From a virus, in IMG/VR virus record IMGVR_UViG_3300035670_000105, positions 1-64,000 of that record: 64,000 nt of DNA. One strand, written 5' to 3'. Position numbers and translations under genes: made by a program. How positions within the stretch are numbered: the first letter of the stretch is position 1; each line of letters opens with the position of its first letter. Positions 1 through 64,000 of this stretch are shown one piece after another. The notes beneath the pieces are model-generated. The model searched no databases and was not told where the DNA came from. It saw only the letters and a list, made by a program, of their open reading frames with translations.

Positions 1-3000
1 TGCCTCGGCGACGGATCGAATCCCAGTGATCAGCAGCGGTGCCAGCGGTGACGGCCTCTTGATGGCGTTCAGCGCGGCGAGGGAGTTCCTTGCGCAGGAA
101 GTTCACCCGCCCGGCGATGGTGGCATCAGATGGATCGGTGAACTCTGGTTTGCCATTGAGGTTGAGGCTGCCGGTCTTGGTGGGCCGGAAACCGCCGCGG
201 CTGACAACGGCATCCCAGTAGTCGCCGGTGATGGATGCTTTAGCGGCTTGGCGCTCGGCTGAAGTGGGCCCAGCTGGCACGGCAGCCTCCATCTCTTGGC
301 GGAGGGTATTGAGGCGATCGAGGTTCTCTTGGGAGAGAGAACCGCTGGGGGCGGAGCTGAGATCGACAAGCTCCTGACTGCCCACAGCTTGGGTGATGGG
401 CTGCTGGGTGAAGGTGCTGCCGCGGCGGCCGACGCCACCGGTTTGCCCTTCATCGATGATCTGCGGGATGCCGTTGACGCGGGGAGCGGGAATGGGCGCA
501 GTACTGCTCATCTGCGCATTGGCTTTGCGCACGGCATCGACATAGCCGGTGGCCAAGGCGATGGCATCGCGGCGGTTGCTGTCATCGAGGAAGCCCTCGC
601 CGCGGCCGGCACTGCGGGAGGCGATGGCGCCATCAAGGGAGGCAGCGGTTTGAGCGCTGCCGACCTGGGGCACTTCAGTGCGGGGGGTGATGGAGAGGCC
701 GGCGTAGGGATCCGCCGGTGGCCGCAGAGCGGTCTGGACACCCTTCTGGCCGTAGGTGCCGTGGGGATCCATACCGGAGCCAGGTGGAGGCGCCAGGGGC
801 AGGCCGGCTTCCAGGCGCTCAGCCGGGGAGAGCAGGGAGACGCGCTTGGATTGGAGATGTGATGGGAGTGCGCCGGTGGTGAGATCACGCTTGGCGTTGA
901 CGGGTTCACCAGATGGATCCCAGACAACACTCCAGCGACCGCCACCTGCTCGGCTGTCACCGGTAGCAGCGGGGTTGCGCTCCAGCTGACCACCGGAGAG
1001 GAGGGTGCGGAAGCGGGCGTTGGGGCTTTCCGCGAAGAAGGCATCGGTGCGTGCCTGAGCGCTGCGGCTCTGAGCCTGTTCGGCGAGGTAGGCGCGCAGG
1101 TTGCGACGAGGTTCAAAGGCTTCGCTGGCCGGCAGTGCGCCAGTGCCGTGACGGAAGGTGGCATCGGCATTGAGGGAGCGATCACCGAGGCTCTTGAAGA
1201 AGAGCTTGCTGCCGGCGTACTGGCGAGCTGTGACTTCTGCGGGAGAGGCAGGGGCGAAGGCGAAACCTTGAGCGGTGAGGCCTGGTACTTCACCGCGGGC
1301 GTTGCCCGTGACCAGGCCGCCGGTGAGCGAACGACTGGGGCGCTGGATGTCGAGATCCGATTCGACATCGCCCGAGTCCTGCGGCAGGAAGGAGTCTTCG
1401 CGGCGGATGTCGTCCTGGCGATCCAGGGGGACACCGCCTTCATCGTTGAAGGTTTCCTCGCGGAAGTTGGTGTGAACGCCGGCGGTGTCACCAGCGATGA
1501 AGGCACCGCGCTGACCGGTGGAGATGACGAGGCCGCGACCAACGGAGATGGGGCCGGATGGTGTGGTGATGAGGCCGCGGTTGAGGTTGGTGCGCTCGTG
1601 CTCCAGGGCCTCGGCGTTCTGCGACAGCCAGGCTTGCTGCTTGACCACCTGATTGGCGACGGTGGAGAAGTTGTCGGCCTTGGTGTCGGTGCCGCTGCGG
1701 CGTGCGGCGAGGATCTTGTTGGGCCGATCGAGGGTGCCGTAGGAGGCGATGCGATCGGTGATGTCGGCGTCCGCGGGGTTGCCGTTGTAGTAGCCGGTGG
1801 TGGCGTCGTCCTGCATGCGGGAGGCGAAGCCAAGGCGGATGTCGGCGGGGCTTTCCTGCTGAAGGGCGGTGGAGAGCAGCTCGCCGTCGGGCGCGTCGAA
1901 GACGAACTGCGCGAAGCGCGTGGCGTTGGTGTTGGGATCGCCCTCCTTGGTGCTTTGCGCCGAGGAGACGAGGCGATCGATGCGCAGCGCGGCGGTGATG
2001 CCATTGGGGCTGCCGTCGACACGCGACTGGAGTTCTTCAATGACGGGCCGGCCGCGCTCGCTGGCATCGAGGGCGATGAGATCGAAGGCGTCGGCGGGGA
2101 CGCGATAGGTGGGTTGACCGGAGGGATCGAGCTGCAGGCCGCGGGTGACAACCCAGTCGCGGACATAGGACTTGAGGAAGCCGTCTACGCCAAAGCCACC
2201 AGCGCCTTTGCCGATGCCGAAGGAGGCGGCTTGCTCGGGGTACTTGGCGACGGCGGTGGAGAGATCCTTGAGGCCAGCGGAGAGGCCTTCGGCGACGACA
2301 TTGAGGCGCTCATCGGCCTTGAGGCTGGGCATGTAGGTGCCAAAGACATCCGCCAGATCGGGGAGTTCATTGGCGAGCGCTTCTGCGGCCTGCTTGATCT
2401 GACCGTTGCGGACGAGGGAATCAAGCGTCCAGTGATCGGCGCCGGCGTGCATGCCGAGGGAGGTGTAGACGCGATCGAGGGCATCGCCGGTGCCAGCAGC
2501 GAGAGCGCGTGCGGAGGTGCCGCCGCGGACACCGGGGACACGGTGGAACGCGGGTTCAGGCTTGGGCCCCTGCAGGCCGACTGTGCCAAAGGCGGCTTTG
2601 ATGACAGAGGTTGGATCGGTGCCGTGCTGCTGTGCGAGGGAGGTAGCCCACTGACTGAGGGTTTCCGCAGGTGGCAGCTTGATGCCGGTTTGATGCCGGT
2701 GATCCCTGACAGCGCGCCAGAGGCGCTCGCCAGCCAGGAGTGCGGGTGATCCGCGGAGCACTTCGGACTGGAAGCCGGAGTCATCGATCAGGGTGGGGGC
2801 ATCAGGAGCCCAGTAGCGCTGGGGGATTGAGGTGTCGAGCTTCAGATCGCCATCGGTATCAGCGGCGATGTAGCGCTCGGGGTTGTCCTTCCACTCTCCA
2901 CTGACCGAGGCGTAGACATTGTTGTCTTCAGCGCCTTCATCACGGCGAACGCCGTCGTAGAAGCGTTTGCCGGAAGGACTGAGATCTTCCAGCATCCCCT

Positions 3001-4591
3001 TGATGCCTTGATCTTCCCGATCCGAGGTACGGCGATCGGGCTTCTCCTGGGCGTTGTGGCGGATGTCGGTGAGCTTGGCGAGTTCACCGGGCTTGAGGCC
3101 AAGTTGCTGCTCGACTTCGGCGTCAGTGGGCCGGCGGGTGCGCTCGTGCGGTGCACCGTTAGCGGCGTGGCGGCGTGCGGCGGCTTCCAGCAGGGGGGGC
3201 GCCCACTCCATTCCGTCAGGAAGCGGCTGATCGGCCGTCCCCTGACGGGGTTGCTGAGCAGCGGGGACCGCCTCTGTGATCAGCTGCCGGCGTGCGGCGG
3301 CGGCTTTCTGCAGGACCGGGTTGTCGATGTCCAGGGCCGGATGGGTTTCACCGGTGCGCTCGTAGAAGGCGAGATCATCCGTGGGCAATTCACGGAGATG
3401 GGTGATGGTGATGGGCGAGCCATCGGAGCGGCGACCGGTGTAGATGACGGGGCGATTGCCATTGCGATCGGCCTGGCCGTAGATGGGTTCACCACCGATG
3501 TAGGGCTTGAGGGAGTGATCGGAGTCCTCGTAGAAGAGCGAGGCCTTGGATGGATCGATGCCGGTGACTGAGCGGTAAGAGCCTTCGATGTCGCCGCGAG
3601 TGGGCGTGGGGATGGCGTTGAGATCGGAGTCGTTGGCGTTGAAACTGGGATCGAAGATGGTGGTGCTGTTGGCGAGGGTGGCACCGCGATCAGAGGGCGA
3701 GTTGTCTGCTGCTGCATTGAGCAGGGTGCGGAGATCGCCGTTGTTGTCGTAGGTGAGTGCTTGGAATTGGGGACGCTGATCACGGCTGATGTAGCCGTCC
3801 TGGGCGCTGGTGTTGTTTTTGGTGCGGGAGGTGGAGATGGTTTTTCCCGCGGCGCCTGCTTCCCTTGCAGTGGTGGTGCCGTAGCGATCCTGGGGGCTGA
3901 GGTGCTCGATGAGGGATTTCGGCTTGACGGTGTCATCGCTGGGGGCGATGACCTCCATGGCGCGGATGGACTGGAGGGTGCGTTTGAAGGTGTCGGAGTC
4001 TTGGCCATGGACGCGAGCGACTTCCTGCAGGAAGGCATCGCGCTTTTCGGGGGTATCGAGGAGCGCGGTGGCGGGATCGTGGAAGCCGGTGCTGGAACGA
4101 GCGCGGTACTGACCGGCCTGCCGTGCGGTGGAGGTGCCGCGAGTGCTGCCGGCGGCTGTTGAGTCCTGGAGCACGGCAGAGGGGACGCCATCAGCGCGGA
4201 GGATGGGCCCATTGGGGCCAAACTGCGGCCGTGCGGTGGTGAGATCGCTGTCGCGTGCGGGGATTGGAGCGGTGCTGCCGCCCCCAGTTGCTGCAGTAGC
4301 TGCGGCGACTTCGGTTTCCTTAGCGATTTGCGCTGCGGTGGCGTCATCGAGGCCTTTACGACGCAGGGCATTGAAGGCCGCAAGACCCGCCGCACCCAGG
4401 CCGGCGGCGCCGGCAAGGCCAAGACCTACTGCGAGGGCATTGGGACCGCGATTTTCAGCTGCCGCGGCCTGCTGGCGGCTTTTCCACTCCGACACGATGG
4501 GCGTGAGAGCCGCTTTCTGCTGCGCGGAGTCCGGGTAGGGGGTGCCGGTGGCTTGGGAGAACGCTGCGAAATCGGTTGGAGCGAGGATCAC
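1..4591 (-). CDS. Giant virion-type protein, 3' end outside window (at least 1,530 codons)
   Basis: Reading the minus strand from GTG at 4591 gives one open frame with no stop to the window edge. It is easy to miss because its stop lies outside. The start is chosen because TACCCTC ends 22 nt upstream, the spacing seen at other genes here; there is no clear Shine-Dalgarno. Residues about 52-74 are a hydrophobic Ala/Gly/Leu stretch. The rest is hydrophilic, Asp/Arg/Thr rich, with no enzyme motif I recognise. It follows the Dps-like gene directly, in the same frame after its TAA. Large size, late-type promoter and position next to virion genes suggest an internal or tail-associated virion protein; this is inference. 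Any long plus-strand frames here are shadows. Confidence 0.8.
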   Translation of the reverse strand, partial: MILAPTDFAAFSQATGTPYPDSAQQKAALTPIVSEWKSRQQAAAAENRGPNALAVGLGLAGAAGLGAAGLAAFNALRRKGLDDATAAQIAKETEVAAATAATGGGSTAPIPARDSDLTTARPQFGPNGPILRADGVPSAVLQDSTAAGSTRGTSTARQAGQYRARSSTGFHDPATALLDTPEKRDAFLQEVARVHGQDSDTFKRTLQSIRAMEVIAPSDDTVKPKSLIEHLSPQDRYGTTTAREAGAAGKTISTSRTKNNTSAQDGYISRDQRPQFQALTYDNNGDLRTLLNAAADNSPSDRGATLANSTTIFDPSFNANDSDLNAIPTPTRGDIEGSYRSVTGIDPSKASLFYEDSDHSLKPYIGGEPIYGQADRNGNRPVIYTGRRSDGSPITITHLRELPTDDLAFYERTGETHPALDIDNPVLQKAAAARRQLITEAVPAAQQPRQGTADQPLPDGMEWAPPLLEAAARRHAANGAPHERTRRPTDAEVEQQLGLKPGELAKLTDIRHNAQEKPDRRTSDREDQGIKGMLEDLSPSGKRFYDGVRRDEGAEDNNVYASVSGEWKDNPERYIAADTDGDLKLDTSIPQRYWAPDAPTLIDDSGFQSEVLRGSPALLAGERLWRAVRDHRHQTGIKLPPAETLSQWATSLAQQHGTDPTSVIKAAFGTVGLQGPKPEPAFHRVPGVRGGTSARALAAGTGDALDRVYTSLGMHAGADHWTLDSLVRNGQIKQAAEALANELPDLADVFGTYMPSLKADERLNVVAEGLSAGLKDLSTAVAKYPEQAASFGIGKGAGGFGVDGFLKSYVRDWVVTRGLQLDPSGQPTYRVPADAFDLIALDASERGRPVIEELQSRVDGSPNGITAALRIDRLVSSAQSTKEGDPNTNATRFAQFVFDAPDGELLSTALQQESPADIRLGFASRMQDDATTGYYNGNPADADITDRIASYGTLDRPNKILAARRSGTDTKADNFSTVANQVVKQQAWLSQNAEALEHERTNLNRGLITTPSGPISVGRGLVISTGQRGAFIAGDTAGVHTNFREETFNDEGGVPLDRQDDIRREDSFLPQDSGDVESDLDIQRPSRSLTGGLVTGNARGEVPGLTAQGFAFAPASPAEVTARQYAGSKLFFKSLGDRSLNADATFRHGTGALPASEAFEPRRNLRAYLAEQAQSRSAQARTDAFFAESPNARFRTLLSGGQLERNPAATGDSRAGGGRWSVVWDPSGEPVNAKRDLTTGALPSHLQSKRVSLLSPAERLEAGLPLAPPPGSGMDPHGTYGQKGVQTALRPPADPYAGLSITPRTEVPQVGSAQTAASLDGAIASRSAGRGEGFLDDSNRRDAIALATGYVDAVRKANAQMSSTAPIPAPRVNGIPQIIDEGQTGGVGRRGSTFTQQPITQAVGSQELVDLSSAPSGSLSQENLDRLNTLRQEMEAAVPAGPTSAERQAAKASITGDYWDAVVSRGGFRPTKTGSLNLNGKPEFTDPSDATIAGRVNFLRKELPRRAERHQEAVTAGTAADHWDSIRRRG

Positions 4592-4613
4592 CGCAGCGTT
4601 TTGAGGCTGAGCG

Positions 4614-4620
4614 GAGGGTA
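4614..4620 (-). promoter_or_regulatory. TACCCTC element upstream of giant virion gene
   Basis: Minus-strand CCATACCCTC lies just after the Dps stop codon and 22 nt before the GTG at 4591. It is one member of the repeated promoter-like family; no -35 box is evident. Confidence 0.6.
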
Positions 4621-4627
4621 TGGGAGG

Positions 4628-5206
4628 TTAGCGGGAGGCCGAGAGGAACCAGATGGCCTTGTTGGCGGCTGCGACGAGTTCAGCGGCGTAGTTCTGGACA
4701 TCAATGGCGCGCTCGGTGGCAGCGGATTGATCGAGGTTGCGAGCCATCTGGGCTTGCTGGGCGAGGTTTTCGGCGTAGATGGCGACCATGGCGAGCGGAT
4801 CGGGCGATTCCGGCTCTGAGAACTGGGGTAAGGCGGCGCGCAGGCCGGCATTGGTGGTGGGCAGGAAGGCGCCCTGCGTGCGAACGAACTCTGCGAGGGT
4901 GTCGAACTGCTCTTGATGGAGCTGGTACTGGGTCTTGAGGAACTGATGAAGGGGCAGGAAGTCGGGCCCGGTGTAGTTGAGGTGAACGAGGTGGGCCTGA
5001 AGCTCCAGTTCTTTGCAGAAGGCCGCGAGGACGACGAGTTGATGGATGAGAGCCGGGTCACCCTGTGACTGTTCAGCGTTGAAGGGATCGGGCTGCTCGT
5101 TGTAGGAGCCTGCTGGCGGCGGGATGAAGAGGTTTGCGGCGATGTTTTGCAGATCGATCGGCGACGCCTGGGCGTAGTTGTTTGGGGTTGCGCCGGGGGC
5201 GTACAC
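4628..5206 (-). CDS. Dps-like ferritin (DNA-protection / ferroxidase family)
   Basis: 192 residues from GTG. The family signature is clear around residues 72-107: a helix ending HLNYTG, then LHQF, then FDTLAEF. The putative ferroxidase ligands H75, H87, D102 and E106 have the same spacing (12, 15, 4) as H51, H63, D78 and E82 of E. coli Dps. Residues 1-50 form an Asn/Pro-rich extension. Dps proteins form dodecamers that oxidise and store iron and can protect DNA. Here the gene sits between a basic peptide and the giant virion protein, with TACCCTC 21 nt before the start, so co-expression with virion genes is likely. It could be packaged or act in the infected cell; the sequence does not say which. 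Confidence 0.8.
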   Translation of the reverse strand: MYAPGATPNNYAQASPIDLQNIAANLFIPPPAGSYNEQPDPFNAEQSQGDPALIHQLVVLAAFCKELELQAHLVHLNYTGPDFLPLHQFLKTQYQLHQEQFDTLAEFVRTQGAFLPTTNAGLRAALPQFSEPESPDPLAMVAIYAENLAQQAQMARNLDQSAATERAIDVQNYAAELVAAANKAIWFLSASR

Positions 5207-5227
5207 GGGCTGCAGAGCGGTTGCGGT

Positions 5228-5234
5228 GAGGGTA
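5228..5234 (-). promoter_or_regulatory. TACCCTC element upstream of Dps-like gene
   Basis: CCTTACCCTC on the minus strand, 21 nt before the GTG at 5206. A degenerate second copy (CCAAACCCTAG) lies about 15 nt further upstream. Confidence 0.5.
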
Positions 5235-5276
5235 AGGACGAACTAGGGTTTGGAGCGGATGAACACAGTGAGGGGC

Positions 5277-5305
5277 GAAGCCCGGGGCAACCCGGGCTTT
5301 TTCTT
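5277..5305 (+). terminator. Hairpin with T-tract between Dps-like and basic-peptide genes
   Basis: GAAGCCCGGG, loop GCAA, CCCGGGCTT, followed by TTTCTTT on the plus strand. The T-rich tail fits rightward termination. For the leftward genes around it the stem is present but the following bases are C-rich, so leftward function is doubtful. Confidence 0.5.
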
Positions 5306-5309
5306 TGGA

Positions 5310-5441
5310 TCAGCGCCCTTGACCGCGGGATTTCTTGCGCCGATGGGAGGCCTTGGAGCGCTGCCCATCACCTTGTCGTGTCCGCTTGGGCTTGGGTTCT
5401 TGCCGGATGGTGCCACTGAGGCCGCCTTTTGCCTGTTTCAC
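5310..5441 (-). CDS. Small highly basic peptide (43 aa)
   Basis: Short frame from GTG at 5441 to TGA. About one third of its residues are Lys or Arg (for example KPKPKR and RRKKSRG). It is supported by a TACCCTC element exactly 21 nt before the GTG, as at neighbouring genes, and by its place at the head of the Dps/giant-protein block. Composition suggests nucleic-acid or acidic-surface binding, possibly a virion or DNA-condensing peptide; this is inference. No family recognised. Confidence 0.55.
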   Translation of the reverse strand: MKQAKGGLSGTIRQEPKPKRTRQGDGQRSKASHRRKKSRGQGR

Positions 5442-5462
5442 GAGTGAGCAGAGCAGTGTGCG

Positions 5463-5469
5463 GAGGGTA
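5463..5469 (-). promoter_or_regulatory. TACCCTC element upstream of basic peptide
   Basis: AATACCCTCCGC on the minus strand, 21 nt before GTG 5441. The following CCGC matches the copy at 4614. Confidence 0.5.
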
Positions 5470-5536
5470 TTCAGCAGTTGCATGAGAGCCTCGCCGAGCT
5501 ATCCCAACGGTATGCCCCTAATACATCCGTACTCCG

Positions 5537-5551
5537 CCTCGCGTGCGCGTG
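5537..5551 (+). repeat. 15-bp direct repeat, left copy, flanking endonuclease gene
   Basis: CCTCGCGTGCGCGTG, identical to 6222-6236. A GTAC precedes both copies a few bases upstream. The pair brackets the GIY-YIG-like gene. Confidence 0.7.
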
Positions 5552-5573
5552 AGCGGAATTTTTTGAAAAAAAA

Positions 5574-6206
5574 TCAGGCCACGTCTTTGTAGCTGCGCCC
5601 CTTGATCAGGCTACGAATCGAGGCTGGATCTACCCCGTGATCCCTGGCGATCTTGTAGATGGCTTCTCCGGCTGCGTGGCGTGCCCTGATGCTCTGAACA
5701 TGAGGGCGCAGCACACCCTGGTTGGGCTTGGGCTTGAACTGCTTGCTTGGCAGCTTGCCACTCCTGCTGTTGAAGGTGCCCATGGCTTGGACCTTGTAGA
5801 TCTCGATCAAGCGCTGCTCGACCCTTTCCGCATTGGCAAGGAAGGGCGTTTCAAAGATGACGAGTCCTTCCGTGCAGCCGTACTCAGCCAGCACTTTCTC
5901 AAGCCAGTCCAGGTGCTCCAGACGCCTTGGCTGCGCGAACAGCAGTGTCCTTGGCACCCAATTGCGCTCAAGCCAGGCCCGATGCAGGGGATTATTATCC
6001 CGCTGATCCACCTGCTGTGAGCGGCCTGGCCTTCCGCAGCCGACATAGTAGACACTCAGGCGGCCTTGGGTAGCGGACAGCATTTTCCACATTGCGTGGA
6101 CATAAACCTGTTTGCCTTTGCCGTCTAAGGCATAGATTCCAGCACTTGAAACACGACCAGCCATCAGCCGAGAAGCCAGGCTACGACTACCTTTTGGCCT
6201 TGCCAT
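5574..6206 (-). CDS. GIY-YIG-like endonuclease with C-terminal HTH (probable homing endonuclease)
   Basis: 210 residues. A GIY near residue 24 and a VYYVGCG near residue 52 resemble the GIY...YVG pair of the GIY-YIG nuclease fold. They are followed by an Arg-containing segment and a later AERVEQRLIEIY that could supply the catalytic Glu. The last 45 residues (IRARHAAGEAIYKIARDHGV onward) look like a helix-turn-helix, as in phage homing endonucleases and recombinase tails. The gene stands alone between opposite-facing units and is bracketed by an exact 15-bp repeat. That fits a mobile gene or an autoregulated one. The family call is moderate because the spacing of the GIY and YVG motifs is longer than usual. 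Confidence 0.5.
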   Translation of the reverse strand: MARPKGSRSLASRLMAGRVSSAGIYALDGKGKQVYVHAMWKMLSATQGRLSVYYVGCGRPGRSQQVDQRDNNPLHRAWLERNWVPRTLLFAQPRRLEHLDWLEKVLAEYGCTEGLVIFETPFLANAERVEQRLIEIYKVQAMGTFNSRSGKLPSKQFKPKPNQGVLRPHVQSIRARHAAGEAIYKIARDHGVDPASIRSLIKGRSYKDVA

Positions 6207-6221
6207 AGTACGCTAGTACCC

Positions 6222-6236
6222 CCTCGCGTGCGCGTG
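6222..6236 (+). repeat. 15-bp direct repeat, right copy
   Basis: CCTCGCGTGCGCGTG, 16 nt upstream of the endonuclease start at 6206; same orientation as the copy at 5537. Confidence 0.7.
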
Positions 6237-6350
6237 CAATTTGCATCATATACCGACCCTACGTTCCTCTACCCTCCCCCCTTCGGGGACACTCCACGAA
6301 AAAACCCCTCCCCGGGGGCCTTTGTTTTATGTCCAACGCAACAGGCAACC

Positions 6351-6641
6351 ATGCCACGCGCAGTCAAGTCCACCACCAAGACCGCCAAGACCAGCACCGT
6401 CGACCAGCCGCGTATCTCTATCGGAACAGCCTGGGAAACTCGCAACGAGTCCTTTTTCGCAGGCCGACTGAAGCCAGCCGATGGCCGGTACGCCAACCAG
6501 GAGGAGCTGATGCGACTCCTACCAGCCCCCAGTGAGGGCCACCACTGGGCCCTCAAGCTGTTCGTCCGCGAGGTTGGCACCGGCCAAACCGTCGTAGATG
6601 TCATTCTCCAACAGGAGGAGGACTACCAACCCGAGGCCTAA
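6351..6641 (+). CDS. Hypothetical early protein, 96 aa
   Basis: Start ATG at 6351 follows a CCCTCCCCGGGGGCC stem and a short leader. The N-terminus is Lys/Thr rich (basic, probably disordered). The remainder is a compact mixed sequence with acidic QQEEDYQPEA at the end. No family recognised. A strong terminator follows 20 nt after the stop, so it is a single-gene unit. Confidence 0.6.
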   Translation: MPRAVKSTTKTAKTSTVDQPRISIGTAWETRNESFFAGRLKPADGRYANQEELMRLLPAPSEGHHWALKLFVREVGTGQTVVDVILQQEEDYQPEA

Positions 6642-6660
6642 GCCACGGCCTCACTTCATC

Positions 6661-6688
6661 ACGCCCCTTCGGGGGCGTTTTTTCTTTT
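6661..6688 (+). terminator. Rho-independent terminator after 96-aa gene
   Basis: ACGCCCC TTCG GGGGCGT followed by TTTTTCTTTT: a classic stable tetraloop stem with a T-tract. Confidence 0.9.
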
Positions 6689-6788
6689 GTACCTGCGTAG
6701 CGGCTTCGCCGCTACTGCAGTCACATCAGTCCCTTTCCGTGGTGGCCCACCACAGAAACGCGCTGCGGCACCCAATTCCGCAGCACGC

Positions 6789-6880
6789 ACCACCACCGTT
6801 CCACCGTACCCACCACCACCGTTCCACCGTGCCCACCACCACCGTTCCACCGTGCCCACCACCACCGTTCCACCGTGCCC
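6789..6880 (+). repeat. Four tandem 23-bp repeats
   Basis: Four head-to-tail 23-bp units of the form (ACC)3-GTTCCACCGTGCCC; the first has A for G at one position, and a decayed fifth copy follows to about 6902. The period is not a multiple of three, so it is not a coding repeat. Confidence 0.85.
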
Positions 6881-6904
6881 ACCACCAACGCACCAACCAC
6901 CAAC

Positions 6905-6947
6905 GCACTCACGCACACTCGCACTCACGCATCTCAAGCACTCACGC
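6905..6947 (+). repeat. Three copies of GCACTCACGC
   Basis: Exact 10-mers at 6905, 6921 and 6938, spaced 16-17 bp, immediately right of the 23-bp repeats. Confidence 0.7.
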
Positions 6948-7340
6948 CCGAAAGCACTAAAGGCTCCTTTGGTGAAAGCCGACAGGCTGCAAGGCACTAC
7001 GGGACGCTCTGCTTTCGCTGCGTCGCAGTGGCTTCACACCACATCACGGGAGCACGAGTGCTTTGATTTCTTGCGTATGTGCGTACCCACGCTCTGCTAT
7101 GTCAGTGCTATTCAATTCACAGGGCAACACCTTTGCCCGTTCTCAATAACACCCCCATCGCAATTTTTATCTGCGAGGGGTAATTCCCCACAAACTAGCC
7201 CCGCATCCGCTTCATTCGCAACCCCCTCACCTCAACCCATCACCAATCTCCTGTGTATTCCAACCCCCACATAACAGGCTGGCTCCTCCCACCCCCTCTC
7301 CCCGGGGGCCATTGGCTGGTGAACCATTCATCAATCAGCC

Positions 7341-7514
7341 ATGGATCGCATCAACTCACTCACATCATCTGAACGCTTCAACATCCACAGCGTTCGGTTC
7401 TACTGGCCGCTCTTCGGCCACTACGTCTCCGTCTCCAAGCGAGACGGTAGCTCCACACATCTCCTCACCATCGAGGAAGCACACCACCTCCTCGCTTCAC
7501 TCATCAACCAATGA
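7341..7514 (+). CDS. Hypothetical small protein, 57 aa
   Basis: ATG at 7341, stop at 7512-7514. The sequence resembles a small compact domain (aromatic-rich FNIHSVRFYWPLFGHYVSV, then an EEAHHLLASLI helix). The stop codon overlaps the left arm of the following conserved hairpin. Family unknown. Confidence 0.55.
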   Translation: MDRINSLTSSERFNIHSVRFYWPLFGHYVSVSKRDGSSTHLLTIEEAHHLLASLINQ

Positions 7515-7559
7515 GGCACCCAGCAGGCTCCCTCCCCGGGGGCCTTGCATTGGTGCCTC
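7513..7559 (+). promoter_or_regulatory. Conserved hairpin H1 (core plus paired outer stem)
   Basis: Outer arms GAGGCACC and GGTGCCTC pair around the core GGCTCCCTCCCCGGGGGCC at 7526-7544. The downstream start is at 7580. There is only a TTG after the core, not a T-tract. See the family described under findings. Confidence 0.65.
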
Positions 7560-7579
7560 TCAGGCAATCGCCATCAGCT

Positions 7580-7837
7580 ATGTCCACATCCAAACCCCAC
7601 ATCAACATCTCCCTGGAACGAGCGCTTCGCTATGCGCTCTACAAGGCCGTCTACAACGAGGACTCCATCTCCTTCTGGGTTGCCCTCAGAGATAACGATG
7701 TCATCACCGGCTTTGACGACGATGACAACGAAATCCTCAACCTGGAAGGACTAACAACCAGCCTCAGCATCGAAGTCATGCACTTCATTGATGAGCCGAT
7801 GCACGAGCTTCGCCTCCTCCCGCTCTTCCCATCCTGA
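7580..7837 (+). CDS. Hypothetical acidic protein, 85 aa
   Basis: ATG at 7580, about 20 nt beyond hairpin H1. An acidic loop FDDDDNEILNLEGL lies mid-protein and a hydrophobic C-terminus ends LLPLFPS. Single-gene unit between two hairpins of the same family. Function not recognised. Confidence 0.55.
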   Translation: MSTSKPHINISLERALRYALYKAVYNEDSISFWVALRDNDVITGFDDDDNEILNLEGLTTSLSIEVMHFIDEPMHELRLLPLFPS

Positions 7838-7843
7838 TCTCAT

Positions 7844-7884
7844 CCCCAACCCAGCAGGCTCCCTCCCCGGGGGCCTTGTTGGGG
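7844..7884 (+). promoter_or_regulatory. Conserved hairpin H2
   Basis: Outer arms CCCCAAC / GTTGGGG surround GGCTCCCTCCCCGGGGGCC (7858-7876). The outer stem differs in sequence from H1 but still pairs. Confidence 0.65.
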
Positions 7885-7924
7885 TGCCTCAGCAGAGATC
7901 GGCGCCTGCACACCCCTCAGGACT

Positions 7925-8296
7925 ATGTCCAACAAGACTGCTTCCACTGCCAACACCGCACCTGTGGAAGCCCCTACCCCCGCTGCTCCTGTGGCTCCTG
8001 TGGCTCCTGCCCAGGACACCCAACAGCTGGAATCGCCTGCCGTGCAACTCGCCAAGCGCAACCGCGCTGATGAGGCACGGCTGGCCTTCGGCCAAGCGCG
8101 AGAAGACCTCCAGACCTACGCCGACGCTGGCGTCTTCTACGCCGCCAAAACACCTGTCGCCAATTCCATCGGCGCAGAAATCGGCGTCGTCACTAAAGAC
8201 GACAAGACCGGCAAAGTCCAGCGCTCCGGCCTGGGCTTCTACCTCCGCAGCGATCACATCTGCCAACTGCCCTACTACGGCAAAGTGGCCATCTGA
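7925..8296 (+). CDS. Hypothetical early protein, 123 aa
   Basis: ATG at 7925. Residues 1-35 are Ala/Pro/Thr rich and probably disordered. From about residue 45 a helical segment (DEARLAFGQAREDLQTYADA) leads into a beta-rich C-terminus. Flanked by hairpin H2 and a good terminator. No family recognised. Confidence 0.6.
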   Translation: MSNKTASTANTAPVEAPTPAAPVAPVAPAQDTQQLESPAVQLAKRNRADEARLAFGQAREDLQTYADAGVFYAAKTPVANSIGAEIGVVTKDDKTGKVQRSGLGFYLRSDHICQLPYYGKVAI

Positions 8297-8306
8297 TCAA
8301 CACCTC

Positions 8307-8333
8307 AGCGCTCCCTCACGGGGGCGCTTTCTT
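8307..8333 (+). terminator. Terminator after 123-aa gene
   Basis: AGCGCTCCC-TCAC-GGGGGCGCT followed by TTCTT; near-identical to the one at 9909. Confidence 0.85.
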
Positions 8334-8346
8334 CCCCGCAACCCTC

Positions 8347-8943
8347 TCACGCCAGCGGCAGCTGCGACTCCTTCGCGGCCTGCTGCTGGCCCCTCATCAC
8401 ATCCGCCACGCCCCAGGCCGCCAGCCCTATCCCCGCTGCTGGCAACCCATAGGCCGCGGCCGGGTTGCTCAACACCTGCTGCATCACCTGACCAGCAGTG
8501 CTCACCGGCAACCCTGGCCCGTAGGCCTCCATCCCTTTCAGCAGCGCCTCACGCTGCAATTCCTCCGACAGCGTGTCGCGGAACAGCAGCGCAGCTGCCT
8601 CCTCCCGACTCAGCTGCCGGCCGTCCTTCGCACTAGCGAGCGCCTGCATCTCAGCAATCGCGCTCTCGCCTCGTGCTCCATACCTTTCCGCCAGCCCACC
8701 GCTGGCATCCAACCCCTTCAACATCTCAACCCCCTTCCCTGCACCCACCTCGTCCCCGAAGCTCCGCGCCAACGCACCGCGCAGATCAGCATCGCTGGCC
8801 ACCATCCGGTCGACGGGCCTGAGCACGTTCGACACCAACCCTGACCAGCCACGGGTGTACTCGTTGTCGCCCAGCGACGACCAGAACCCCGGCTGATCTG
8901 TCACCTCGCCAGCCATTCGCTGGCGACGCCCTGCCCCTGCCAT
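8347..8943 (-). CDS. Putative virion protein, isolated on the minus strand (198 aa)
   Basis: Start ATG 8943, with TACCCTT 21 nt upstream as in virion genes; an in-frame TTG lies directly before it. The sequence is Ala/Gly/Glu rich and helical, with a hydrophobic stretch near the C-terminus (about 165-185, LPAAGIGLAAWGVADVM). It is the only minus-strand gene with the promoter-like element inside the plus-strand early region. No enzyme motif. Product inferred from the shared promoter element and composition only. Confidence 0.55.
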   Translation of the reverse strand: MAGAGRRQRMAGEVTDQPGFWSSLGDNEYTRGWSGLVSNVLRPVDRMVASDADLRGALARSFGDEVGAGKGVEMLKGLDASGGLAERYGARGESAIAEMQALASAKDGRQLSREEAAALLFRDTLSEELQREALLKGMEAYGPGLPVSTAGQVMQQVLSNPAAAYGLPAAGIGLAAWGVADVMRGQQQAAKESQLPLA

Positions 8944-8964
8944 CAACCCCGAGCCACTGGCTCA

Positions 8965-8971
8965 AAGGGTA
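8965..8971 (-). promoter_or_regulatory. TACCCTT element upstream of 8347-8943
   Basis: CCATACCCTTTG on the minus strand, 21 nt before ATG 8943; a T replaces the usual final C. Confidence 0.5.
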
Positions 8972-9010
8972 TGGCGGGGGCTTTTCGCTGCTGCCCACTC
9001 GCAGCTCCCT

Positions 9011-9139
9011 ATGCGCGCACTCCTTCAACCACTCCTGATCGGCATGGGCATCGGCGCTATCGCCCGACTCGTCATCGCCCATGGCGATCCCCTGCTCTTC
9101 ATCAATCCCTTCTTCCCACTCTTCCCCTCCTACTTCTGA
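9011..9139 (+). CDS. Small membrane peptide, 42 aa
   Basis: ATG 9011 to TGA 9139. Almost entirely hydrophobic (LLQPLLIGMGIGAIARLVI, then FINPFFPLFPSYF). The stop is directly followed by the ATG of the secreted protease (TGAATG), so the two are probably co-translated. Function unknown. Confidence 0.45.
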   Translation: MRALLQPLLIGMGIGAIARLVIAHGDPLLFINPFFPLFPSYF

Positions 9140-9655
9140 ATGAAGCGCCTCCTCACCACAATCTGCGCTCTCAGCGCAACTCTCCTCCCCACCGCCGCAC
9201 TTGCCAACCCCTCGGAAGCCTGGTTCCGATGGGCTGGTCAGATGGCAGCTCGCAGTGGTGTCCGCATCGACATCCGCAGCGACTGCCCTCGCACCCGCGC
9301 CGGTGGTTACATCCTCTCCACCCGCACCATCCAACTCTGCCAGGGCGCCATCTCCAATGGCCCGGCCTTCCTGGCTGAAACCCTCGCTCACGAGGCCGTT
9401 CACGCCGCTCAACACTGCGTTGGCCTTCACACCGGCAGCAACGACATGGTGCCCATCGGCCAGCTGCTCGCAGCTCACGGCCAAGGCACCCAGCTGCTGG
9501 AGATGGCCACACGCACCATCGCCACCAAGCGCCACAACATCACGGGCTCAACCCGTGGTGATTCACGCCTTCTGCTCATCGAAGCAGAGGCCTACGCCCT
9601 GGAAGATCACCCCACCCAGGCCATCCAGGTGATGGAAGCTGCCTGCCGGCGCTGA
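9140..9655 (+). CDS. Secreted HExxH metallopeptidase-like protein
   Basis: 171 residues. Residues 1-22 are a signal peptide (MKRLLTTICALSATLLPTAALA). The zinc motif HEAVH is at 84-88, followed by AQHC. A Glu-rich helix LIEAEAYALED near 145-155 could supply the third ligand. Cysteines at about 49, 67, 92 and 169 could form periplasmic disulfides. Such proteins would act in the periplasm or cell envelope. It lies in the early region behind a small membrane peptide, with conserved hairpin 9665-9702 after it. The substrate is not evident; a role in envelope modification or superinfection exclusion is possible but inferred. Confidence 0.6.
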   Translation: MKRLLTTICALSATLLPTAALANPSEAWFRWAGQMAARSGVRIDIRSDCPRTRAGGYILSTRTIQLCQGAISNGPAFLAETLAHEAVHAAQHCVGLHTGSNDMVPIGQLLAAHGQGTQLLEMATRTIATKRHNITGSTRGDSRLLLIEAEAYALEDHPTQAIQVMEAACRR

Positions 9656-9664
9656 CCATCACCT

Positions 9665-9702
9665 CCACCCATCAGGCTCCCTCCCCGGGGGCCTTGGGTT
9701 GG
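9665..9702 (+). promoter_or_regulatory. Conserved hairpin H3
   Basis: Core GGCTCCCTCCCCGGGGGCC at 9675-9693; outer arms CCaCCC / GGGttGG pair imperfectly. Confidence 0.6.
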
Positions 9703-9724
9703 TGCCCCATTGCGCCATCAAGCA

Positions 9725-9895
9725 ATGCAAGTCAACAACGCCAACAGCAACGCCTTCACACGCCTCATCGCCAAAGCTCGCCACGAATGGGACATCCTTC
9801 GCTCTGATGAACAGATCGAAGCTGATGAATGGCTGCGTCAACACATGCCATTCACCACCCTGGATCTTGATCTCTTCCTTCTGGACATCAACTGA
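9725..9895 (+). CDS. Hypothetical small protein, 56 aa
   Basis: ATG 9725 after hairpin H3; an earlier in-frame ATG exists at 9710. Helical, acidic (FTRLIAKARHEWDILRSDEQ). Followed within 15 nt by a terminator. Function unknown. Confidence 0.5.
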   Translation: MQVNNANSNAFTRLIAKARHEWDILRSDEQIEADEWLRQHMPFTTLDLDLFLLDIN

Positions 9896-9908
9896 TCCCA
9901 CGCACTCC

Positions 9909-9935
9909 AGCGCTCCCTCACGGGGGCGCTTCCTT
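9909..9935 (+). terminator. Terminator after 56-aa gene
   Basis: AGCGCTCCC-TCAC-GGGGGCGCT then TCCTT. Confidence 0.75.
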
Positions 9936-10013
9936 ACTGCCGCCGCGGCCATTCTCTACATCCCGCCCGGCGGCACCCCATTCATACCACCCCCTCTTCC
10001 CCCTTCACCTCCC

Positions 10014-10400
10014 ATGACTTCCACTTCCGTTCAATCCATCACCCGCAACATCGCTGCTTTCAACTGGGCCGCGGCCATCGAGCGCACTGCCCGCCTGCTG
10101 GCGATCGCCATCGCCTTCACCTACGCCGCTGGCTTCACAGCCGGCGTCCTCGTGCATCAGTTCTCTGCTGCCCTGGCATCCTTCAGCCAGGAACTGCAAC
10201 AGGAGGACTGGCACAAGCGCAGGCTCTCACAACTGCGCTCCCATCTCCTCACCCCACCTCCCCTTCCCCCTGCCCCTATCTCACCTCAACCTGTCCTGAC
10301 GGCTGCTGACACGCCGCCTGCTGGCACCAAGCGCAGCATGCGCAAACGCAGCCGCTCATCCTCCAATCCATCTGCTCCGGCAACTACCGGTGACATCTAA
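10014..10400 (+). CDS. Single-pass membrane protein with Pro-rich tail, 128 aa
   Basis: ATG 10014. One hydrophobic helix at about residues 28-50 (LLAIAIAFTYAAGFTAGVLV), a short polar helix, then a Pro/Ala-rich tail with a basic patch (RSMRKRSRSSS). TAATG overlap with the next gene indicates translational coupling. Function unknown. Confidence 0.55.
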   Translation: MTSTSVQSITRNIAAFNWAAAIERTARLLAIAIAFTYAAGFTAGVLVHQFSAALASFSQELQQEDWHKRRLSQLRSHLLTPPPLPPAPISPQPVLTAADTPPAGTKRSMRKRSRSSSNPSAPATTGDI

Positions 10401-10819
10401 TGCCAACTATCGAAGAACGACTGCACCAAGCTATCCGAGACTTCGGTGAAGAATGCCGAATTCCTGAAGATCCCAATGATCTCTGCTACAGAAAAGACGA
10501 ATTTGACACCTACTGGGTCACAGCAGAAGTCCCCGTAAGTCCATTCGATCTATATCCCAATCCCAACCCTGCCTATAGCGTATGGGAATGCGAGGACCAC
10601 AGCAAAGCTCAAGACTGGAGTGATGTCTCCGACTGGAGACGCAATGAAATCTTCCGATGTGAAAGCGACGACGATGCTGGCAGCAATGCAAAACGCTTGG
10701 CCCATGACAGGGCTAAATACCTGCGCAAACATTCAACCGGAATGCTTTACGCGGTACGACCCAGTTCAGACCCACCTCGCCTGCTGCCCGCCCCCAAGCA
10801 ATCCCCCGCCGCGGCCTAA
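10400..10819 (+). CDS. Hypothetical protein, paralogous at its C-terminus to 21969-22442
   Basis: 139 residues. The C-terminal part (about 75-120) shares with the 21969 gene a pattern of Trp, FRCESDDD, an AH.RAKYLRK helix and YAVRP. The stretch is acidic and aromatic. Two copies in one phage suggest a small recurrent module of unknown function. Confidence 0.6.
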   Translation: MPTIEERLHQAIRDFGEECRIPEDPNDLCYRKDEFDTYWVTAEVPVSPFDLYPNPNPAYSVWECEDHSKAQDWSDVSDWRRNEIFRCESDDDAGSNAKRLAHDRAKYLRKHSTGMLYAVRPSSDPPRLLPAPKQSPAAA

Positions 10820-10824
10820 TCCCC

Positions 10825-11004
10825 ATGAACCACTTCATCTCCATCACCAGCAACGGCGGCTACATCGGCCGCATTGCCTGGACCAATACCGGCGTCCTGC
10901 CCGCACCTGACCACTGGGGCGGCTATGTCGTCCTCAGCGTGAAGAACATCATGGACAGCGGTTGGTGGGGCGACTGCTGGGTGATGCGCGCACTCACCCG
11001 CTAA
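10825..11004 (+). CDS. Hypothetical Trp-rich small protein, 59 aa
   Basis: ATG 10825 just after the previous stop. Gly/Trp rich, beta-like (SNGGYIGRIAW ... GWWGDCW). Function unknown. Confidence 0.45.
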   Translation: MNHFISITSNGGYIGRIAWTNTGVLPAPDHWGGYVVLSVKNIMDSGWWGDCWVMRALTR

Positions 11005-11037
11005 CCCACCCCACCTCAACCCCTTTACCGCCCCTGG

Positions 11038-11060
11038 AGCCCTGCGCTCCGGGGGCTTTT
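11038..11060 (+). terminator. Probable terminator
   Basis: AGCCC-TGCGCTCC-GGGGGCT followed by TTT; moderate stem and short T-tract. Confidence 0.55.
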
Positions 11061-11159
11061 CACTGCTGTCCATCACCCCCTTCCGTTTCCGCCCCTGACG
11101 GACTACGGTTGCCCTGTGATGACGACCTGACGTTCGCACCCACAGCAGTGCCGCAATCC

Positions 11160-11366
11160 ATGCCACCACGAATCAGTACCAGCGCCCCTCGGCGCCTGGA
11201 GCTGTTCCCCATCGCCAAATCCAAGCCCCAATCACCCCCGCCACAGCAGCAGGGCTGGCCGTCCTGGCTCGCCCTGCTGCTCACCATCACCGGCCTCGCA
11301 TTCACCACGGTTGCTCTACACCGTGAACTGCGCTTCCAGGCCTGCCCGGTGATCGTCCATGGCTGA
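11160..11366 (+). CDS. Small membrane protein, 68 aa
   Basis: ATG 11160. One hydrophobic helix at about 34-52 (WLALLLTITGLAFTTVAL), with a Pro/Gln-rich N-terminal part. The 3' end overlaps the next gene by 8 nt. Function unknown; a holin-like or accessory role cannot be judged. Confidence 0.45.
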   Translation: MPPRISTSAPRRLELFPIAKSKPQSPPPQQQGWPSWLALLLTITGLAFTTVALHRELRFQACPVIVHG

Positions 11367-11826
11367 TCGCATCCCTGACGCCATCAGCCAGGCCCACCTG
11401 GCCAGCCTCCTGCAAGGGCGCAGCTCCCTGCCTGAGGTGAGCTTCTCCAAGGATCACCCCAGCGAGATGGGCTTTCTCCTGGCCCTGCTCGTCCACCGCT
11501 CGCTAGACAGGGGCCCAACACAGGCACACCTGGCGCATGCCGTCATGTGCCTGGTGATGACTCTTCAGCACCACCTCTCAGAAGACGCCGCCAAGGCGGT
11601 GGGCAAGGTTCGCGGTCCCATGGACACGATCCTCCCCCTCTTCCTAACGCAACTGGTGTCCCTCACCAAGCACATGGAAGGCCTCACCGACTCCCTGCTG
11701 GACGCCATGCACCACCAGCACGGCTTTCGCTTCGACGGCACCGTCTCTGACGATTTCCTTACCTCCATCGGCATCAGCCGAGAGGAATATGAGGAGTTTC
11801 GTCAGCAATCCAGCCCTAAAAGCTGA
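11359..11826 (+). CDS. Hypothetical helical protein, 155 aa
   Basis: ATG 11359. Mostly alpha-helical, with a central hydrophobic segment (THAHLAHAVMCLVMTLQ-like, about residues 55-72). Ends in a charged Glu/Ser tail. Last gene before the hairpin preceding the Ubl gene. Function unknown. Confidence 0.55.
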   Translation: MADRIPDAISQAHLASLLQGRSSLPEVSFSKDHPSEMGFLLALLVHRSLDRGPTQAHLAHAVMCLVMTLQHHLSEDAAKAVGKVRGPMDTILPLFLTQLVSLTKHMEGLTDSLLDAMHHQHGFRFDGTVSDDFLTSIGISREEYEEFRQQSSPKS

Positions 11827-11839
11827 GCTTTTCGTTGAT

Positions 11840-11877
11840 CACAACAAGGTTCCCTCCCCGGGGGCCTTGGTTTTGTG
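11840..11877 (+). promoter_or_regulatory. Conserved hairpin H4, upstream of Ubl gene
   Basis: Outer arms CACAAcAAGG / CCTTggTTTTGTG enclose TTCCCTCCCCGGGGG. The AU-rich outer stem is unlike H1-H3 in sequence yet still pairs. Confidence 0.65.
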
Positions 11878-11920
11878 CAGCCAACTGGTGCTGCATCTCT
11901 TTGCTCATTCACAACACACC

Positions 11921-12217
11921 ATGGGCCTCTTCAACTTCAACTTCTCCTCCACCATCACCTCCACCACCGCCACTGCTGATACCAGCAATACCCCTCAGGT
12001 GGTGGAACTGCAACTCAATGAGGAGCGCGTCACCGTCCCGATGACTGAAGCCGAAGGCAAGACCATCGCGCAACTGTTCGCCAGCTACAGCGGTGACTTG
12101 GGTGACATCAGCCGCATCAGCCGCTTCGTGGCTGCTGGCCGCATCGTGGATGCCGACAGCACCCCGGAAGCCGGCGTCGTCTACCGCGGCGCCATCAGCT
12201 CCGAATCCAAGGGCTGA
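11921..12217 (+). CDS. Ubiquitin-like (beta-grasp) protein, PRTRC protein C-like
   Basis: 98 residues from ATG 11921. After a Ser/Thr-rich N-terminal tail (1-25) the order looks like a beta-grasp fold: strand VVELQLN, strand RVTVPMT, helix TIAQLFASYSGDLG, strand RISRFVAAGRIV, strand GVVYRGAIS. It ends in a single Gly (SESKG), not the usual GlyGly. The next genes encode a JAMM peptidase, an E2-like/Cys-rich protein and a ThiF/E1, the partner set of ubiquitin-like conjugation or processing. It has its own hairpin leader and its own terminator, so it may be made in excess over the enzymes. The fold is inferred from sequence pattern and context. Confidence 0.6.
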   Translation: MGLFNFNFSSTITSTTATADTSNTPQVVELQLNEERVTVPMTEAEGKTIAQLFASYSGDLGDISRISRFVAAGRIVDADSTPEAGVVYRGAISSESKG

Positions 12218-12241
12218 ACCCCATCCATCCCTGCAACCCCT

Positions 12242-12269
12242 GCGCCCCACTACGGGGCGCTTTTTCTTT
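12242..12269 (+). terminator. Terminator after Ubl gene
   Basis: GCGCCCC-ACTA-CGGGGCGC then TTTTTCTTT. Confidence 0.9.
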
Positions 12270-12284
12270 CCTCACGCCACTCCG

Positions 12285-13334
12285 ATGACTGAACCATCCA
12301 CTTCCGAGCTGCTCCGCACCGCCCGCCACGGCTGCTGGCAGCTCAAACGCAACGCCTGGGGCCAATTCCTGGCACCCACCGATGACCCCCTGGCCAATGT
12401 GGTGCTCTCTGATGAGCAGCTGCAGGGCTTTGAACTCAACGAGGGCATTGCCCCGATTCCAGCGGATCTTTGGAGCCGCTGGGTCAAGCTCTGCTTCCAC
12501 TTTGTCCAGGCCCGCACCAGCAACTTGGAGGTGTCCTGCCGTCTCCTGCGGCATGAAACCGACAAGAGCCAATGGCGCATCCTGGTGCCCCCGCAAGAAG
12601 TCAGCAGCGGCTCGGTCCGCGCTGAATCCTTCGATGGCTCGATCGACATCACCACCGGTGAGGTGATCGAGCAGTGGCCCCCTGATGGCTGGATCCCCTG
12701 CGGCTCCAGCCACAGCCACAACACAATGGCCGCTTTCTTCAGCGGCACCGATAACGAGTACGAGCTGGGCGACCCCGGCTTGCACATTGTCGTCGGCTCG
12801 ATCTCCCTGGCGGCCCGCAACTACACCTACAAGGCGTCGATCACCGCCAACGGCCGCCGGTTCCTGATTGATCTGCCCCTCGTGGCGGATCTCACCCCCA
12901 CCACCGATGACTTCCACCCGGATGTCCTCAAGGTGGTGGAGCTGAAAACCTGGCGGCCTGCTGCAGTCCACGCCCAGCAGTGGACCCGCTCAGCTGGCTT
13001 CACCGATCCCAACGCCGGCAACGGCTACTACCGCCGGCCATCTAGCACACCCCTCAGCGGACGGCTGGATGACGACTGGGATCCGGACTGGGATACCACC
13101 CGGTTCCCCAGCTACGAGAAGAGCACTTTCGGCGAAATCAACACCGCCGATGTGGAAGAGCAGATCAACTGGTTGATCCGCGATGCCTTCTCCATGGGCC
13201 AGGACGCCCACCTGCTTGCTGCCCTGGACCATCTCCGTGAATCCATCGACTTCAAGATCGATGAAATCGTGTCGCTGGATGCGGCGCTTGACGCCAATGA
13301 AGAACTCACCACCTCCCCCTCGCAACAGCCATGA
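12285..13334 (+). CDS. JAMM/MPN+ metallopeptidase (deubiquitinase-like)
   Basis: 349 residues from ATG 12285. The JAMM motif H-x-H-x7-S-x-x-D is present in full: H143, H145, S153, D156 in SHSHNTMAAFFSGTD, followed by a PGLHIVVG strand typical of JAB-domain proteins. The upstream Glu is probably among E119-E133 but cannot be fixed by eye. The C-terminal part (from about 200) is variable and acidic. JAMM peptidases cleave isopeptide or C-terminal extensions of ubiquitin-like proteins, so the Ubl at 11921 is the likely substrate. The stop overlaps the next ATG (ATGA), indicating coupled translation. Confidence 0.75.
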   Translation: MTEPSTSELLRTARHGCWQLKRNAWGQFLAPTDDPLANVVLSDEQLQGFELNEGIAPIPADLWSRWVKLCFHFVQARTSNLEVSCRLLRHETDKSQWRILVPPQEVSSGSVRAESFDGSIDITTGEVIEQWPPDGWIPCGSSHSHNTMAAFFSGTDNEYELGDPGLHIVVGSISLAARNYTYKASITANGRRFLIDLPLVADLTPTTDDFHPDVLKVVELKTWRPAAVHAQQWTRSAGFTDPNAGNGYYRRPSSTPLSGRLDDDWDPDWDTTRFPSYEKSTFGEINTADVEEQINWLIRDAFSMGQDAHLLAALDHLRESIDFKIDEIVSLDAALDANEELTTSPSQQP

Positions 13335-14623
13335 CCAATCCCTTCTCCCCCCAGCAGCCGCCACGGCTGCATGTCGAACCTCTGCCCACCGGTGCGCTGG
13401 CTGCTGCAGCCGAGCGCCTCACTCACGACAATGGCCAGCCGGTGCTGGACATCAGCGTCTGGCTGCCGAATGAGTGGGCTACCAATGAAGCCCGCGACCG
13501 CAACGGCCGTCGCGTCCACATCGGTGCCACCCACATCGGTGCCACCCGCAGGGTGCCTTCCGAAGACGCCACCGAAGAAGCCTTTGCCTGTTTTGAGCGG
13601 GATGTCTGCTTCAACTGCCGGTACTACTGCACCGACCGTGACCTGGACTGGGACGACGTCGACGACATGGAATGGAATGACGGCGATGGCAACTACTGGC
13701 GACTCAGTGGTGCCACCGCCGACAGCCCCTGTCCTTGCCACCGCGATGGCATCGATGAAGTCAACTGGCCCTGCACGGCCGGCCACGACGAACCTGACCC
13801 CTCGGACTACGAAGACGAAGACGAGGACGAGGACGAGGACGGCGAAGACACTGGTGAAACCATCAATGACGGACTGCTTCACCTCGGCCCGACACGGTTC
13901 ACCACCCGCCGCTACCTCAGCGGTGCCTGTTACACCTACCTCGGCCTACCTCAGCGCTATGAGTTCACCGCTCACCTGCAAAAACTGAGCATCACCGGTG
14001 ACGCCTTCAGCGTCGCCTACACCCGCCGAATGGCGAACACCTTTGACCCCAACCAGACCGTCTGCTGGGGCAATGGCAACACCGTGCCCCAGTCCCTGGA
14101 GGAGGCGGCGGCGGCCTACGCCCAGGCCAATGCCAACGACGACCTCCTCAACGTGCACACCGCTGCACATAACTGCCGGCTAGCAGCAGAGGATCCCACC
14201 CCCTATGAGCTAAACAAGCTCGCCATCGCCCTGCCGCCCACGGCCGATGAAGAGCGCCTGGCCCTCGTGGTGGCCGATGCCGCCACGATGCCCGACGCCT
14301 TCCTGCTGCTGGCGGCTAGCGGTGCTACCACCGGCGATGGCCTCGCCATCGCTGCCGCCCAGTGGGTGAACGCCCTGCCATTGCCCAATGGCCAGCAGTT
14401 CACCGGCTGGGCCACCGCGCCCCTGGCTGGTGGCTGCAGCTGGCTGATCGGCCAGACCGCTGCCACCGGCACAACAGCAGCTCGCTTTGTACTGCTCGGT
14501 CAGCACAACCTCCAATCCCCCACCCCCTCACCTCTTCCAATCCCATGCGACTCGCACGCACTCTCGTCATCGGCTGCGGCGGCACCGGCGGACACCTCGT
14601 CCCTGCCCTTGCCCGTCTGCTGA
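13331..14623 (+). CDS. E2-like / cysteine-rich partner protein of the Ubl system (tentative)
   Basis: 430 residues. Three parts are visible. Residues 90-155 hold Cys/His pairs (C93, C96, C100, C134, C136, H137, C148, H152) that could bind zinc. Residues 155-180 are a long Asp/Glu tract. Residues 195-290 contain FDPNQTVCWGNG with C245; the pattern of an Asn, a valine-Cys-Trp/Leu-Gly and a following proline recalls the catalytic Cys of E2-like PRTRC protein B. It lies between JAMM and E1 genes with overlaps at both ends; the last 79 nt overlap the E1 start in another frame and encode low-complexity Pro/Ser. The E2 assignment needs profile searching. Confidence 0.4.
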   Translation: MTNPFSPQQPPRLHVEPLPTGALAAAAERLTHDNGQPVLDISVWLPNEWATNEARDRNGRRVHIGATHIGATRRVPSEDATEEAFACFERDVCFNCRYYCTDRDLDWDDVDDMEWNDGDGNYWRLSGATADSPCPCHRDGIDEVNWPCTAGHDEPDPSDYEDEDEDEDEDGEDTGETINDGLLHLGPTRFTTRRYLSGACYTYLGLPQRYEFTAHLQKLSITGDAFSVAYTRRMANTFDPNQTVCWGNGNTVPQSLEEAAAAYAQANANDDLLNVHTAAHNCRLAAEDPTPYELNKLAIALPPTADEERLALVVADAATMPDAFLLLAASGATTGDGLAIAAAQWVNALPLPNGQQFTGWATAPLAGGCSWLIGQTAATGTTAARFVLLGQHNLQSPTPSPLPIPCDSHALSSSAAAAPADTSSLPLPVC

Positions 14624-15267
14624 ACTACCACGCAGCTACCGCGCCGATGGGCGATCGCCATCCCGTCACCGTGATCGACGGTGACACCTTTGAAGAACAC
14701 AACATCAGCCGGCAGCACATCGGCGTTGACCAGATCGGCGTCAACAAAGCCGACTGGCTCGCCGCCCTCTGCCAGCAGCAGGGGCTGCCGGTGGACTCTG
14801 TCCCCAGCTACCTGGACAAGGCGCTGCTGCGCAAGCTGCTGCGCCGTGACGCCAGCCCTGTCCTGCTGGTGGCGGCCGTCGACAACGACGCCACCCGCAA
14901 GCTGTGCATCGATGTGCTGGAAGAATCCAGCCGGGACTTCCTCTTCATCACACCCGGCAATGCCGGCGCGGAGGATCCCGATGCCGCCATCCGCGGCAAT
15001 GTGCTCTGGTATGGCCGCCAGGGGGATGAGGCGATTGGCCTCAACCCCGCCCTGGTGTTCCCAAACATCGAGGAACCCCAGGACGCCATCCCCCGTGAGG
15101 GCAGCTGCGCCACCCAGGCACCATCCTCCCCGCAGTTGATCACAGCCAATGTGCTGGCCGCGGCCTACACGCTCACCGTCCTGCAGAACCTGCTGGATGG
15201 AGCGATCAACACGACCGCGAGCAGCGTCTTCTTCAACGGCCGGCGTTTTGCGCTCTCGGCCTCCTGA
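14545..15267 (+). CDS. ThiF/E1-like adenylating enzyme (PRTRC ThiF-type)
   Basis: 240 residues. N-terminal nucleotide-binding loop VIGCGGTGGHL (8-18), then VIDGDTFEEHNISRQ (about 44-58) with the acidic strand end and Arg typical of E1/MoeB/ThiF enzymes, and a later VAAVDND. A Cys in REGSCATQAPS (about 191) with following LITANVLAAAY matches the C-terminal Cys region of ThiF-like proteins. E1-like enzymes adenylate the C-terminal Gly of a Ubl. Short length fits phage/plasmid ThiF proteins, not ThiF-rhodanese fusions. Last enzyme of the cluster. Confidence 0.75.
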   Translation: MRLARTLVIGCGGTGGHLVPALARLLNYHAATAPMGDRHPVTVIDGDTFEEHNISRQHIGVDQIGVNKADWLAALCQQQGLPVDSVPSYLDKALLRKLLRRDASPVLLVAAVDNDATRKLCIDVLEESSRDFLFITPGNAGAEDPDAAIRGNVLWYGRQGDEAIGLNPALVFPNIEEPQDAIPREGSCATQAPSSPQLITANVLAAAYTLTVLQNLLDGAINTTASSVFFNGRRFALSAS

Positions 15268-15305
15268 TCCTTATCCACCCCACCCCACCCCTTCGCAACA
15301 CGGCC

Positions 15306-15887
15306 ATGACTTCAACCCTTTCCAATCCGCTCACGCCTGATGCCATCCAACTGGGCGACACCATCGTCCAGCTGCAAAGCCTTGTCGAGGCCTATGGCAC
15401 CGTGCTCAACCAGGCCAAGCAGCAGCTGGAGCAGCTGGAGCTGACTCCCGAGCAACTGCGCCGCGTGGAAGAGCGGGCGCATCAAAACATCAACCTGCAG
15501 CGTCTTGCTTGCACACTGGTCAATCAATTCGACGTCAGCAGCTCTGTCGGCACCGACCAGCAAAGAGCCTTTGACGCGCTGCTGGATACCATCGTGCGCC
15601 GCGTCACCAACCGCATCGCCGATGCAACCCTCGCTCGCTTCCGCGATGAAATCCGAGGCCTCGTCGACACCGCCATAGAAGAAGCCCAGGACAGATTCAA
15701 GCTTCAGACTGATTCCTATTTCAACCGCGTTCAAGACCGCCAACTCTCCAACCTCCGAGCTGACAACGATGAAATGCGTAGAACACTACGCCGTGTCCTC
15801 AGTCAAGCCTTCGCTCCAGAAGAGCTAAACGGAATGGCCGTTATCGCCATTCAAGAAGAACCCACCACCAATGAGGTGAACGCATGA
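15306..15887 (+). CDS. Coiled-coil protein, 193 aa
   Basis: ATG 15306, 38 nt after the E1 gene. Heptad-like helices (QAKQQLEQLELTPEQLRRVEE; later EEAQDRFKLQTDSYFNRVQD). Its codon use is slightly more A/T rich toward the 3' end. ATGA overlap with the next gene. It could be part of the Ubl operon; no family recognised. Confidence 0.55.
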   Translation: MTSTLSNPLTPDAIQLGDTIVQLQSLVEAYGTVLNQAKQQLEQLELTPEQLRRVEERAHQNINLQRLACTLVNQFDVSSSVGTDQQRAFDALLDTIVRRVTNRIADATLARFRDEIRGLVDTAIEEAQDRFKLQTDSYFNRVQDRQLSNLRADNDEMRRTLRRVLSQAFAPEELNGMAVIAIQEEPTTNEVNA

Positions 15888-16171
15888 GCACCGCTGTCAT
15901 CCACTCTGATCTCCCCGACGATCTGATCAACCTGGCTGAAGGCATCCAACTGGATGCCCTGCTGGATCACCCGGCCACGGTGAACCAAGCAATCCGCTTC
16001 ATCTGCGCCTGCCGCAAGGCGCTGATGGAGGTTCCGCCAGAGCAGATCGACGATGACCTGGCCAGAACAGAACGGGTGATCACCCGCCTGTACGACCGGC
16101 TGGGTTTTGAGCGGCGCCAAGCCGCCTATGCCGACGGGGCCTACCACTCGTCAGCACCCCATCTGAACTAA
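15884..16171 (+). CDS. Hypothetical helical protein, 95 aa
   Basis: Overlaps the coiled-coil gene by 4 nt. Helical, with a CACRK near the middle. A GC-rich stem follows the stop. Function unknown; transcriptionally linked to the E1 gene by position. Confidence 0.55.
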   Translation: MSTAVIHSDLPDDLINLAEGIQLDALLDHPATVNQAIRFICACRKALMEVPPEQIDDDLARTERVITRLYDRLGFERRQAAYADGAYHSSAPHLN

Positions 16172-16177
16172 CCGCCT

Positions 16178-16215
16178 GCGGCCCCCACTTCCGGGGGCCC
16201 TTGGGCTGTTGCCGC
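16178..16215 (+). terminator. Terminator-like hairpin with paired outer stem
   Basis: Core GCCCCC-ACTTCC-GGGGGC; outer GCGGC pairs with GCCGC at the end of the element. It has the same nested architecture as the H1-H5 family but a different core. Confidence 0.6.
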
Positions 16216-16250
16216 TTGCAATCCAGCAACGGCTTCAGACCCGATAAACC

Positions 16251-17168
16251 ATGCCGATCAAGAAACGTACCCAAGCCGCTACTGCTACTACCAACGCCAC
16301 CGAAACAACTGCTGCTGCACCCATCGCAGAAGCAGTGGAAGCACCGGTGCGTAAGAGACGCACGCGCAAGAGTGCTGCCGTCGAGGTAGCTCCCGAGCCC
16401 GTGACTCCCGAGCCCGTGGCTCCTGAGCCGGTTGAGGAGCAGCAAAGCCTGGACCTCACCCATGCCAAAGCTGGCGTCCTCGCCATGCCGGTCAACCTGC
16501 CGGCACTCGACGCCCCGGCTATCAACCCCAATGAGCCGGCACTGAGCTACAAGATCGACTTCTCCTGCAAGGAGAGCTGGTTCGTCTCCGCCGATGGCGG
16601 CGCGACCAAGGAGTCAATCGACAGCGCTGTGATCGCCGGTGCACCGATCGATCTCGCGCTGCAGATCAGCAAGGCCAAGAAAGGGCGTCCTGGTTTTGAC
16701 CAGCGCCTCCGCCTGGCGTTCTACCAGCCCAGCCTGGATGGTGAACCCACCCTGGCCGAGCTGAACATCAACGCGGTGAACACCGACCGCGACGGCAATC
16801 TCTATGTCACCTCCAGCGCCCGCTCCCTGGTGGGCGCGCTGCTGGCGATCAGCGACAGCGAGGATGACATCGAGGCCTTCTGCAACGGCGCTCGCTTCCG
16901 CCTGCGCCCAGGCACAGGCAAAGGCATCTTCGTCGAAGTCGATGTCGCCTGCGGCGATCGGTGGGTGGCAATGGCCAACCCGGCCAACACCAACCGCGTG
17001 AGCAAGGAAGCCCATGGCTTCCACAACCAGCTGGCTCTGATCAAGAGCCGCTTCCGCAACTGCGGCCACCTCCTGTCCGCCTGCGCCGTCATCGGCGAGC
17101 TGGAGGACTACGACGCGGAGCAACGGGACCACGACTTTGTCGAAGTTCCCGTCGTACCCCAGTCCTGA
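16251..17168 (+). CDS. Hypothetical early protein, 305 aa
   Basis: ATG 16251. Residues 1-70 are low complexity: Ala/Thr, a basic RKRRTRKS patch, then EPV repeats. From about 90 a folded domain begins (YKIDFSCKESWFVSADGG) with a conserved-looking SKAKKGRPGFDQRLRLAF and a long C-terminal segment. The abundant-protein style of codon use suggests strong expression. A role in DNA binding or as a scaffold is possible, but I recognise no family. Confidence 0.6.
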   Translation: MPIKKRTQAATATTNATETTAAAPIAEAVEAPVRKRRTRKSAAVEVAPEPVTPEPVAPEPVEEQQSLDLTHAKAGVLAMPVNLPALDAPAINPNEPALSYKIDFSCKESWFVSADGGATKESIDSAVIAGAPIDLALQISKAKKGRPGFDQRLRLAFYQPSLDGEPTLAELNINAVNTDRDGNLYVTSSARSLVGALLAISDSEDDIEAFCNGARFRLRPGTGKGIFVEVDVACGDRWVAMANPANTNRVSKEAHGFHNQLALIKSRFRNCGHLLSACAVIGELEDYDAEQRDHDFVEVPVVPQS

Positions 17169-17266
17169 TGCGGGTTCTCACCCCGCGACCGGACTGATGT
17201 AAAGGAGATGTGAAAGTCGAATCCAGGGCATCACACCCTTGGTAATGGCTTCCACCATCTCCCGCT

Positions 17267-17470
17267 ATGGCCTCCTTCCGGCTGATGCACCGCGCCACTG
17301 GCGTGGTGCTGAGTGGTTACGTCGTGCTCTCGGCGACTCCCCAGGAGATCGAGAACGCCAACTCCAACCTCAGCCGCAACGGCAGCTCCTACCGGTACAT
17401 CGAAACGGCGACGCCAGCGCAAGCGGCAGTGGCTGAGGCCGCAGCCGAATCAATCGCGCATGCAGCGTGA
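17267..17470 (+). CDS. Hypothetical small protein, 67 aa
   Basis: ATG 17267. Beta-like N-terminus (ASFRLMHRATGVVLSGYVVLSA) and an Ala-rich C-terminal helix. Function unknown. Confidence 0.45.
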   Translation: MASFRLMHRATGVVLSGYVVLSATPQEIENANSNLSRNGSSYRYIETATPAQAAVAEAAAESIAHAA

Positions 17471-17508
17471 AACCCCATTCCCTTGGGGAGTTCACTCTGA
17501 CCAGTGCC

Positions 17509-18207
17509 ATGAGCAACACGCTCATCCCGGCCGCCAGCCTGCTGCCTGCTGCCTTTGCCGACGGCAAGCCCGACTTCTACTGGTCCCCCTCAGACCTGCC
17601 TGAGGGGGGCTCGATCAAGCTCTACCTCTGCTCCGAGTTCCACGCCGGCTGGAAGTGGTTCACCATGAACCGCGAAGTCCGCCTCTCGCAGGAGTATCCC
17701 AAGGGGTACGAGAGCGAGATCGGCTACAAGTTCAACCACGGCCCCGGCAAGACCGACAGGGACGGCAAGCCGATGGAAGAGAAAGCCAGCCCGCGCAGCG
17801 TCTGGCTTGCTCGCGCCTGGCTTGTCGAGGAAGAGCGGATGGTGGCTGCCACCATCGACTCTTTCACCCTGCAGAAGAAGATCGGCCTGATCCTTCAGAA
17901 CGAGGAGTTTGGGATGACGCCAAGCGGCATCGTCAACTTCTACCTGACGGTCTTCCGTGACGCCAAGCCGGCAACGCCTGCTGCGACCTATGACGCCACG
18001 GGCAACCTGCGCGTCCTGCGCAACAAGGCTGCCCACGAGGAGGCTGCCAGGGCCTGGTTCCCCGAGAACTACTGGCGCGGCATCAACCCGCTGGAGCCAG
18101 CCACCGAACCGCCTGCCGCGGCCGGCGCTTCACTCCCGCCCACCGTGCGGGATGAGAACGGCGCGGACCAGGAAGTGAGCGTGGGCGACGCCAGCTACGA
18201 GTGGTGA
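17509..18207 (+). CDS. Hypothetical early protein, 232 aa
   Basis: ATG 17509 preferred over an upstream in-frame GTG (17467). A domain of about 150 residues rich in aromatics (KPDFYWSPSDLPEGGSIKLY; FHAGWKWFTM) is followed by IGLILQNEEFG and a Pro-rich tail. It may bind nucleic acid, by its beta-rich aromatic pattern, but this is a guess. The 3' end overlaps the minus-strand gene 18195-18473 by 13 bp. Confidence 0.6.
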   Translation: MSNTLIPAASLLPAAFADGKPDFYWSPSDLPEGGSIKLYLCSEFHAGWKWFTMNREVRLSQEYPKGYESEIGYKFNHGPGKTDRDGKPMEEKASPRSVWLARAWLVEEERMVAATIDSFTLQKKIGLILQNEEFGMTPSGIVNFYLTVFRDAKPATPAATYDATGNLRVLRNKAAHEEAARAWFPENYWRGINPLEPATEPPAAAGASLPPTVRDENGADQEVSVGDASYEW

Positions 18208-18473
18208 ACGCCGAGGTCCGCCAGGAGATCGGCGGCCATCGCTTCATGGCGAGCCGTCACCGGCCCTGCTGGTGACGGCCCTGCCTTCACGGCACCCCAG
18301 GCCGTGATGGCGTCATCGACCAGCCAACGAATCGCGGCGGGCTGCAACACCAGTGCAAGCTCCGCCAAGCGTTCGCAGCACTGGCGCAGATCCTCGATCG
18401 AGCGCTCCGGCAAGGAGCGCTTGAACTCTTCCAGTACCACCTGCCGTGCCAGTGATGGCTGCATCGGCTGCAT
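18195..18473 (-). CDS. Small helical protein on the minus strand, 92 aa
   Basis: Natural codon use on the minus strand and a compact helical sequence (LARQVVLEEFKRSLPERSIEDLRQCCERLAE) like small conserved proteins of picocyanobacteria. ATG 18473 or 18464 are both possible. No Shine-Dalgarno seen. Function unknown. Confidence 0.45.
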   Translation of the reverse strand: MQPMQPSLARQVVLEEFKRSLPERSIEDLRQCCERLAELALVLQPAAIRWLVDDAITAWGAVKAGPSPAGPVTARHEAMAADLLADLGVHHS

Positions 18474-18580
18474 CGGTGTCAACTGCGGTTGGTCGGAGAG
18501 TAACGACTGCGCCCAGTTGCGCAACACAACAGGCAGAATTCCCCCACAACTGCCGTTGCCACCACCCACCTACCCCTCCC

Positions 18581-18898
18581 ATGGATTCACCCGCAACACC
18601 CCCCTCTCTTCCTGAGCTGGAGCGAGAAGCCGCCTGGGCCTCCCGCGCCCTCTGCCACTGCGAGAACCGCGATCCGAACACCCTGGCCACCGCGCTGCTT
18701 ACCACCCTCGACGAGCTGCGCCAGGCCGACATCCCCCATCGCGCTGAACATCCCAGCGCCCGGCTGCTGATCGCCGAGCTGGCGGAACTGGCAGGGCTGA
18801 ACTTTCAGTGGCCCACCGACGCAGAGCAGCAGTGCCGGTTCGCTGTGTCCCGCTACCGGTCCGAGAGCACCTGCATCTCCATCTCCAAGGCTGCCTGA
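18581..18898 (+). CDS. Hypothetical protein, 105 aa
   Basis: ATG 18581. Helical, with cysteines (LCHCENRD) and an LLIAELAELAGL segment. Opens a run of closely packed plus-strand genes to 20.96 kb. Function unknown. Confidence 0.5.
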   Translation: MDSPATPPSLPELEREAAWASRALCHCENRDPNTLATALLTTLDELRQADIPHRAEHPSARLLIAELAELAGLNFQWPTDAEQQCRFAVSRYRSESTCISISKAA

Positions 18899-18924
18899 CC
18901 CACGCACCCCATCGCCCCATCACC

Positions 18925-19320
18925 GTGAACATCTCCCAACTGCGCGAGCTGCTGGCCGGCATGGACGGCAAAGCTCGCGTCCTGCTCTATGCCCCGCCCA
19001 ATCCCCACATGGGCGATCAACCGATCGGCCGCCTGCTGCACGTTGCCGTCACCCGCCTCGACGGCAACGTCAACACGATCACGCTGAGCACCTGCCACAA
19101 CAAAGGCACACCGGATGGCGAAGCAGTGTTCACCGGCGAGGCGACGATTTCCGTGGCCAGCGCCTCCAGTGCTGATGGCCACCAGGCTGCTGCAGACAGC
19201 CTGACAGAGCAGCTGGAGACTTCACCGGCCATCAGCGTGAGCAGCTACCTGGAAGGGCAGCAGATGCGCGCTGCCTTTCAGCGGCTCAACAACCTGATCG
19301 CCGGGCAGACCCATGCCTGA
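18925..19320 (+). CDS. Hypothetical protein, 131 aa
   Basis: GTG 18925 (VNISQLRELLAGMDGKARVLLY). The N-terminal helix-strand pattern recalls small phage proteins of unknown function; the C-terminal half is Ser/Ala rich. Overlaps the next gene by 8 nt. Confidence 0.55.
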   Translation: MNISQLRELLAGMDGKARVLLYAPPNPHMGDQPIGRLLHVAVTRLDGNVNTITLSTCHNKGTPDGEAVFTGEATISVASASSADGHQAAADSLTEQLETSPAISVSSYLEGQQMRAAFQRLNNLIAGQTHA

Positions 19321-19867
19321 GTTCTCCTTCCTGCTCAAGGAACTGATCGAACATCAGCTCCTGATCAAGGTGGAAGCCGCTGATGCCGATGCCGCTCATG
19401 AAGCGGCCTGGGCCCAGCTCAAGGCCAGCGGCTCCCTGGGCACCCTGCCTCCAACCGTGCAGTCCAGTCGCAAGGTACTGAGCCAATCCGTCCTTCCTGC
19501 TGCGGCTGCAACGCAACAGGAGGCAGAGCGGCAGAGCCAGGCGCATCCACCGGTGCAATCGATGGCCAACTACGGCCGGCTGCTGCTGACCCATGCCGTC
19601 AACGCCTGGATCCACAGCGCACCAGCAGAGCAGATCCCCCGTGAGATGCACCTGCGCCAATGCCTCAACCGCCATCTCAATGGCGAGGACGGCGACATCC
19701 ACCCGGATGACGCCCACCTCAATGCCCACGCCAGGCATGCACCACAGGATGGCGGCCGGCTGATGTCCGTCTGGACGAGCGCTGAGCATCCAGTCCTGTG
19801 GATCATCACCGACGCCTACGCCTCGCCCGAGGCCGTCACCACTGTCCTCTTCCCTGATGATTACTGA
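19313..19867 (+). CDS. Hypothetical protein, 184 aa
   Basis: Two segments: an N-terminal helix pair (about 1-40) and a C-terminal domain from about 83 with MANYGRLLLTHAVNAWIHSAP and several His. Joined by a Gln/Ala linker, so it may be a fusion of two small genes. Overlaps genes at both ends. Confidence 0.5.
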   Translation: MPEFSFLLKELIEHQLLIKVEAADADAAHEAAWAQLKASGSLGTLPPTVQSSRKVLSQSVLPAAAATQQEAERQSQAHPPVQSMANYGRLLLTHAVNAWIHSAPAEQIPREMHLRQCLNRHLNGEDGDIHPDDAHLNAHARHAPQDGGRLMSVWTSAEHPVLWIITDAYASPEAVTTVLFPDDY

Positions 19868-20132
19868 AGTGACCCTGCCAGCAATCCGCGTCGAGGCAGA
19901 GCTGGCAGCCCGGCCGGCGATCACGCTCAGCAGCCTGGCGCGGCTACAGCGAAAGCGGCCATCGGAAATGGCCGCGGCCATCCTCACCCGCTGGCTCATC
20001 GAGAACGGCGATGCCGCCATCGCGGAGGCATCAATTCTTCGTGATGAAGAGCATCGCCAGGAACTGCTTCTTCTGGAGCGTCTGTCCGCCGTGCAGGCAG
20101 CTCGCTCCCGCCGTCCCACCATCGCCCGCTGA
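19857..20132 (+). CDS. Hypothetical helical protein, 91 aa
   Basis: ATG 19857, overlapping upstream by 11 nt. The middle (SLARLQRKRPSEMAAAILTRWLIENGDAA) resembles a ribbon-helix-helix-like or MetJ-type small regulator only loosely. The C-terminus is Arg rich. Confidence 0.5.
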   Translation: MITEVTLPAIRVEAELAARPAITLSSLARLQRKRPSEMAAAILTRWLIENGDAAIAEASILRDEEHRQELLLLERLSAVQAARSRRPTIAR

Positions 20133-20135
20133 TCC

Positions 20136-20375
20136 ATGCGCTCCACCCCTGCGCCTGATGCTCGTATCCCGATCCTCCCGAAAGAGGAGCCGCTGCTCTA
20201 CGAGCAGATGGCGAATTCCGCTGTCACCGACCTTGGCGCTGAACCGTTCTATGTCCACCACGAGAACTACGGCGCCATGCTCACCGTCGTCAGCCACTGG
20301 CTCCGGCAGCACGACCACCACCTGGCCGCGGACCATGTGCTGGTGGCTGCCATGCAGGCCACTGCTGGCCGATGA
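20136..20375 (+). CDS. Hypothetical protein, 79 aa
   Basis: ATG 20136. Several His (HHENYGAMLTVVSHWLRQHDHH) near the middle. Overlaps the zinc-ribbon gene by 4 nt (ATGA). Function unknown. Confidence 0.5.
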   Translation: MRSTPAPDARIPILPKEEPLLYEQMANSAVTDLGAEPFYVHHENYGAMLTVVSHWLRQHDHHLAADHVLVAAMQATAGR

Positions 20376-20779
20376 GCAACAGCATCCGCTGCCCGAAATG
20401 CCAGGGCACGAGCGGTGCAGCACCAGTGGAAAGCCGCCATGAAGCCGGCGTCCAGCGGCGCCGGCGCCAGTGCCGCGACTGCGGCCAGCGCTTCACGACG
20501 TATGAGCTGCTGCAGGCGGACTACAAGCGCCTGACCCAGGCCGCGGCCCAGCTGCAGCAGATCGAAGCAGTCCTTGGGCTCAGGCGCAGCGAATGCACGC
20601 CAGCGCCTGCGGGTGTGTCGAACCCCTGCGCAAGCTGCGGGTTCAACACCGGCACGCGATGCAGCTTCGACTACCCGGAATACGGGAGCGCCGAGGCGAG
20701 GGACTGCACGATGCGCTCCCTACCCTTGGCCCGTCAGGGCGTGGCGAGTGAACTGGGACCGCAGACAAAGCGGCCATGA
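20372..20779 (+). CDS. NrdR-like zinc-ribbon protein, 135 aa
   Basis: The N-terminus has CPKC at 7-10, then RRRRQCRDCGQRFTTYE, matching the zinc ribbon of the NrdR repressor (CPxC...RRRRxCxxCGxRFTTxE). The ATP-cone that NrdR has next is absent. Instead a second Cys group (PCASCGFNTGTRCS) occurs near residues 88-102. It probably binds DNA or acts as a small regulator; loss of the ATP-cone means it would not sense nucleotides as NrdR does. A second ribbon of this type is at 35948. Confidence 0.6.
   Translation: MSNSIRCPKCQGTSGAAPVESRHEAGVQRRRRQCRDCGQRFTTYELLQADYKRLTQAAAQLQQIEAVLGLRRSECTPAPAGVSNPCASCGFNTGTRCSFDYPEYGSAEARDCTMRSLPLARQGVASELGPQTKRP
20721..20727 (+). promoter_or_regulatory. TACCCTT element before 20748 gene
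   Basis: CCTACCCTT, 20 nt before GTG 20748; lies inside the zinc-ribbon gene. Confidence 0.4.
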
Positions 20780-20960
20780 CGATGCGCCGATTCTGATTGG
20801 CATGGCGATCCTGCTGTTCCTCGGCATCGGAACGATGGCTGGTCTGGTGTGGATCACCAACAACTTGGTGCAGCAAGTGAAGCGAATTGACGGCGAGAGC
20901 AAGCAAGCACTGGAGCGTTCAACAGAAACGCTGCGCCAATGCACCGAGCAGCTCAGGTAG
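20748..20960 (+). CDS. Single-pass membrane protein, 70 aa
   Basis: GTG 20748 is chosen because TACCCTT lies 20 nt upstream; ATG 20802 is the alternative. One helix (IGMAILLFLGIGTMAGLVWI) and a polar helical tail (VKRIDGESKQALERSTETLRQ). Overlaps the zinc-ribbon gene by 32 nt in another frame. Function unknown. Confidence 0.45.
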   Translation: MNWDRRQSGHDDAPILIGMAILLFLGIGTMAGLVWITNNLVQQVKRIDGESKQALERSTETLRQCTEQLR

Positions 20961-20982
20961 CCCCTCCCCGGGGGCCTTGAGC
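20951..20982 (+). promoter_or_regulatory. Conserved hairpin H5, upstream of ArdC gene
   Basis: Outer arms GCTCAgG / CCtTGAGC enclose TAGCCCCTCCCCGGGGG; includes the preceding stop codon TAG. ATG of the next gene is 22 nt downstream. Confidence 0.65.
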
Positions 20983-21003
20983 AACTGCCTTTCATCTCAG
21001 GCA

Positions 21004-21972
21004 ATGGCAACTGCAACCAAGGCTTCACGCAAACGAAAGACTGAAGGCCCCACACCAGAAGAGAAGCTCGTCGCCGGGCTGATCGAACTGCTGGAAGCTG
21101 GCGTCAACCCGTGGCAACGGGACTGGCGCGGCACCAGCCTGGGGCAACATCGCAACCTGATCTCCAGCGAGCCGTATCACGGCGGCAACCCTGCCCTGCT
21201 GGAGATGCAACTGGCGATGCGCGGCAGTGAACTGCCGCTCTGGGCTGGCCACGGCCAGGCCAAGAGCAAGGACTGGTACCCACGCAAGGGCAGCCGCGGC
21301 TGCTACATCGTGCGGCCCCAGCTCAACCGCTACGAGGAACTCGATGAGGGCGGCAAGCCCGTGCTCAACGAGCAGGGGGAAGCGCAACTACGGCAATGGA
21401 CATCGTTCAAGCCGGTGTGCGTCTTCAATGCCGCTGATCTGGAAGGGGAGGGCCTGGCCGAGGCGATTGCCGCGGCCATCGGCACCCCCGAGCAGCGGCA
21501 GGAGCCGGAGATCCTGCAGCAGGCAGAAGCGGTGCTGGGCGCCTGGTGCGTTCCTGTCACCTATGGCGGTAACAGCGCGTTCTATTCGCCCATGGCGGAT
21601 CGGATCACGCTGCCGCCACGGCATCAATTCCTCAGCGGCCCTGGCTTCTACGCCACCTGGGCGCATGAGGCGGTTCATAGCACGGGGCATGGCGATCGCC
21701 TGGCCCGTGACGGGATTGTGCACTTCGCGGGGCGCGCTTCCGAGAGCTACGCAAAGGAAGAGCTGATTGCTGAGCTGGGCGCCTTCCTACTGGGCGTGCG
21801 GCTGGAAATCGGCAGTGCCGTAGAGAACCACGCGGCCTACCTGGGCTCGTGGATTGCTGCGCTCAAAGCCCAGCCCAAGACGCTGCTGCAATCGCTGAGC
21901 GCAGCGACGAAAGCAGCCAACTTGATCCACCCCGAAACCATCACCCCGGCACCAGCCGGTGAAGACCAATGA
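21004..21972 (+). CDS. ardC: ArdC-like antirestriction protein
   Basis: 322 residues from ATG 21004. The N-terminal half has the ArdC ssDNA-binding pattern (helix, GVNPWQRDW, SSEPYHGGN, then a TxKQ-type region and KGSRGCYIVRP). The C-terminal half has the zincin motif HEAVH at 221-225 followed by STGHGDRL and an EELIAELGAFLL helix. ArdC proteins of plasmids and phages protect incoming single-stranded or double-stranded DNA from restriction. Early position and a conserved leader hairpin fit expression soon after infection. ATGA overlap links it to the next gene. Confidence 0.8.
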   Translation: MATATKASRKRKTEGPTPEEKLVAGLIELLEAGVNPWQRDWRGTSLGQHRNLISSEPYHGGNPALLEMQLAMRGSELPLWAGHGQAKSKDWYPRKGSRGCYIVRPQLNRYEELDEGGKPVLNEQGEAQLRQWTSFKPVCVFNAADLEGEGLAEAIAAAIGTPEQRQEPEILQQAEAVLGAWCVPVTYGGNSAFYSPMADRITLPPRHQFLSGPGFYATWAHEAVHSTGHGDRLARDGIVHFAGRASESYAKEELIAELGAFLLGVRLEIGSAVENHAAYLGSWIAALKAQPKTLLQSLSAATKAANLIHPETITPAPAGEDQ

Positions 21973-22442
21973 CTTCCTCAACTTGGGACGATAACACCAT
22001 CCAATTCCCGCGCTTGATCGCTGAAATCGATGCAGCGGGAGCGTTTGACATGATCCAGCCTGATGGCATGCGCGTCATTGACTCAATCGCCATCTCAATG
22101 GATCTTGAACCATCTGATGTCTGCGAGCTGATCAACCGCGCTGCTGAGGAATGGGATCTGATCAAAGATCGCACATTCAATCACGGCCCCAGCTACGACA
22201 TCTGGATTGCTGAACCCGATAAATGGGAGTGGTGCTTCGACCATCGCTTCACCTGCGAGGACGATCCCGATGGAAAGGAAGCCCGGCAATCCGCGCACGA
22301 GCACGCCCGCTACCTGCGGAAGACCTACCCCTGCGCCTACGTGGCTGTCCGCCCAGCCGGAAAGGCACCACTACCTGTGCGCCCACCGCTGGAGGACGAA
22401 CCCCCGTTCAAGGACTTCTCCGCCAGCTGGCTTGGCCTCTGA
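21969..22442 (+). CDS. Hypothetical protein, paralogue of 10400-10819
   Basis: 157 residues. An N-terminal helical domain (about 10-60) is followed by the shared module: WEWCFDHRFTCEDDPDG, a basic helix AHEHARYLRK and YVAVRP, then a Pro-rich end. Coupled to ArdC by a 4-nt overlap. Function unknown. Confidence 0.6.
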   Translation: MTSSTWDDNTIQFPRLIAEIDAAGAFDMIQPDGMRVIDSIAISMDLEPSDVCELINRAAEEWDLIKDRTFNHGPSYDIWIAEPDKWEWCFDHRFTCEDDPDGKEARQSAHEHARYLRKTYPCAYVAVRPAGKAPLPVRPPLEDEPPFKDFSASWLGL

Positions 22443-22469
22443 ACCCACATCCTCTACCTCTTCATTCCC

Positions 22470-22709
22470 ATGAATCCTCTCGCTCACTTCTGCGTCATCG
22501 ACCCGGACTCGGGCACCTTCTTTGACGCCAACACCGCCATGATCTTCGACACCCGCTGGTTGTCAGAAGAAGAATTGGAGACTCTCAACGAGGGCTCCGA
22601 CCAGGACCGCGGTGAACTGGCACTGCGCTATGGCATCTACCTGGATGATGCCATCGACGCACACACGCTGGAGAACCCAGCGCCTGATGCGCAGGGGGGG
22701 CAGCAATGA
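22470..22709 (+). CDS. Hypothetical acidic protein, 79 aa
   Basis: ATG 22470. Acidic, with DPDSGTFFDANTAMIFDTRWL and a Glu-rich helix. Overlaps the next gene by 4 nt. Confidence 0.5.
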   Translation: MNPLAHFCVIDPDSGTFFDANTAMIFDTRWLSEEELETLNEGSDQDRGELALRYGIYLDDAIDAHTLENPAPDAQGGQQ

Positions 22710-22897
22710 GCCTCTATCTGCGCATCTACGAGAAAATCGCAGACCAACCCCTTGACCAGCAACTCAAAGTCCTCAACGACGAATTAGGGGCCACCACAGA
22801 TGACCGCCAGCGTATTCTCATTCTCTGCTGGCTAGTCGAGAAGCTCTGCTCTGAAGTGATAAGACTTCAGAATCAAGTCGACACCCTTTCACCGTAA
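22706..22897 (+). CDS. Hypothetical helical protein, 63 aa
   Basis: ATG 22706. Likely coiled coil (DQQLKVLNDELG ... EVIRLQNQVDTL). Function unknown. Confidence 0.5.
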   Translation: MSLYLRIYEKIADQPLDQQLKVLNDELGATTDDRQRILILCWLVEKLCSEVIRLQNQVDTLSP

Positions 22898-22902
22898 ATC
22901 CT

Positions 22903-23226
22903 ATGGCCGCCACCAAACGACAACAGAAAGCCAAGGAATCCTCCTGGCCCACCGGCCCCCGCACCATCACGCTGGAGCTGGAGGAAGACAGCTGGGAGCT
23001 ACTGCGCAACGCCTTGGAGATGCGCAGCAGTCAGTTTGAACAATGGAAGAACTCAATCGAGCGGATCAATGATCCCGATCAAATGAAGAGCCAACTGCCC
23101 TGGTACAGCGAGTCACTCACACGACTGCTCGACATTCAGAGGCAAGTGGAAGACCAGATCGATCGGGACTTCTTCAACAAGCAGCGTGCCGCCCAGGCAG
23201 CACGGCTGAAGAAGGCCGCTGCCTGA
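22903..23226 (+). CDS. Hypothetical protein, 107 aa
   Basis: ATG 22903. Basic N-terminus (ATKRQQKAKE), a strand TITLELEEDSWELLRNAL that resembles small phage regulators, and a long charged helix to the end. Function unknown. Confidence 0.55.
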   Translation: MAATKRQQKAKESSWPTGPRTITLELEEDSWELLRNALEMRSSQFEQWKNSIERINDPDQMKSQLPWYSESLTRLLDIQRQVEDQIDRDFFNKQRAAQAARLKKAAA

Positions 23227-23390
23227 TTTGCATCGTCACCAGGGCAGAGCCCCTGCCCTGGAAGCGATCTGGTGCCAACAAGAAGCATCTCGTCACCGCC
23301 ATAGACACAGCCGCATCCACAGGGCAAATCCCTTGCGCCGCAGGAGATCCGCCCTTCCACCACGCTGTTCCGTCCACACCCATGGACCCA
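23227..23390 (+). other. Intergenic segment with perfect hairpin
   Basis: Contains CCAGGGCAG-AGCCC-CTGCCCTGG (23239-23261), a perfect 9-bp stem without T-tract directly after the 107-aa gene. Nothing else supported before the terminator at 23391. Confidence 0.5.
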
Positions 23391-23448
23391 ACACCCCTGT
23401 ACCCATGTGGCAGCCGCCACCCTGGTACGGGGGTGTTTTTTCCTTTTT
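23391..23448 (+). terminator. Long terminator hairpin
   Basis: ACACCCCtGTACC pairs with GGTACGGGGGTGT across a 20-nt loop that itself can pair, followed by TTTTTTCCTTTTT. Ends the plus-strand run from ArdC. Confidence 0.85.
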
Positions 23449-23748
23449 CTATGGGGCGCTGCTGCCGCCGCGGTCGCACGCTTGCACGCCGGTTGCCTGT
23501 GATGTAGGGTGTTCATCACTCGGTAGCTCCCCGGGCGCCCCCACAGATGGGGCCCCACCACTGGGACCAGGGGATGCCGCAGTCGGAGCCAGCGCAGACA
23601 GTCCTTGCTCCGATGCCGAGGGTGCCGTCAAGGCCAGTCCCGTGTACCGCCCATGCAATGGATGGCTGCGTTCATGGCGGCCATCGGCTTGATAGAGCAG
23701 CTCCAGTCGTTCGACCTTGGCGCGCTCTTCCTGCCAGTTGATGCGCAT
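23449..23748 (-). CDS. Minus-strand protein with cyanobacterial YQADGRH...HPLHGRYTGL motif, 99 aa
   Basis: ATG 23748. Residues 1-40 (INWQEERAKVERLELLYQAD, then GRHERSHPLHGRYTGL) look like a small family I associate with picocyanobacteria. The rest is Ala/Pro/Gly/Ser low complexity. Convergent with the plus-strand terminator just beyond its stop. Function unknown. Confidence 0.5.
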   Translation of the reverse strand: MRINWQEERAKVERLELLYQADGRHERSHPLHGRYTGLALTAPSASEQGLSALAPTAASPGPSGGAPSVGAPGELPSDEHPTSQATGVQACDRGGSSAP

Positions 23749-23777
23749 GGGCTCAACCCTCTGCAACCTCACTTGTC

Positions 23778-24350
23778 ATGGCGCTTTATAGCCCCGAACG
23801 CGGCCTGGCTGCTGGCATCGGCCTGATGATCAACGAGCTGCTGGTGACAGCAATCGACCCAGGCCAGCCCTACATCCACCGACTGCTGGATGGCCACGGC
23901 AAAACACTGAGCATCGAATGGTGTGGACCGTTCACCGAGCGGGCCCTGCTGGATGAACCGGATGAACGACGCGGTGATGGCGCCATCCGCCTGCACACCC
24001 GCAGTGACGATCCGCTCTATGCCCTGCCACCGGATCTGGAGATGGAGGAGCTGAACATCCGCATGGGTGTCCCCCTGTGGGTGTATGGCTGGCTGGATGG
24101 CGAACGCACGGCGATCGCCGCCGGCCTGTTCCACCCCCTGTATGTCAGCGCAACGCTCGACTTCTGGGCGCCGGAGAGTGGACTGCACGAGCGGCGGCTG
24201 TATATCTTCGATCCACGGCTCACTGACGAGGAGTTGAAGCAGGAGCCACCGCCGTTGCGCAAGATGACGGAGATGGCCAAGCTGGAAGCCATCGGTGCCG
24301 GCCTGCCCGAACGCCGGCCCCAGTTCCGCCCATCCCTGCGGCTGCCCTGA
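23778..24350 (+). CDS. Hypothetical protein, 190 aa
   Basis: ATG 23778. Beta-rich acidic sequence with LWVYGWLDGERTAIAAGLF. A C-terminal charged helix ends in Pro/Arg. Followed by a strong terminator. Function unknown. Confidence 0.55.
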   Translation: MALYSPERGLAAGIGLMINELLVTAIDPGQPYIHRLLDGHGKTLSIEWCGPFTERALLDEPDERRGDGAIRLHTRSDDPLYALPPDLEMEELNIRMGVPLWVYGWLDGERTAIAAGLFHPLYVSATLDFWAPESGLHERRLYIFDPRLTDEELKQEPPPLRKMTEMAKLEAIGAGLPERRPQFRPSLRLP

Positions 24351-24380
24351 TCCCAGAGCGCTGCCTGCAGTCCACCACCA

Positions 24381-24409
24381 AGGGCGTCAGATCAACTGAC
24401 GCCCTTTCC
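24381..24409 (+). terminator. Terminator after 190-aa gene
   Basis: AGGGCGTCAG-ATCAA-CTGACGCCCT followed by TTCCC; perfect 10-bp stem. Confidence 0.8.
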
Positions 24410-24428
24410 CGTATCGACCGCTCCAGCC

Positions 24429-24704
24429 ATGCCCCTCTCCGCTGAACGCATCCAGTCCGTAGCGCAGCAGCTGATGGCGCAGACGACACCGGAGGGGATC
24501 CTGAGGATCCGCCGGCAGCTGGATGACGCGAGCGCCAAGCAGGTGATTCGCGCCATACCACCACTGGAGCGCGGCGCGTTGCTGATGTGCCTCGCGTTTC
24601 GCAGCACCGATCGCTGGGCGCCATTCGACAGCGCCATCATCGACGGCACGGTGGAAGACCTGATCGAGCAGCAGAGCGGCGGAGGCCCCTTACCCTCCGC
24701 CTAG
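24429..24704 (+). CDS. Hypothetical helical protein, 91 aa
   Basis: ATG 24429. All-helical (ERIQSVAQQLMAQTTPEGIL, RQLDDASAKQVIRAI). The 3' end contains the TACCCTC of the next gene. Function unknown. Confidence 0.5.
   Translation: MPLSAERIQSVAQQLMAQTTPEGILRIRRQLDDASAKQVIRAIPPLERGALLMCLAFRSTDRWAPFDSAIIDGTVEDLIEQQSGGGPLPSA
24691..24697 (+). promoter_or_regulatory. TACCCTC element before 24719 gene
   Basis: CCTTACCCTC, 21 nt before ATG 24719; plus-strand member of the family. Confidence 0.5.
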
Positions 24705-24718
24705 CGCAGTGCAGATCG

Positions 24719-25060
24719 ATGGCCACATCCCCAGCGGAGACGAATGCTGAGCTGTTGCGCCAGATCCTGGCGGAACTGAAGCAGCTGACTGAGGTGATGG
24801 AGGCCTTCACCAATGACGGCTTCCCACTGGCCCGCACGATTCCCACCACCGAGACGCTGGCTGCGATGGTGGTGGCCGCGGCCCTGATCAGCCGCGGCGA
24901 TCCTCGCGTCAACCCGCAGGACTTGCAGAACCGACTGGCTGCGGCTCCGGTGGTGAGCACGCAGCTGATTGCGCACATCGATGCGTACCTGCAGAGCGTT
25001 CAGGTGCAGCAGCTCGATCAGCTGGCGCGGCAGGTGCAGCCGCCGCAGCCGGGTAACTGA
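24719..25060 (+). CDS. Hypothetical helical protein, 113 aa
   Basis: ATG 24719 with TACCCTC 21 nt upstream. N-terminal coiled-coil-like helix (NAELLRQILAELKQLTEVME), middle Ala-rich helix, Gln-rich end. Its last 150 bp are antisense to the 3' part of the gene at 24909-25346. Confidence 0.5.
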   Translation: MATSPAETNAELLRQILAELKQLTEVMEAFTNDGFPLARTIPTTETLAAMVVAAALISRGDPRVNPQDLQNRLAAAPVVSTQLIAHIDAYLQSVQVQQLDQLARQVQPPQPGN

Positions 25061-25346
25061 GCGACGCATGCCACTGCGCTTCGGCGTTCAGCTGGAGCAG
25101 GGAGGTGAGCAGCAGATCAAAGCTCACCCCCCGTTCAACGACGCGGCGCAGGATGGCAGCGGTGACTGGATTTTCAGGAATGACATCCCGAAAGCGAAGC
25201 GCTGGCCTGTGGTTGATCATCACCAGGCGAGCGGGGAGGTGTTCGGCCGTGAGCACGCAACGGCATTCGCCGTTGGAGCGCGCAACTGCAGTAACGGTGA
25301 CTTCCATACCGTGAGCAGTAGGGCGCTGACTCAGCGCAACATCCAT
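24909..25346 (-). CDS. Minus-strand hypothetical protein, about 145 aa
   Basis: The frame has natural codon use and an ordered sequence (MEVTVTAVARSNGECRCVLT, HLPARLVMINHRPALRF, ILRRVVERGVSFDLLLTSLL). Start uncertain: ATG 25346, ATG 25310 or TTG 25412. The C-terminal 50 residues are Ala/Pro rich and overlap the convergent gene above, so the true stop could be affected by sequence error. Function unknown. Confidence 0.4.
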   Translation of the reverse strand: MDVALSQRPTAHGMEVTVTAVARSNGECRCVLTAEHLPARLVMINHRPALRFRDVIPENPVTAAILRRVVERGVSFDLLLTSLLQLNAEAQWHASLSYPAAAAAPAAPADRAAAPERSAGTHRCAQSAACSPPEPQPVGSASPAG

Positions 25347-25452
25347 TACGTCGACGCGAAGGTCGGCGCAGCATACGCAGATTTTCGTCGGATTTGGCTG
25401 GTTCCACCCCAATGCAAATGCTGCATAACTTCACCCAACTTCATCAAGACCA

Positions 25453-26298
25453 ATGAACGACACGCTGGCCTGGATGACAGCTGCGCCCACCGCCCCATCC
25501 CCGCCGGATCGGCGCCGCTACATCGATCCGGCCAGCGGCATCCGCTTCTACCCCATCCCCCCGCCCACCGGCAGCGGCGAGTGGCTGGCCGTCCCCGGCG
25601 TCACCTCGATCCTCAGTGATGCCAGCAGTGAGGAGGACCGCCAGCGGCTGGAGAACTGGCGCCAACAAGAGCTGGCCGCCGGCCGCGATCCCAATGCCGG
25701 CCGCGACCGGGGCACCCGGGTGCATGCGGCGCTGGAGGACTACATCCGTGGCGTCGAACCCAGCTTCTCAACCGATGTGGATGCCGCGGCCTTCAGCGGC
25801 ATGGAGAAACACCTGGCGAGCTACAGCACCTTCCTGTGGAACGAGCGGCCCCTGGTGCAGGGCTGGGAGCACTGCTGGAGTGCCCCGGCCGGGGATCCCG
25901 ATCGCCTGGCCCGGGTGTGGAGCTGGCAGTGGGGCTATGCCGGCACGCCGGATCTGATCGGCAAGCACCGCCGCGGCCTGACGATCCTCGGTGACTTCAA
26001 GACGAGCAACCAGCCCTACTACCGCTGCAGCGGTAGCCAGGTGCCCGCGTTCAAGCGCACCGGCTTCCTCAAGTTCCGCAAGACCGTGCGTCAGCTGTGC
26101 GCCTACAAGCTGGCAGTCGAGGAGATGCTCGATCTCCACATCGACGCACTGCAGATCATCGTCGGCCTGCCGGCTGCCGGTGAATCCCAGATGTTCTACA
26201 TCTCGGGCCCCGACCTGGAGCTGGAGACGGAGAACTTCAAACAGCTGGCGGCCGCCTTCTGGGCCAAGCGCGCCAGCGCCCAACTGCTGGCGGCCTAG
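25453..26298 (+). CDS. PD-(D/E)XK exonuclease (RecB/Cas4-like)
   Basis: 281 residues. N-terminal VPGVTSILSD and RGTRVHAALEDYIRG carry the helix and Glu/His typical of RecB-family phage exonucleases. The core is D167 in GYAGTPDLIG and D181-x-K183 in ILGDFKTS, then a QLCAYKLA helix motif that usually supplies the Gln/Tyr pair. Likely degrades DNA ends in replication or recombination. Next to it lies an HNH gene inserted exactly after the stop codon. Confidence 0.75.
   Translation: MNDTLAWMTAAPTAPSPPDRRRYIDPASGIRFYPIPPPTGSGEWLAVPGVTSILSDASSEEDRQRLENWRQQELAAGRDPNAGRDRGTRVHAALEDYIRGVEPSFSTDVDAAAFSGMEKHLASYSTFLWNERPLVQGWEHCWSAPAGDPDRLARVWSWQWGYAGTPDLIGKHRRGLTILGDFKTSNQPYYRCSGSQVPAFKRTGFLKFRKTVRQLCAYKLAVEEMLDLHIDALQIIVGLPAAGESQMFYISGPDLELETENFKQLAAAFWAKRASAQLLAA
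26289..26297 (+). repeat. 9-bp direct repeat, left copy at HNH gene boundary
   Basis: GGCGGCCTA, overlapping the exonuclease stop; identical copy at 26860-26868. Confidence 0.6.
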
Positions 26299-26843
26299 GC
26301 CTCCTCAAGCCAAGCCCAACACCGCCCGCCCGGCAACACGCTGTAGATAGTCGACCTCGGTATCCGCAACTCCCTTGCGAGACACGAGATCGACTTTGAA
26401 CCTCGTCTTGCGACAAGGCGCCTGATCTCCAGCACTTGCCCCTGATCAAGGCGAGTCCTTGGATTCCGCGCGCCGCGAGACGCCGTCCCGTCCCTCACGC
26501 GATCCAGCTGATTCTGCGAAGGACTCCCATAGGAGAGATTCACCAGTCGGTTGTCCGTCTTGCCCCCAGGGCCATGCAGAACAACCATCCCGTCTGGCCT
26601 CTCGCCCAGAAACGCCTCAGCGACAAGGCTGTGAACCATACAGTTCTCGTGAACTCCACACTTGCTCAATACAAGCTGCAAATATCCATAGGTTGTTGTG
26701 GAGAACTTCCTGATCCTTCCTTTCCTCTTCACCTGGCCGAATCGCCTATGAGGCACAACGCGATCAACGCTGCGCACGCGCCCACGATCTGAAACCTCGT
26801 AGAGGCCTTCGTAGCCACAAACCGCAACCCACCGTTCTCCCAT
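26295..26843 (-). CDS. HNH homing endonuclease with NUMOD4 domain
   Basis: 182 residues from ATG 26843. It begins WVAVCGYEGLYEVSDRGRVRS, the NUMOD4 pattern. Then comes HSLVAEAFLGERPDGMVVLH...KTDNRLVNLSYGSPSQNQ, an HNH-type nuclease core with the third residue Asn. The C-terminal helix-turn-helix (LARELRIPRSTIYSVL) is typical of DNA-binding tails. It fills the space between the convergent exonuclease and regulator genes, bracketed by GGCGGCCTA. Codon use is more AT-rich than neighbours, fitting recent arrival. Free-standing homing endonucleases cut allelic phage DNA to spread. Confidence 0.85.
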   Translation of the reverse strand: MGERWVAVCGYEGLYEVSDRGRVRSVDRVVPHRRFGQVKRKGRIRKFSTTTYGYLQLVLSKCGVHENCMVHSLVAEAFLGERPDGMVVLHGPGGKTDNRLVNLSYGSPSQNQLDRVRDGTASRGARNPRTRLDQGQVLEIRRLVARRGSKSISCLARELRIPRSTIYSVLPGGRCWAWLEEA

Positions 26844-26859
26844 AGATACTCCAGCTGCA

Positions 26860-26868
26860 GGCGGCCTA
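26860..26868 (+). repeat. 9-bp direct repeat, right copy
   Basis: GGCGGCCTA overlapping the stop codon of the regulator gene. Confidence 0.6.
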
Positions 26869-27528
26869 AAGCAGGAACTGTTCCTGCAGGGTGGAGACGG
26901 GCCGGCCGAGCAGCTTCGCCAACCCGCCCCACTGGACCTCATTCAGCTCCTGCTCACCACCCGCTTCGATCGCTTCCAGCACGGGGGTGAGCGTGAGGAT
27001 GGCGGCCAGCTCATCGAACAGCTCCGGTGCCGGCTCCCGCTTCTGGCGGATGAACTCCATCAAGGCCTGGCACTGCAGCTGTGGTGGTGGTGGTGGTGCC
27101 GTCGGTTCATCGAGGGCAGAGCCATAGCGCTCCAGCAAGCGGACCAGCTCCCGTGCCAACTCCAGAGCCGAGAAGGCGACGGGACGCTGACTGAGCAACC
27201 GCTGATGCTCCAGCGCAGCCTCGCGGCCGCTCTCCACCCAGATGTAGACGCTGGTGATGTCGAAGTCGATCACCTTGGCGAGCTGCGCAACCGTGCGTGC
27301 CTTGAGCGCGTCGAAGTCGGCGCCGCCGGTCTTGTAGCGATGCAGCATCGTTGAAGAGATATGAAGCGACGCGGCCAGTTCGTTCTGGGCACCAAGGACA
27401 GCGCCGCGTTCTGCGCCCAGACGCCTGAGGGCGTAGTTGATCAGCTCGGCAAAGCGCTCATCCCGCAGGCGCCGCTGGGGATCCTGAGGATTCTCAGCCC
27501 GCCCGCCATCTGCATCCAAGGCTGCCAT
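26866..27528 (-). CDS. HTH transcriptional regulator (candidate phage repressor)
   Basis: 220 residues. Residues 50-80 (LAASLHISSTMLHRYKTGGADF) form a helix-turn-helix of the XRE/Cro type, followed by a helix AQLAKVIDFDITSVYIWVE. The C-terminal half is helical and acidic and could mediate oligomerisation; there is no RecA-cleavage-type peptidase signature. It is transcribed divergently from the primase-helicase across a 200-bp region with inverted repeats. Location and fold make it the best candidate for a lysogeny regulator here. Confidence 0.55.
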   Translation of the reverse strand: MAALDADGGRAENPQDPQRRLRDERFAELINYALRRLGAERGAVLGAQNELAASLHISSTMLHRYKTGGADFDALKARTVAQLAKVIDFDITSVYIWVESGREAALEHQRLLSQRPVAFSALELARELVRLLERYGSALDEPTAPPPPPQLQCQALMEFIRQKREPAPELFDELAAILTLTPVLEAIEAGGEQELNEVQWGGLAKLLGRPVSTLQEQFLL

Positions 27529-27728
27529 GGGGCCAGCGCTCCTGTCGAATCGAGTTCCACCGTTCTAATACAGGCAATTAGCGGTTGTCGCCTGCGGCTG
27601 GTGTAACAACCGGCACTGTTGCGGGAATTGCATCACAGGCCTTCACCTGCCGCGGCCCACCACCCCATGCCCTGTGCAACTGGGGTTGACCCATCACCTA
27701 CCCTCAAGCCGAACCCGGGTTCATCGGC
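27529..27728 (+). promoter_or_regulatory. Divergent control region with inverted repeats
   Basis: Between regulator and primase-helicase. Inverted repeats: CTAAT-ACAGGCA-ATTAG (27565-27581), and CGGTTGT (27582-27588) with ACAACCGG (27606-27613). They are candidate operators for the regulator. The TACCCTC element for the rightward gene is at 27699. Confidence 0.5.
27699..27705 (+). promoter_or_regulatory. TACCCTC element before primase-helicase
   Basis: CACCTACCCTC, 23 nt before GTG 27729, no Shine-Dalgarno between. TTGACC lies just 7 nt upstream, too close for a standard -35. Confidence 0.55.
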
Positions 27729-30251
27729 GTGGGAGAGAGCGTTGGCAGCCAGCCTTTGCTGGCGTTGGTGTCCCTGCATCACGGCCATCACAACAAGTCC
27801 AAGGACTTCCGAACGGCCGATGCCAGTGACACCTGGACCGTCGCGGCCCTGGACTTCGCCGATCTGATCGATCACATCAGCTGCGGCAAGGCGTTCCTCA
27901 ACTGCCAGCTCGACGGCCCTCGCAAGACCGAGAGCTGCCGCGCCTCCAACCTGATCATCCTCGATGTCGATGGCGACATCACCCTTGAGGAGTTCTGGGC
28001 AATCCCCTTTGCCCAGCGCCACTGCGCCTTCACCTACACCAGCTGCTCCCATCTCGATGATGCCAAGCAGCAGAAGCGACAATCACCGACCAACCACAGC
28101 TTCCGCGCCCTTTTCCCGGCCGAGGCGATCGACATCGGTGAGCCGGGCGGGACTGAGCTGTACGCCGAGCGCTACCACCTGCTGCTGGAGCGCCTCGGGC
28201 TGCAGCTGAAGGACACCTCCCCGGCCAAGCCAGCCCAACCCTGGTATGGCAATGACGCCACCCAGGTGCAGCTAGGCCAGGCCGTGCCCCTGGACTGGGA
28301 GTTCACAGCTGATGCGGTGGACCGGGTACGGGCCAAAGCGATGGGCCGCCAGCGATTGCAAGCCGCGGCCGCTGCCAGCTTTGACGATGACGGCCTGGAT
28401 GAGCAGCGCGCCGTCTACCTGCTCGACAACCTGCTGCGGCCCAGCGTCGATGGCGAATTCTCCAGCTACTGGGTGCAGGTGTTCAACGCCTGCGCTGCCA
28501 GTGGCTCGGACGCCGTCCGTGATGCGTTCCTGGCCTGGCACGACCGCGGCCACCACAGCAAGACGCAGAAAGGCGTAGCCCGCCGCTACGACAAGGCGGG
28601 TAGCCGCAGCGGCCTGGGCAAGCTGTTCGCTCTGGCCAAGGAGCAACACGGCAGCAACTGGTACCAGCTGCTGCCCGTGGAGCTGCGGCGCAAGCGCAGC
28701 ACCTCCACCCCCCCAATCACCCTGATGTCCTCCCGCAGTTGGGATGACATCGCCCCACAACAAGACTTCTCCTCCCCCATTCCTGATGCCGTCTCGCCGG
28801 CCCAGCTCCAACGCATCAGCTTCAATCTCAACTCGCAGGCGCTGGGCTCATCCGCTGCAGACGCCCAGACCCGTGAGGCCGTCGATCTACACAATGATCT
28901 GCTCTGGCGCATCTACCGCCTGGAAGTCGAGCTGATCCACCAGAAGGATGGCAGCGAGGAGGCGGTGGATGAAGCAGAAGGCAGCGCCCTGCAAGTCGAA
29001 TACCGCAACGAACTGGCCAACCTCCTACCGCTCTACGGCCGGGAGAGCTGGCGCATCGACCAGGCCCTGCTGGACATCTTCAAGCGCGAGCACAACCTGG
29101 GCGGTCGCACCAAGCGGGACATCAAACCCCAGAAGCTCAGCGATCACATCCTGGAAGAAGCGGAGTGGCTCCTGCCGGATCTGATGATGCCCGGCCGCAG
29201 CTACATGCTCTACGGCCTGACGGGCACAGGCAAGTCCACGATGGCGCTGATGCTCGCCCGCGTGATCACCGGCACCCCGGATCACGCCGCTTTCCTCGAC
29301 TGCAATCCTGTCCCCGGTGAGATCTTCGGCACCCGTCGCGTGCTCTATGTCGCCAGTGATGGCGGTGATGGAGCCATCACGGATCTCAAGACTTACGCCA
29401 AGCGCCACAAGATGGATCAGGCGCAGTGGTGCGAGGACTACCTGCGCGTCATCGGGGAGAGCACCTGCAATAACGCCACCCCATGGAAGATGAATCTCTA
29501 TGAGATGCATCGCCTGGCCGAAATCCTAGAGGAAGCCGCGGCCGAAGGGGTGCCTTACGCCCTGGTGATCTTCGACTCACTAAAGGCAATCTGCCCGCGC
29601 AACGTGCGTGTTGGCGATCAGATCATCACGGACTACATCGAGATCCTGACCAAGATCTGCTCCTCCCGCGGGGCGGCGTCGCTGTTCATTCACCACCAGG
29701 CCAAGGACACCCCGACATTCCAGGGAGCATCAGGCATTGGCGAGATGATCAGTGGCATTTTCTCCATCAAGAAGAAGGATGAGCAACACCACTTTTGTAT
29801 CGAGAAAACCCGTGTGAGTCTACGCGGAAATCGAGAGATCCCGTACACCATCAAGGACGGCAGGCTTGTACAGCTCAACCACTTTGAAGGTGATGATCAC
29901 AGCACTGATGAAGGCAAGATTCTCGCCATCTTGCAAGAGCACTATGAGCGCCATCGTAGCCGCGTCGCCCACCTCGATGTCACCGATGAGCTACGCAACT
30001 ACGCCGGCATCAGCCGCGATGACCTGCGCATCATGCTCAACCAGCGTGGCGGCAATGGCAAGAGGATCTTCACGAGGCCAGGGCGCAACGACCTTCTCAA
30101 GGAGATGGAGTTAACAGGCGCCATCCGCGAACTAACCCACAAGAAGTTCAAGAACTACGCCATCGCCAGTGCCAAAGGTTTCTGCGCTGACACCACCGAC
30201 CAGCTTCAGATGCCAGCTGACACCGTCGATATTTATCCCGGCTGGGATTGA
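27729..30251 (+). CDS. Fused AEP-type primase and RecA-fold helicase
   Basis: 840 residues from GTG. N-terminal domain: LIILDVDGDI (D79, D81) and a HSFRALFP stretch match archaeo-eukaryotic primase-like phage and plasmid primases. A linker region holds the PITLMSSRS...DDIAPQ peptide at 329-344. C-terminal domain: Walker A GLTGTGKST (K502), Walker B ALVIFDSLKA, and SLFIHHQAKD, as in RepA/KaiC-like helicases. A final winged-helix-like tail (about 730-800) may bind DNA. It would prime and unwind at the phage origin. The divergent regulator and TACCCTC element suggest tight control. Confidence 0.8.
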   Translation: MGESVGSQPLLALVSLHHGHHNKSKDFRTADASDTWTVAALDFADLIDHISCGKAFLNCQLDGPRKTESCRASNLIILDVDGDITLEEFWAIPFAQRHCAFTYTSCSHLDDAKQQKRQSPTNHSFRALFPAEAIDIGEPGGTELYAERYHLLLERLGLQLKDTSPAKPAQPWYGNDATQVQLGQAVPLDWEFTADAVDRVRAKAMGRQRLQAAAAASFDDDGLDEQRAVYLLDNLLRPSVDGEFSSYWVQVFNACAASGSDAVRDAFLAWHDRGHHSKTQKGVARRYDKAGSRSGLGKLFALAKEQHGSNWYQLLPVELRRKRSTSTPPITLMSSRSWDDIAPQQDFSSPIPDAVSPAQLQRISFNLNSQALGSSAADAQTREAVDLHNDLLWRIYRLEVELIHQKDGSEEAVDEAEGSALQVEYRNELANLLPLYGRESWRIDQALLDIFKREHNLGGRTKRDIKPQKLSDHILEEAEWLLPDLMMPGRSYMLYGLTGTGKSTMALMLARVITGTPDHAAFLDCNPVPGEIFGTRRVLYVASDGGDGAITDLKTYAKRHKMDQAQWCEDYLRVIGESTCNNATPWKMNLYEMHRLAEILEEAAAEGVPYALVIFDSLKAICPRNVRVGDQIITDYIEILTKICSSRGAASLFIHHQAKDTPTFQGASGIGEMISGIFSIKKKDEQHHFCIEKTRVSLRGNREIPYTIKDGRLVQLNHFEGDDHSTDEGKILAILQEHYERHRSRVAHLDVTDELRNYAGISRDDLRIMLNQRGGNGKRIFTRPGRNDLLKEMELTGAIRELTHKKFKNYAIASAKGFCADTTDQLQMPADTVDIYPGWD

Positions 30252-30292
30252 TCACCCGCTTCATTTCCTGCTTCTTCAATTCTTTCATTGGT

Positions 30293-30320
30293 GATCTATA
30301 GATCATTCGATCTATAGATA
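30293..30320 (+). promoter_or_regulatory. Twin GATCTATAGATC palindromes
   Basis: GATCTATAGATC at 30293-30304 and GATCTATAGATA at 30309-30320, centres 16 bp apart. This arrangement fits binding of two protein dimers at an AT-rich site; the protein is unknown. Confidence 0.55.
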
Positions 30321-30652
30321 CACCTTCTTCCTTGCTACTTTGGAGACATTGCTCCGAGACATAGCCATACGCCTCCGGCTGGATCTTAGGGCATGCCGCA
30401 ACCGCTGTTTGACTGGCTCCAGTCTCAGGCAATGCCATAACGCAGGGGTTCAACAGCTCGGCGTCCCTGTGGCTGCAGGCCATTCCAATGTTCACTGCAT
30501 CGGTATCAAGCTGAGACAACCCGGTGAGATCCCAGTCATTGCAATGGATCTCACGGTTCATTGCATCGAGCCTCGCTTTCCGTGTTTGCCTAGATTCCAG
30601 TGTTTGCAAGGGATCTGCAACGATGCTGCATCGCAGGGGGCCTCGTGATGTG

Positions 30653-30668
30653 CGCGCATGCATGCGCG
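30653..30668 (+). promoter_or_regulatory. Perfect 16-bp palindrome CGCGCATGCATGCGCG
   Basis: Exact palindrome about 105 bp upstream of the SSB promoter. May be an operator or cruciform-forming site. Confidence 0.45.
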
Positions 30669-30769
30669 ATCTATCTATGCATTCAAAATCACGCCCCTGA
30701 ATCACAGTTTGTGAAGCACTCGACAGGGACGCCCTGTTCACCCGGGTTGCACAAGCAGTCGAATCCCCC

Positions 30770-30776
30770 TACGCTC
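30770..30776 (+). promoter_or_regulatory. SSB promoter: TACGCTC with TTGCAC -35
   Basis: TACGCTC lies 23 nt before ATG 30800, the usual spacing. Here a sigma70-like TTGCAC is present 17 bp upstream of TACGCT, the best full promoter seen. Confidence 0.6.
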
Positions 30777-30799
30777 TGGACTGTCGTTGCCCCTGTCCC

Positions 30800-31444
30800 A
30801 TGCGCGAGGTGTTCGGTGACGCCCGACTCGTCACCACCGCCGATGGCTTTGCCCTGGAGGCTCTGGGGCTGCATCGCCCCGCCACGCTGATCGCCTCCAC
30901 CGCTGGCCACGCAGTCCCCGACCTGACGGATTACCTCGGCCGCGTTGTCAGCTTCGTCGGCGCCCTGGAGGCTCCAGGCGAGAACCTGGAGATCCTGCGC
31001 GTCCACGCCAACGAACTGCATCTGGCCCCAGCCGCGGCGGAAGACCCCACCCCCTCGCCTCTGTGGGCCGTCACCTCTGGCAACCTCGGCCGTGATGGCG
31101 ACACCGACAAAGCCGCGGCCTACAACCCCAAGGGTGATCGGGTGACGGCATCGCTGGCCTACGCCAAGAACGACACCCGCACCTCCTGGCTGCGCATCAG
31201 CTGCTACGCCTACTACGCCGCCGCTCCCCTGCTGGCCGAGCTGGAGGCAGGCAGTGCCATCACCACCTACGGCGCCCTGGAGAGCTACGACTACAACGGC
31301 AAGCCTCGCCTGCAGCTGGCCCTGCGCGGCTTCCAGCTCAGCCGCACCGGTGGCACCGCTCGCCCCACGCCAATCACCCTGATGTCCTCGCGCAGCCGGG
31401 ATGACATCGCTCCGCAAACCGACGCTTTCACCTCAGCGGGATGA
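30800..31444 (+). CDS. ssb: Single-stranded DNA-binding protein (OB-fold)
   Basis: 214 residues. The middle (about 85-185) follows the SSB order: WAVTSGNLG, DRVTASLAYAKND, TSWLRISCYAYYA, an AELEAGSAITTYGALES strand-turn and LQLALRGFQLS. The N-terminal 80 residues are an extra beta-rich segment. The C-terminus carries PITLMSSRSRDDIAPQ (191-206), almost the same peptide as in the primase-helicase. The position fits an SSB tail used to recruit partners, replacing the usual acidic DDIPF tip. Confidence 0.65.
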   Translation: MREVFGDARLVTTADGFALEALGLHRPATLIASTAGHAVPDLTDYLGRVVSFVGALEAPGENLEILRVHANELHLAPAAAEDPTPSPLWAVTSGNLGRDGDTDKAAAYNPKGDRVTASLAYAKNDTRTSWLRISCYAYYAAAPLLAELEAGSAITTYGALESYDYNGKPRLQLALRGFQLSRTGGTARPTPITLMSSRSRDDIAPQTDAFTSAG

Positions 31445-31448
31445 ACAC

Positions 31449-31679
31449 ATGGATTGGACAGTCGACAACAACGGCAACGAATGCGGTAACTGCCTTTGGT
31501 TCCAGGAAACCGAGGCCAAAGAAGGCTTCTGCTACTACGAGCCGCCTCAAGTCTTTGCCGTTTACGACCGCAAAACCAAGCGGATTGAGCGCGTTACATG
31601 CCGGCCCGAAGCCTATGCCCGCTCCATCTGCAGCAAACACACGCCCATCCCAGGCGTGACCCCCACCCCTACCCCCTGA
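31449..31679 (+). CDS. Small Cys-rich protein, 76 aa
   Basis: ATG 31449. CGNC near residue 11, then C at FCYYEP, CRPEAY and CSKH: about five cysteines that could bind one zinc. Pro/Thr-rich end. Function unknown. Confidence 0.55.
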   Translation: MDWTVDNNGNECGNCLWFQETEAKEGFCYYEPPQVFAVYDRKTKRIERVTCRPEAYARSICSKHTPIPGVTPTPTP

Positions 31680-31684
31680 CTCCC

Positions 31685-31999
31685 GTGAAGACCGCTGAGT
31701 TTCAACTGGGCATGCGCGTTCGCCGCCGCACCGACGAGTCCGCTTTCGTCCGTGATCGCCGCGATCATCCCAAGCTCAAAGGGCGTCGCCCTGGCATCGT
31801 CGTCGGCATGCCCGAGCGACTCGGGGAGCGGCACACCTCTGTTGCCATCCAGTGGGAAGGCAGCACCCGCGTTGACCATGTCATCATCCACCGGCTGGAA
31901 CCACTGCCCAAGAAAGACCAGCCCATCGCCCTCGGCGGCACCTGGCAGGCGGAGCCCGGCACCATGCTCGCCAAGGCCAAGACCATACCCTCAGCCTGA
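31685..31999 (+). CDS. KOW/SH3-like small protein, 104 aa
   Basis: GTG 31685. FQLGMRVRRRTDES, GRRPGIVVGMP, TSVAIQWEGSTRVDHV and IIHRLEPL resemble a five-strand SH3/KOW barrel. Basic. It may bind nucleic acid. The 3' end overlaps the TACCCTC element of the next gene. Confidence 0.5.
   Translation: MKTAEFQLGMRVRRRTDESAFVRDRRDHPKLKGRRPGIVVGMPERLGERHTSVAIQWEGSTRVDHVIIHRLEPLPKKDQPIALGGTWQAEPGTMLAKAKTIPSA
31986..31992 (+). promoter_or_regulatory. TACCCTC element before 32017 gene
   Basis: CCATACCCTC, exact consensus, 24 nt before ATG 32017. Confidence 0.55.
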
Positions 32000-32016
32000 C
32001 TCGTCCACGGCCGGCC

Positions 32017-32472
32017 ATGGCATTTGATGCCTCCAGGATTCCCGCAGACCAGATCAAGAAGGCGCGGGAAGCCTATGGCGGAATGATTCAGGGGCGGCCC
32101 ACTGCTAGTGGCATCACCGACGCCGGGGGCGCTGTTGATCCTTTTGACAAGCAACACGACGGCAGCTATGCGGTCAACCCCTGGACCCACAACTTCAACA
32201 CAGACCCCAACCGAGGGAACGTGGCGATCACCAACTACAAGGGTGAAACCGAGTCCGTTCCGTTCTGGCAAGCTGATCGCCGGTTCTCCGCTGACCTCGG
32301 CCTCACCGGCTTTGAAGACATCACCAACCAGCTCAACGAACTGACAGCTCGCTTCTCGGACAGCCTATACCGGCAGACGAAATACGGCTACCAGAATCTC
32401 GCCGAACAGACCGACTCCAAGTTCATCCCGATGAAGCACGGCAAGAACGACCGCAAGCAACGCTGGGGCTGA
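32017..32472 (+). CDS. Putative virion-associated protein, 151 aa
   Basis: ATG 32017 under an exact CCATACCCTC element like those of virion genes. Polar, Asn/Asp/Gly rich (AYGGMIQGRPTASGITDAGG, NPWTHNFNTDPNRG), with a helical middle (DITNQLNELTARF) and a basic end. No enzyme motif. Assignment rests on the promoter and composition. Confidence 0.45.
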   Translation: MAFDASRIPADQIKKAREAYGGMIQGRPTASGITDAGGAVDPFDKQHDGSYAVNPWTHNFNTDPNRGNVAITNYKGETESVPFWQADRRFSADLGLTGFEDITNQLNELTARFSDSLYRQTKYGYQNLAEQTDSKFIPMKHGKNDRKQRWG

Positions 32473-32529
32473 ATCCAACGCGCATCGCCGCAGATTCTCC
32501 TTACCCCTGCTTCAGGTTGATGCACCTCC

Positions 32530-32964
32530 ATGTCCCGCGATCACCTGGCCGCTGCACTCTTCGGGCTGCCCCAATCCCCCAGTGAAAGCCAGAAGCGTTT
32601 CGCTGCTGCCGCGGCCACTCTGATCCTCAAGGATCTGATCACCCAATGCGCCAAGCATGCGTCCCGGGAGGGCCCCGGCGCCCTTGTCGTCGCCATCGCT
32701 GAGAACCGCAAGGAACGCAGCACCTGGGCCACCTCCCACACCCTGCACCACAACCTCGCCATCGCCGAGGAGCTGAACGACACCGCCATGGCTGATGTCC
32801 ATCGGCGGCTGCTGGAGCGCCTTGGCTGCATCGACACCAGCACCACGGCCCTGCTGCTGTTGCTGGAGCGCGATGGCGATGGCCACGGCACCGCTCGCGT
32901 CTACGAGCTGGACATCGACCGCGATCCCGCTGCCGCTGCTGCCGCCATTCGGGAGATCGGCTAA
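32530..32964 (+). CDS. Hypothetical helical protein, 144 aa
   Basis: ATG 32530. Helical, with KLLERLGCID-like segments and an acidic DIDRDPAAAAAAIREIG end. TAATG overlap with the MTase-like gene, so translation is coupled. Confidence 0.55.
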   Translation: MSRDHLAAALFGLPQSPSESQKRFAAAAATLILKDLITQCAKHASREGPGALVVAIAENRKERSTWATSHTLHHNLAIAEELNDTAMADVHRRLLERLGCIDTSTTALLLLLERDGDGHGTARVYELDIDRDPAAAAAAIREIG

Positions 32965-33656
32965 TGGCTCTCCGCGTTCGCCCCGCCGGCCGCTGCCGCG
33001 GCCACCTGCCTGATCCCGATGGCACCGTCCTCATCCCGCCCGAGGACTACATCGCCGCTGTTCGCAAGACCCTCGGCTGGATCGATCTCGACCCCTGCTC
33101 CACCGCCATCGCCCAGCAGTCCATCGACGCGATGGGCTGGTATCGAGCCGAGGACGCAGAGGCCGCACTCGCCGAACCCTGGGCCGGCCGCGTCTTCCTC
33201 CACCCCCACCCTGACGGCATCATCGCCCGCTACCAGCTGCAGAAGCTGCTGCGGGACTACCTCGCGGATCGCGTCACCGCCGCTGTCCTCCTGCTTGGCA
33301 AGTCCGACTGGCTTCGCTCCGAGCCGCTGCTGCTCTCCTTCCCGTTCCTTTTTCACTACCGCCGCCTCACCCACTGGCGCTGGCTCACCGCAACCCAGGA
33401 GCTGGTGCGCATCAACCCCTCCTTCAACTCCGTCTCCCTCTACCTGCCGGCCAAGGCGAACGGCACCCATTTCGATGACGACGCCCTCGCCCGTTTCCTC
33501 GATGCCTTCTCACCCTTTGGCCGTGTCCTGCTGACAGAAGACCTCGGTGAGGACTGGGAGCAGCACGCCCTGATCGCCACGCGGCGCATGCCCGTGCATC
33601 CCGTCCTCACCACCTCGCGCATCGAGCGGCCCACCATCACCGGAGGCGAGCCATGA
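32964..33656 (+). CDS. Dam-like DNA methyltransferase homologue with altered catalytic motif
   Basis: 230 residues. The sequence around IDLDPCSTAIAQ, AMGWYRAEDA and PWAGRVFLHPHPDG follows phage Dam-type N6-adenine methyltransferases (DPAS...; W.GRV.LNPPY). Where those have N/D-P-P-Y, this protein has H-P-H-P, so the residues that place the target adenine are missing. It is probably inactive as a methyltransferase, or acts as a DNA-binding decoy. The C-terminal half (FLFHYRR, RINPSFNSVSLYLP) still follows the family. Overlaps genes at both ends. Confidence 0.6.
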   Translation: MALRVRPAGRCRGHLPDPDGTVLIPPEDYIAAVRKTLGWIDLDPCSTAIAQQSIDAMGWYRAEDAEAALAEPWAGRVFLHPHPDGIIARYQLQKLLRDYLADRVTAAVLLLGKSDWLRSEPLLLSFPFLFHYRRLTHWRWLTATQELVRINPSFNSVSLYLPAKANGTHFDDDALARFLDAFSPFGRVLLTEDLGEDWEQHALIATRRMPVHPVLTTSRIERPTITGGEP

Positions 33657-34126
33657 CCGCTCGCGCCCCGTACTGCACCATCACCGGCCGCGTCATCAAT
33701 GGCGGCTGCAGTGGCGTTGCCCTTCTCAATGGCCACCCCCGCTGCCGCATCCCTGTCCTGACAGCCGGTGCACCATCGATTCAGACCGAAAGCGGCTGGC
33801 TCAGACCCGAACGCTCCCTCGTCTACGACAACCCCACCCTCCTACTCCATCACGCCGCAGCCACCCACCCAACCGTCATCCTCACCAAGGCGCAGCTGGC
33901 TGGCTTCTCCAAGACCGCCACCCGCCTCATCGCCCTTCTGCGCCCCTACCCCTGGGCCATCCCCCAGCCCCTCGACTGGCCCGAACCTGAACTCCTCCTC
34001 TTCTCCACCATCAACAACCCCCTGCTCTTCGATCTCATCCTCCTCAAGCGGCAGCTGCAGCAAGTTGAAAAGCTCCAGCTCCATACCCTCAGCGGCAGCT
34101 CATTCCTCGCCTACCGGCGTTGCTGA
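33653..34126 (+). CDS. Hypothetical protein, 157 aa
   Basis: ATG 33653 overlapping the previous stop (ATGA). Pro/Leu rich in the middle, with a C-terminal helix (LLFDLILLKRQLQQVEKLQL). Contains a CCATACCCTC on the coding strand near its 3' end. Function unknown. Confidence 0.5.
   Translation: MTARAPYCTITGRVINGGCSGVALLNGHPRCRIPVLTAGAPSIQTESGWLRPERSLVYDNPTLLLHHAAATHPTVILTKAQLAGFSKTATRLIALLRPYPWAIPQPLDWPEPELLLFSTINNPLLFDLILLKRQLQQVEKLQLHTLSGSSFLAYRRC
34084..34090 (+). promoter_or_regulatory. Possible TACCCTC element before 34132 gene
   Basis: GCTCCATACCCTC, exact consensus, but 41 nt before ATG 34132 (29 nt before in-frame TTG 34120), so spacing is off. May be coincidental coding sequence. Confidence 0.25.
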
Positions 34127-34131
34127 TCTCC

Positions 34132-34329
34132 ATGTCTGACTGGTCAGACCCCCTCTGGCATCAGCTCTACACCTCCCCCCATCAGCAGGCGATCCTCTCC
34201 GCACCCACCCCGCCCCAATCCCCCGACCCCGCCTACATCCAGATCCTCCAGCAGGCCGCCCAGCAGGCCGTCCCCCTGGAGGCCATCACCTTGACGGGGA
34301 TCGATGAAACCGCTCGCGCCCTCGATTGA
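34132..34329 (+). CDS. Hypothetical small protein, 65 aa
   Basis: ATG 34132; TTG 34120 is an alternative start. Pro/Gln rich, then AYIQILQQAAQQAVPLEAI. Function unknown. Confidence 0.45.
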   Translation: MSDWSDPLWHQLYTSPHQQAILSAPTPPQSPDPAYIQILQQAAQQAVPLEAITLTGIDETARALD

Positions 34330-34332
34330 CCC

Positions 34333-34659
34333 ATGAGCTTTCGCGCTTCTGCCGGTGCCCGGCCCTTCGGCCGCGCTGCCCTCAGCGGCGGCAAGCGCGG
34401 ACGCCCCACCGCCAATGCCACCTTCCAGTTCGCCGGCAGCGCTGAGCGCCTCAGCCCCCAGGCCCAGCGACTCATCGCCTCCCAGCGCTGGAATGAACAA
34501 CGCGGACGGGAGAAACCGGAAACCGCTCCCCAGAACCGCTCCATCTCCTCCGGCGCAGAGATCTCCGCCAGCCGCGGCACCTACCGCAGTGAACGCCGCT
34601 TCGCTGGTGAACAAACACCCTTCTCCACCGGCTCTGCCGCTGCCAATCCCTTCTCCTGA
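34333..34659 (+). CDS. Hypothetical basic protein, 108 aa
   Basis: ATG 34333. Ser/Arg/Ala rich and probably disordered (ALSGGKRGRPTANATF; RGTYRSERRFAGEQ). Only 4 nt before the dCTP deaminase. Function unknown. Confidence 0.45.
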   Translation: MSFRASAGARPFGRAALSGGKRGRPTANATFQFAGSAERLSPQAQRLIASQRWNEQRGREKPETAPQNRSISSGAEISASRGTYRSERRFAGEQTPFSTGSAAANPFS

Positions 34660-34663
34660 TTCC

Positions 34664-35245
34664 ATGCTCAAGAACGACACCTGGATCCGCGAGCAAGCTG
34701 AACGGGGCATGATCGCCCCCTTTACCCCTGAACTCATCCGCCGCGTCGACAATCACGCCGTCATCTCCTACGGCCTGTCATCCTTCGGCTATGACCTCCG
34801 CCTCTCCTCTGATCAGTTCCTGATCTTCCGCCACATCCCCGGCACCGTCATCGACCCCAAGGCGTTCAACTCCGCCAACCTGGAGCGCGCCGTCTTGCAT
34901 CACGACAGCAACGGCAGCTTCTTCATCCTTCCGGCCCACTCCTATGGCCTGGGCGTAGCACTGGAGCGACTGGAAATCCCCAACGACATCACCTGCCAAT
35001 TCATCGGCAAGTCCACCTACGCCCGTTGCGGACTCATCGCTAATCTCACGCCCGGCGAAGCCGGCTGGCGCGGACATCTCACCCTGGAGTTTTCCAACTC
35101 CTCCAGTGCTGACTGCCGCATCTACGCCAACGAAGGCATCGTCCAGGCGCTGTTCCTGGAAGGCGAGGCCTGCGCTACCTCCTACGAGGACCGCCAGGGC
35201 AAGTACCAGGATCAACCTGCAGCCGTCACCCTCGCCCGCGTCTAG
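34664..35245 (+). CDS. dcd: dCTP deaminase
   Basis: 193 residues. Family motifs in order: SFGYDLRLS (about 41-49), GKSTYARCGL (about 111-120) with the catalytic-site Ser and Arg, PGEAGWRGHLTLEFSN with the catalytic Glu, EGIVQALFLEG, and DRQGKYQDQP near the end. It converts dCTP to dUTP, feeding dTTP synthesis; in phages it adjusts the nucleotide pool. Its last 20 bp overlap the convergent gene at 35226. Confidence 0.9.
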   Translation: MLKNDTWIREQAERGMIAPFTPELIRRVDNHAVISYGLSSFGYDLRLSSDQFLIFRHIPGTVIDPKAFNSANLERAVLHHDSNGSFFILPAHSYGLGVALERLEIPNDITCQFIGKSTYARCGLIANLTPGEAGWRGHLTLEFSNSSSADCRIYANEGIVQALFLEGEACATSYEDRQGKYQDQPAAVTLARV

Positions 35246-35474
35246 GCAGCTTCCGCTCCTTCACCTCCTCCAGCTCCTTCGCCATCCACGCCGCGCTGCG
35301 CAGAATGCTGCTTAACGGCTGGGCTTTCAAGTCCCGCTCGTGGCAGTAGCGCAGCGCAATGCGGATCCCCTCGGCAGCATTGCCATTGCCAATCACCCGC
35401 GCTGCTTCCATCTCCTGCTTCGTCATCCGCAGCGTGTACGACACGCCGCTGGGAATGGGTACGCCTCTGGCCAT
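35226..35474 (-). CDS. Ribbon-helix-helix-like small protein, 82 aa
   Basis: ATG 35474 (TGATG overlap with upstream gene). SYTLRMTKQEMEAARVIGNG, then NAAEGIRIALRY, resembles a strand plus helix-turn-helix of ribbon-helix-helix DNA-binding proteins. Basic C-terminus. Possible autoregulator of this minus-strand operon. Confidence 0.5.
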   Translation of the reverse strand: MARGVPIPSGVSYTLRMTKQEMEAARVIGNGNAAEGIRIALRYCHERDLKAQPLSSILRSAAWMAKELEEVKERKLPRRGRG

Positions 35475-35713
35475 CACTCCGCCCTGCTGAACACCTTGCT
35501 GCTGGTGTGCAGCTGCGGCACTCGCCACACCACCCCATCGCCATCGATCAGATGCAGATGGGGGCAGCCCAGCCACAGCTCGCCGCCCACCACCTTCAAC
35601 GGCTCGGCATGTCCCAGTGCATGCACGGTCCGGCCCAGCTGCCAGCGCCACGGATGAACCACATCATGGCCTGGTGTCTCCGCAATCCGCTGCCGCTTGC
35701 TGCGTTGTGCCAT
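35474..35713 (-). CDS. Hypothetical protein, 79 aa
   Basis: ATG 35713. His/Trp-rich beta-like sequence (VVHPWRWQLGRTVHALGHA, GGELWLGCPHLHLIDGDG). Overlaps both neighbours. Function unknown. Confidence 0.5.
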   Translation of the reverse strand: MAQRSKRQRIAETPGHDVVHPWRWQLGRTVHALGHAEPLKVVGGELWLGCPHLHLIDGDGVVWRVPQLHTSSKVFSRAE

Positions 35714-35951
35714 GGCTCTCGTCCTCCAGAAGTGGTGATTGATCGGTGCATTCCGGCCGTGTCGCCGGTGGCCCGCGGAGGGCCTCCGCTGTGACGACCA
35801 CCTGCTGGGCCTCCAGTTCATCCGCGACGGCACGCAACGCCGCGGCCATCCGCTCACTGCTCGACAACGGAAGGGCGCCATGCTGCAACCCCCAGTAGGC
35901 CTGTAGTGCTGCACTCAGCACCTCCTGGTGCCGCAGGTAGGCGGTGCTCAC
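35664..35951 (-). CDS. Hypothetical helical protein, 95 aa
   Basis: GTG 35951. Helical N-terminal half (HQEVLSAALQAYWGLQ, RMAAALRAVADELEAQQ), polar tail. Overlaps the next gene by 50 nt. Function unknown. Confidence 0.45.
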   Translation of the reverse strand: MSTAYLRHQEVLSAALQAYWGLQHGALPLSSSERMAAALRAVADELEAQQVVVTAEALRGPPATRPECTDQSPLLEDESHGTTQQAAADCGDTRP

Positions 35952-36187
35952 AGCAACTCCTCCTTGAACGGCCCATCGGCCAGGTACACCTGCTCGATCC
36001 CGTCCGCGTCAAACCCGTAGCGCACCACCGCGTCAGGGCAGCACACCTCCTCCACTTGGGCCGTGTACCAGTGATGCAGGCAACGGCCGCAGCGGCGGCG
36101 GCGGATGATCACGCCTTCGCGACTGATCCGCCGCTTCAGCACCTTCCCCTTGCCGCCGCACTTCGGGCAGCTCACTTCTACGTTCAT
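35948..36187 (-). CDS. NrdR-like zinc-ribbon protein, 79 aa
   Basis: ATG 36187. CPKCGGKGKV, then RRRRCGRCLHHWYT, is the NrdR zinc-ribbon pattern without the ATP-cone, followed by CCPDAVVRYGFDADG. Second protein of this type after 20372. Overlaps at both ends. Confidence 0.6.
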   Translation of the reverse strand: MNVEVSCPKCGGKGKVLKRRISREGVIIRRRRCGRCLHHWYTAQVEEVCCPDAVVRYGFDADGIEQVYLADGPFKEELL

Positions 36188-36552
36188 GGCGTCAACTTCG
36201 GGCTGAATGGACCGACCTTGGAGCGCCACACCGCCACCGGCCGGCGATGGCAGGCGCGGCGAAAACTGCGGCGGTACATCCCCGTCCACTCGATCAATCC
36301 TTCCCGTGCCGCCTGGCGCACAATCGCCCCCATCGCCCGTGGCTCCGGTGTGCTCACGCCGATCTCGCCGAGCCGAAACCAGATGTCATCAGTGGAGAAC
36401 TCACTGCGCTGCAGTGCCAGGGAACGCAGCACGCCAGCAGCGGCGTCCTTCCATTGCGGATCAGCGCCGCGTTCGGCCGCGTCAATCGCAGACTGGACGG
36501 CTTCGTCCATCCCCTGTGTCGCCCGGGACTGGAGACTGATCGACGGTTCCAT
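36184..36552 (-). CDS. Winged-helix-like protein, 122 aa
   Basis: ATG 36552. A segment FSTDDIWFRLGEIG, then PRAMGAIVRQAAREGLIEWT, has the helix-turn-helix plus wing layout, and ends with RRACHRRPVAVWRS, a pattern I associate with small phage proteins of unknown role. Starts 1 nt after the kinase stop. Confidence 0.5.
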   Translation of the reverse strand: MEPSISLQSRATQGMDEAVQSAIDAAERGADPQWKDAAAGVLRSLALQRSEFSTDDIWFRLGEIGVSTPEPRAMGAIVRQAAREGLIEWTGMYRRSFRRACHRRPVAVWRSKVGPFSPKLTP

Positions 36553-37161
36553 TCAGCCCTCCAGCTGCCGCACCAGCTGCCGCGCCTGCAAGGCCAGATC
36601 GGCGATGCTCCCGCCATTCCAGATGTCGGCATCGAACCGCCACTGCGCCAGGCCGCCTTCAGAGGCGTGGGCCAGCACCGTGTCATCCGTCACGCCAGTC
36701 GGCCGGCGGATCTGCACCATCACCCCACCAGGCAGCGTCTCGATCAGCGCTGCTTCATTGGGGAAGCGAACGTCATCAGCGACGACGGATGTGCCTTCGC
36801 CCAGGAGGCGCTCCACCTGGCCTTGCCAGCAGCGCAGCCACAGCTCGGGATGCACCTGCTGCCTCCCCCATTCCGTGCCCAATGTCTGCAGCAGATGCCG
36901 CGGCGTGACGCCATCGAGCGCATCGAGCGGCACCTCCTTGCGCACGCTCAGCAGCTCATCGATCAGCTCATCGGCGTAGCCCACCGCCTGCAGCAGCAGC
37001 CGTGCCATGGCCTTCAGGGTGCCGGCGAATGGCACCCGCACAAAGCCGTCCTCCACCAAAGCCTGGGCGAAGGTGCTCTTGCCGCTGCCGGGCACCGGCG
37101 AGTAGAGCCCGAGCACCAGTGGGCGGCTGCGCTCGGGATAGGGCGGGAGGGCCATCACCAT
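36553..37161 (-). CDS. Deoxynucleoside monophosphate kinase
   Basis: 202 residues. P-loop GLYSPVPGSGKSTFAQAL (about 17-34), then FAGTLKAMARLLLQAVGY, RHLLQTLGTEWGRQQ and VVADDVRFPNEAALIE, the order of phage dNMP kinases of the T4 gp1 / phage-BF23 type. Phosphorylates dNMPs for phage DNA synthesis, and so works with the dCTP deaminase 1.3 kb away. Confidence 0.75.
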   Translation of the reverse strand: MVMALPPYPERSRPLVLGLYSPVPGSGKSTFAQALVEDGFVRVPFAGTLKAMARLLLQAVGYADELIDELLSVRKEVPLDALDGVTPRHLLQTLGTEWGRQQVHPELWLRCWQGQVERLLGEGTSVVADDVRFPNEAALIETLPGGVMVQIRRPTGVTDDTVLAHASEGGLAQWRFDADIWNGGSIADLALQARQLVRQLEG

Positions 37162-37445
37162 GGCTCCCCCGCGCCCGCCAGGGCCTCCTCGATGGTGAGC
37201 TGCCGGCGCTGCTGCTGAACGGCCTGCTCCTCCTCCGCCAGTGCCTTGGCCTCTGCCTCAGTCTGCAGTTGGGTGATGGCCATCCGCTCGGCCGCGGCCA
37301 CCACATCGCCAAGGAAATGCGGTGCCAATGCCAGCGCTGGACCGCTTCCCATCTCGATTTCCATCACCGTGAATGCCGTCGAGTACATCCGCACGATCTC
37401 GGTTGCCGCGCTCTGGAACTGGCGCGCAAAAGCGTCATCCGTCAT
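37155..37445 (-). CDS. Hypothetical helical protein, 96 aa
   Basis: ATG 37445. Long C-terminal helix rich in Glu/Gln/Ala (QTEAEAKALAEEEQAVQQQRR). ATGA-type overlap with the upstream gene. Function unknown. Confidence 0.5.
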   Translation of the reverse strand: MTDDAFARQFQSAATEIVRMYSTAFTVMEIEMGSGPALALAPHFLGDVVAAAERMAITQLQTEAEAKALAEEEQAVQQQRRQLTIEEALAGAGEPW

Positions 37446-38029
37446 TGGCCGCCAGGGGGTTGCTGGAACGCGCCGGCCATCGCTTGCCGCTGCCGCCGGG
37501 CGAACTCCTCCTGGGCGTTGCGCGCTGCGCTGAACAGCTCAGCCGGCGATGCAGATGCCGCCTGCTGCGGTGTCATCCCGAAAGCAGGTTGGGCAGTGGC
37601 CATCACCGGGTAGCCAACTGGCATCACCGGCGGCGTGGCCACCCGCTGCCGCAGCTCATTCACCTCAGCCGCAGCGCGGGAGGCGAAGGTTTCCAGCTGC
37701 TCCAGCTGAGCCACCATCCTCTTGGCCGCCTCCGCCTGCCGGGCCTGGAGGTGGCCGAACTCCTTCAGCGCCGCCTCCTGCTCAGTCGATGCGCTGCGCA
37801 GCGCGTCGACATCAACGCAGAGTTGATCAAGTCGCCGGTCCTGGCTGTCGACCTGCTGCTTCAAGGCCGCATGCCCAGCCCCGAAGCGCTCCAGGGAGGC
37901 CTGGCCCACCACCGAATCCGTGGCGAGTTGCTGGCGCAGCTCGCTCACATCGCGGCGGCCGATCATCACCCCACCACCGAGGGCGCCGCCGCCAAGGACA
38001 AGGCCTAATGCAAACGCAAGTGGATCCAC
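37442..38029 (-). CDS. Membrane-anchored coiled-coil protein, 195 aa
   Basis: GTG 38029. A short hydrophobic Gly-rich N-terminal segment (ALGLVLGGGALGGGVMIG) is followed by a heptad-rich region to about 130 and a Pro/Gln/Ala tail. The layout resembles spanin-like or structural membrane-anchored phage proteins; no specific match. Confidence 0.5.
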   Translation of the reverse strand: MDPLAFALGLVLGGGALGGGVMIGRRDVSELRQQLATDSVVGQASLERFGAGHAALKQQVDSQDRRLDQLCVDVDALRSASTEQEAALKEFGHLQARQAEAAKRMVAQLEQLETFASRAAAEVNELRQRVATPPVMPVGYPVMATAQPAFGMTPQQAASASPAELFSAARNAQEEFARRQRQAMAGAFQQPPGGQ

Positions 38030-38082
38030 ACCGTCAGTTGAAGACTGCGTGAACTGTAGTCCGAACAGGCAAGCCTGCCAGC

Positions 38083-38262
38083 CTACACAGCAACTTCACT
38101 GCGAACCTTGGCCGATGGCGGCTGCTTCCAGGCCTCGGTTGACACCAGCCGCCGCAGATCCGGCCCCTCATCCGGGTTGCCGTCATGGCCGAACGCCTCA
38201 CCGGCAAAGCGCGGCACATAGCGCCGGCGAGCCCCCCTGTTCGCGGACTGCTGCTGCTTCAT
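38083..38262 (-). CDS. Small basic protein, 59 aa
   Basis: ATG 38262 overlaps the stop of the peptidase gene (ATGA). Basic N-terminal half (MKQQQSANRGARRRYVPRFA), polar end. Function unknown. Confidence 0.45.
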   Translation of the reverse strand: MKQQQSANRGARRRYVPRFAGEAFGHDGNPDEGPDLRRLVSTEAWKQPPSAKVRSEVAV

Positions 38263-39101
38263 CACGCGCTCCAATGACGAACCTGTGCATCACGCACCTG
38301 GGGCAAGGACACCCCATAGGCCCTTTGCCAGGACAGTGTTCCCGCCTTCGCCATCTCGGGATCCACCTGCGGCAAAGGCCCCACCTGCACGCCACCCAGC
38401 GCGCCGCGGCTCACCGGCTTGAACGAGCCATCCGGCAGCGATGCAGCCGGTGGCGTCGGCGGCGGCAGGCTCGCCAGCGGTGCATTCACCCCCGCCGCCG
38501 CCAGCATCGGCGCCGCCAGCTTCGGGTTGGCCGCGGCCCATTGCTTCATGTCCTCCCGCTCCCAGTACGCCGCACTCATCGGATCCCGGCTCCGCCCCGG
38601 ATCCCCCGCAGCCGCCCTCCAGTCCGCCGCCGCCGCCGCCAGGGGCGGACTCGATTCCTGGGTGGCTGTGGTGGGGGCAGCTCCCGGGGCGGGGGTGGCA
38701 TTGCCCGGGTTGGGCAGTGCCATCGCGTAGCTGCCATCCGGCTGCTTCCACCGGCCCGTTCCCAGGTACTCCAGCTGCTGCGCGTTCAGGCCTGGGCGGT
38801 CCTTGCGTTTGGCCAGGTGCACATGCGTGCCATGGCCCGCATCGCCAGGACCAAGCACCTCATCGAACGTGCCCAGCTCACGCGCCCTCTGCATCAGGCG
38901 CTTCGTGCGCTCCTGCCAATGCAGCGATGGCCCGCCTTCGTACTCGGGCCCTTCATCGGCGCGGTGATCGGTGACATCGATCGCCTCGTCGTGGTAGTGG
39001 TACGAGTTCTCGGCATGCTTGCCGACAGGGCCAAACGCCTTGTGCTGCCCGACGCGCAGGCCGTAACCCTGCAGCGCCTTCCCGATGTCAACGATCGGCA
39101 T
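38262..39101 (-). CDS. M15-type (VanY/VanX-like) peptidase with Pro/Ala-rich tail
   Basis: 279 residues. Residues 33-44 (SYHYHDEAIDVTD) fit the M15 zinc motif S-x-H-x4-A-x-D, and GHGTHVHLA near 94 supplies the second His pair. From about 130 on it is Ala/Pro-rich with WERED and repeated PPL segments, probably disordered. M15 enzymes cut D-Ala peptide bonds in peptidoglycan. It sits in a minus-strand operon away from the main lysin, so it may be a virion or auxiliary hydrolase. Confidence 0.55.
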   Translation of the reverse strand: MPIVDIGKALQGYGLRVGQHKAFGPVGKHAENSYHYHDEAIDVTDHRADEGPEYEGGPSLHWQERTKRLMQRARELGTFDEVLGPGDAGHGTHVHLAKRKDRPGLNAQQLEYLGTGRWKQPDGSYAMALPNPGNATPAPGAAPTTATQESSPPLAAAAADWRAAAGDPGRSRDPMSAAYWEREDMKQWAAANPKLAAPMLAAAGVNAPLASLPPPTPPAASLPDGSFKPVSRGALGGVQVGPLPQVDPEMAKAGTLSWQRAYGVSLPQVRDAQVRHWSA

Positions 39102-39417
39102 CGCTCTCCTCCTCTTCGCACTCGGCTGTGTCGATCAAGCCGTCGTTGAGGAGCACATCGAAGGGCAGAAACCCTTCTGGGTACGCCACTTCCAGCTGGA
39201 TGTCCATCGCCTGCAGGTGCTGGCGCACCACCTCCCTCTCCACCAGCCAGCCCCGCCATGTCGCCACCAGCACATGGCGCAGCTCCTCCTCATCCAACTC
39301 GTCGATCTGCAGTTCGACGCTGCGCAGCAACAGCTGGGCTGTTGGTGGCAGCAGTTCATCCAACCAGGGACCGACACCCGTGGCGTCATCACCAAAGGGA
39401 ACCGATTGCAGCTCCAT
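39088..39417 (-). CDS. Hypothetical acidic protein, 109 aa
   Basis: ATG 39417 with TACCCTC 20 nt upstream: first gene of the minus-strand operon reaching 35226. Helical and acidic, ending AECEEEESDADR. Function unknown. Confidence 0.55.
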   Translation of the reverse strand: MELQSVPFGDDATGVGPWLDELLPPTAQLLLRSVELQIDELDEEELRHVLVATWRGWLVEREVVRQHLQAMDIQLEVAYPEGFLPFDVLLNDGLIDTAECEEEESDADR

Positions 39418-39437
39418 GGACAGTGCGCTGTTGGCCT

Positions 39438-39444
39438 GAGGGTA
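39438..39444 (-). promoter_or_regulatory. TACCCTC element heading the 39417-35226 operon
   Basis: CCCTACCCTC on the minus strand, 20 nt before ATG 39417; the divergent sigma gene starts 100 bp away on the other strand. Confidence 0.55.
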
Positions 39445-39524
39445 GGGAAGGTGGCAACTGAAGTTGTTGCTTTTCACGCCTGTTCCATTCACCCTGTCGA
39501 CTACAACGCCTTTGACACACACCG

Positions 39525-40415
39525 GTGTCCACCGACTTTCTCAGTCGCACCGCCGCCCGCTACCCCCTGCTGCGCCCCGACGAGGAAATCGAGCTGGGGC
39601 GCCAGATTCGCGCCTGGCAGGATCATCCTGACGGCCCGGACCAAGCCCCTGCTGCAGTGCAACGACGGGGCAGGCGAGCGCAGGATCGCTTCCTCCTCTG
39701 CAACCTTCGCCTCGCGCACTACATCGCCCGCCGCTTCAACAATCGCGGTGTGCCGATGGAGGATCTCGTCCAGTCCGCCACCGAAGGGCTGCTGCAGGCC
39801 GTACGCCGCTTTGAGCCGGCCAATGGCTTTCGCTTCTCCAGCTATGCGGTGTGGTGGGCGCAGCAGAGCTGCCAGATCGCCGTCGCCACGCAGGGCGGCG
39901 CCCTCAGGCTTCCCACCACCGTCAGCGAGGGATTGCGGCGTGTCGCCCGCGCTGGCGCTCGCCTGCGCGCTGAACTGAACCGCCCACCAACCGACGCCGA
40001 GATTGAAGAAGCGGCCAACCTCAAGCCCGGCCAGCTGCGCAATCTCCGCGCTGCCGCCAGGGCGGCGGACACCCGCTCCCTGCATGACCACGCCAGGCAG
40101 GGGGGCGGCTCCGATCCCAGCAGTGGAGACGCCACCTGGCTCGATCTCCTCGCTGACGACGACCAGCACGCCAAGGAGCTGGAGCAGCGCGATCTCAACC
40201 GCAGCCTGCGTCAGCTGATTGAAACCACGCCCACTCTCACTCCCCAGCAGCGGGAGGTGCTGCGATGCCGTTACCTGACCCCCACGCCACTGACCCATGT
40301 GCAGATCGCCTCGCGGCTGAACATCAACCGGGACACCTGCCGCAGGCTGGAGCGCAGCGCCCTGACCGTGCTCAAGGCGCGGGGGGTGCGGATCCGGGTC
40401 TTCCTGCCGAGCTGA
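39525..40415 (+). CDS. Phage-encoded sigma-70 family factor
   Basis: 296 residues from GTG 39525. Region 1.2-like start (TDFLSRTAARYPLLRPDEEIELGRQI), region 2 (RFLLCNLRLAHYIARRF, EDLVQSATEGLLQAVRRF, RFSSYAVWWAQQ), a region 3 segment (LRLPTTVSEGLRRVARAGARL) and region 4 with a helix-turn-helix (LTHVQIASRLNINRDTCRRLE). The layout is that of cyanobacterial group 2 sigma factors. Region 2.4 reads YAVWWAQQSCQIAVAT, altered from the usual WWIRQ. It is divergent from the minus-strand operon. It could direct host RNA polymerase to the TACCCTC promoters. Confidence 0.85.
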   Translation: MSTDFLSRTAARYPLLRPDEEIELGRQIRAWQDHPDGPDQAPAAVQRRGRRAQDRFLLCNLRLAHYIARRFNNRGVPMEDLVQSATEGLLQAVRRFEPANGFRFSSYAVWWAQQSCQIAVATQGGALRLPTTVSEGLRRVARAGARLRAELNRPPTDAEIEEAANLKPGQLRNLRAAARAADTRSLHDHARQGGGSDPSSGDATWLDLLADDDQHAKELEQRDLNRSLRQLIETTPTLTPQQREVLRCRYLTPTPLTHVQIASRLNINRDTCRRLERSALTVLKARGVRIRVFLPS

Positions 40416-40711
40416 TTCAACCCCTGGAACTGCTGTTGCTGGCTGCCCCGCATGGGCAATGGCAAGGCGCTGCGTGCAGCTACGGCCTGGTACTGGAAGT
40501 GCTCAGCCTCAGTGAGCGGGCCCTGCGTCAGAGCGGGCTGCACACCAGTGCCGGCCAGCTGGAGGCCCTGGCGCGGGAGTTTCGCCGCCAGCGGCGCAGC
40601 CCACTGCTGATGGGCGATCTACCGCCACAGCGGCAACGGCAGATCGATGCGCTTCCCGTCCGCGAGCCACGCCAGCGGCGGCGGCGGCTGCCGCGCATCA
40701 AACCGCAGTAG
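40412..40711 (+). CDS. Hypothetical protein after sigma gene, start uncertain
   Basis: The frame carries an ordered sequence (ELLLLAAPHGQWQGAACSYG, LSERALRQSGLHTSAGQLEALAREF) ending in an Arg-rich tail. No ATG or GTG lies between the sigma stop and the fold. A CTG at 40412 overlapping the sigma TGA, or TTG 40435, could start it by translational coupling. Function unknown. Confidence 0.4.
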   Translation: MIQPLELLLLAAPHGQWQGAACSYGLVLEVLSLSERALRQSGLHTSAGQLEALAREFRRQRRSPLLMGDLPPQRQRQIDALPVREPRQRRRRLPRIKPQ

Positions 40712-40730
40712 CGCACGGGCGGTTGTGCCA

Positions 40731-40997
40731 ATGACCGCTCCGCCTGTTAGCTTTGCGTGCAGTTGCCCTCCTGCCGTGCCCGCCCGCCGCGCCACCCGCA
40801 GCGCCACCTGGGCCACCACATCCCAGTTGGCGGAAGAGATCGGCGTCTCCACTCGCACCATCCAACGGCTGCTCAGCCGCGGCCTCTTTCAACCCCAGGT
40901 GCACTGGCGGCCCATCAATCCCCTGATGGAGCACAGCCCCCGGCTGTGGCATCGGCAGCGTGTGGCCCAACTGCTCTGGAGCACTCATGAATCCTGA
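40731..40997 (+). CDS. Excisionase / MerR-like HTH protein, 88 aa
   Basis: ATG 40731. From residue 27: WATTSQLAEEIGVSTRTIQRLL, then PQVHWRPINPLMEHSPRLWHRQRVAQLLW. That is a MerR/Xis-type helix-turn-helix with wing. The N-terminal 25 residues are Ala/Pro/Cys. Because an integrase and attP are present, an Xis role is attractive, but the gene is 5 kb from attP. Overlaps the next gene by 11 nt. Confidence 0.5.
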   Translation: MTAPPVSFACSCPPAVPARRATRSATWATTSQLAEEIGVSTRTIQRLLSRGLFQPQVHWRPINPLMEHSPRLWHRQRVAQLLWSTHES

Positions 40998-41292
40998 TCC
41001 GGCGCTGCTCGCCGACGACCGGTCCCGCGTCCTGCAGCTCGCTGCGCTACCTGCGCCGGACGAGCTGGCCTTGATTGACGCAGCGCGGCTGCTGATGCGC
41101 TACAGCCTGGAGGGATTCGGCAGTGATCTCCACCATCAACTGCAGGCGGTGATCGAGCACTGGGGGCTGACACGCCTGCAACTGCACGAGCGCACCCGGG
41201 CGCTCTGGGCCTCTGGTTGGCGACCCCGTCAGGATCCCGCCCAGCAGCTGGATGGCGTCAGCATCGGCTCTGGCGCTGATGTCGGAGGTTGA
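40987..41292 (+). CDS. Hypothetical helical protein, 101 aa
   Basis: ATG 40987. Helical (ALIDAARLLMRYSLEGFGSD, LQAVIEHWGLTRLQLHERT), Trp-rich near the end. Function unknown. Confidence 0.5.
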   Translation: MNPDPALLADDRSRVLQLAALPAPDELALIDAARLLMRYSLEGFGSDLHHQLQAVIEHWGLTRLQLHERTRALWASGWRPRQDPAQQLDGVSIGSGADVGG

Positions 41293-41294
41293 CG

Positions 41295-41714
41295 ATGACT
41301 GAACCGAACCTCCGTGCGCTGTGCGCTGAGCTGTTGAGCGCTATGGATAAGCTTTATAGGCAGTCCGTGACAACTCCGTATTCTCAGACGATTGAAATTG
41401 ACGGCATTCGACACGCAATCCCTATCGGGAAAGATATTCTTGCTCAGGATGCTGTTTATGCGGACTTGATGGACCGCGCCCGCGCCATACTGGCCCAGCC
41501 CGAGCTGCAGGGGCCAAGTGATGAAGCAATCATGCGACTTGCATGTATTTCGCTTGGCTATGAGTACACTCCATCTCTGCTCTCCAGTCCAGAAAACGAC
41601 ATTGGAGCACTGGACGCATTGCCCTCGGAGTTGCTGGCCTTCGCCCGCGCCGTCCTGCAACGCTTTGGCCGCCCCGACATTGAGCCGGTGGCGCAGCAGC
41701 AGGAGGTGGAGTGA
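41295..41714 (+). CDS. Array protein 1 (DUF551-like module family), 139 aa
   Basis: ATG 41295. Starts NLRALCAELLSAMD and ends RFGRPDIEPVAQQQEVE, the same frame elements as the next two genes. The 3' end carries AGGAGGTGGAGTGATG, a perfect Shine-Dalgarno for the next start. Lacks the DUF551 core. More AT-rich than neighbours. Confidence 0.55.
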   Translation: MTEPNLRALCAELLSAMDKLYRQSVTTPYSQTIEIDGIRHAIPIGKDILAQDAVYADLMDRARAILAQPELQGPSDEAIMRLACISLGYEYTPSLLSSPENDIGALDALPSELLAFARAVLQRFGRPDIEPVAQQQEVE

Positions 41715-42466
41715 TGAGCACTGACTGGAAGGCGCTTTGCGCTGAGCTGGTACTACAGATGGATGCGATGGATGACTCTCGCCATTGGGACGACTCTCTT
41801 TATGAACGCGCCTGCGCCGCCCTGGCCCAGCCCGAGCCGCAGGGGGCGACGGATGAGGAGTTGGATACCTTTTTTCAGCAATGGAGAGATGTCAATACAG
41901 ATGCTGAAAGCTGGTTGACTGATGAACAAGAGCGTCGCCTTGCCCGCGACCTGTTCGCCCGCTACGGACTGGCCCAGTCCGAGCCGCAGGGAGTGAGGCA
42001 AGAAGCAGTCCTGGACTGGCTGCGTAACGACGAAGCCTGGGGAACGATTGTCGCGCCGAAAAGCTGGCGAGCCCAAGATGACAAACTTTTGAACCTTCTA
42101 CTACGAGCCATCGCTCATTTTGGCCGCGCCGCCATCAAGCCGGTGCCTGTCGCTGAGCGGTTGCCAGAACCCCACACGAAAGTCATCGCCCACTATCTGA
42201 ACGATCTCGGAAATTCTCGGACCATTCTTGCTGAGTGGGTGCCAGCAAAGTCACGGACCGATGACTGCTTAGTGGATGACGACTTTGCCGAATACGACGA
42301 AGAAGCCGATGAATACTATTGGCCGGAAGGCTGGTATGAAAGCATTGAGAACTGGGATGATTACGGGGCTGTGTTTGTTCACGAAGGCATGATTACGCAC
42401 TGGCAGCCGCTTCCGCGTGGGCCCCACTACGCCCTGCCGGTGTCGCAGCAGCAGGAGGTGAAGTAA
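41714..42466 (+). CDS. Array protein 2, DUF551-like domain, 250 aa
   Basis: ATG 41714 within TGATG. DWKALCAELVLQMD opening, two LAQPEPQG/AQSEPQG segments (an internal duplication), then VPVAERLPEPHTKVIAHYLND ... HEGMITHWQPLPRGPHY, the DUF551 pattern (ERLP...THW.PLP). Ends QQQEVK. Function unknown; DUF551 proteins occur in many phages. Confidence 0.6.
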   Translation: MSTDWKALCAELVLQMDAMDDSRHWDDSLYERACAALAQPEPQGATDEELDTFFQQWRDVNTDAESWLTDEQERRLARDLFARYGLAQSEPQGVRQEAVLDWLRNDEAWGTIVAPKSWRAQDDKLLNLLLRAIAHFGRAAIKPVPVAERLPEPHTKVIAHYLNDLGNSRTILAEWVPAKSRTDDCLVDDDFAEYDEEADEYYWPEGWYESIENWDDYGAVFVHEGMITHWQPLPRGPHYALPVSQQQEVK

Positions 42467-42984
42467 TGAGCACTGACTGGAAGACGTCTTGCCGCCCTGA
42501 GTGCTTCGATTTTGCCCTAGATGTTGTTGGCGATCCTGAGGCAACAGAGTTGCGGCTCTACGTTGAAGCGCTAGAGGCCCGTTGCACCGCCGTAGCCCAG
42601 CCTAAGCCGCAGGGGGCGACGCTTGATGACATTGTGGAGCTGTGCGCCGAACACGAATTCATGCTTGGCGTTGACGGTGCCAATGAGGACGAGAGTGCCG
42701 AAGGGCTTTTGGAAATCGCCTGCGCCGTCCTCGCCCGCTGGGGGCGCCCCGTCATTGAGCCGGTGCCTGTCACTGAGCGGTTGCCGGGAGAGGGAGATAA
42801 AAACGAGGAGGGTGAAGTATGGGTTGAAGAACCGGGCTATTCGCATTCGCTTGCGGACACAGGTGACTACGACTGGGAGCCACACCGCTATGTCCTACGT
42901 GATATTCAAGACCGAGACCATCGCCGTAACCATCGCTGGGTTCCCCACTGGGCCCTGCCGGTGCCGCAGCAGGAGGTGGAGTGA
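42466..42984 (+). CDS. Array protein 3, DUF551-like, 172 aa
   Basis: ATG 42466 (TAATG). Shares DWKTSCR start, QPKPQGAT, RWGRPVIEPVPVTERLPG and an HWALPVPQQEVE end. The region between ERLPG and HWALP differs from protein 2. A strong Shine-Dalgarno precedes each gene in the array. Confidence 0.6.
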   Translation: MSTDWKTSCRPECFDFALDVVGDPEATELRLYVEALEARCTAVAQPKPQGATLDDIVELCAEHEFMLGVDGANEDESAEGLLEIACAVLARWGRPVIEPVPVTERLPGEGDKNEEGEVWVEEPGYSHSLADTGDYDWEPHRYVLRDIQDRDHRRNHRWVPHWALPVPQQEVE

Positions 42985-43028
42985 TGACTGACACTTTCCG
43001 TGCGCTATGCGATGAGGAGGAGAACTAA
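42984..43028 (+). pseudogene. 14-codon remnant of an array gene
   Basis: ATG 42984 reads MTDTFRALCDEEEN then stops. It matches only the first residues (RALC) of the array proteins, after the same AGGAGGTGGAGTG leader. Probably the start of a fourth copy cut short; the TAA overlaps the next ATG, so it may now serve as a leader for coupling. Confidence 0.5.
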
Positions 43029-43567
43029 TGGCTGAGGACATTGACCTGGTCCGCACGATGGACTCACGGACGTGGGCCGCTGAGTTCATGCGAATTACGG
43101 GCGGCGCGATTGACGAGCAGACCATGATCTCTTGGTTTGCCAACGCAATCATGTGCGGCTGGGATCATCACTACTGGCAGTCCGACGAGTACAAGCAAGC
43201 GGTGGCGAGTGCGCTGCAGCCGGAGCTGGTGCAGGAGTGGCGAGCAGCAGTAGGAGGTGGAGTGATGACACCTCTCTCACCAGAAGCTCAGGCTGTGCTG
43301 GATGCGCTCACGCAAAAAGAATACGGCCTAGATCCTGCGGACATTCCAAATGAAGCTCGGCGCCTGGCCTGTATAGCCGCCGCCGTATTGCGTGAGGCTG
43401 CGGATCAGGTGGTGCCAGAGCTTGGCAGGCCCCGCACGGCAGACGAGCGCACTTTGTACCACGAAGGACGGCTTGATGCGGTCATTCGACACAGGCAGCA
43501 TCTCCTCACCATCGCCGCCGAGCTGGAGCAGGTGGCAAATATCAACACTACGGAGGCAGCATCATGA
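43028..43567 (+). CDS. Fusion of two array-type proteins, 179 aa (internal start at 43265)
   Basis: Residues 1-75 are one unit ending PELVQEWRAAV, as in the genes at 43564 and 44179. The duplicated leader (AGGAGGTGGAGTG) is then read through in frame as VGGGVM, and from residue 80 (ATG 43265) the sequence is a paralogue of 43895 (MTPLSPEAQAVLDAL ... REAADQVVPE ... IAAELEQ). Both the fusion and the internal start may be used. Confidence 0.55.
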   Translation: MAEDIDLVRTMDSRTWAAEFMRITGGAIDEQTMISWFANAIMCGWDHHYWQSDEYKQAVASALQPELVQEWRAAVGGGVMTPLSPEAQAVLDALTQKEYGLDPADIPNEARRLACIAAAVLREAADQVVPELGRPRTADERTLYHEGRLDAVIRHRQHLLTIAAELEQVANINTTEAAS

Positions 43568-43902
43568 GCAACGAACACCTGATCACCCCGCCGCCAGAAC
43601 TGAGGCGGGAATGGCGCGAAAAGGCCACTGAAGCCGGGCTCGTTGACGAGGAAATCTTCGCCGCTTTCTCTATCCAATGGGGAGCCGACCAGGAACTGAA
43701 GGCGTGCTGTGAGTGGCTCATCGCTTGGGACACCTGCGAAGGTGAGAAACTTGCTTCTCTTTTGCGCGAAGGACGCCGCCCGCAGCCGCCGAGTTTGAAG
43801 GAGCAGGCACTGGAAGCTCAGCAACGCATGGGGGACGGAGGTTGCACACATGAGGACTGGCAGCTTGTCCGCCGCGCACTGGAGGCTCTGCCCAATGACT
43901 GA
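43564..43902 (+). CDS. Array protein, WGADQEL family, 112 aa
   Basis: ATGA overlap. SNEHLITPPPELRREWR, QWGADQELKACCEW, PPSLKEQAL, RRALEALPND: shared with 44179. Helical; unknown function. Ends overlapping the next ATG. Confidence 0.55.
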   Translation: MSNEHLITPPPELRREWREKATEAGLVDEEIFAAFSIQWGADQELKACCEWLIAWDTCEGEKLASLLREGRRPQPPSLKEQALEAQQRMGDGGCTHEDWQLVRRALEALPND

Positions 43903-44182
43903 CCTATCACCCGCTGCCCAGGCGATAAAGGATGCCGTGCTTGCGCTCTATGCCGATGAAATGGTTCACAAGTTCGGATGGCAGCTTGACGCGCCCACTG
44001 TTGCTGCCGCCCTGCGAGCTGCTGCAGATCAGGTGGTGCCGGAGCAGGCGCTTGAAGACGTGCCTGGTCGCTTTGTCAAGGGCTGCTGCCACGCCCGACT
44101 GCAGGACACACGCGCCGAACTTCTCGCCATCGCCGCCGAGCTGGAGCAGGCGGCTTCCAACAACATTACGGAGAAACCATGA
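43895..44182 (+). CDS. Array protein, REAADQVVPE family, 95 aa
   Basis: ATG 43895. TDLSPAAQAIKDAVLALYAD, LRAAADQVVPEQ, LAIAAELEQAASNN: paralogue of residues 80-179 of the 43028 gene. Overlaps both neighbours. Confidence 0.55.
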   Translation: MTDLSPAAQAIKDAVLALYADEMVHKFGWQLDAPTVAAALRAAADQVVPEQALEDVPGRFVKGCCHARLQDTRAELLAIAAELEQAASNNITEKP

Positions 44183-44577
44183 ACACTGAACACCCGATCA
44201 CCCCGCCGCCGGAGCTGGTGCAGCAGTGGCGAGCAGCAGCCAGCAACGTGCCAGCAACGTACTTCTGTGAGGGAGTTCGCTTTGACTACATCGACTACAT
44301 CGCCACCCGCGCCGCCCAATGGGGTGCCGACCAAGAGCTGGAGGCGTGCCGCATGGAGATCATAGATGGAGCAGGACGTGCCTACATCAATGAAACTTGC
44401 AATCGCGTTTGCTTGGCCGATGACATTTGGTCCGCCCGACGCCCCAAGCCGCCGAGCTTGAAGGAGCAGGCACTAGCCGTGCTACCAGAAAGGCTTGGTA
44501 GTGGATTCATGGCAACAATCAACGACAAGGAACTTGACATCCTCCGCCGTGCTATCGAGGCCCTGCCCAATGACTGA
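44179..44577 (+). CDS. Array protein, WGADQEL family, 132 aa
   Basis: ATGA overlap. NTEHPITPPPELVQQWR, AAQWGADQELEAC, PPSLKEQALAVL, RRAIEALPND: paralogue of 43564. Together 43265-43902 and 43895-44577 are two rounds of the same two-gene module. Confidence 0.55.
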   Translation: MNTEHPITPPPELVQQWRAAASNVPATYFCEGVRFDYIDYIATRAAQWGADQELEACRMEIIDGAGRAYINETCNRVCLADDIWSARRPKPPSLKEQALAVLPERLGSGFMATINDKELDILRRAIEALPND

Positions 44578-45004
44578 CTCAAAGCAACAACACCGCGCCA
44601 CGCCTGAGCAGTGGGCGAGTATTGACGACCCAGAGAATCCATTTGCCTACGAGGTTTGCATCCTCGAATTGCGCGACCGCATCGCAGCGCTGGAAGCAGG
44701 GCAAACCTGCCCGCACATCGTCACCAGCGACGAAGGGACCAGCTACTGCGCGTTGGCCGAGCAGACGCATTCCAAGCCAACTCCTAATGATCGCCAAATT
44801 AGGAGTTCGCCTGACCATTTTGAGCAGGTCAACAAAATGGTCACCAGCTCGCTGGTGGAGCGGGTTCAGAGTGCGATAAGTGATGTGGAGTTTCCGCATG
44901 GCACCGACGAAGCCCGCGCCGCGATTCGTGAGGTGGCGGCTTGGATACGGGAGCGCGGTTGGGACTTGGGAGCCCGAGCGCTGGAGCGGGAGGCCGAGGG
45001 ATGA
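44570..45004 (+). CDS. Hypothetical protein, 144 aa
   Basis: ATG 44570. Helical (FAYEVCILELRDRIAALEAG; VERVQSAISDVEF), with CPHIV and YCALAE cysteines. Ends in Arg/Glu-rich helix. Overlaps the next gene by 4 nt. Function unknown. Confidence 0.5.
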   Translation: MTDSKQQHRATPEQWASIDDPENPFAYEVCILELRDRIAALEAGQTCPHIVTSDEGTSYCALAEQTHSKPTPNDRQIRSSPDHFEQVNKMVTSSLVERVQSAISDVEFPHGTDEARAAIREVAAWIRERGWDLGARALEREAEG

Positions 45005-45750
45005 TCACTGACGCCGACTTCCAGGTTCTCGCCGCCAACAATCGCGTTCCAGCGCTTGACCTCGCTCAGGTCTTCAGTGCTGGCGAACGCCAGAAACGAA
45101 TTGACAGCTGGATGACTCAGCTGGAGCAACTCGGCGTCCTGACCGGCTACGACCGCAACGTGCTTCAGCAGTGGCAAGATGCCGGCTATCCAGGTGCACG
45201 CCCCCAGCTGTCGATCGAGATCAACGCTCCCTACAGAGAACAGGACGAAGAAAAGCAACAGACCGCTGCTCAGCGACTAATTCGACAAGAGCAGCGCATG
45301 CTTGACGAATGGCTTAGACATGGGCAATTACGCACCGAAGTAGAACAAGAACAGCGCCTGCTGCGGCACTACCCCATCTCTTATCCCGCTTTCATCCGGC
45401 GTCAACAGGAACTGGAGCAAGCTCGCAAGGAAGCACTTCGCGCCCAACTCATCGCCGACCGCGAACGTCAAAAAGCTGAACAACTGGAAAGAGAAGCGCT
45501 TGAGTCCCTCAAGCGGCAAATGGAAGAAGATCGCAGGCAGCTCACCGCAAGGGTCGAGGCTTACGTCGAAGACCCGCTGGGCAGCACCTTCGACCTGACC
45601 GAAGGCGAGTTCACCCACTGGTGCGACGAGATCGCCACCCCTGAGCAACTGGATGCGCTCACCAATGCCTTGGCAGCCCGTGGCCGCTACAACGCGCTGC
45701 CACCCTGGCAGCGCTGGTTGCTCACGCGCCTTGCTCCCTTACTCGCCTAG
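45001..45750 (+). CDS. Coiled-coil protein, 249 aa
   Basis: ATG 45001. Residues 90-195 are a long charged coiled coil (RRQQELEQARKEALRAQLIA, LERE...RRQLTARVEAY). The C-terminal domain (FTHWCDEIATPEQLDALTNAL) is compact. Convergent with the integrase, with a 4-bp stop overlap. Function unknown. Confidence 0.55.
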   Translation: MITDADFQVLAANNRVPALDLAQVFSAGERQKRIDSWMTQLEQLGVLTGYDRNVLQQWQDAGYPGARPQLSIEINAPYREQDEEKQQTAAQRLIRQEQRMLDEWLRHGQLRTEVEQEQRLLRHYPISYPAFIRRQQELEQARKEALRAQLIADRERQKAEQLEREALESLKRQMEEDRRQLTARVEAYVEDPLGSTFDLTEGEFTHWCDEIATPEQLDALTNALAARGRYNALPPWQRWLLTRLAPLLA

Positions 45751-47096
45751 TCGCTGCTCCCGCCCGAACCCAGCAGCTGCTGCAGTGCTGCCATCTGCAA
45801 CCGCAACTGCTCCAGCTCCTGCCTCTCCCCATCAGCCAACACATCACGCCGCGCTGCGTCAAACTGCTGCTGCTGGTGGCGGCGCATTCGACCTGGCGGC
45901 AGCCATCGCAGGTAGATGCGCTGATGCACCTCCCAGCTGTGCCCAAGCCATGCCGCTTGCTGCTCTGGATCCACGCCGGCCGTCTCAGCACTGGTGGCGC
46001 AGCGGATCGCATAGCTGTGCCGCAAGTCATACGGCCGCAGCCAATCCACACCCTCTCCCTCCGCCACTGGCGCCACCAATCGCTGCACGCCGCGCAGGGT
46101 GAACTGCTTGCGCAGGTACTGACCCAACTCAGCATTGTTCACCGGAATCATCACTCCGCCGCGCTGCTCCCATCTGATCGGCCAACGCTCCAGCAACTGG
46201 CCGCGGCGCCAGGGCCATTGCTCCGCCAGTCGGTAGCGCTGCAGCCAGCGGCCTGGCACCGGCGGCGCAAAGTGCGCCCTGGCGGATTTGGTGCGCATCT
46301 CACCCGGGATCGTCACCCATCCCCTCGCATCCACCCCCTCGATGTGCCACAGCTCATGCGGGCGGATGCCATAGGTGGCTGCCACGGCGAACACCCACTG
46401 GTTGAAGCCGTCCAACCCATCCAGCCATGCCTCGATCGCGCTGTCGCTGGGCACCAGCCGCACCCGTAGCCCCTGGGCTGCAGCCAGTCGCACCGCCGCA
46501 CCTCGCGGCCGGCGATTGCGCAGCTCGGCCAGCACTGGCGGCAGAGCCAGCTCAGGCGCAACCCGATCGATCCAGCTGAGCACTTCCAGCCTGCGGTTGT
46601 AACTGCGCCGCTGCTCCAACGGATCCACCTGCCGGGCCCATTCACCCAGGGCCTGCGCCGATGGCACGCCCTGGAGCTGGGCGATCCGCAGCCGCAGATC
46701 GTTGAGCAGATGCACCCGGCTGCCCTGCTTCGGGATCGCCTTGATCACCTCCGCACTCACCTGCTCCGCCAGCACCTGCCAGCTGCTGCCGCCACTGGAG
46801 CGCTGCTGAGGCCGTGGCTGCGGCCAGCCCTTCTGCTTCACCGCCAGCAGGCACAGCTCCGCCGCGGCCGTGATGTCCTCGCTGCGATCACAGCGCAGGG
46901 GGGCCAACGAGAACCGCTCCACCGTCATCCCCACCTCCATCCGCCGCACCCAGAGATGGGGCGAATCGCGGCGGCGCCACAACCGCCAGGGGCTGCCGGC
47001 CGCCTGTAACCGGCGCAGCGCCAGTAACCAGTGCGCCTCCACCTCCCCATCACCCCATCCCGCCTGTCTTGCCTGTGATGACGGATGAGACGACAT
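45747..47096 (-). CDS. int: Tyrosine recombinase (phage integrase)
   Basis: 449 residues from ATG 47096. Catalytic residues in order: R245 in TYGIRPHELW, R359 in RPYDLRHSYAIR, H386 in WLGHSWEVHQRIY and nucleophile Y395. The first His of the usual HxxR is Tyr356, a variant also found in some integrases. The N-terminal 150 residues contain arm/core-binding helices. The C-terminal 50 residues form a Gln/Arg helix. It would integrate the phage at a host tRNA gene through the attP just upstream of its start. Several repeats beside attP look like its arm sites. Confidence 0.85.
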   Translation of the reverse strand: MSSHPSSQARQAGWGDGEVEAHWLLALRRLQAAGSPWRLWRRRDSPHLWVRRMEVGMTVERFSLAPLRCDRSEDITAAAELCLLAVKQKGWPQPRPQQRSSGGSSWQVLAEQVSAEVIKAIPKQGSRVHLLNDLRLRIAQLQGVPSAQALGEWARQVDPLEQRRSYNRRLEVLSWIDRVAPELALPPVLAELRNRRPRGAAVRLAAAQGLRVRLVPSDSAIEAWLDGLDGFNQWVFAVAATYGIRPHELWHIEGVDARGWVTIPGEMRTKSARAHFAPPVPGRWLQRYRLAEQWPWRRGQLLERWPIRWEQRGGVMIPVNNAELGQYLRKQFTLRGVQRLVAPVAEGEGVDWLRPYDLRHSYAIRCATSAETAGVDPEQQAAWLGHSWEVHQRIYLRWLPPGRMRRHQQQQFDAARRDVLADGERQELEQLRLQMAALQQLLGSGGSSD

Positions 47097-47100
47097 TCCA

Positions 47101-47119
47101 TGCACGCTGGCGTGCACGA
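47101..47119 (+). promoter_or_regulatory. Candidate integrase ar-type site pair (left): inverted TGCACG
   Basis: TGCACG-CTGG-CGTGCA followed by CG. It lies just upstream of the integrase start, about 120 bp from the att core. Same hexamers recur at 47327. Confidence 0.4.
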
Positions 47120-47203
47120 ATCCTGCCGCATCCGGTCCATCTCTGTCCCTGTCTGTCACCCGTTGGACAGGCGGGAAGATCGGTGAGACGCCAGTGCTGG
47201 CCA

Positions 47204-47231
47204 ATAAAAAACCCCGCCGGAGCGGGGTTTG
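47204..47231 (-). terminator. Terminator beyond the tRNA-like att core
   Basis: On the minus strand AACCCCGC-TCCG-GCGGGGTT then TTTTATT. It lies directly after the tRNA 3' end, as a host tRNA terminator would, and is probably part of the captured att region. Confidence 0.75.
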
Positions 47232-47237
47232 TGAGAA

Positions 47238-47283
47238 TGGCTCGGGGGAGACTTGAACTCCCGACCTTGGGGTTATGAACCCA
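47238..47283 (-). other. attP: attP core: 3' part of a tRNA (CAT anticodon)
   Basis: On the minus strand: anticodon region with CAT (47277-47275), AAGGTC, a T-arm GGGAG-TTCAAGT-CTCCC and acceptor strand CCGAGCC followed by A. Only the anticodon-to-3' half is tRNA-like; the left anticodon stem does not pair well, as expected when phage sequence replaces the 5' half. Adjacent integrase supports attP. It would restore a host Met- or Ile-type tRNA on integration. Confidence 0.75.
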
Positions 47284-47326
47284 TCGACAAACCCCTGAGA
47301 AACCCCTGCTATCACAGGCTTCTCCA

Positions 47327-47353
47327 TGCACGCCCCGCAGGCTGCCGTGCACG
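47327..47353 (+). promoter_or_regulatory. Candidate integrase arm-type site pair (right)
   Basis: TGCACG at 47327-47332 and CGTGCACG at 47346-47353, about 45-70 bp from the att core on the side opposite the integrase gene. Confidence 0.4.
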
Positions 47354-47360
47354 CCGGCTC

Positions 47361-47570
47361 TCAGTTCTCCTCCAACAGCAACCGGAACACCGTCAGCAGG
47401 CAGCTCTCCAGCAGTGCCTGCTGCAGGGCAGCCAGGCTGCACTCACCGCGGCGGTAGCGGCCCAGCGCGCCCTGCACATCGAGCAGCAACACCTCAGCCA
47501 CCTCAGCCCCCTGAAACCCCTGCCGCTTCACCTGCTGCCGCCAGCGCAGTGGAATGATCCGCTTCCACAT
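47361..47570 (-). CDS. Hypothetical small protein, 69 aa
   Basis: ATG 47570, 6 nt beyond the lysin stop. Helical and basic at the start (WKRIIPLRWRQQVKRQG), then EVAEVLLLDVQGALGRY. Last gene of the tail/lysis block. Function unknown. Confidence 0.5.
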   Translation of the reverse strand: MWKRIIPLRWRQQVKRQGFQGAEVAEVLLLDVQGALGRYRRGECSLAALQQALLESCLLTVFRLLLEEN

Positions 47571-47575
47571 CGTCC

Positions 47576-48778
47576 TCAGCCCCCATCCACCAAGAAGCGA
47601 TGCACCCACATCCCGCCGCGGTTCAGATCCAGCGTGTTGCTCAGGTACACCCGGGCCGCGTCCGCAGCGCTGCTGCCTGCCACGCACGCGGCGTAGATGC
47701 ACTGATCGCTGTAGAACCCATCGAAGAACTTCTCTGGACCGCGATACCGCCAGCTCTGCGCGTAGAACTCCCCCCAGGGATCCTTGACATCGAAGTCGTG
47801 ACGCTTGCCGCCATCACGGCTCTTCAGTCCATCCAGCGCAATCACGTGGCCGCTCACCGTGAACCAACCATGGGTGATCAGGAACTCACCAGCCTTCAGC
47901 CATTCACAGCACATGGCCAGCGATGCGCTGGCCTCGTAGCGGTAGGGCCTCCTGTAGCTGCGGATCACCGCGGCCATCACGCCAGGGCTGCCGGCTGAGC
48001 TGCCCTGCCGCTTAGCCTCCGCATCCAGCTTGCGGCGAATGCCCAGCACATCGGGATCGCCCACCGCCATGCCGATCGCCGCGGCCTGACAGGTGCGGCT
48101 GTCGGGCTGGCTGATGTTCAAGGCCTTGATCGCCGTCACCCACTGCGTTCGCTCTGCCGGCTTCACCGCTGGCAAAGGTGGTGGCAGGGGGGCGTGTTGA
48201 TCCATCAACGCCACGAGCTTGCTCGCGTAGGCCGGATCGGTGGCATACCCCTCCAGCACCAGCAATCGCGCCGCCTCCTTGCGATCCGCAGCGCGGTTCA
48301 CCCCATGCCAGCGCTTGCCTTCGCTGCTGGTGTAATCGCGGTACCAGCGATCCACCAGATACTTCACTGCCGCGTCCAGGCTCTCAAAGTCCTTGAACTC
48401 AGCGCGGATGGCCACCGGCTTGCCGTTCAGCACCTCTGTCGTGTTCTTCCAGGTGCCAGTGCCCTTCAGCCCGAACGGATTGTTCCTCCCTGAGAAGCTC
48501 TGGCCATGCCCGCTCTCCAGTGCCCACTGCGCTGCCACCAGCTCAGGGAACGCCGCCCCATGCCGCTGCGCCGCATGTGCGATCCCGCCCCAGCTATTAC
48601 CCGCCACTTGGCTGCCACCCATCTCACCTTTGACCGGTGGCTCGGCGCGGAACATCTCCAGGAACTCCTCCTGCTGCTGCTTGCTCAGCAGTGTCCACGC
48701 CCAGTTCCACGCCGCATCCTGATGCGGCAACCGCTTCTCCCGATCTGTGTACCGCGCTGCACTGAGAAAATCGGGCAC
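47576..48778 (-). CDS. Two-domain lysin: glucosaminidase plus C39-like peptidase
   Basis: 400 residues from GTG 48778, chosen because TACCCTC lies 20 nt upstream. Domain 1 (about 55-195): GGIAHAAQRHGAAFPELVAAQ, catalytic E88 in WALESGHG, and NNPFGLKG, as in FlgJ/glucosaminidase enzymes. Domain 2 (about 210-400): C230 in DSRTCQAAAIGMA, H311 in VSGHVIALDG and D333 in VKDPWGEF, a papain-like C39 triad. The protein could cut both glycan and peptide parts of peptidoglycan. There is no signal peptide, so export would need a holin or the virion. Confidence 0.75.
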   Translation of the reverse strand: MPDFLSAARYTDREKRLPHQDAAWNWAWTLLSKQQQEEFLEMFRAEPPVKGEMGGSQVAGNSWGGIAHAAQRHGAAFPELVAAQWALESGHGQSFSGRNNPFGLKGTGTWKNTTEVLNGKPVAIRAEFKDFESLDAAVKYLVDRWYRDYTSSEGKRWHGVNRAADRKEAARLLVLEGYATDPAYASKLVALMDQHAPLPPPLPAVKPAERTQWVTAIKALNISQPDSRTCQAAAIGMAVGDPDVLGIRRKLDAEAKRQGSSAGSPGVMAAVIRSYRRPYRYEASASLAMCCEWLKAGEFLITHGWFTVSGHVIALDGLKSRDGGKRHDFDVKDPWGEFYAQSWRYRGPEKFFDGFYSDQCIYAACVAGSSAADAARVYLSNTLDLNRGGMWVHRFLVDGG

Positions 48779-48798
48779 AGCATCGCCGCCAGTCCCCG

Positions 48799-48805
48799 GA
48801 GGGTA
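48799..48805 (-). promoter_or_regulatory. TACCCTC element before lysin gene
   Basis: TCATACCCTCCGG on the minus strand, 20 nt before GTG 48778; no Shine-Dalgarno between. Confidence 0.6.
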
Positions 48806-48855
48806 TGAGGGTGCCAGGGGCACCTCATGCACACTTGAGTGCTTGGGTGGTGGCG

Positions 48856-49158
48856 TCAGGGACGGGCGTGACGCTCAGCTGTCACCCGTGGATCAAAGCG
48901 CTGCCACAAGGGGTCAAGATTCACGTTGCTCCAGTCCTCGCCAGTCAGCTCCTCCGCCAGTTGCCGCACACGGTTCTCCAACTCTGCACCACTGCATTCC
49001 CCCACCCATTGCGGGAAGTTCTGATCCAGATGCTGCAGCAGAAGTGGCGCAGCTCTCAAGACCTGCCGCTGGACAAGCTGCTTGACCACTGGCTTGATCA
49101 GCGCTTCCACAACACCCAGCGCTGCAAGAAACCAAATCGCATCAAGAATCAAACGCAT
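48856..49158 (-). CDS. Membrane protein next to lysin, 100 aa (possible holin-type)
   Basis: ATG 49158. One hydrophobic N-terminal helix (LILDAIWFLAALGVVEALI), then amphipathic helices (PVVKQLVQRQVLRAAPLLLQ) and an acidic end. Position directly before the lysin suggests a lysis role, but it does not match a known holin family. Confidence 0.45.
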   Translation of the reverse strand: MRLILDAIWFLAALGVVEALIKPVVKQLVQRQVLRAAPLLLQHLDQNFPQWVGECSGAELENRVRQLAEELTGEDWSNVNLDPLWQRFDPRVTAERHARP

Positions 49159-49168
49159 TGCAGTGCAC

Positions 49169-49606
49169 CTACCAGATCGACTCCAGCGCCCGCCAGTCCT
49201 TCTTGGTGAAGTCGTAGATGCCGTTCATTTGCGGCTGCATCAGGCTGTTGGCGCCAAGTGGCGCATGACCCAGGCCGAGCACGTGGCCCAACTCATGGCG
49301 GAACACCGTGGTGGAGAAGCTGCCGGTGCCGGGCATGCGAATCTCCCAGCCTTGCGAATCCCACACTGCACTACCGGAAGTGCCAGGTGCCAGCTCACCA
49401 TGATTGATGATCAGGTCGGCATCTTTGGGTTTGACGCGCTCGAACTTGATGCCCGTCAGGCGGTCGTCCACTTCGGCAATGATTTCGCGCATGAGATCGC
49501 GGTAGAGCGGCGTGTAGCTGCCCTTGGCGAAGCCATAGGTGAGCGTGTCGTTCTTGCCGAGAAACGACTGGGTGTGGTCTACCAGTTCGCGTTCAATGAG
49601 GCTCAT
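49169..49606 (-). CDS. Matrixin-like metzincin protease
   Basis: 145 residues. Zinc motif HELGHVLGLGH (H104, E105, H108, H114) followed by a Met-turn with M123 in ANSLMQPQM: the full HExxHxxGxxH plus Met signature of matrixins. N-terminal YGFAKGSYTPLYRDLMREIIA also fits. No signal peptide. Sits between tail-related small genes and the lysin; a virion or capsule/receptor-processing protease is plausible. Confidence 0.75.
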   Translation of the reverse strand: MSLIERELVDHTQSFLGKNDTLTYGFAKGSYTPLYRDLMREIIAEVDDRLTGIKFERVKPKDADLIINHGELAPGTSGSAVWDSQGWEIRMPGTGSFSTTVFRHELGHVLGLGHAPLGANSLMQPQMNGIYDFTKKDWRALESIW

Positions 49607-49731
49607 GGTTTGGCCTTGCGTTTGGGAGGTTTGACCGGCGGCTCAGGTTTGCCGGGTCGTTTGCTCATGCGCTCAGCAGCCTGCTGCTTGACCTTCGGAT
49701 GTTTCTTGGCAGCTCTGATGTAAGGATTCAT
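49603..49731 (-). CDS. Small basic Lys/Pro peptide, 42 aa
   Basis: ATG 49731 to TGA 49603, with overlaps of 4 nt at both ends (ATGA). One third Lys/Arg, Pro-rich (KKHPKVKQQ; KPEPPVKPPKRKAKP). Translationally coupled between the 49728 and matrixin genes, so it is probably real. Function unknown. Confidence 0.5.
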   Translation of the reverse strand: MNPYIRAAKKHPKVKQQAAERMSKRPGKPEPPVKPPKRKAKP

Positions 49732-50057
49732 GCGAGCATCTCCTGCAGGGTTGCATCATCAGGTGCCTGAGTAGCACCACCAGCGAAGATCCGACTGGGA
49801 GAGTTCACCACCACCAGGTATTGATCCCAGGCCTCAGGTGCCAGATTCAGGGTATTGACGTGCCAACCGGTCAGAGCAGTCGGCGCGGTGATGACTTCAC
49901 CATCAGGGCCATACTCGCCGCCTTGGTAGATTGTGCCGATCTCGTCGATGGCATGCGTGTGGCTGCTGGTGATCAGGTTGCCGTCAGCGTCGATGAGGCC
50001 CTGCGCTGCCGCAAGAGTGCGGAACTGTTGGCGGGTGGGAAAGCGGAAACAGTACAT
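49728..50057 (-). CDS. Tail-associated hypothetical protein, 109 aa
   Basis: ATG 50057. YCFRFPTRQQFRTLAAAQGL, then GTIYQGGEYGPDGEVI, GWHVNTLNLAPEAW and YLVVVNSPSRIF. Follows the 624-aa fibre with a 2-nt gap, so probably a fibre accessory or assembly protein. Family not certain. Confidence 0.5.
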   Translation of the reverse strand: MYCFRFPTRQQFRTLAAAQGLIDADGNLITSSHTHAIDEIGTIYQGGEYGPDGEVITAPTALTGWHVNTLNLAPEAWDQYLVVVNSPSRIFAGGATQAPDDATLQEMLA

Positions 50058-50059
50058 GG

Positions 50060-51934
50060 CTATTGGGTTATGGATTGCAGCGTGGAGTTGGGGAGGCGTT
50101 GAGGCCAATATGTCAAGCGGCGGATGGGGCCGTTGGTGAACGTGGCTATACCCAAGTAAGACCCAATCCGCAGCGTGGTGATTCCAGCTGTCATAGTTGA
50201 ACCGCCGGTATCGCTTCCAAAACTGCCGCCCGCAACATTGCTCGCAATGGCGGCATTATTGGACTGGTTGGCGGCGGCGAGCTTTAGGTTTATGGCTGGG
50301 TTTAATGGTACGCCTGCTGAAGCTGCTCCATCTTGAACGCCAGCCTTCCAAGAACTAAATCCTACGCCGCTACTAAAACGCGCCTCCCATCTGTCGTTCG
50401 GCACGCCATCGTCAAACATGAAGATGCGGCCACCGTTAACGACTGACGCAACATCAGCAAACACCGTCCCCTCATCCTGCCGATACCACGAACTGAAATT
50501 CGCTCCAGTAATCGACACCACATCAGCCGTGCGCGTCGCGGCGGTGCCGGTGGTGGGGATGTAACTGGACGGTGGACCGGAGCCGGCTTCTAGTTGGGCG
50601 CCCCAGAGGAACAGGCCGCTGGTGCCATCACCCAGATACGCAGTGACAGAATTGACTGAGGGAAATACGGATACGCGGATTGACGTAACACTGCCCCCCA
50701 CGCTGCCGGTAATGGAAGCTCTGTACCATCCATTAGATAGTGCAATAACTGCGCCTGACGAATAAGTGCCGGTGCCAAACGCTGCTGAACCGGACACACC
50801 AGAGGCAGAGGCATATGCAGCAAATCCACTAACTCCGTCAAAGGAGTCAACGTACAACTGCACCTGCGAACGCTCGGCAGGCTTGAAGAAGATAGAGAAT
50901 GTTACAGTTGCGGCTGCAGTAATTGTTAGACTACCTTGCACTAGCCGATGCGTGTTGTTAGATGTGTCTTCAACTAACTTGTCTGCAGTTGTTACACCAT
51001 CTGGTGACACTCCAGCATTAGCTGTAGCAGAGCATCTGGTTTTCGTCCAACTCGCATTATCAAACTCCTCACTCCTGAGCAGCAAATTCGTCCGCTGCTC
51101 CTCGGGCAGCAACCCCAGGCACTCGCCCGTGAGCGGGTTGTGGTCAAACCGTGGCGCTGAGTTGATGGTGCTGGTGGTGGGGATGTATGGCCCGACTGTG
51201 CTGGCTTGCTCTAGTTGGGCGCCCCAGAGCAGCAGGCCGCTGGTCCCGTCTCCTGTGTAGTTATTTGACACCGCATTGCGCACCATAATAAGTAACGATG
51301 CGGTGCCCGTTGTACTTGTTGCGCCGCTTTCGGTGACTACTATTCTCCACCATCCATTACCAGCGCTGAATACAGTGATAGACTGCCCGGCGACCGATCC
51401 CGCAGCTGAGCCAGTAAGTAGATCCACAGTCCATGAACCTTTTGCCGCAGCAGACCTGAACTCGATTCCTACTGTTGAACGCTCTCCTGCTTTTGCGTAG
51501 AAAGAGCCTGTATATGCTAGGCCTGCTGTGCAAGGCACCCCAGAGTTAAATACGCGATGCAGTCCCGTAGATGTATCTTCAACAATTTTGTCTGCTGTCT
51601 GCGTTCCGTTTGGCGCGGTCACTGCATCAGCTGTGGATCCACTGCCAAACGCTAGTATTCCATTTTTTGTCCAGTACGCATTATCAAACTCCTCACTTCT
51701 GAGCAGCAGATTCGTCGTCGCGCTGCGGATCACCCCATCGGAATCCACAAACGTCCCTGTAGACGCCCTGCTGAACGTGATCAGGTTCTGACCACTGACA
51801 GAATCGACGAGGGACTTGGATTCGGCAAAGCGCAGATCCAGCGACGGCACTGCACGCGCACGACGCCACAGCTCATTGCGAGCCCAGGCGCCCGGTAGCA
51901 ATGCACCTCGACGGCTGCTTAACGCCAGGCTCAC
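50060..51934 (-). CDS. Tail fibre / receptor-binding protein with duplicated carbohydrate-binding-like domain
   Basis: 624 residues from GTG 51934. Two copies of a sandwich-like domain: NLLLRSEEFDNAYWTK (about 75-260) and NLLLRSEEFDNASWTK (about 295-480), each with a DGTSGLLLWGAQLE strand near its end. The underlying DNA repeats are clear near 51060 and 51690. N-terminal RSLDLRFAESKSLVDSVSG recalls phage head-spike fibre entries. Overlaps the 51931 gene by 4 nt. Likely binds host surface sugars. Confidence 0.65.
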   Translation of the reverse strand: MSLALSSRRGALLPGAWARNELWRRARAVPSLDLRFAESKSLVDSVSGQNLITFSRASTGTFVDSDGVIRSATTNLLLRSEEFDNAYWTKNGILAFGSGSTADAVTAPNGTQTADKIVEDTSTGLHRVFNSGVPCTAGLAYTGSFYAKAGERSTVGIEFRSAAAKGSWTVDLLTGSAAGSVAGQSITVFSAGNGWWRIVVTESGATSTTGTASLLIMVRNAVSNNYTGDGTSGLLLWGAQLEQASTVGPYIPTTSTINSAPRFDHNPLTGECLGLLPEEQRTNLLLRSEEFDNASWTKTRCSATANAGVSPDGVTTADKLVEDTSNNTHRLVQGSLTITAAATVTFSIFFKPAERSQVQLYVDSFDGVSGFAAYASASGVSGSAAFGTGTYSSGAVIALSNGWYRASITGSVGGSVTSIRVSVFPSVNSVTAYLGDGTSGLFLWGAQLEAGSGPPSSYIPTTGTAATRTADVVSITGANFSSWYRQDEGTVFADVASVVNGGRIFMFDDGVPNDRWEARFSSGVGFSSWKAGVQDGAASAGVPLNPAINLKLAAANQSNNAAIASNVAGGSFGSDTGGSTMTAGITTLRIGSYLGIATFTNGPIRRLTYWPQRLPNSTLQSITQ

Positions 51935-52542
51935 AGTCCAGCCTCCAGCGCCAACACCCGCAGATCAAGCACCGTGCCGCTGGTGGGTGTGTATGCACCG
52001 CGAGTTTCCAGCTCGGCAAACAGTGACGTACTGTTCGCTGCCAACTTAACCAACGTGCCGCAGTAATCACACTGCGTCACCAGCGTGCTACCCAGATCCT
52101 GCGGTGTTGGCAGATCAATGAATCCGGCGTAGTTCGCCACTTCGCCACTCGTCAGATCAAAGGCCGCGTTATCCAGGATGGCCGTAGGGCTGGCGGTATA
52201 GAGATGCAAGCGGAAGCCCGCCATCCCGGCTGTTACGGCGCTCAGACCGATCATCAGCCGCACGCTTTGCACCAGCGCATAGCCGCCACTGGGGCCGATA
52301 TTGGGCAGCGTAATAACGGCTGAACCAGCGTTAGCTGGCGTGCCCGAGTCAGCGACGCCGATCACATCACCAGCGGTGTAGGCCGTGGTGTTACTCGGGC
52401 GGGTGATCGCCACCGCCGCCCGGTACGCCTTGCTGTCAACCGTCAGCGACTCGCCGTCATCGCCAATCGGAATCGCCGTGCTCTGATCACCTCGCAGGGC
52501 GACAACGGCATAGCGTGTGTTGCCCCTGGTCTGCACCGCCAT
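51931..52542 (-). CDS. Virion structural protein, 203 aa
   Basis: ATG 52542 with TACCCTC 25 nt upstream. Beta-rich, Ala/Gly/Thr (DQSTAIPIGDDGESLTVDS; TAYTAGDVIGVADSGTPANAG; GFIDLPTPQDLGST). Typical of tail or decoration proteins. No closer assignment. Confidence 0.55.
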   Translation of the reverse strand: MAVQTRGNTRYAVVALRGDQSTAIPIGDDGESLTVDSKAYRAAVAITRPSNTTAYTAGDVIGVADSGTPANAGSAVITLPNIGPSGGYALVQSVRLMIGLSAVTAGMAGFRLHLYTASPTAILDNAAFDLTSGEVANYAGFIDLPTPQDLGSTLVTQCDYCGTLVKLAANSTSLFAELETRGAYTPTSGTVLDLRVLALEAGL

Positions 52543-52567
52543 ACCACTTGCTCACGCTCACTGCCCA

Positions 52568-52574
52568 GAGGGTA
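52568..52574 (-). promoter_or_regulatory. TACCCTC element before 52542 gene
   Basis: CCATACCCTC, exact, 25 nt before the start. Confidence 0.55.
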
Positions 52575-52581
52575 TGGATGC

Positions 52582-53277
52582 TCAGCTCTCCTCCACCCAG
52601 GCCTCATTCACCTCCGCCGTGGCTGGGTTGTCGCCGTGATACGTGCCATCGGCGTGGCGGGCCCGCTTGCGTGTCTTCACCGCAGGGCTGACCACAGGGC
52701 GGGAAGCACTGTCTTCCACAGCGGTAGCCACGGTGTCGGGATCCAGAGGCTCAGCCACCAGACCATCAGCAGCCACCGGCTGCTCAATCGCAGTGGGCTG
52801 TGTGTCATCGGCCGGACCCTCCACCGGGGCAGTGGGGCGCACCTCGCGGGCCTCGATCCGCAGCCGGCTCACTGCCACCTGCCGCTCACCCGCCGGCACC
52901 AGCAGCTGCACCGTCAATGGACCGCCATCCAGTGGGAGTGCTGGGATTCCAAAGCGATCCTCCCGCCAGCTGCCGCCTGGCGTGATGGTTTCCGCCAGCA
53001 GTTGGTGTTCGCCCTGGTGCACCACCACATTCAGCGGCGCCGGAGTGCCGGTGCCACTGACGCGCCCCTGGCACATCCGCTGACTGCGCACCACCAGCTC
53101 GCTCGCGCTCACCGGCAGTTGATCCTCCATCGCCAGCGCCAGGCTGGCGCCACCTTCATCCCGCAGCTCCGAGCACAGGTAGGTGGCGTCATCCAACATG
53201 CCGATGTCCTGGACATCGGCCACCTCGCCGCACCATCCATCTCGATGGATCACGGCCGCTGCCTGGATGATCAGCAT
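52582..53277 (-). CDS. Virion protein ending in DGTYHGDNPATAEVNEAW motif, 231 aa
   Basis: ATG 53277, TACCCTC 23 nt upstream. N-terminal beta-rich domain (about 1-150). The C-terminal 25 residues (RHADGTYHGDNPATAEVNEA) match a tail peptide common at the end of phage head/neck proteins. Likely a head or neck component. Confidence 0.6.
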   Translation of the reverse strand: MLIIQAAAVIHRDGWCGEVADVQDIGMLDDATYLCSELRDEGGASLALAMEDQLPVSASELVVRSQRMCQGRVSGTGTPAPLNVVVHQGEHQLLAETITPGGSWREDRFGIPALPLDGGPLTVQLLVPAGERQVAVSRLRIEAREVRPTAPVEGPADDTQPTAIEQPVAADGLVAEPLDPDTVATAVEDSASRPVVSPAVKTRKRARHADGTYHGDNPATAEVNEAWVEES

Positions 53278-53300
53278 CGCCTGCCTGTCTGCACTGGGGC

Positions 53301-53307
53301 GAGGGTA
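53301..53307 (-). promoter_or_regulatory. TACCCTC element before 53277 gene
   Basis: CCATACCCTC, exact, 23 nt before the ATG. Confidence 0.55.
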
Positions 53308-53313
53308 TGGACC

Positions 53314-53619
53314 TCAGCCCCGCTCCCGCTTTGTGAAGCGGCCATGCTCATCGCGGCCAGTGGCTGGCTCGTCCTCCTTGCGCAGCGCGGGGTTGTAGGT
53401 GTTGTACCCCAGCGCATAGGCGCCGCGGCCCGTCACGCCCAACCCCATCAAGGGCATCGCCGTGAAGTAGCAGGAATCCACAGCCTCACGGCTTTGCGTC
53501 TTGCTGGAGAAGCGGCAGTCCGCCAGGTACACCACGCCGAGAATGATGGCCAGGTTGCTGGCGACGGTGAGCAGCTTGCCTGCGCCGCCCATCGCCGCCA
53601 AGGCCGTGGTCAGTTTCAC
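53314..53619 (-). CDS. Membrane protein, 101 aa
   Basis: GTG 53619, TACCCTC 22 nt upstream. Hydrophobic segments near 15-35 (LLTVASNLAIILGVVYLA) and 47-60. Ends DEHGRFTKRERG, similar in style to the previous gene's tail. Function unknown. Confidence 0.5.
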   Translation of the reverse strand: MKLTTALAAMGGAGKLLTVASNLAIILGVVYLADCRFSSKTQSREAVDSCYFTAMPLMGLGVTGRGAYALGYNTYNPALRKEDEPATGRDEHGRFTKRERG

Positions 53620-53641
53620 GCCATCTCCAGCAGTTGCCTGT

Positions 53642-53648
53642 GAGGGTA
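53642..53648 (-). promoter_or_regulatory. TACCCTC element before 53619 gene
   Basis: TCATACCCTC, 22 nt before the GTG. Confidence 0.55.
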
Positions 53649-53657
53649 TGAACGGCG

Positions 53658-54398
53658 TCAGCGGGCGTTCTGCGATCCGACGCCGCCACCCCTGAGCTTC
53701 ATCCACAGCCGGCGCAGCGGGCCTGGATGGATGATCCTCCGGCGCATGATCACGGCGATCTCCTCGTAGAGATCCTCCAGGAGCTTGCAGTGGGGCTCGG
53801 CGCTCACCGGCGGCTGCCGCCGTTCGCCCTGGTCGTATTGCAGCGAGAGGATACCGATCGGCAGGTTGCCCACCCGCACCAGGCGGTTATACATCCGGCC
53901 GATGTTGTTCTTGTTGAGGTGGTCCCGGCAGGGCGCCGGCAGGCTCTCCCGGTACTCCGTGACGCTCCAGCACTCACCAGCTGGATCCAGCATCGTCTCC
54001 AGCTCCACCATGATCCGCCCGACGGGCAGATCGCGGATCGGCACTGTCATCGGCAGTCGCCCCGGGGCCGTGTAGCTGTTGATCGTCGAGAGCTTGGTGA
54101 GGTGATAGCCGCAGCTGTCGATGGCGCCGTTGTGAAAGGCCGCCAGCACCACCCGGCTGGCATTGGTGATCACGCCAACCTGTGCCAGCAGGTTGTTGAG
54201 CATCCGCTCTTCCTCGATCGGGGCGAACACGCCATCAAGCCGTGACACCACCTTGCTCTTGAACAGCCGATCCCATGCCAGCCAGCTCAAGGCCAGCAAG
54301 GCGATCAGCCCATCACCTGTCAGTGTCACGCTTAACCCGCCTTGCTCCTTGGCGGGTTGCGGCGGCGGCGCAACCTGCGCCTGCGTCGGACCCACCAT
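53658..54398 (-). CDS. Membrane-anchored globular protein, 246 aa
   Basis: ATG 54398, TACCCTC 28 nt upstream. One helix (LIALLALSWLAWDRLF, about 32-47), then a 170-residue domain with RVVLAAFHNGAIDSCGYHLT and RDLPVGRIMVELETML, loosely GAF-like. C-terminus basic. Possibly an envelope-associated phage protein; the fold is a guess. Confidence 0.45.
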   Translation of the reverse strand: MVGPTQAQVAPPPQPAKEQGGLSVTLTGDGLIALLALSWLAWDRLFKSKVVSRLDGVFAPIEEERMLNNLLAQVGVITNASRVVLAAFHNGAIDSCGYHLTKLSTINSYTAPGRLPMTVPIRDLPVGRIMVELETMLDPAGECWSVTEYRESLPAPCRDHLNKNNIGRMYNRLVRVGNLPIGILSLQYDQGERRQPPVSAEPHCKLLEDLYEEIAVIMRRRIIHPGPLRRLWMKLRGGGVGSQNAR

Positions 54399-54426
54399 GG
54401 CTACTCAGGTTCCCAGCTCTACGGCA

Positions 54427-54433
54427 GAGGGTA
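54427..54433 (-). promoter_or_regulatory. TACCCTC element before 54398 gene
   Basis: GCTCCATACCCTC, exact, 28 nt before the ATG. Confidence 0.55.
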
Positions 54434-54468
54434 TGGAGCGCTTCGACTGGACCGACTGCCTGCGGCCC

Positions 54469-54651
54469 TTACCCCACCTCGGCTTCCACGGTCTCGGCGG
54501 GCAACTCCTCGGCACTGGCTTCAGGCTTGATCAGCTCCACCTGCTGCAGGAATTGGCTGAGCTGGGAGGTGGCAAATTGCTGAAGCAGTCCATTGCCAGA
54601 GGCACGGGCGGCGGCGTAGCTCTCGATCAGCGCGGCGAGTTGCTCCTTCAT
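54469..54651 (-). CDS. Small helical protein, 60 aa
   Basis: ATG 54651, overlapping the 54648 gene by 4 nt. Helical and acidic (EQLAALIESYAAARASGNGL). Probably translated with the fibre operon. Function unknown. Confidence 0.5.
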   Translation of the reverse strand: MKEQLAALIESYAAARASGNGLLQQFATSQLSQFLQQVELIKPEASAEELPAETVEAEVG

Positions 54652-55073
54652 ACCTGAGGAGGGGTGAGAGTGTAGATCGAATCCAGATTACTGAGTTCAA
54701 GGACAGTTTGAAGTTCAGTCAGTTGCTCAGCGCTGAAAGTGCCGGCCTGCAGGATGGCCAGCATTGACTGTTGGATCGCTGCTTCATACGGCCGCCCGGC
54801 TTTGGCGTCACCCAACAAGGCAATGAACTCGGTGCCGAGGGTGTTCATCGGCAGGCTGACCATCGATTGCTCGCGGATGGCGGCATAGAGGCTGCTGGCC
54901 ATCAGGCCCTCCCAGAAGGCGAAGTAGTCGGGCGCCGGGGGTGGATCGCTGGCAGGGATGCCAGGGTTCTCCGCCTCAGCCCGTTCGGCATCGGTGAGCG
55001 GGAAGTCATCGGGATGCCCGATCTGGCCGTCGTATTCGATGGTGCCGTTCGGGAAGATGTTCTGGAGGGTCAT
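54648..55073 (-). CDS. Tail-fibre accessory protein, 141 aa
   Basis: ATG 55073, 2 nt beyond the fibre stop. N-terminal NIFPNGTIEYDGQIGHPDDF, Pro-rich middle, helical C-terminus. Position directly after the large fibre gene suggests a chaperone or adaptor. Family not certain. Confidence 0.5.
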   Translation of the reverse strand: MTLQNIFPNGTIEYDGQIGHPDDFPLTDAERAEAENPGIPASDPPPAPDYFAFWEGLMASSLYAAIREQSMVSLPMNTLGTEFIALLGDAKAGRPYEAAIQQSMLAILQAGTFSAEQLTELQTVLELSNLDSIYTLTPPQV

Positions 55074-55075
55074 GA

Positions 55076-58000
55076 TCAGGCGATGCGATAGGTGATGAAG
55101 GTGTTGGCGGCAGTCTTGCGGGTCAGGAAGCGACCGCTGCTGTTGGCAGCAACGACCATGTTGCCGACGACTGTGTGCCCGGTGTTCTGCACCACCGTGA
55201 TGGCGTGAGTGGCAGCTGCGAGGTTGACGACACTCCATTCAAACGACTGTTCTGTCTGCAGCTCCTGGAAGGCCGCATCCATGTTGGTGCCAGTGGGCAG
55301 GGTGTAGTTAATGGCTGCCGCTGGTGTACCGGTGCGCAGTCCATCCAGCATGGATGCTGCGGTGATCGTGACACTGGTGTTTGATGCGGCAGCAGCAGTG
55401 TTGTATGTGACGGTAGTGCCGCTGCGAACATCCCCGGCGAAGTAATTCGGGGCGGTGCCAGCGGCGTAGAAGTTCCAGCGGCCTGTGGTTGAACTGAGAT
55501 TGCCGTAGAAGCCGTAGTTGTCGGTTGCTTGCGTGAGGTTGGCGTTCGCATGAAAGCCGATCTGAGTCGTGATTGTCGATCCGGCGCCCTTGGTTTGACC
55601 GGTTGCATGGAAGTGCTGGAGGCTTGGAAGTGTGAATGTTGCAGCGGCGGTAGTTAGTTGGGTGACGTAGCCATAGGCGGCGGCTGTTACATCGCTTTGA
55701 ACCGTAGATACAGTGAAATTGGCATAAGAAGTAGTGCCACCCGTGATTGCCCCTTGGTTGTAAAGCGTGACAGTTGCAGCGCCCCCACCTCCAATCGCAA
55801 CATTGCCATCCCCACGGACGCGAATCCGCTCGGTGCCGGCAGTGCTGATTCCGATGGTGTCCCCCGCAGGGCGGAAGAACCCAGTGTTCTCATCGCCGTC
55901 CCAGGTAAAGCCAGGAGCGCCAGCCGTGTCGGCGCCGATGCCTTGGATTTGGCCATTGAACCGAGCGCTTCCGGCGACATACAGAAGATCGCCGGTATCA
56001 CTGGTGCTGCCAATTCCCACGCGCCCAGCAAAGTAGTTGGGGGCATCGCCATCCATGTAGGTGTTCCAGCAACCCGCATTCGCCGGCAAGGTCGCCCTGA
56101 AGGCGTAGTTGCTGACGCCACCAACCATCGTGGAGTCAACCCTGAAGCCATGCTGGCCAGTAACTACTGAGCCAGCTCCAAACGTTGTTTGCGACGCTCG
56201 GTAGTGGTCGAGGTTGACCACCGTAAAAGCTGCTGCCGCCGTGCCGAGCAATGTTCGGTAGCCATAAGCCGTGGCTGTTACATCGCTCTGAACTGTTGCA
56301 GTGGTGTAGTTGGCGTAAGCTGTTGTTGCGCCTGTAATTGGCCCCTGATTGCGGAAGGTTGAATCGGCGCCGCCACTGCCCCCAATCGCAACATTCCCAT
56401 CACTGCGGATCCGCATCCGCTCAACAGCGGTGCCGCTGCCTGCAGGGGTGGTGCTGAAGATCAGGCGACCGGGCATGACACCCGCACTCGGGGTGCCATC
56501 CACTTGACAGGTAATCTCGCCGGCCTTGATGAAGTTTGTGCCATCAGAGCCGACCCAATCGTGGACACCCAAACCAAAACCATTGGTGACAATCAAATGG
56601 GTGCCGATTGTCGTGCTTGCGCTTGCGGCTTGGCGCCAGACAGGTGTTGTACCGAAATGAGCCTGCGTGCTGATCCTGCCGTTATTGGCACCACCAGCTT
56701 GTATTTGGAATATCCCAACGGAGCCAGCCCCATCATTCAGTATGGTGCTACCACCAACAATCAGGCGTGCATTCGTGAAAATACCTCCGCTGCTTAGCGT
56801 GAGTCTCTCCGTGCCACCCGTCGCAATTCCAACCGTGTTCGCCGCTGGCAGGTAGAGCCCGTTAGCCGGAACCGTGGCACTGGTGGGGATGAAGCTGCCG
56901 GATGTAAATGTTCCTCCTGCCGTGATGTTGCCATCACTACCAATCCGCATCCGCTCCGTGAGCGTGTTCCCCGCACCACTCCCCGTCGTCCAGAAGGTCA
57001 GCGCCTGATCGGCACCAGTGGTATCCGCCACGGTGTTGGCGATCTTGGAGCGCACCATTGCTCCAGGGCCGTTGGCATCAGCGGAGAAGAACTCCAGCGC
57101 CGAGCTGTCGGTGTTGGCGGTGAAGGCGCCGCTGTAAGTGTCTCGCAGGCGGATGACGGGGCCTACGGTTGTTGAGGTCCCGGCCTTGGCAACTTCAAGG
57201 CTGACGCCTGGCGTCGTGATGCCGATGCCGACATTGCCGGCGAAGTAGTTATCGGCTGTACCATTGGCGTAGAAGTTCCAACGACCAGCGGCTGAGGCCA
57301 GGTTGCTGTAGAAGCCGAAGTTGTTGGTGGCGTCTGTCAGGGTAGAAGCCGCTACAAAACCATACTGATTAGTTATGGTTGAGCCGGCGCCTTTTGTAGT
57401 TGCGTTTGCAGAGAAGTGATGAATGTTTACAACGGTAAAAGCTGCTGCTGCAGTCGTGAGGCTAGTCGAGTAACCAAGCGCGGTTCCGGTTACATCGCTC
57501 TGCACGGAGCTGGCTGTCAGATTTGCGTATGCACTCGTCCCCCCTGAGATAGTTGTTTGGTTGTAAAGCCCCACGATGGCAGATCCCGTGCCTCCAATCC
57601 CGATATTCCCGTCACTGCGGATCCGCATCCGCTCCAATGGGCCATTGGCACCTTCCGGGGTAGTCCTGAAGCGAAGATCACCCGGCATTGCTGTGCCGGA
57701 AACCGTGCCAGCACAGAACCCTTGAATATCAGCAGCGCGAGTGAAGATCGTCCCGTTGGAGCCCTGGAACTGAAAAGAGCCAAGCAGGGTGCCGCTTATG
57801 ACAGCCGTGTGTGCGCCAATCGTATCAGAATTGCTTTTTGCAACGACGAATGCCGGAGCAACGGTTGTCAGGAATCCGTTGTAGAAACCGATTGCAGTGT
57901 TATGTGTAAAACCGCCAAAAGTTCCCGCCATTGTCCATCCGGCGGCTATATTGCCAAGATCATTATCCGACCTGCTGATATTAATTACTGACGCCGAGTT

Positions 58001-59365
58001 GAGCCTTGCTGTGCCAATTGAATCAACAAACAGTCGGCCCACGCCACCCGTCGCAATCCCAACCGTGTTCGCCGCCGGCAGGTAGAGCCCGTTGGTCGGA
58101 ACCGTGGCGCTGGTAGGGATCAGGCTGGCGCCTGTGATCGTCCCCGTGGTGCTGACCGCCTGGCTGCCGAAATCAGGGCTGATCTTGGTGCCAGCGATGG
58201 CAGCCGTATCGCTGACATCGGCATTGACGATGGAGCCAGCAGCAATCGCAGTGGCGAAGCTGATGTTGCCGCTGCCGGTCCAGCTACCGGATACACCAGT
58301 CACGTCCCCGGTGAGTGTGATCGTGCGGCCGGTGGCCCAGGCTGATGCCGTGGCGGCGTTGCCCGTGACAGAGATGCCCCAGGTGCCGGAGGCGTTCGTT
58401 CCCGTCGTGCTCGGGGCGCCCACCGTGTTGTAGCTGACGGTCAGAGCCGAGCCGCCATTGAAGGTGGAGCCGGAGGCGCCGCCAGAGCCAGCGCTGTTAA
58501 AGGTGAGGCCGTTGCCGGTGTTGGCGGTGATCGTGATATTGGCGCTGCCGTTGAAGCTGACGCCATTGATGTTGCGGGGCGTTTGCAGAGTGGTCGCTGT
58601 GCTCGCGTTACCGCTCAATGCGGCGGTGATTGTACCGGCCGAAAAATTGCCCGAGGCGTCGCGGGCCACGATTGCTGATGCCGTGTTGCTGCTGGCAGCG
58701 GTGGTGGCGCTGTTGGCCACCTTGCCGGCGGTGCTGATCGTCGCCAGCTTGCTGTCGGTAATCCCCGCAGTGGCATTGATGTCGTCGTTGACGATGGCGC
58801 CGGGGGCGATCATCGCCGATGTCACCGTGCCGCTGTCAGCACTGGTGATGATGGTGCCGCTGCGGTCAGGGGCGATGAGCTGGCGGTTGCCGCTCAGCGC
58901 ATCCGGCCGCAGCGTCACCCGATAGCTGCTGCTCCCACCAGCGCGGCCGGCGATGATGATTCCATCCTCAGCAGCGGTGTCGGTGCCAAAGATCTGACCG
59001 CTGCTATCCAGGAAGCTGTTGGCGCCTGTGAAGACGTTGTTGGCGCCGCTGCTGACATCGCCGAGGGTGGTGATGCTGTCAAGCTTGGTCTTGTCCGCTG
59101 CGCTCATCACCCCCGCCAGGGATGTCGTGGCGACAGGAAGCACCGCGTCATTCCCTGTGGCACCGACCGTGACCGTGGTGCCATTGCGGCTGACGGTCAG
59201 ATCAACACGCTTGTAGGGCAGGTCGCTCCATGCCGTGACACCATCGCCAACCTTCTGCAGCGTGGTGTCGCTTTCTGTTCCGATTTCACCGGCGCCCAGG
59301 ATGGGATTGACGCTGCTCCAGTTGGCAGCGGTGTCAGTGCGCGGCAGGATCTGCCTGACTTCCAC
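55076..59365 (-). CDS. Large tail fibre protein with Mtd-N-like start, 1429 aa
   Basis: GTG 59365, TACCCTC 23 nt upstream. Residues 1-50 (RQILPRTDTAANWSSVNPIL, GEIGTESDTTLQKVGDGVTA) match the N-terminal domain of Mtd-type phage fibres (NP.L..GEIG.ETDT...VGDG..W..LPY). A repetitive beta-rich shaft follows: three to four long repeats with NYFAGNVGIG, ANFTVSTVQSDVTA and a repeated FGFYSNL-type stretch, clear also in DNA near 55440, 56040 and 57240. Ends with a knob-like region (VVNLAAATHAITVVQNTGHT). No reverse transcriptase is present, so it is not evidently a diversity-generating target. Confidence 0.7.
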   Translation of the reverse strand: MEVRQILPRTDTAANWSSVNPILGAGEIGTESDTTLQKVGDGVTAWSDLPYKRVDLTVSRNGTTVTVGATGNDAVLPVATTSLAGVMSAADKTKLDSITTLGDVSSGANNVFTGANSFLDSSGQIFGTDTAAEDGIIIAGRAGGSSSYRVTLRPDALSGNRQLIAPDRSGTIITSADSGTVTSAMIAPGAIVNDDINATAGITDSKLATISTAGKVANSATTAASSNTASAIVARDASGNFSAGTITAALSGNASTATTLQTPRNINGVSFNGSANITITANTGNGLTFNSAGSGGASGSTFNGGSALTVSYNTVGAPSTTGTNASGTWGISVTGNAATASAWATGRTITLTGDVTGVSGSWTGSGNISFATAIAAGSIVNADVSDTAAIAGTKISPDFGSQAVSTTGTITGASLIPTSATVPTNGLYLPAANTVGIATGGVGRLFVDSIGTARLNSASVINISRSDNDLGNIAAGWTMAGTFGGFTHNTAIGFYNGFLTTVAPAFVVAKSNSDTIGAHTAVISGTLLGSFQFQGSNGTIFTRAADIQGFCAGTVSGTAMPGDLRFRTTPEGANGPLERMRIRSDGNIGIGGTGSAIVGLYNQTTISGGTSAYANLTASSVQSDVTGTALGYSTSLTTAAAAFTVVNIHHFSANATTKGAGSTITNQYGFVAASTLTDATNNFGFYSNLASAAGRWNFYANGTADNYFAGNVGIGITTPGVSLEVAKAGTSTTVGPVIRLRDTYSGAFTANTDSSALEFFSADANGPGAMVRSKIANTVADTTGADQALTFWTTGSGAGNTLTERMRIGSDGNITAGGTFTSGSFIPTSATVPANGLYLPAANTVGIATGGTERLTLSSGGIFTNARLIVGGSTILNDGAGSVGIFQIQAGGANNGRISTQAHFGTTPVWRQAASASTTIGTHLIVTNGFGLGVHDWVGSDGTNFIKAGEITCQVDGTPSAGVMPGRLIFSTTPAGSGTAVERMRIRSDGNVAIGGSGGADSTFRNQGPITGATTAYANYTTATVQSDVTATAYGYRTLLGTAAAAFTVVNLDHYRASQTTFGAGSVVTGQHGFRVDSTMVGGVSNYAFRATLPANAGCWNTYMDGDAPNYFAGRVGIGSTSDTGDLLYVAGSARFNGQIQGIGADTAGAPGFTWDGDENTGFFRPAGDTIGISTAGTERIRVRGDGNVAIGGGGAATVTLYNQGAITGGTTSYANFTVSTVQSDVTAAAYGYVTQLTTAAATFTLPSLQHFHATGQTKGAGSTITTQIGFHANANLTQATDNYGFYGNLSSTTGRWNFYAAGTAPNYFAGDVRSGTTVTYNTAAAASNTSVTITAASMLDGLRTGTPAAAINYTLPTGTNMDAAFQELQTEQSFEWSVVNLAAATHAITVVQNTGHTVVGNMVVAANSSGRFLTRKTAANTFITYRIA

Positions 59366-59388
59366 TTCGGCGCGTCTTCGTCTGAAGG

Positions 59389-59395
59389 GAGGGTA
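59389..59395 (-). promoter_or_regulatory. TACCCTC element before large fibre gene
   Basis: GCTCCATACCCTC, exact, 23 nt before the GTG. Confidence 0.6.
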
Positions 59396-59404
59396 TGGAG
59401 CGGC

Positions 59405-59872
59405 TCAGGCCACCAAAGTGGCAATGCCGCGCAACAGCACCATCCGCTTCTCCGATGGATTGATCTGCAGCAGATCCCAGTGGGTGACATCCGGCAGCAA
59501 GCCGATCCAGGCGGCGCCGCCACTGAGCGGTTCACTGGAGAACACCGTGGCTGCGCTGCCGCCGCTCAGTGGCGGCGGATCGCCGGTTTCGTCCGCGTTC
59601 CCGCCACTGATGGGCTCATCACTGGTGAGGATGCCGCGAGCAACGGCCGATGTGAGCTGCAGCGTCAACCCACCATTGCCGCCATCCACCACCGGCACCT
59701 CCAGATCGAGGTAGTGGGTGGAGCGATCCAGCGCCCACAGCTGGGCCAGGTAGCGATACCCCTGCAGCATGACCGCTGCTGAGCCACCATGACAGCGCAG
59801 CTGGATGTCCTGCAGGAAGCCGCTGTCCCTGGAGATCGGCAGGTCAAAGGTGGCTGGCGATGGTGTCGTCAT
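59405..59872 (-). CDS. Fibre-associated protein, 155 aa
   Basis: ATG 59872 overlapping the next gene's stop. Contains repeated PISGGNADE / PLSGGSAA / PLSGGAA segments and a hydrophobic C-terminal strand. Lies between two fibre genes; probably a structural or assembly partner. Confidence 0.5.
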   Translation of the reverse strand: MTTPSPATFDLPISRDSGFLQDIQLRCHGGSAAVMLQGYRYLAQLWALDRSTHYLDLEVPVVDGGNGGLTLQLTSAVARGILTSDEPISGGNADETGDPPPLSGGSAATVFSSEPLSGGAAWIGLLPDVTHWDLLQINPSEKRMVLLRGIATLVA

Positions 59873-62007
59873 CAGGCCTGGAAGCGATAGATCCTGACCT
59901 CGCCCCGTGCGCCGGCACCGGAGCTGCTGCCGGTCTGCGTGCCGCCACCGCCACCGCCGGGAATCTGTCCGCCCTGGCCGGACGATGTGGTGCCGCCAGC
60001 GCCGCCGGTGCCAGCGAGCAGGGAGCTGCCGCCACCACTGCCGCTGCCGGTGCTGCGCCCGCCGCCACCGCCGCCGAACATCGAGGGCCCGCCATTGCCG
60101 CCACCACCGCCGTACACCGACGGCTGACCGCTGGCGCCGCCGATAAATCCGCCCTCTGCAAAGCCGGACAGGCTGATCGCGTCGGGGTCGAACACCCCGC
60201 CACCCGCTCCGCCATTGCCAGTGGAGATGCCGCCGCGGCCTCCGAAGACGCCGAGGTGCAGGCCAAATGCGCTGGTGCCGCCGGCATTGCCGTTGGCGCC
60301 GCCCAGGGCCGTCACTGCGCCACCGCCGGCGCCAACCGTGACGGCTTCGGTGCTGGCGATCGCCGATGCGGCCATGAAGCGACTGACCATACCACCACCA
60401 CCGCCGCCGCCGGCCGGATCACTGGTGGCACTGCGGGCGCCACTGCCGCCGCCGCCGATCACCTCGATCCAGTAGGCGATGTCCTTGGGATCCTTGGCGA
60501 AGGTGCCATTGGCGGTGAACACCTCCAGCACCACGCTGGTGGAGGGCCCCAGGGCGCTGATCGCCTGCGCCACCCGCTCCGGTGTCATCAGCTTGGTGCT
60601 GATCACGCCGGCTTCCGCTTCCGCCTGACTGGCGATCGTGGGTGAGATGACGGGGTTGGCGGAGACGCCATCACCGTTGGCCACGGTGATGCCATTGCCG
60701 CCGGTGATGCTGCGAGCCGTCACCGTGCCGTTGCCGGTGCGGGTGATCAGGCCGTTGCTGGCCAGCTGATGCAGGGCGAGGGCCTGCCCGGTCAACGCCA
60801 GGTTGCGATCGGCGCCGAGGTTGCCGCCGCCACTGAGGCCCGTGCCTGCTGCGGTGTTGATCGCCCGGGTGGTGTCCACCTTGCCGGCAACCGCCTGCGC
60901 CGTCCGCAGGGGGGACATCACCACATCCGTTGCGCTGCCGGCCTCGGCCTGCACCTGCGACGCGAAGGACACCGTCAAGGTGCGGGAGGCCGAGAGATCC
61001 CCGCCGCCGGTGAGGCCCGTGCCGGCAATCACCTGCCGGCTGTTCGGCACCTTGTTGTCGTTCAGCGCCTTCCCCTGCGCTGCCGACAGCGGGCTGTCGG
61101 TGCTGCTGGACGACAGATCGTTGACGGTGCGGGCGCTGATCGCCTGATGCACCCGCAGGGGGCTGCAGCTGGTGCTCGCATCCACGCCGGCCTGCGCCTG
61201 CGCCTGGGAGGAGAAGGCAACCGCGAAACTCCGGTCCGCCGAGAGATCACCGCCGCCGCTGAGCCCCGTGCCGGCAGTGATGCTGCGGCTGGTGTTCACC
61301 TTGCCGGCAACGGCCTGCGCTGTCCGCAGGGGAGACATCACCACATCTGTTGCACTGCCGGCCTCGGCCTGCACCTGGGAGGCGAACTCCACCGACAGGG
61401 TGATATTGCCGCTGAGGGCGCCGCCGCCATCGAGGCCTGTGCCGGCTGTCACCGTGCGGGAAGCTGGGACCGGGCCGGAGGCCAGCAGCTGCGCCGCATC
61501 CACCACGCGGCCGGCGGTGCCGGCTGCAATGGCAGCACTGTCCGCCAGCTGCACCACGCCAACGGCGGAGGTGGTGGCCGCGGCCACAGCGATCAGGGGT
61601 GTGGTGCTTCCGTTGGTGACGCTGACTGGCGCGGTGCCGGACACCAGCGACACCGAGCCCGGGGTGCTGGCTGCACCGAGGGCGTGGAGGGTGCCGTCAG
61701 GATCGATCTGGCAGCTGGTGCCATCGGCCTTGATGCCGCCCAGCACCGTTGTCGTCGCCGGCGGCAGGCTGTAGTTGTTGGCGCCGGCCTCGATGCCGTC
61801 GAGCTTGGCCTGATCACTGATCGAGAGGCCGCCGGCAGGGGAGAAGATCAGATCGCCGTTGTCGTCGGTGACGATGAACGGCTGCGCCAGATCCCGCGCC
61901 CAGACCAGCTCGCCTTCCAGCAGATCGCCAGCGGCGAGTGCAATGTCAAGATCTGCCTTGTCGCCGCGGCCGGGCCGTATGGGTGTGCGCTGCTCCGGTG
62001 TTGCCAT
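59872..62007 (-). CDS. Glycine-rich tail fibre, 711 aa
   Basis: ATG 62007. The shaft carries four copies of a SQxxAEAG...MSPLRTAQA(V/I)-type repeat; two of them lie in about 80-bp nearly identical DNA segments (60889-60965 and 61309-61385). The C-terminal 170 residues form a Gly-rich tip (GGGGGG runs with VGAGGG, YGGGGGNGG), like the glycine-rich receptor-binding tips of other phages. It probably contacts the host. Codon use is like the neighbours. Confidence 0.7.
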   Translation of the reverse strand: MATPEQRTPIRPGRGDKADLDIALAAGDLLEGELVWARDLAQPFIVTDDNGDLIFSPAGGLSISDQAKLDGIEAGANNYSLPPATTTVLGGIKADGTSCQIDPDGTLHALGAASTPGSVSLVSGTAPVSVTNGSTTPLIAVAAATTSAVGVVQLADSAAIAAGTAGRVVDAAQLLASGPVPASRTVTAGTGLDGGGALSGNITLSVEFASQVQAEAGSATDVVMSPLRTAQAVAGKVNTSRSITAGTGLSGGGDLSADRSFAVAFSSQAQAQAGVDASTSCSPLRVHQAISARTVNDLSSSSTDSPLSAAQGKALNDNKVPNSRQVIAGTGLTGGGDLSASRTLTVSFASQVQAEAGSATDVVMSPLRTAQAVAGKVDTTRAINTAAGTGLSGGGNLGADRNLALTGQALALHQLASNGLITRTGNGTVTARSITGGNGITVANGDGVSANPVISPTIASQAEAEAGVISTKLMTPERVAQAISALGPSTSVVLEVFTANGTFAKDPKDIAYWIEVIGGGGSGARSATSDPAGGGGGGGMVSRFMAASAIASTEAVTVGAGGGAVTALGGANGNAGGTSAFGLHLGVFGGRGGISTGNGGAGGGVFDPDAISLSGFAEGGFIGGASGQPSVYGGGGGNGGPSMFGGGGGGRSTGSGSGGGSSLLAGTGGAGGTTSSGQGGQIPGGGGGGTQTGSSSGAGARGEVRIYRFQA
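60889..60965 (-). repeat. Near-identical fibre repeat, copy 1
   Basis: About 90% identical over some 77 bp to 61309-61385, encoding the QAEAGSATDVVMSPLRTAQA module. It could allow recombination between fibre modules. Confidence 0.6.
61309..61385 (-). repeat. Near-identical fibre repeat, copy 2
   Basis: Second copy, 420 bp away, same orientation. Confidence 0.6.
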
Positions 62008-62020
62008 GCCAGCGCCTCCT

Positions 62021-62428
62021 TCAGCTCATGCGCAGGGAGAGATCGCCCTGCAGGAAGATCGCCGGATCACCTTCCAGCACTTCTGCTGCTGGATCGACGG
62101 TGCCGTAGAGGAGGCGATTGCCGCCGCTGCTGGCATCCCAGATCGCAAACGATCGGACCTCAACAGTTGCCGTCGCCAGATCGGAGATGAAGGCCTGAAT
62201 GTTCACCACCTGGCGGGTGCCTTCGCTCAGGCCATCGAGGAACCGCGTAGTGGAGAGCAGGGATTGATCGATGGCGATGCGACCGCCCAGCACCGATGTG
62301 ACATCGGCGCCGCTGCTGGCGATCGTGTCACTGTGCAGAGAGAGATAGAGCGCGGCAGGTGGCGACGGAAAAGCATTGCCTCGCAACCAATCGAGCACGC
62401 CATCCTGCAGAGTTCGATCGAGCGCCAC
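62021..62428 (-). CDS. Tail-collar-like fibre protein, 135 aa
   Basis: GTG 62428, TACCCTC 24 nt upstream. ALYLSLHSDTIASSGADVTS, FAIWDASSGGNRLLYGTVDP and GDPAIFLQGDLSLR follow a pattern found in small phage fibre-associated proteins. Function: probably attaches or assembles fibres. Confidence 0.55.
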   Translation of the reverse strand: MALDRTLQDGVLDWLRGNAFPSPPAALYLSLHSDTIASSGADVTSVLGGRIAIDQSLLSTTRFLDGLSEGTRQVVNIQAFISDLATATVEVRSFAIWDASSGGNRLLYGTVDPAAEVLEGDPAIFLQGDLSLRMS

Positions 62429-62452
62429 CGCAATCCTCTGATCCTCAGTGGC

Positions 62453-62459
62453 GAGGGTA
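62453..62459 (-). promoter_or_regulatory. TACCCTC element before 62428 gene
   Basis: GCTCCATACCCTC, exact, 24 nt before the GTG; it lies just after the stop of the 62474 gene. Confidence 0.55.
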
Positions 62460-62473
62460 TGGAGCGCAGTGAA

Positions 62474-62704
62474 TCAGTCCGAGAAGATGCCACCGTCGGC
62501 GATCTGCGCCATCGGCAACAGCACCATGGCGCCAGTGCCGAAATCTCCGCCATCAGCGGGGCGATCCGGGTGGCCGCTGGACAGCCCCGTGCGCCAGTCA
62601 CCACCATCCAGCCCAAGCAGTTGCCGGGCTGCCGCCAGTGCCGATGGCGGCTGGCTGGCGCTGTAGCGCACCACGCCATTGCGCAGCTCCGCCGGCCTGA
62701 CCAT
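62474..62704 (-). CDS. Hypothetical small virion protein, 76 aa
   Basis: ATG 62704 overlapping the next gene's stop. Gly/Asp rich (LLGLDGGDWRTGLSSGHPDR). Function unknown. Confidence 0.5.
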   Translation of the reverse strand: MVRPAELRNGVVRYSASQPPSALAAARQLLGLDGGDWRTGLSSGHPDRPADGGDFGTGAMVLLPMAQIADGGIFSD

Positions 62705-63045
62705 CAGCTGCTCACCACCAGGGATGCGGTGATCTCAAACGCATTGCCGATCGACGCCGTGCCCCGCAGTCGCTCGCCGGCCTTGAGCACCAACTTGCCA
62801 TTGCCTTCGATCAGCTCCTGGCGGCTGTCGGCCAGCAGTGCCTCCTTGTGGGCGTAGCGACTGATGGTGGCGCCGCCGCTGTTGACGATCGAGATGATCA
62901 CATCGGCAGTGTTGCTGCTGACGTTGCAGACATTGAGGCCGATCACCAGGGCTCGCTCATTGCCCGTCACATTCGGCACTGCATAGATGTCAGTGGCATT
63001 GGTGTTGGTGAGAACGGCGCTGGCGCGCTCCAGGACATCGGCCAT
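62704..63045 (-). CDS. Beta-rich virion protein, 113 aa
   Basis: ATG 63045. Strands in a regular pattern (DIYAVPNVTGNERALVIGLN, ISRYAHKEALLADS, LVLKAGERLRGTASIGN), as in small Ig-like or collar proteins of phages. Overlaps the 62474 gene by 1 nt. Confidence 0.5.
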   Translation of the reverse strand: MADVLERASAVLTNTNATDIYAVPNVTGNERALVIGLNVCNVSSNTADVIISIVNSGGATISRYAHKEALLADSRQELIEGNGKLVLKAGERLRGTASIGNAFEITASLVVSS

Positions 63046-63064
63046 GGCATTGCGGCAAGTGGAT

Positions 63065-63274
63065 TCAGCTGTAGGCCATCGTCAAGGCAATGCCGCGCTG
63101 CTGGGCGCTGATCGCCTGAGCCGTGCGCAGCGGTGTCATCAGCCCGGTGTTCAACACGCCGGCCTCCGCTTCCGCCTGACTGACTGCTGCCGGTGTGTCA
63201 CCAGCTTCCCCCTGGGGCCCCGGAATCAGCACCTCCAGGGTGGTGTTGTTGGTGACGGTGGTGATCGCCGGCAT
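63065..63274 (-). CDS. Small protein with the fibre repeat motif, 69 aa
   Basis: ATG 63274 with AGGAGG and TACCCTC 20 nt upstream. Contains SQAEAEAGVLNTGLMTPLRT, the same module as in the glycine-rich fibre. Also a GPQGEAG collagen-like stub. Possibly a fibre fragment kept as a separate gene. Confidence 0.55.
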   Translation of the reverse strand: MPAITTVTNNTTLEVLIPGPQGEAGDTPAAVSQAEAEAGVLNTGLMTPLRTAQAISAQQRGIALTMAYS

Positions 63275-63294
63275 GGAGGTGCCTCCTACCAGTC

Positions 63295-63301
63295 GAGGGT
63301 A
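63295..63301 (-). promoter_or_regulatory. TACCCTC element before 63274 gene
   Basis: CCATACCCTC, exact, 20 nt before the ATG, directly after the stop of the upstream gene. Confidence 0.6.
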
Positions 63302-63307
63302 TGGCGA

Positions 63308-64000
63308 TCAGGGATCTGGCGTGCTCACGCCCCAGCGCACGGTGACATCACCAGTGAGCAGGTAGGCCAGGGCGCCGGTGCCATCCACCGCGCTCAGATC
63401 AAACACCACCACCTCACCGTCGTAGAGCCCCACCGCCGCACTCTGCTCCGGCGTGAGCGCACTGATCACTGGCCCGCCGGCAGTGGGGGACGTGATGGTG
63501 ATGGAGCACAGGGCGTAGCGCTGGCTGCGGTCCTGGTTCCAGATCGCTCCAGTGAACGTCAGATCACTGAGATCACGCAGAGCGCCGGTGCCTTGATCGA
63601 CCAACCGGACGATCACAGCCCAGTCCGTTCCAGTCACCAGTTCGGGGGCATCCAGCGCCGCGGGGACGATGAAGATCCCGGCGCCCATCTCGCGGCCCTG
63701 ATCATCCACCCAGGTCATCGGCGCCAGCTGGGCAGTGGCTGAACCACTGCCGGCGGCAATCGAGCGGCAGCGGGCAGTGGAGCCCTGCACTGCCAGGATC
63801 TGCCCCTGTCCGCCGCCGCCGCCGCCACCCTGCCCCTGCAGTGCCGGTTGCTCCAGCCTGAGCTGATGGGGACTGGCGCCGCTGGCGATGAGCGGAATGC
63901 CGCGGCCCAGCCGTCCACTGCCGCCGCCCTGGCCAGCGGCGATGGCATTGGCGAGGCGAACCCGATGCGGCCTGGCCTCGATCGTCAGCCCAAGCTCCAC
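63308..64000 (-). CDS. Virion protein, 5' end outside window (230 codons present)
   Basis: Open to the right edge; the start is not in the window. Contains LGRGIPLIASGASPHQLRLE, a Gly-rich run (QGQGGGGGGG), and ends with a beta-rich domain (DWAVIVRLVDQGTGALRDLS; LTFTGAIWNQDRSQRYAL) like phage baseplate or fibre-adaptor proteins. First gene of the visible tail block. Confidence 0.6.
   Translation of the reverse strand: MELGLTIEARPHRVRLANAIAAGQGGGSGRLGRGIPLIASGASPHQLRLEQPALQGQGGGGGGGQGQILAVQGSTARCRSIAAGSGSATAQLAPMTWVDDQGREMGAGIFIVPAALDAPELVTGTDWAVIVRLVDQGTGALRDLSDLTFTGAIWNQDRSQRYALCSITITSPTAGGPVISALTPEQSAAVGLYDGEVVVFDLSAVDGTGALAYLLTGDVTVRWGVSTPDP

What the first reader, a model, noticed from the sequence alone, without database searches (positions are those of the whole stretch)
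11921..15267. Ubiquitin-like system (Ubl, JAMM protease, E2-like/Cys-rich protein, ThiF/E1) in a phage early region
Seen: a 98-aa beta-grasp-like protein ending in Gly; a protein with the complete JAMM motif (H143, H145, S153, D156); a 430-aa protein with several Cys/His pairs and a VCWG site (C245); and a 240-aa E1-like enzyme with a Gly-rich nucleotide loop. The last three genes are translationally coupled by overlaps. Known: PRTRC cassettes of plasmids and mobile elements pair ThiF/E1, JAB/JAMM, E2-like and Ubl-like proteins, and bacterial Ubl systems are known to act in antiphage defence. Inference: the phage carries a complete processing/conjugation system that may modify its own virion or block a host defence. 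A single terminal Gly, the separate terminator after the Ubl gene and the large acidic E2-like protein are unusual.
Basis: partly seen in the sequence, partly recalled or inferred. Interest (0 to 1): 0.9.

Follow-up and report, generated by a model that had tools for sequence, protein, structure and literature searches.

The report
Phage-borne ubiquitin-like conjugation cassette
This bacterial virus carries a five-gene kit that looks able to make a ubiquitin-like tag, attach it to proteins and remove it; the same kit, in the same order, occurs in a distinct family found only in viruses (often very large ones) in everything searched, so phages appear to own the kind of protein-tagging machinery that bacteria are known to use against phages.

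Summary
Window 11921-15267 encodes a beta-grasp Ubl ending in Lys-Gly, a JAMM protease with all catalytic residues, an E2 of Prok-E2_D type (the 'Cys-rich' protein; C245 is its catalytic Cys) and a ThiF/E1. A fifth, helical-protein gene (15306-15887) belongs to the cassette. The record is a tailed phage distantly related to freshwater Synechococcus phage S-EIVl. The set recurs in 17 distinct viral lineages (21 contigs, up to 371 kb) that otherwise share almost no genes; their E1s form a 100/99-supported virus-only clade, with no close relative among 84,980 bacterial/archaeal species genomes. All 15 recovered Ubls end in KG plus 0-2 residues, as expected of JAMM-trimmed precursors. A hairpin after the Ubl gene is conserved in position but not in sequence. 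The E2s carry a four-Cys, zinc-like insert absent from plasmid homologues. Nearest kin: PRTRC plasmid cassettes and Iyer-2006 type '6d' operons; but ParB and proteins E/F were not found and the E2's downstream His is replaced. Verdict: a new, virus-specific variant of a known kind. Conjugation is strongly inferred, not shown; target and benefit are unknown. Caveat: AlphaFold/Foldseek did not recover an E2 fold.

The parts
11921..12217 (+). Ubl: ubiquitin-like beta-grasp modifier, 98 aa, C-terminus SESKG
   Evidence: AF2 topology two strands, helix, further strands, pLDDT 74.7; Foldseek hits SUMO/MoaD/TGS/ubiquitin with prob 0.85-1.00 but E 0.009-0.05; homologue in 17 of 19 viral records; KG end in 15/15
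12242..12269 (+). intrinsic-terminator-like hairpin (GCGCCCC-ACTAC-GGGGCGC + TTTTTCTTT) between Ubl and the enzyme genes
   Evidence: a stem-loop lies in the same gap in the other lineages inspected, with unrelated sequence
12285..13334 (+). JAMM/JAB metalloprotease with N-terminal JAB-N-like domain (invariant R11, W25); E82, H143, H145, S153, D156
   Evidence: Prok-JAB 3.6e-4; PRTRC_A 1.2e-4; invariants in 16 homologues; hhalign to PRTRC_A plus cyanobacterial A 95.5%
13331..14623 (+). E2-like conjugating enzyme (Prok-E2_D type): N236, catalytic C245 (VCWG), N269-x-D271-L; insert C93xxC96...C134...C148
   Evidence: orthologues match PF14460 Prok-E2_D up to 1.9e-8; hhalign to PRTRC_B plus cyanobacterial B 95.6% with the Cys motif aligned; residue table
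14545..15267 (+). ThiF/E1-like Ubl-activating enzyme, 240 aa: GxGGTGG, D45, NxxRQ, K68, D113, C188
   Evidence: ThiF Pfam 2.3e-8 over cut-off; PRTRC_ThiF 3.6e-15; tree
15306..15887 (+). fifth cassette gene: 193-aa, probably helical/coiled-coil protein, rapidly diverging C-terminally
   Evidence: homologue found near E1 in 11 of 12 lineages of the window's sub-clade, directly downstream in most

Best explanation
The cassette encodes an autonomous, phage-owned ubiquitin-like conjugation pathway. The Ubl is made in excess from its own cistron before a terminator (inferred from anatomy). Where residues follow the conserved Lys-Gly, JAMM trims them (inferred); in this phage the gene already ends at Gly. 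ThiF/E1 adenylates the terminal Gly and takes it up as a thioester on C188 (inferred from invariant motifs). The Ubl passes to C245 of the E2-like protein, which transfers it to lysines of target proteins; the four-Cys insert and the fifth helical protein probably choose the target, since no separate E3 is encoded (inferred). JAMM also removes the tag. It most likely acts early in infection on host or early phage proteins: it lies among early/replication-type genes (ArdC, primase/helicase-like), away from the tail and packaging genes.
For: Protein families: ThiF 2.3e-8, PRTRC_ThiF 3.6e-15, Prok-JAB 3.6e-4, PRTRC_A 1.2e-4; Prok-E2_D in orthologues at 1.9e-8, 3.6e-7, 2.8e-6, 9.1e-6. E2 signature N-x(7-17)-C-x-G ... 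F-N-x-D-L: N and C in 25/25, second N and D in 24/25, in the order and roughly the spacing of the HPN...C...PNxDDP motif of classical E2s (own knowledge). Ubl beta-grasp model; KG + 0-2 residues in 15/15. Enzymes and modifier kept together in 17 lineages that share almost nothing else. Virus-only E1 clade of 17, support 100/99. Purifying selection on every gene tested. Hairpin after Ubl kept in position. Conjugation through a single terminal Gly is shown for CBASS Cap2/cGAS (PMC10097602).
Against: Foldseek found no E2 fold for the AF2 model of the 430-aa protein in the PDB or viral library (mean pLDDT 68, Cys insert < 50), and the window's own copy has no direct Pfam hit. The Ubl has no significant sequence match to PRTRC_C (hhalign 1.6%) or Pfam. 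No target, no expression and no biochemistry is known. Early timing is inferred only from gene location.
Confidence: 0.7

Rival explanations
1. It is a Ubl conjugation system, but its role is counter-defence or superinfection exclusion: it tags a host defence protein, or virion parts of competing phages, as the bacterial Bil system tags the central tail fibre.
For: Bacterial Ubl conjugation acts against phages (Bil, cited in PMC11364771; CBASS Cap2, PMC10097602). The cassette is accessory: no match in the related cyanophage S-EIVl and present in phages that share little else. An anti-restriction ArdC gene lies about 6 kb away.
Against: No match to PADLOC defence models beyond the generic E1 domain. 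No target is identifiable; no toxin or effector gene is in the cassette.
Confidence: 0.35
2. It modifies the phage's own virion or replication proteins, for example to regulate assembly or DNA replication.
For: Two cassette genes of Salmonella phage Arash are labelled 'structural protein' in the record (basis of the label unknown). PRTRC relatives sit beside replication and partition genes such as dnaN and ParB, and an SSB gene lies upstream in a cyanobacterial plasmid.
Against: In the window and the other viral loci the neighbours are mostly early-type genes (HNH, helicases, Gp157, RecA), and no structural gene travels with the cassette.
Confidence: 0.25
3. It is a sulfur-carrier system: Ubl as a ThiS/MoaD/CysO-like thiocarboxylate donor, E1 as adenylyltransferase and JAMM as the release hydrolase, with the Cys-rich protein as the sulfur acceptor.
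For: ThiF, MoaD and ThiS are among the nearest folds and families; JAB proteins occur in sulfur-carrier operons (PMC1779556).
Against: The fourth protein is Prok-E2_D-like with an E2-type active site and a fixed place in the operon. Sulfur carriers typically end in GG (own knowledge), not KG. No rhodanese or sulfur-metabolism partner was seen in the cassettes.
Confidence: 0.1
4. It is a plasmid-maintenance (PRTRC) cassette and these elements are phage-plasmids that use it for replication or partition.
For: E1 and JAMM are closest to PRTRC models; bridging phage cassettes encode PRTRC_C-like Ubls.
Against: No ParB in any of 19 viral records and no ParA-type match over the cut-off, while the controls ring; proteins E and F were not recognised; gene order differs.
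Confidence: 0.08

Closest known systems
PRTRC system cassettes of plasmids (NCBIfam TIGR03735 A, TIGR03736 ThiF, TIGR03737 B, TIGR03738 C, with ParB, E and F)
   Same: Homologous E1 (3.6e-15), JAMM (1.2e-4; hhalign 95.5%) and E2 (hhalign 95.6% when cyanobacterial B is included); small Ubl ending in KG as PRTRC_C ends in TKG; compact operon on mobile elements.
   Different: On phages; no ParB, no recognisable E or F; E2 and JAMM order swapped; E2 has a four-Cys insert and lacks the SHPN histidine; a helical fifth gene downstream; all scores are far below PRTRC curated cut-offs; Ubl sequence unrelated by profile.
Iyer, Burroughs and Aravind 2006 operon type 6d (Ubl, JAB with JAB-N, E1, E2-like, alpha-helical protein; PMC1779556)
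   Same: Same five kinds of part: Ubl with C-terminal Gly, JAB with N-terminal domain with conserved Arg and Trp, standalone E1, standalone E2 with conserved Cys, a helical protein.
   Different: 6d was reported from bacteria, not phages; its E2 has an absolutely conserved downstream His that is Asn/Asp here; homology of the helical protein is not established.
Phage lambda/T1 tail-assembly Ubl (TAPI) and JAB (TAPK)
   Same: Ubl and JAB in phages.
   Different: No E1 or E2, a tail-gene context and fused NlpC/P60; not this system.
Bil, CBASS Cap2/Cap3 and 6A-MBL antiphage systems
   Same: E1 + E2 + JAB (+ Ubl or target) mechanism; a single terminal Gly suffices for Cap2.
   Different: Bacterial defence systems; E1-E2 often fused; E1 similarity only at general E1 level (6A-MBL 1.5e-7, BilD 0.035).
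PRTRC-like cassettes in phage isolates: Salmonella phage Arash, Vibrio phages D69/D181/D148, Bacillus phage KLEB27-3
   Same: E2-JAMM-E1 in a row; Arash also has a 66-aa Ubl-like ORF ending GTKG.
   Different: Plasmid-like E2-JAMM-E1 order, no four-Cys insert, short Ubl where found; outside the window's clade.

Membership tests
PRTRC system | ThiF protein of TIGR03736 type | tested here: inconclusive
   Best NCBIfam hit, 3.6e-15, but 56 bits against a cut-off of 144.75: homologous, not an equivalog
PRTRC system | Protein A (JAB, TIGR03735) | tested here: inconclusive
   1.2e-4, 21.7 bits against a cut-off of 101.8; hhalign 95.5% with PRTRC_A plus cyanobacterial A
PRTRC system | Protein B (E2-like) | tested here: inconclusive
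   hhalign 95.6% with PRTRC_B plus cyanobacterial B, 39% with three PRTRC_B alone; Prok-E2_D in orthologues
PRTRC system | Protein C (Ubl, TIGR03738) | tested here: inconclusive
   Similar fold and KG end, but no profile match; bridging phage loci L058 and L056 match TIGR03738 at 3.7e-4 and 7.6e-3, below cut-off
PRTRC system | ParB-family protein | tested here: not met
   No ParB_N in any of 19 viral records; controls ring in 10 of 14; several records are fragments
PRTRC system | Proteins E and F | tested here: not met
   No NCBIfam hit for the window's cassette or neighbouring proteins; the helical protein does not align to E or F
Iyer 2006 type 6d operon | Small beta-grasp protein with conserved C-terminal Gly | tested here: met
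Iyer 2006 type 6d operon | JAB with N-terminal domain with strictly conserved Arg and Trp | tested here: met
   R11 and W25 invariant in 16 sequences; that these are the very residues of 6d was not checked residue by residue
Iyer 2006 type 6d operon | E2-like protein with conserved Cys | tested here: met
   C245 in 25/25; Prok-E2_D
Iyer 2006 type 6d operon | Absolutely conserved His downstream of the E2 Cys | tested here: not met
   F-N-x-D-L replaces the S-H-P-N of PRTRC_B
[quoted passage not shown]
   A presumed helical fifth gene is present, but homology to the 6d protein was not testable
Functional Ubl conjugation system | Covalent Ubl-target conjugates | not testable with these tools
   Needs biochemistry or mass spectrometry

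The most novel reading that the evidence does not exclude
A virus-specific Ubl conjugation lineage in which the E2 has acquired a built-in zinc module and acts as a combined E2-E3, letting phages tag host or phage proteins during infection with their own ubiquitin-like modifier: the mirror image of bacterial Ubl-based antiphage defence.
Probability: 0.45. Interest if true: 0.9.

Novelty: new variant of a known kind. Interest (0 to 1): 0.77.

Why it matters
Ubl conjugation in bacteria is known chiefly as a weapon against phages (CBASS Cap2, Bil). A complete Ubl-JAMM-E2-E1 kit conserved in a virus-only clade would mean that phages use protein tagging themselves, giving a new class of host-takeover or counter-defence tool and a new minimal ubiquitin-like system. 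PRTRC/6d systems have been predicted since 2006; I found no paper in the open library that assigns them a function, and phage versions, some with relatives in cultured isolates, would make the question testable. The library lacks most subscription papers, so priority is not certain.

Tried and rejected
Chance ORFs or a misread gene: rejected by conservation in 17 lineages, invariant catalytic residues and dN/dS of 0.06-0.21. Host contamination: rejected; the record has terminase, tail, virion and endolysin genes. Unrelated neighbours: rejected; the order is kept while almost nothing else is shared. A PRTRC system in the strict sense: not filed as such (ParB absent, E/F unrecognised, E2 His absent). 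Lambda-type tail Ubl/JAB: rejected (E1 and E2 present, no tail context). Led nowhere: Foldseek of the E2 model in the PDB and viral libraries gave only noise; sequence searches of the PDB gave no relative of E1, JAMM or E2; hhalign of Ubl against PRTRC_C and of the helical protein against PRTRC C/E/F; Pfam portal search of the viral records; paper searches for PRTRC or complete Ubl systems in phages. The iterated-profile E-values include their own hits and are used only to locate genes, not as evidence of homology.
Full report
WHAT IS THERE. The four ORFs lie at the stated coordinates with the stated residues: Ubl 11921-12217, JAMM 12285-13334, Cys-rich protein 13331-14623, ThiF/E1 14545-15267. 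JAMM and the Cys-rich gene overlap by 4 nt (ATGA) and the Cys-rich and E1 genes by 79 nt. A 7-bp all-GC hairpin with a T-rich tail separates the Ubl from the enzymes. A fifth gene, 15306-15887, belongs to the set.

THE VIRUS. The window is part of a 90,162-bp IMG/VR record with a terminase large subunit (phrog_38, 4.9e-73), a virion structural protein (1.8e-161), tail fibre and tail proteins and an endolysin. The terminase and the virion protein are closest to Synechococcus phage S-EIVl from an arctic lake, at 48% and 47% identity, so a picocyanobacterial host is likely (inference). Neither E1 nor JAMM finds a match in S-EIVl, so the cassette is accessory. It lies on the + strand with ArdC and a primase/helicase-like gene, apart from the tail and packaging genes on the - strand.

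E1 AND JAMM. E1: ThiF Pfam 2.3e-8, above the cut-off; best NCBIfam match PRTRC_ThiF, 3.6e-15 but below its cut-off. In 25 homologues GxGG, D45, N53-xx-R56-Q57, K68, D113, R118 and C188 are invariant, that is, the adenylation site and one candidate thioester Cys. JAMM: Prok-JAB 3.6e-4 and PRTRC_A 1.2e-4; in 16 viral sequences E82, H143, H145, S153 and D156 are invariant, as are R11 and W25 of the N-terminal domain. Profile comparison to PRTRC_A plus cyanobacterial A gives 95.5% over most of the protein.

E2. The window's Cys-rich protein has no direct Pfam hit, but its orthologues in the same operon match Prok-E2_D (PF14460): L058 1.9e-8, L056 3.6e-7, L054 2.8e-6 and L043 9.1e-6, all over the cut-off. 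Profile comparison of 18 viral sequences with PRTRC_B plus cyanobacterial B gives 95.6%, aligning NTFDPNQTVCWG with NVWEDGKVCTG. Asn236 and Cys245 are present in 25/25 and the downstream N-x-D in 24/25; order and spacing resemble HPN...C...PNxDDP of classical E2s (own knowledge). PRTRC_B has S-H-P-N where the phage proteins have F-N-x-D-L. All E2s of the virus clade except L042 have a CxxC...C...C set (C93, C96, C134, C148) that the outgroup E2s lack: a likely zinc site (inference). Against: the AlphaFold model (mean pLDDT 68, insert < 50) found no E2 in the PDB or the viral library. The E2 assignment therefore rests on sequence profiles, motif and synteny.

UBL. AlphaFold predicts two strands, a helix, then further strands, with a disordered tail. 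Foldseek's top hits are SUMO, MoaD, TGS and ubiquitin, mostly with probability above 0.9 but E-values of only 0.009-0.05. In 15 of 15 homologues the chain ends in Lys-Gly followed by 0, 1 or 2 residues (none, F, S, A, RH, LG, VY). A fixed Gly with a short variable tail is what a JAMM-processed precursor would show. PRTRC_C proteins end in TKG, AKG or TKA, but no profile match links the two. One C-terminal Gly is enough for CBASS Cap2 conjugation (PMC10097602).

GENE ORDER AND RELATIVES. Viral scans found the cassette in 17 distinct lineages including the window (21 contigs, 40-371 kb). Apart from the cassette, the window's ORFs match only about two genes in the cassette regions of 15 of these viruses. 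The Ubl was found in 17 of the 19 records searched; the other two, L056 and L058, carry short ORFs ending GSKG and GTKG that match PRTRC_C weakly. The order is Ubl-JAMM-E2-E1(-helical) in the window's sub-clade; Ubl-Ubl-E2-JAMM-E1 in L042; and Ubl-E2-JAMM-E2-E1 in L054/L055. The last looks like an intermediate between the plasmid order (B-A-ThiF) and the phage order, through E2 duplication and loss (inference). A hairpin lies between Ubl and JAMM in the gaps shown whole (W, L002, L003, L029, L004, L008, L038, L039, L032), although the sequences are unrelated. It would give more Ubl than enzymes (inference).

TREE AND DISTRIBUTION. A maximum-likelihood tree of 63 E1s puts the window in a 17-row all-virus clade with 100/99 support on a long stem; the 12 rows of the window's sub-clade have 100/94. 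Deeper joins are weaker and several long branches meet. A scan of 84,980 bacterial and archaeal species genomes with the JAMM alignment returned only distant relatives, E no better than 2e-8, mostly in Bacillota, one on a named plasmid. The clade is thus virus-specific within what was searched; the scan is pattern-seeded and could miss some. In a close pair (L054/L055) all genes show dN/dS of 0.06-0.21.

CULTURED RELATIVES. Salmonella phage Arash, Vibrio phages D69/D181/D148 and Bacillus phage KLEB27-3 carry E2-JAMM-E1 runs of the PRTRC-like type. In Arash a 66-aa ORF upstream ends RRTGTKG. They lie outside the window's clade but can be tested now.

WHAT IT IS NOT. Not PRTRC in the strict sense: no ParB in 19 records, no ParA-type match over the cut-off, E and F not recognised, scores far below the curated cut-offs. 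Closest by parts list is operon type 6d of Iyer et al. 2006 (PMC1779556), whose E2 has a conserved downstream His that is absent here. No PADLOC defence model beyond generic E1 domains matched.

HOW IT MOST LIKELY WORKS. Shown by sequence: the parts, their catalytic residues, conservation and linkage. Inferred: trimming by JAMM, Gly adenylation and thioester on C188, transfer to C245, conjugation to lysines with target choice by the Cys insert and helical protein, and removal by JAMM. The biological role is open; host takeover or counter-defence in early infection is my first choice and self-modification the second.

LITERATURE. No paper in the open-access library was found that describes a complete Ubl/E1/E2/JAMM system in phages. 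Subscription papers and preprints were not available.

Noticed in passing
L015:3071-4615 (-) and records G001, G002, G005: Terminase genes of three relatives show in-frame stops between matched segments, and the S-EIVl terminase match spans 2430 nt for 473 aa: probably an intron or similar insert in this terminase lineage.
   Followed up: no
L042:4355-4636, 5814-6110 and 6321-7832: A 371-kb viral contig has two Ubl genes before E2-JAMM-E1, and its E2 lacks the four-cysteine set: possibly the ancestral arrangement.
   Followed up: partly
L054:3171-4730 and 5954-6895; L055 likewise: Two E2 paralogues flank the JAMM gene; the larger (520 aa) evolves faster (dN/dS 0.21, amino acid identity 0.85).
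   Followed up: partly
L020:107-4539 (Salmonella phage Arash gp251-gp246): A cultured phage with a PRTRC-like Ubl (ends GTKG), E2, JAMM (PRTRC_A 1.8e-21) and E1; E1 and E2 are labelled 'structural protein' in the record.
   Followed up: partly
window 9140-9655: Possibly secreted small protein with a SprT/M76-like metallopeptidase motif (LAHEAVH); phrog_16003 1.6e-9.
   Followed up: no
window 20887-21972: ArdC-type anti-restriction protein with zincin-like metallopeptidase domain (1.5e-32), near the cassette; an ArdC-like gene also lies near the ThiF of a Thermoanaerobacterium plasmid.
   Followed up: no
window 45747-47327 (-): 526-aa protein with a weak integrase match (phrog_1, 2.5e-8) but no PF00589 hit: lifestyle uncertain.
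   Followed up: partly
L009, L010, L011, L012 and L023: Other phage and plasmid ThiF proteins form separate clades without a detected Ubl/E2/JAMM set; not examined.
   Followed up: no
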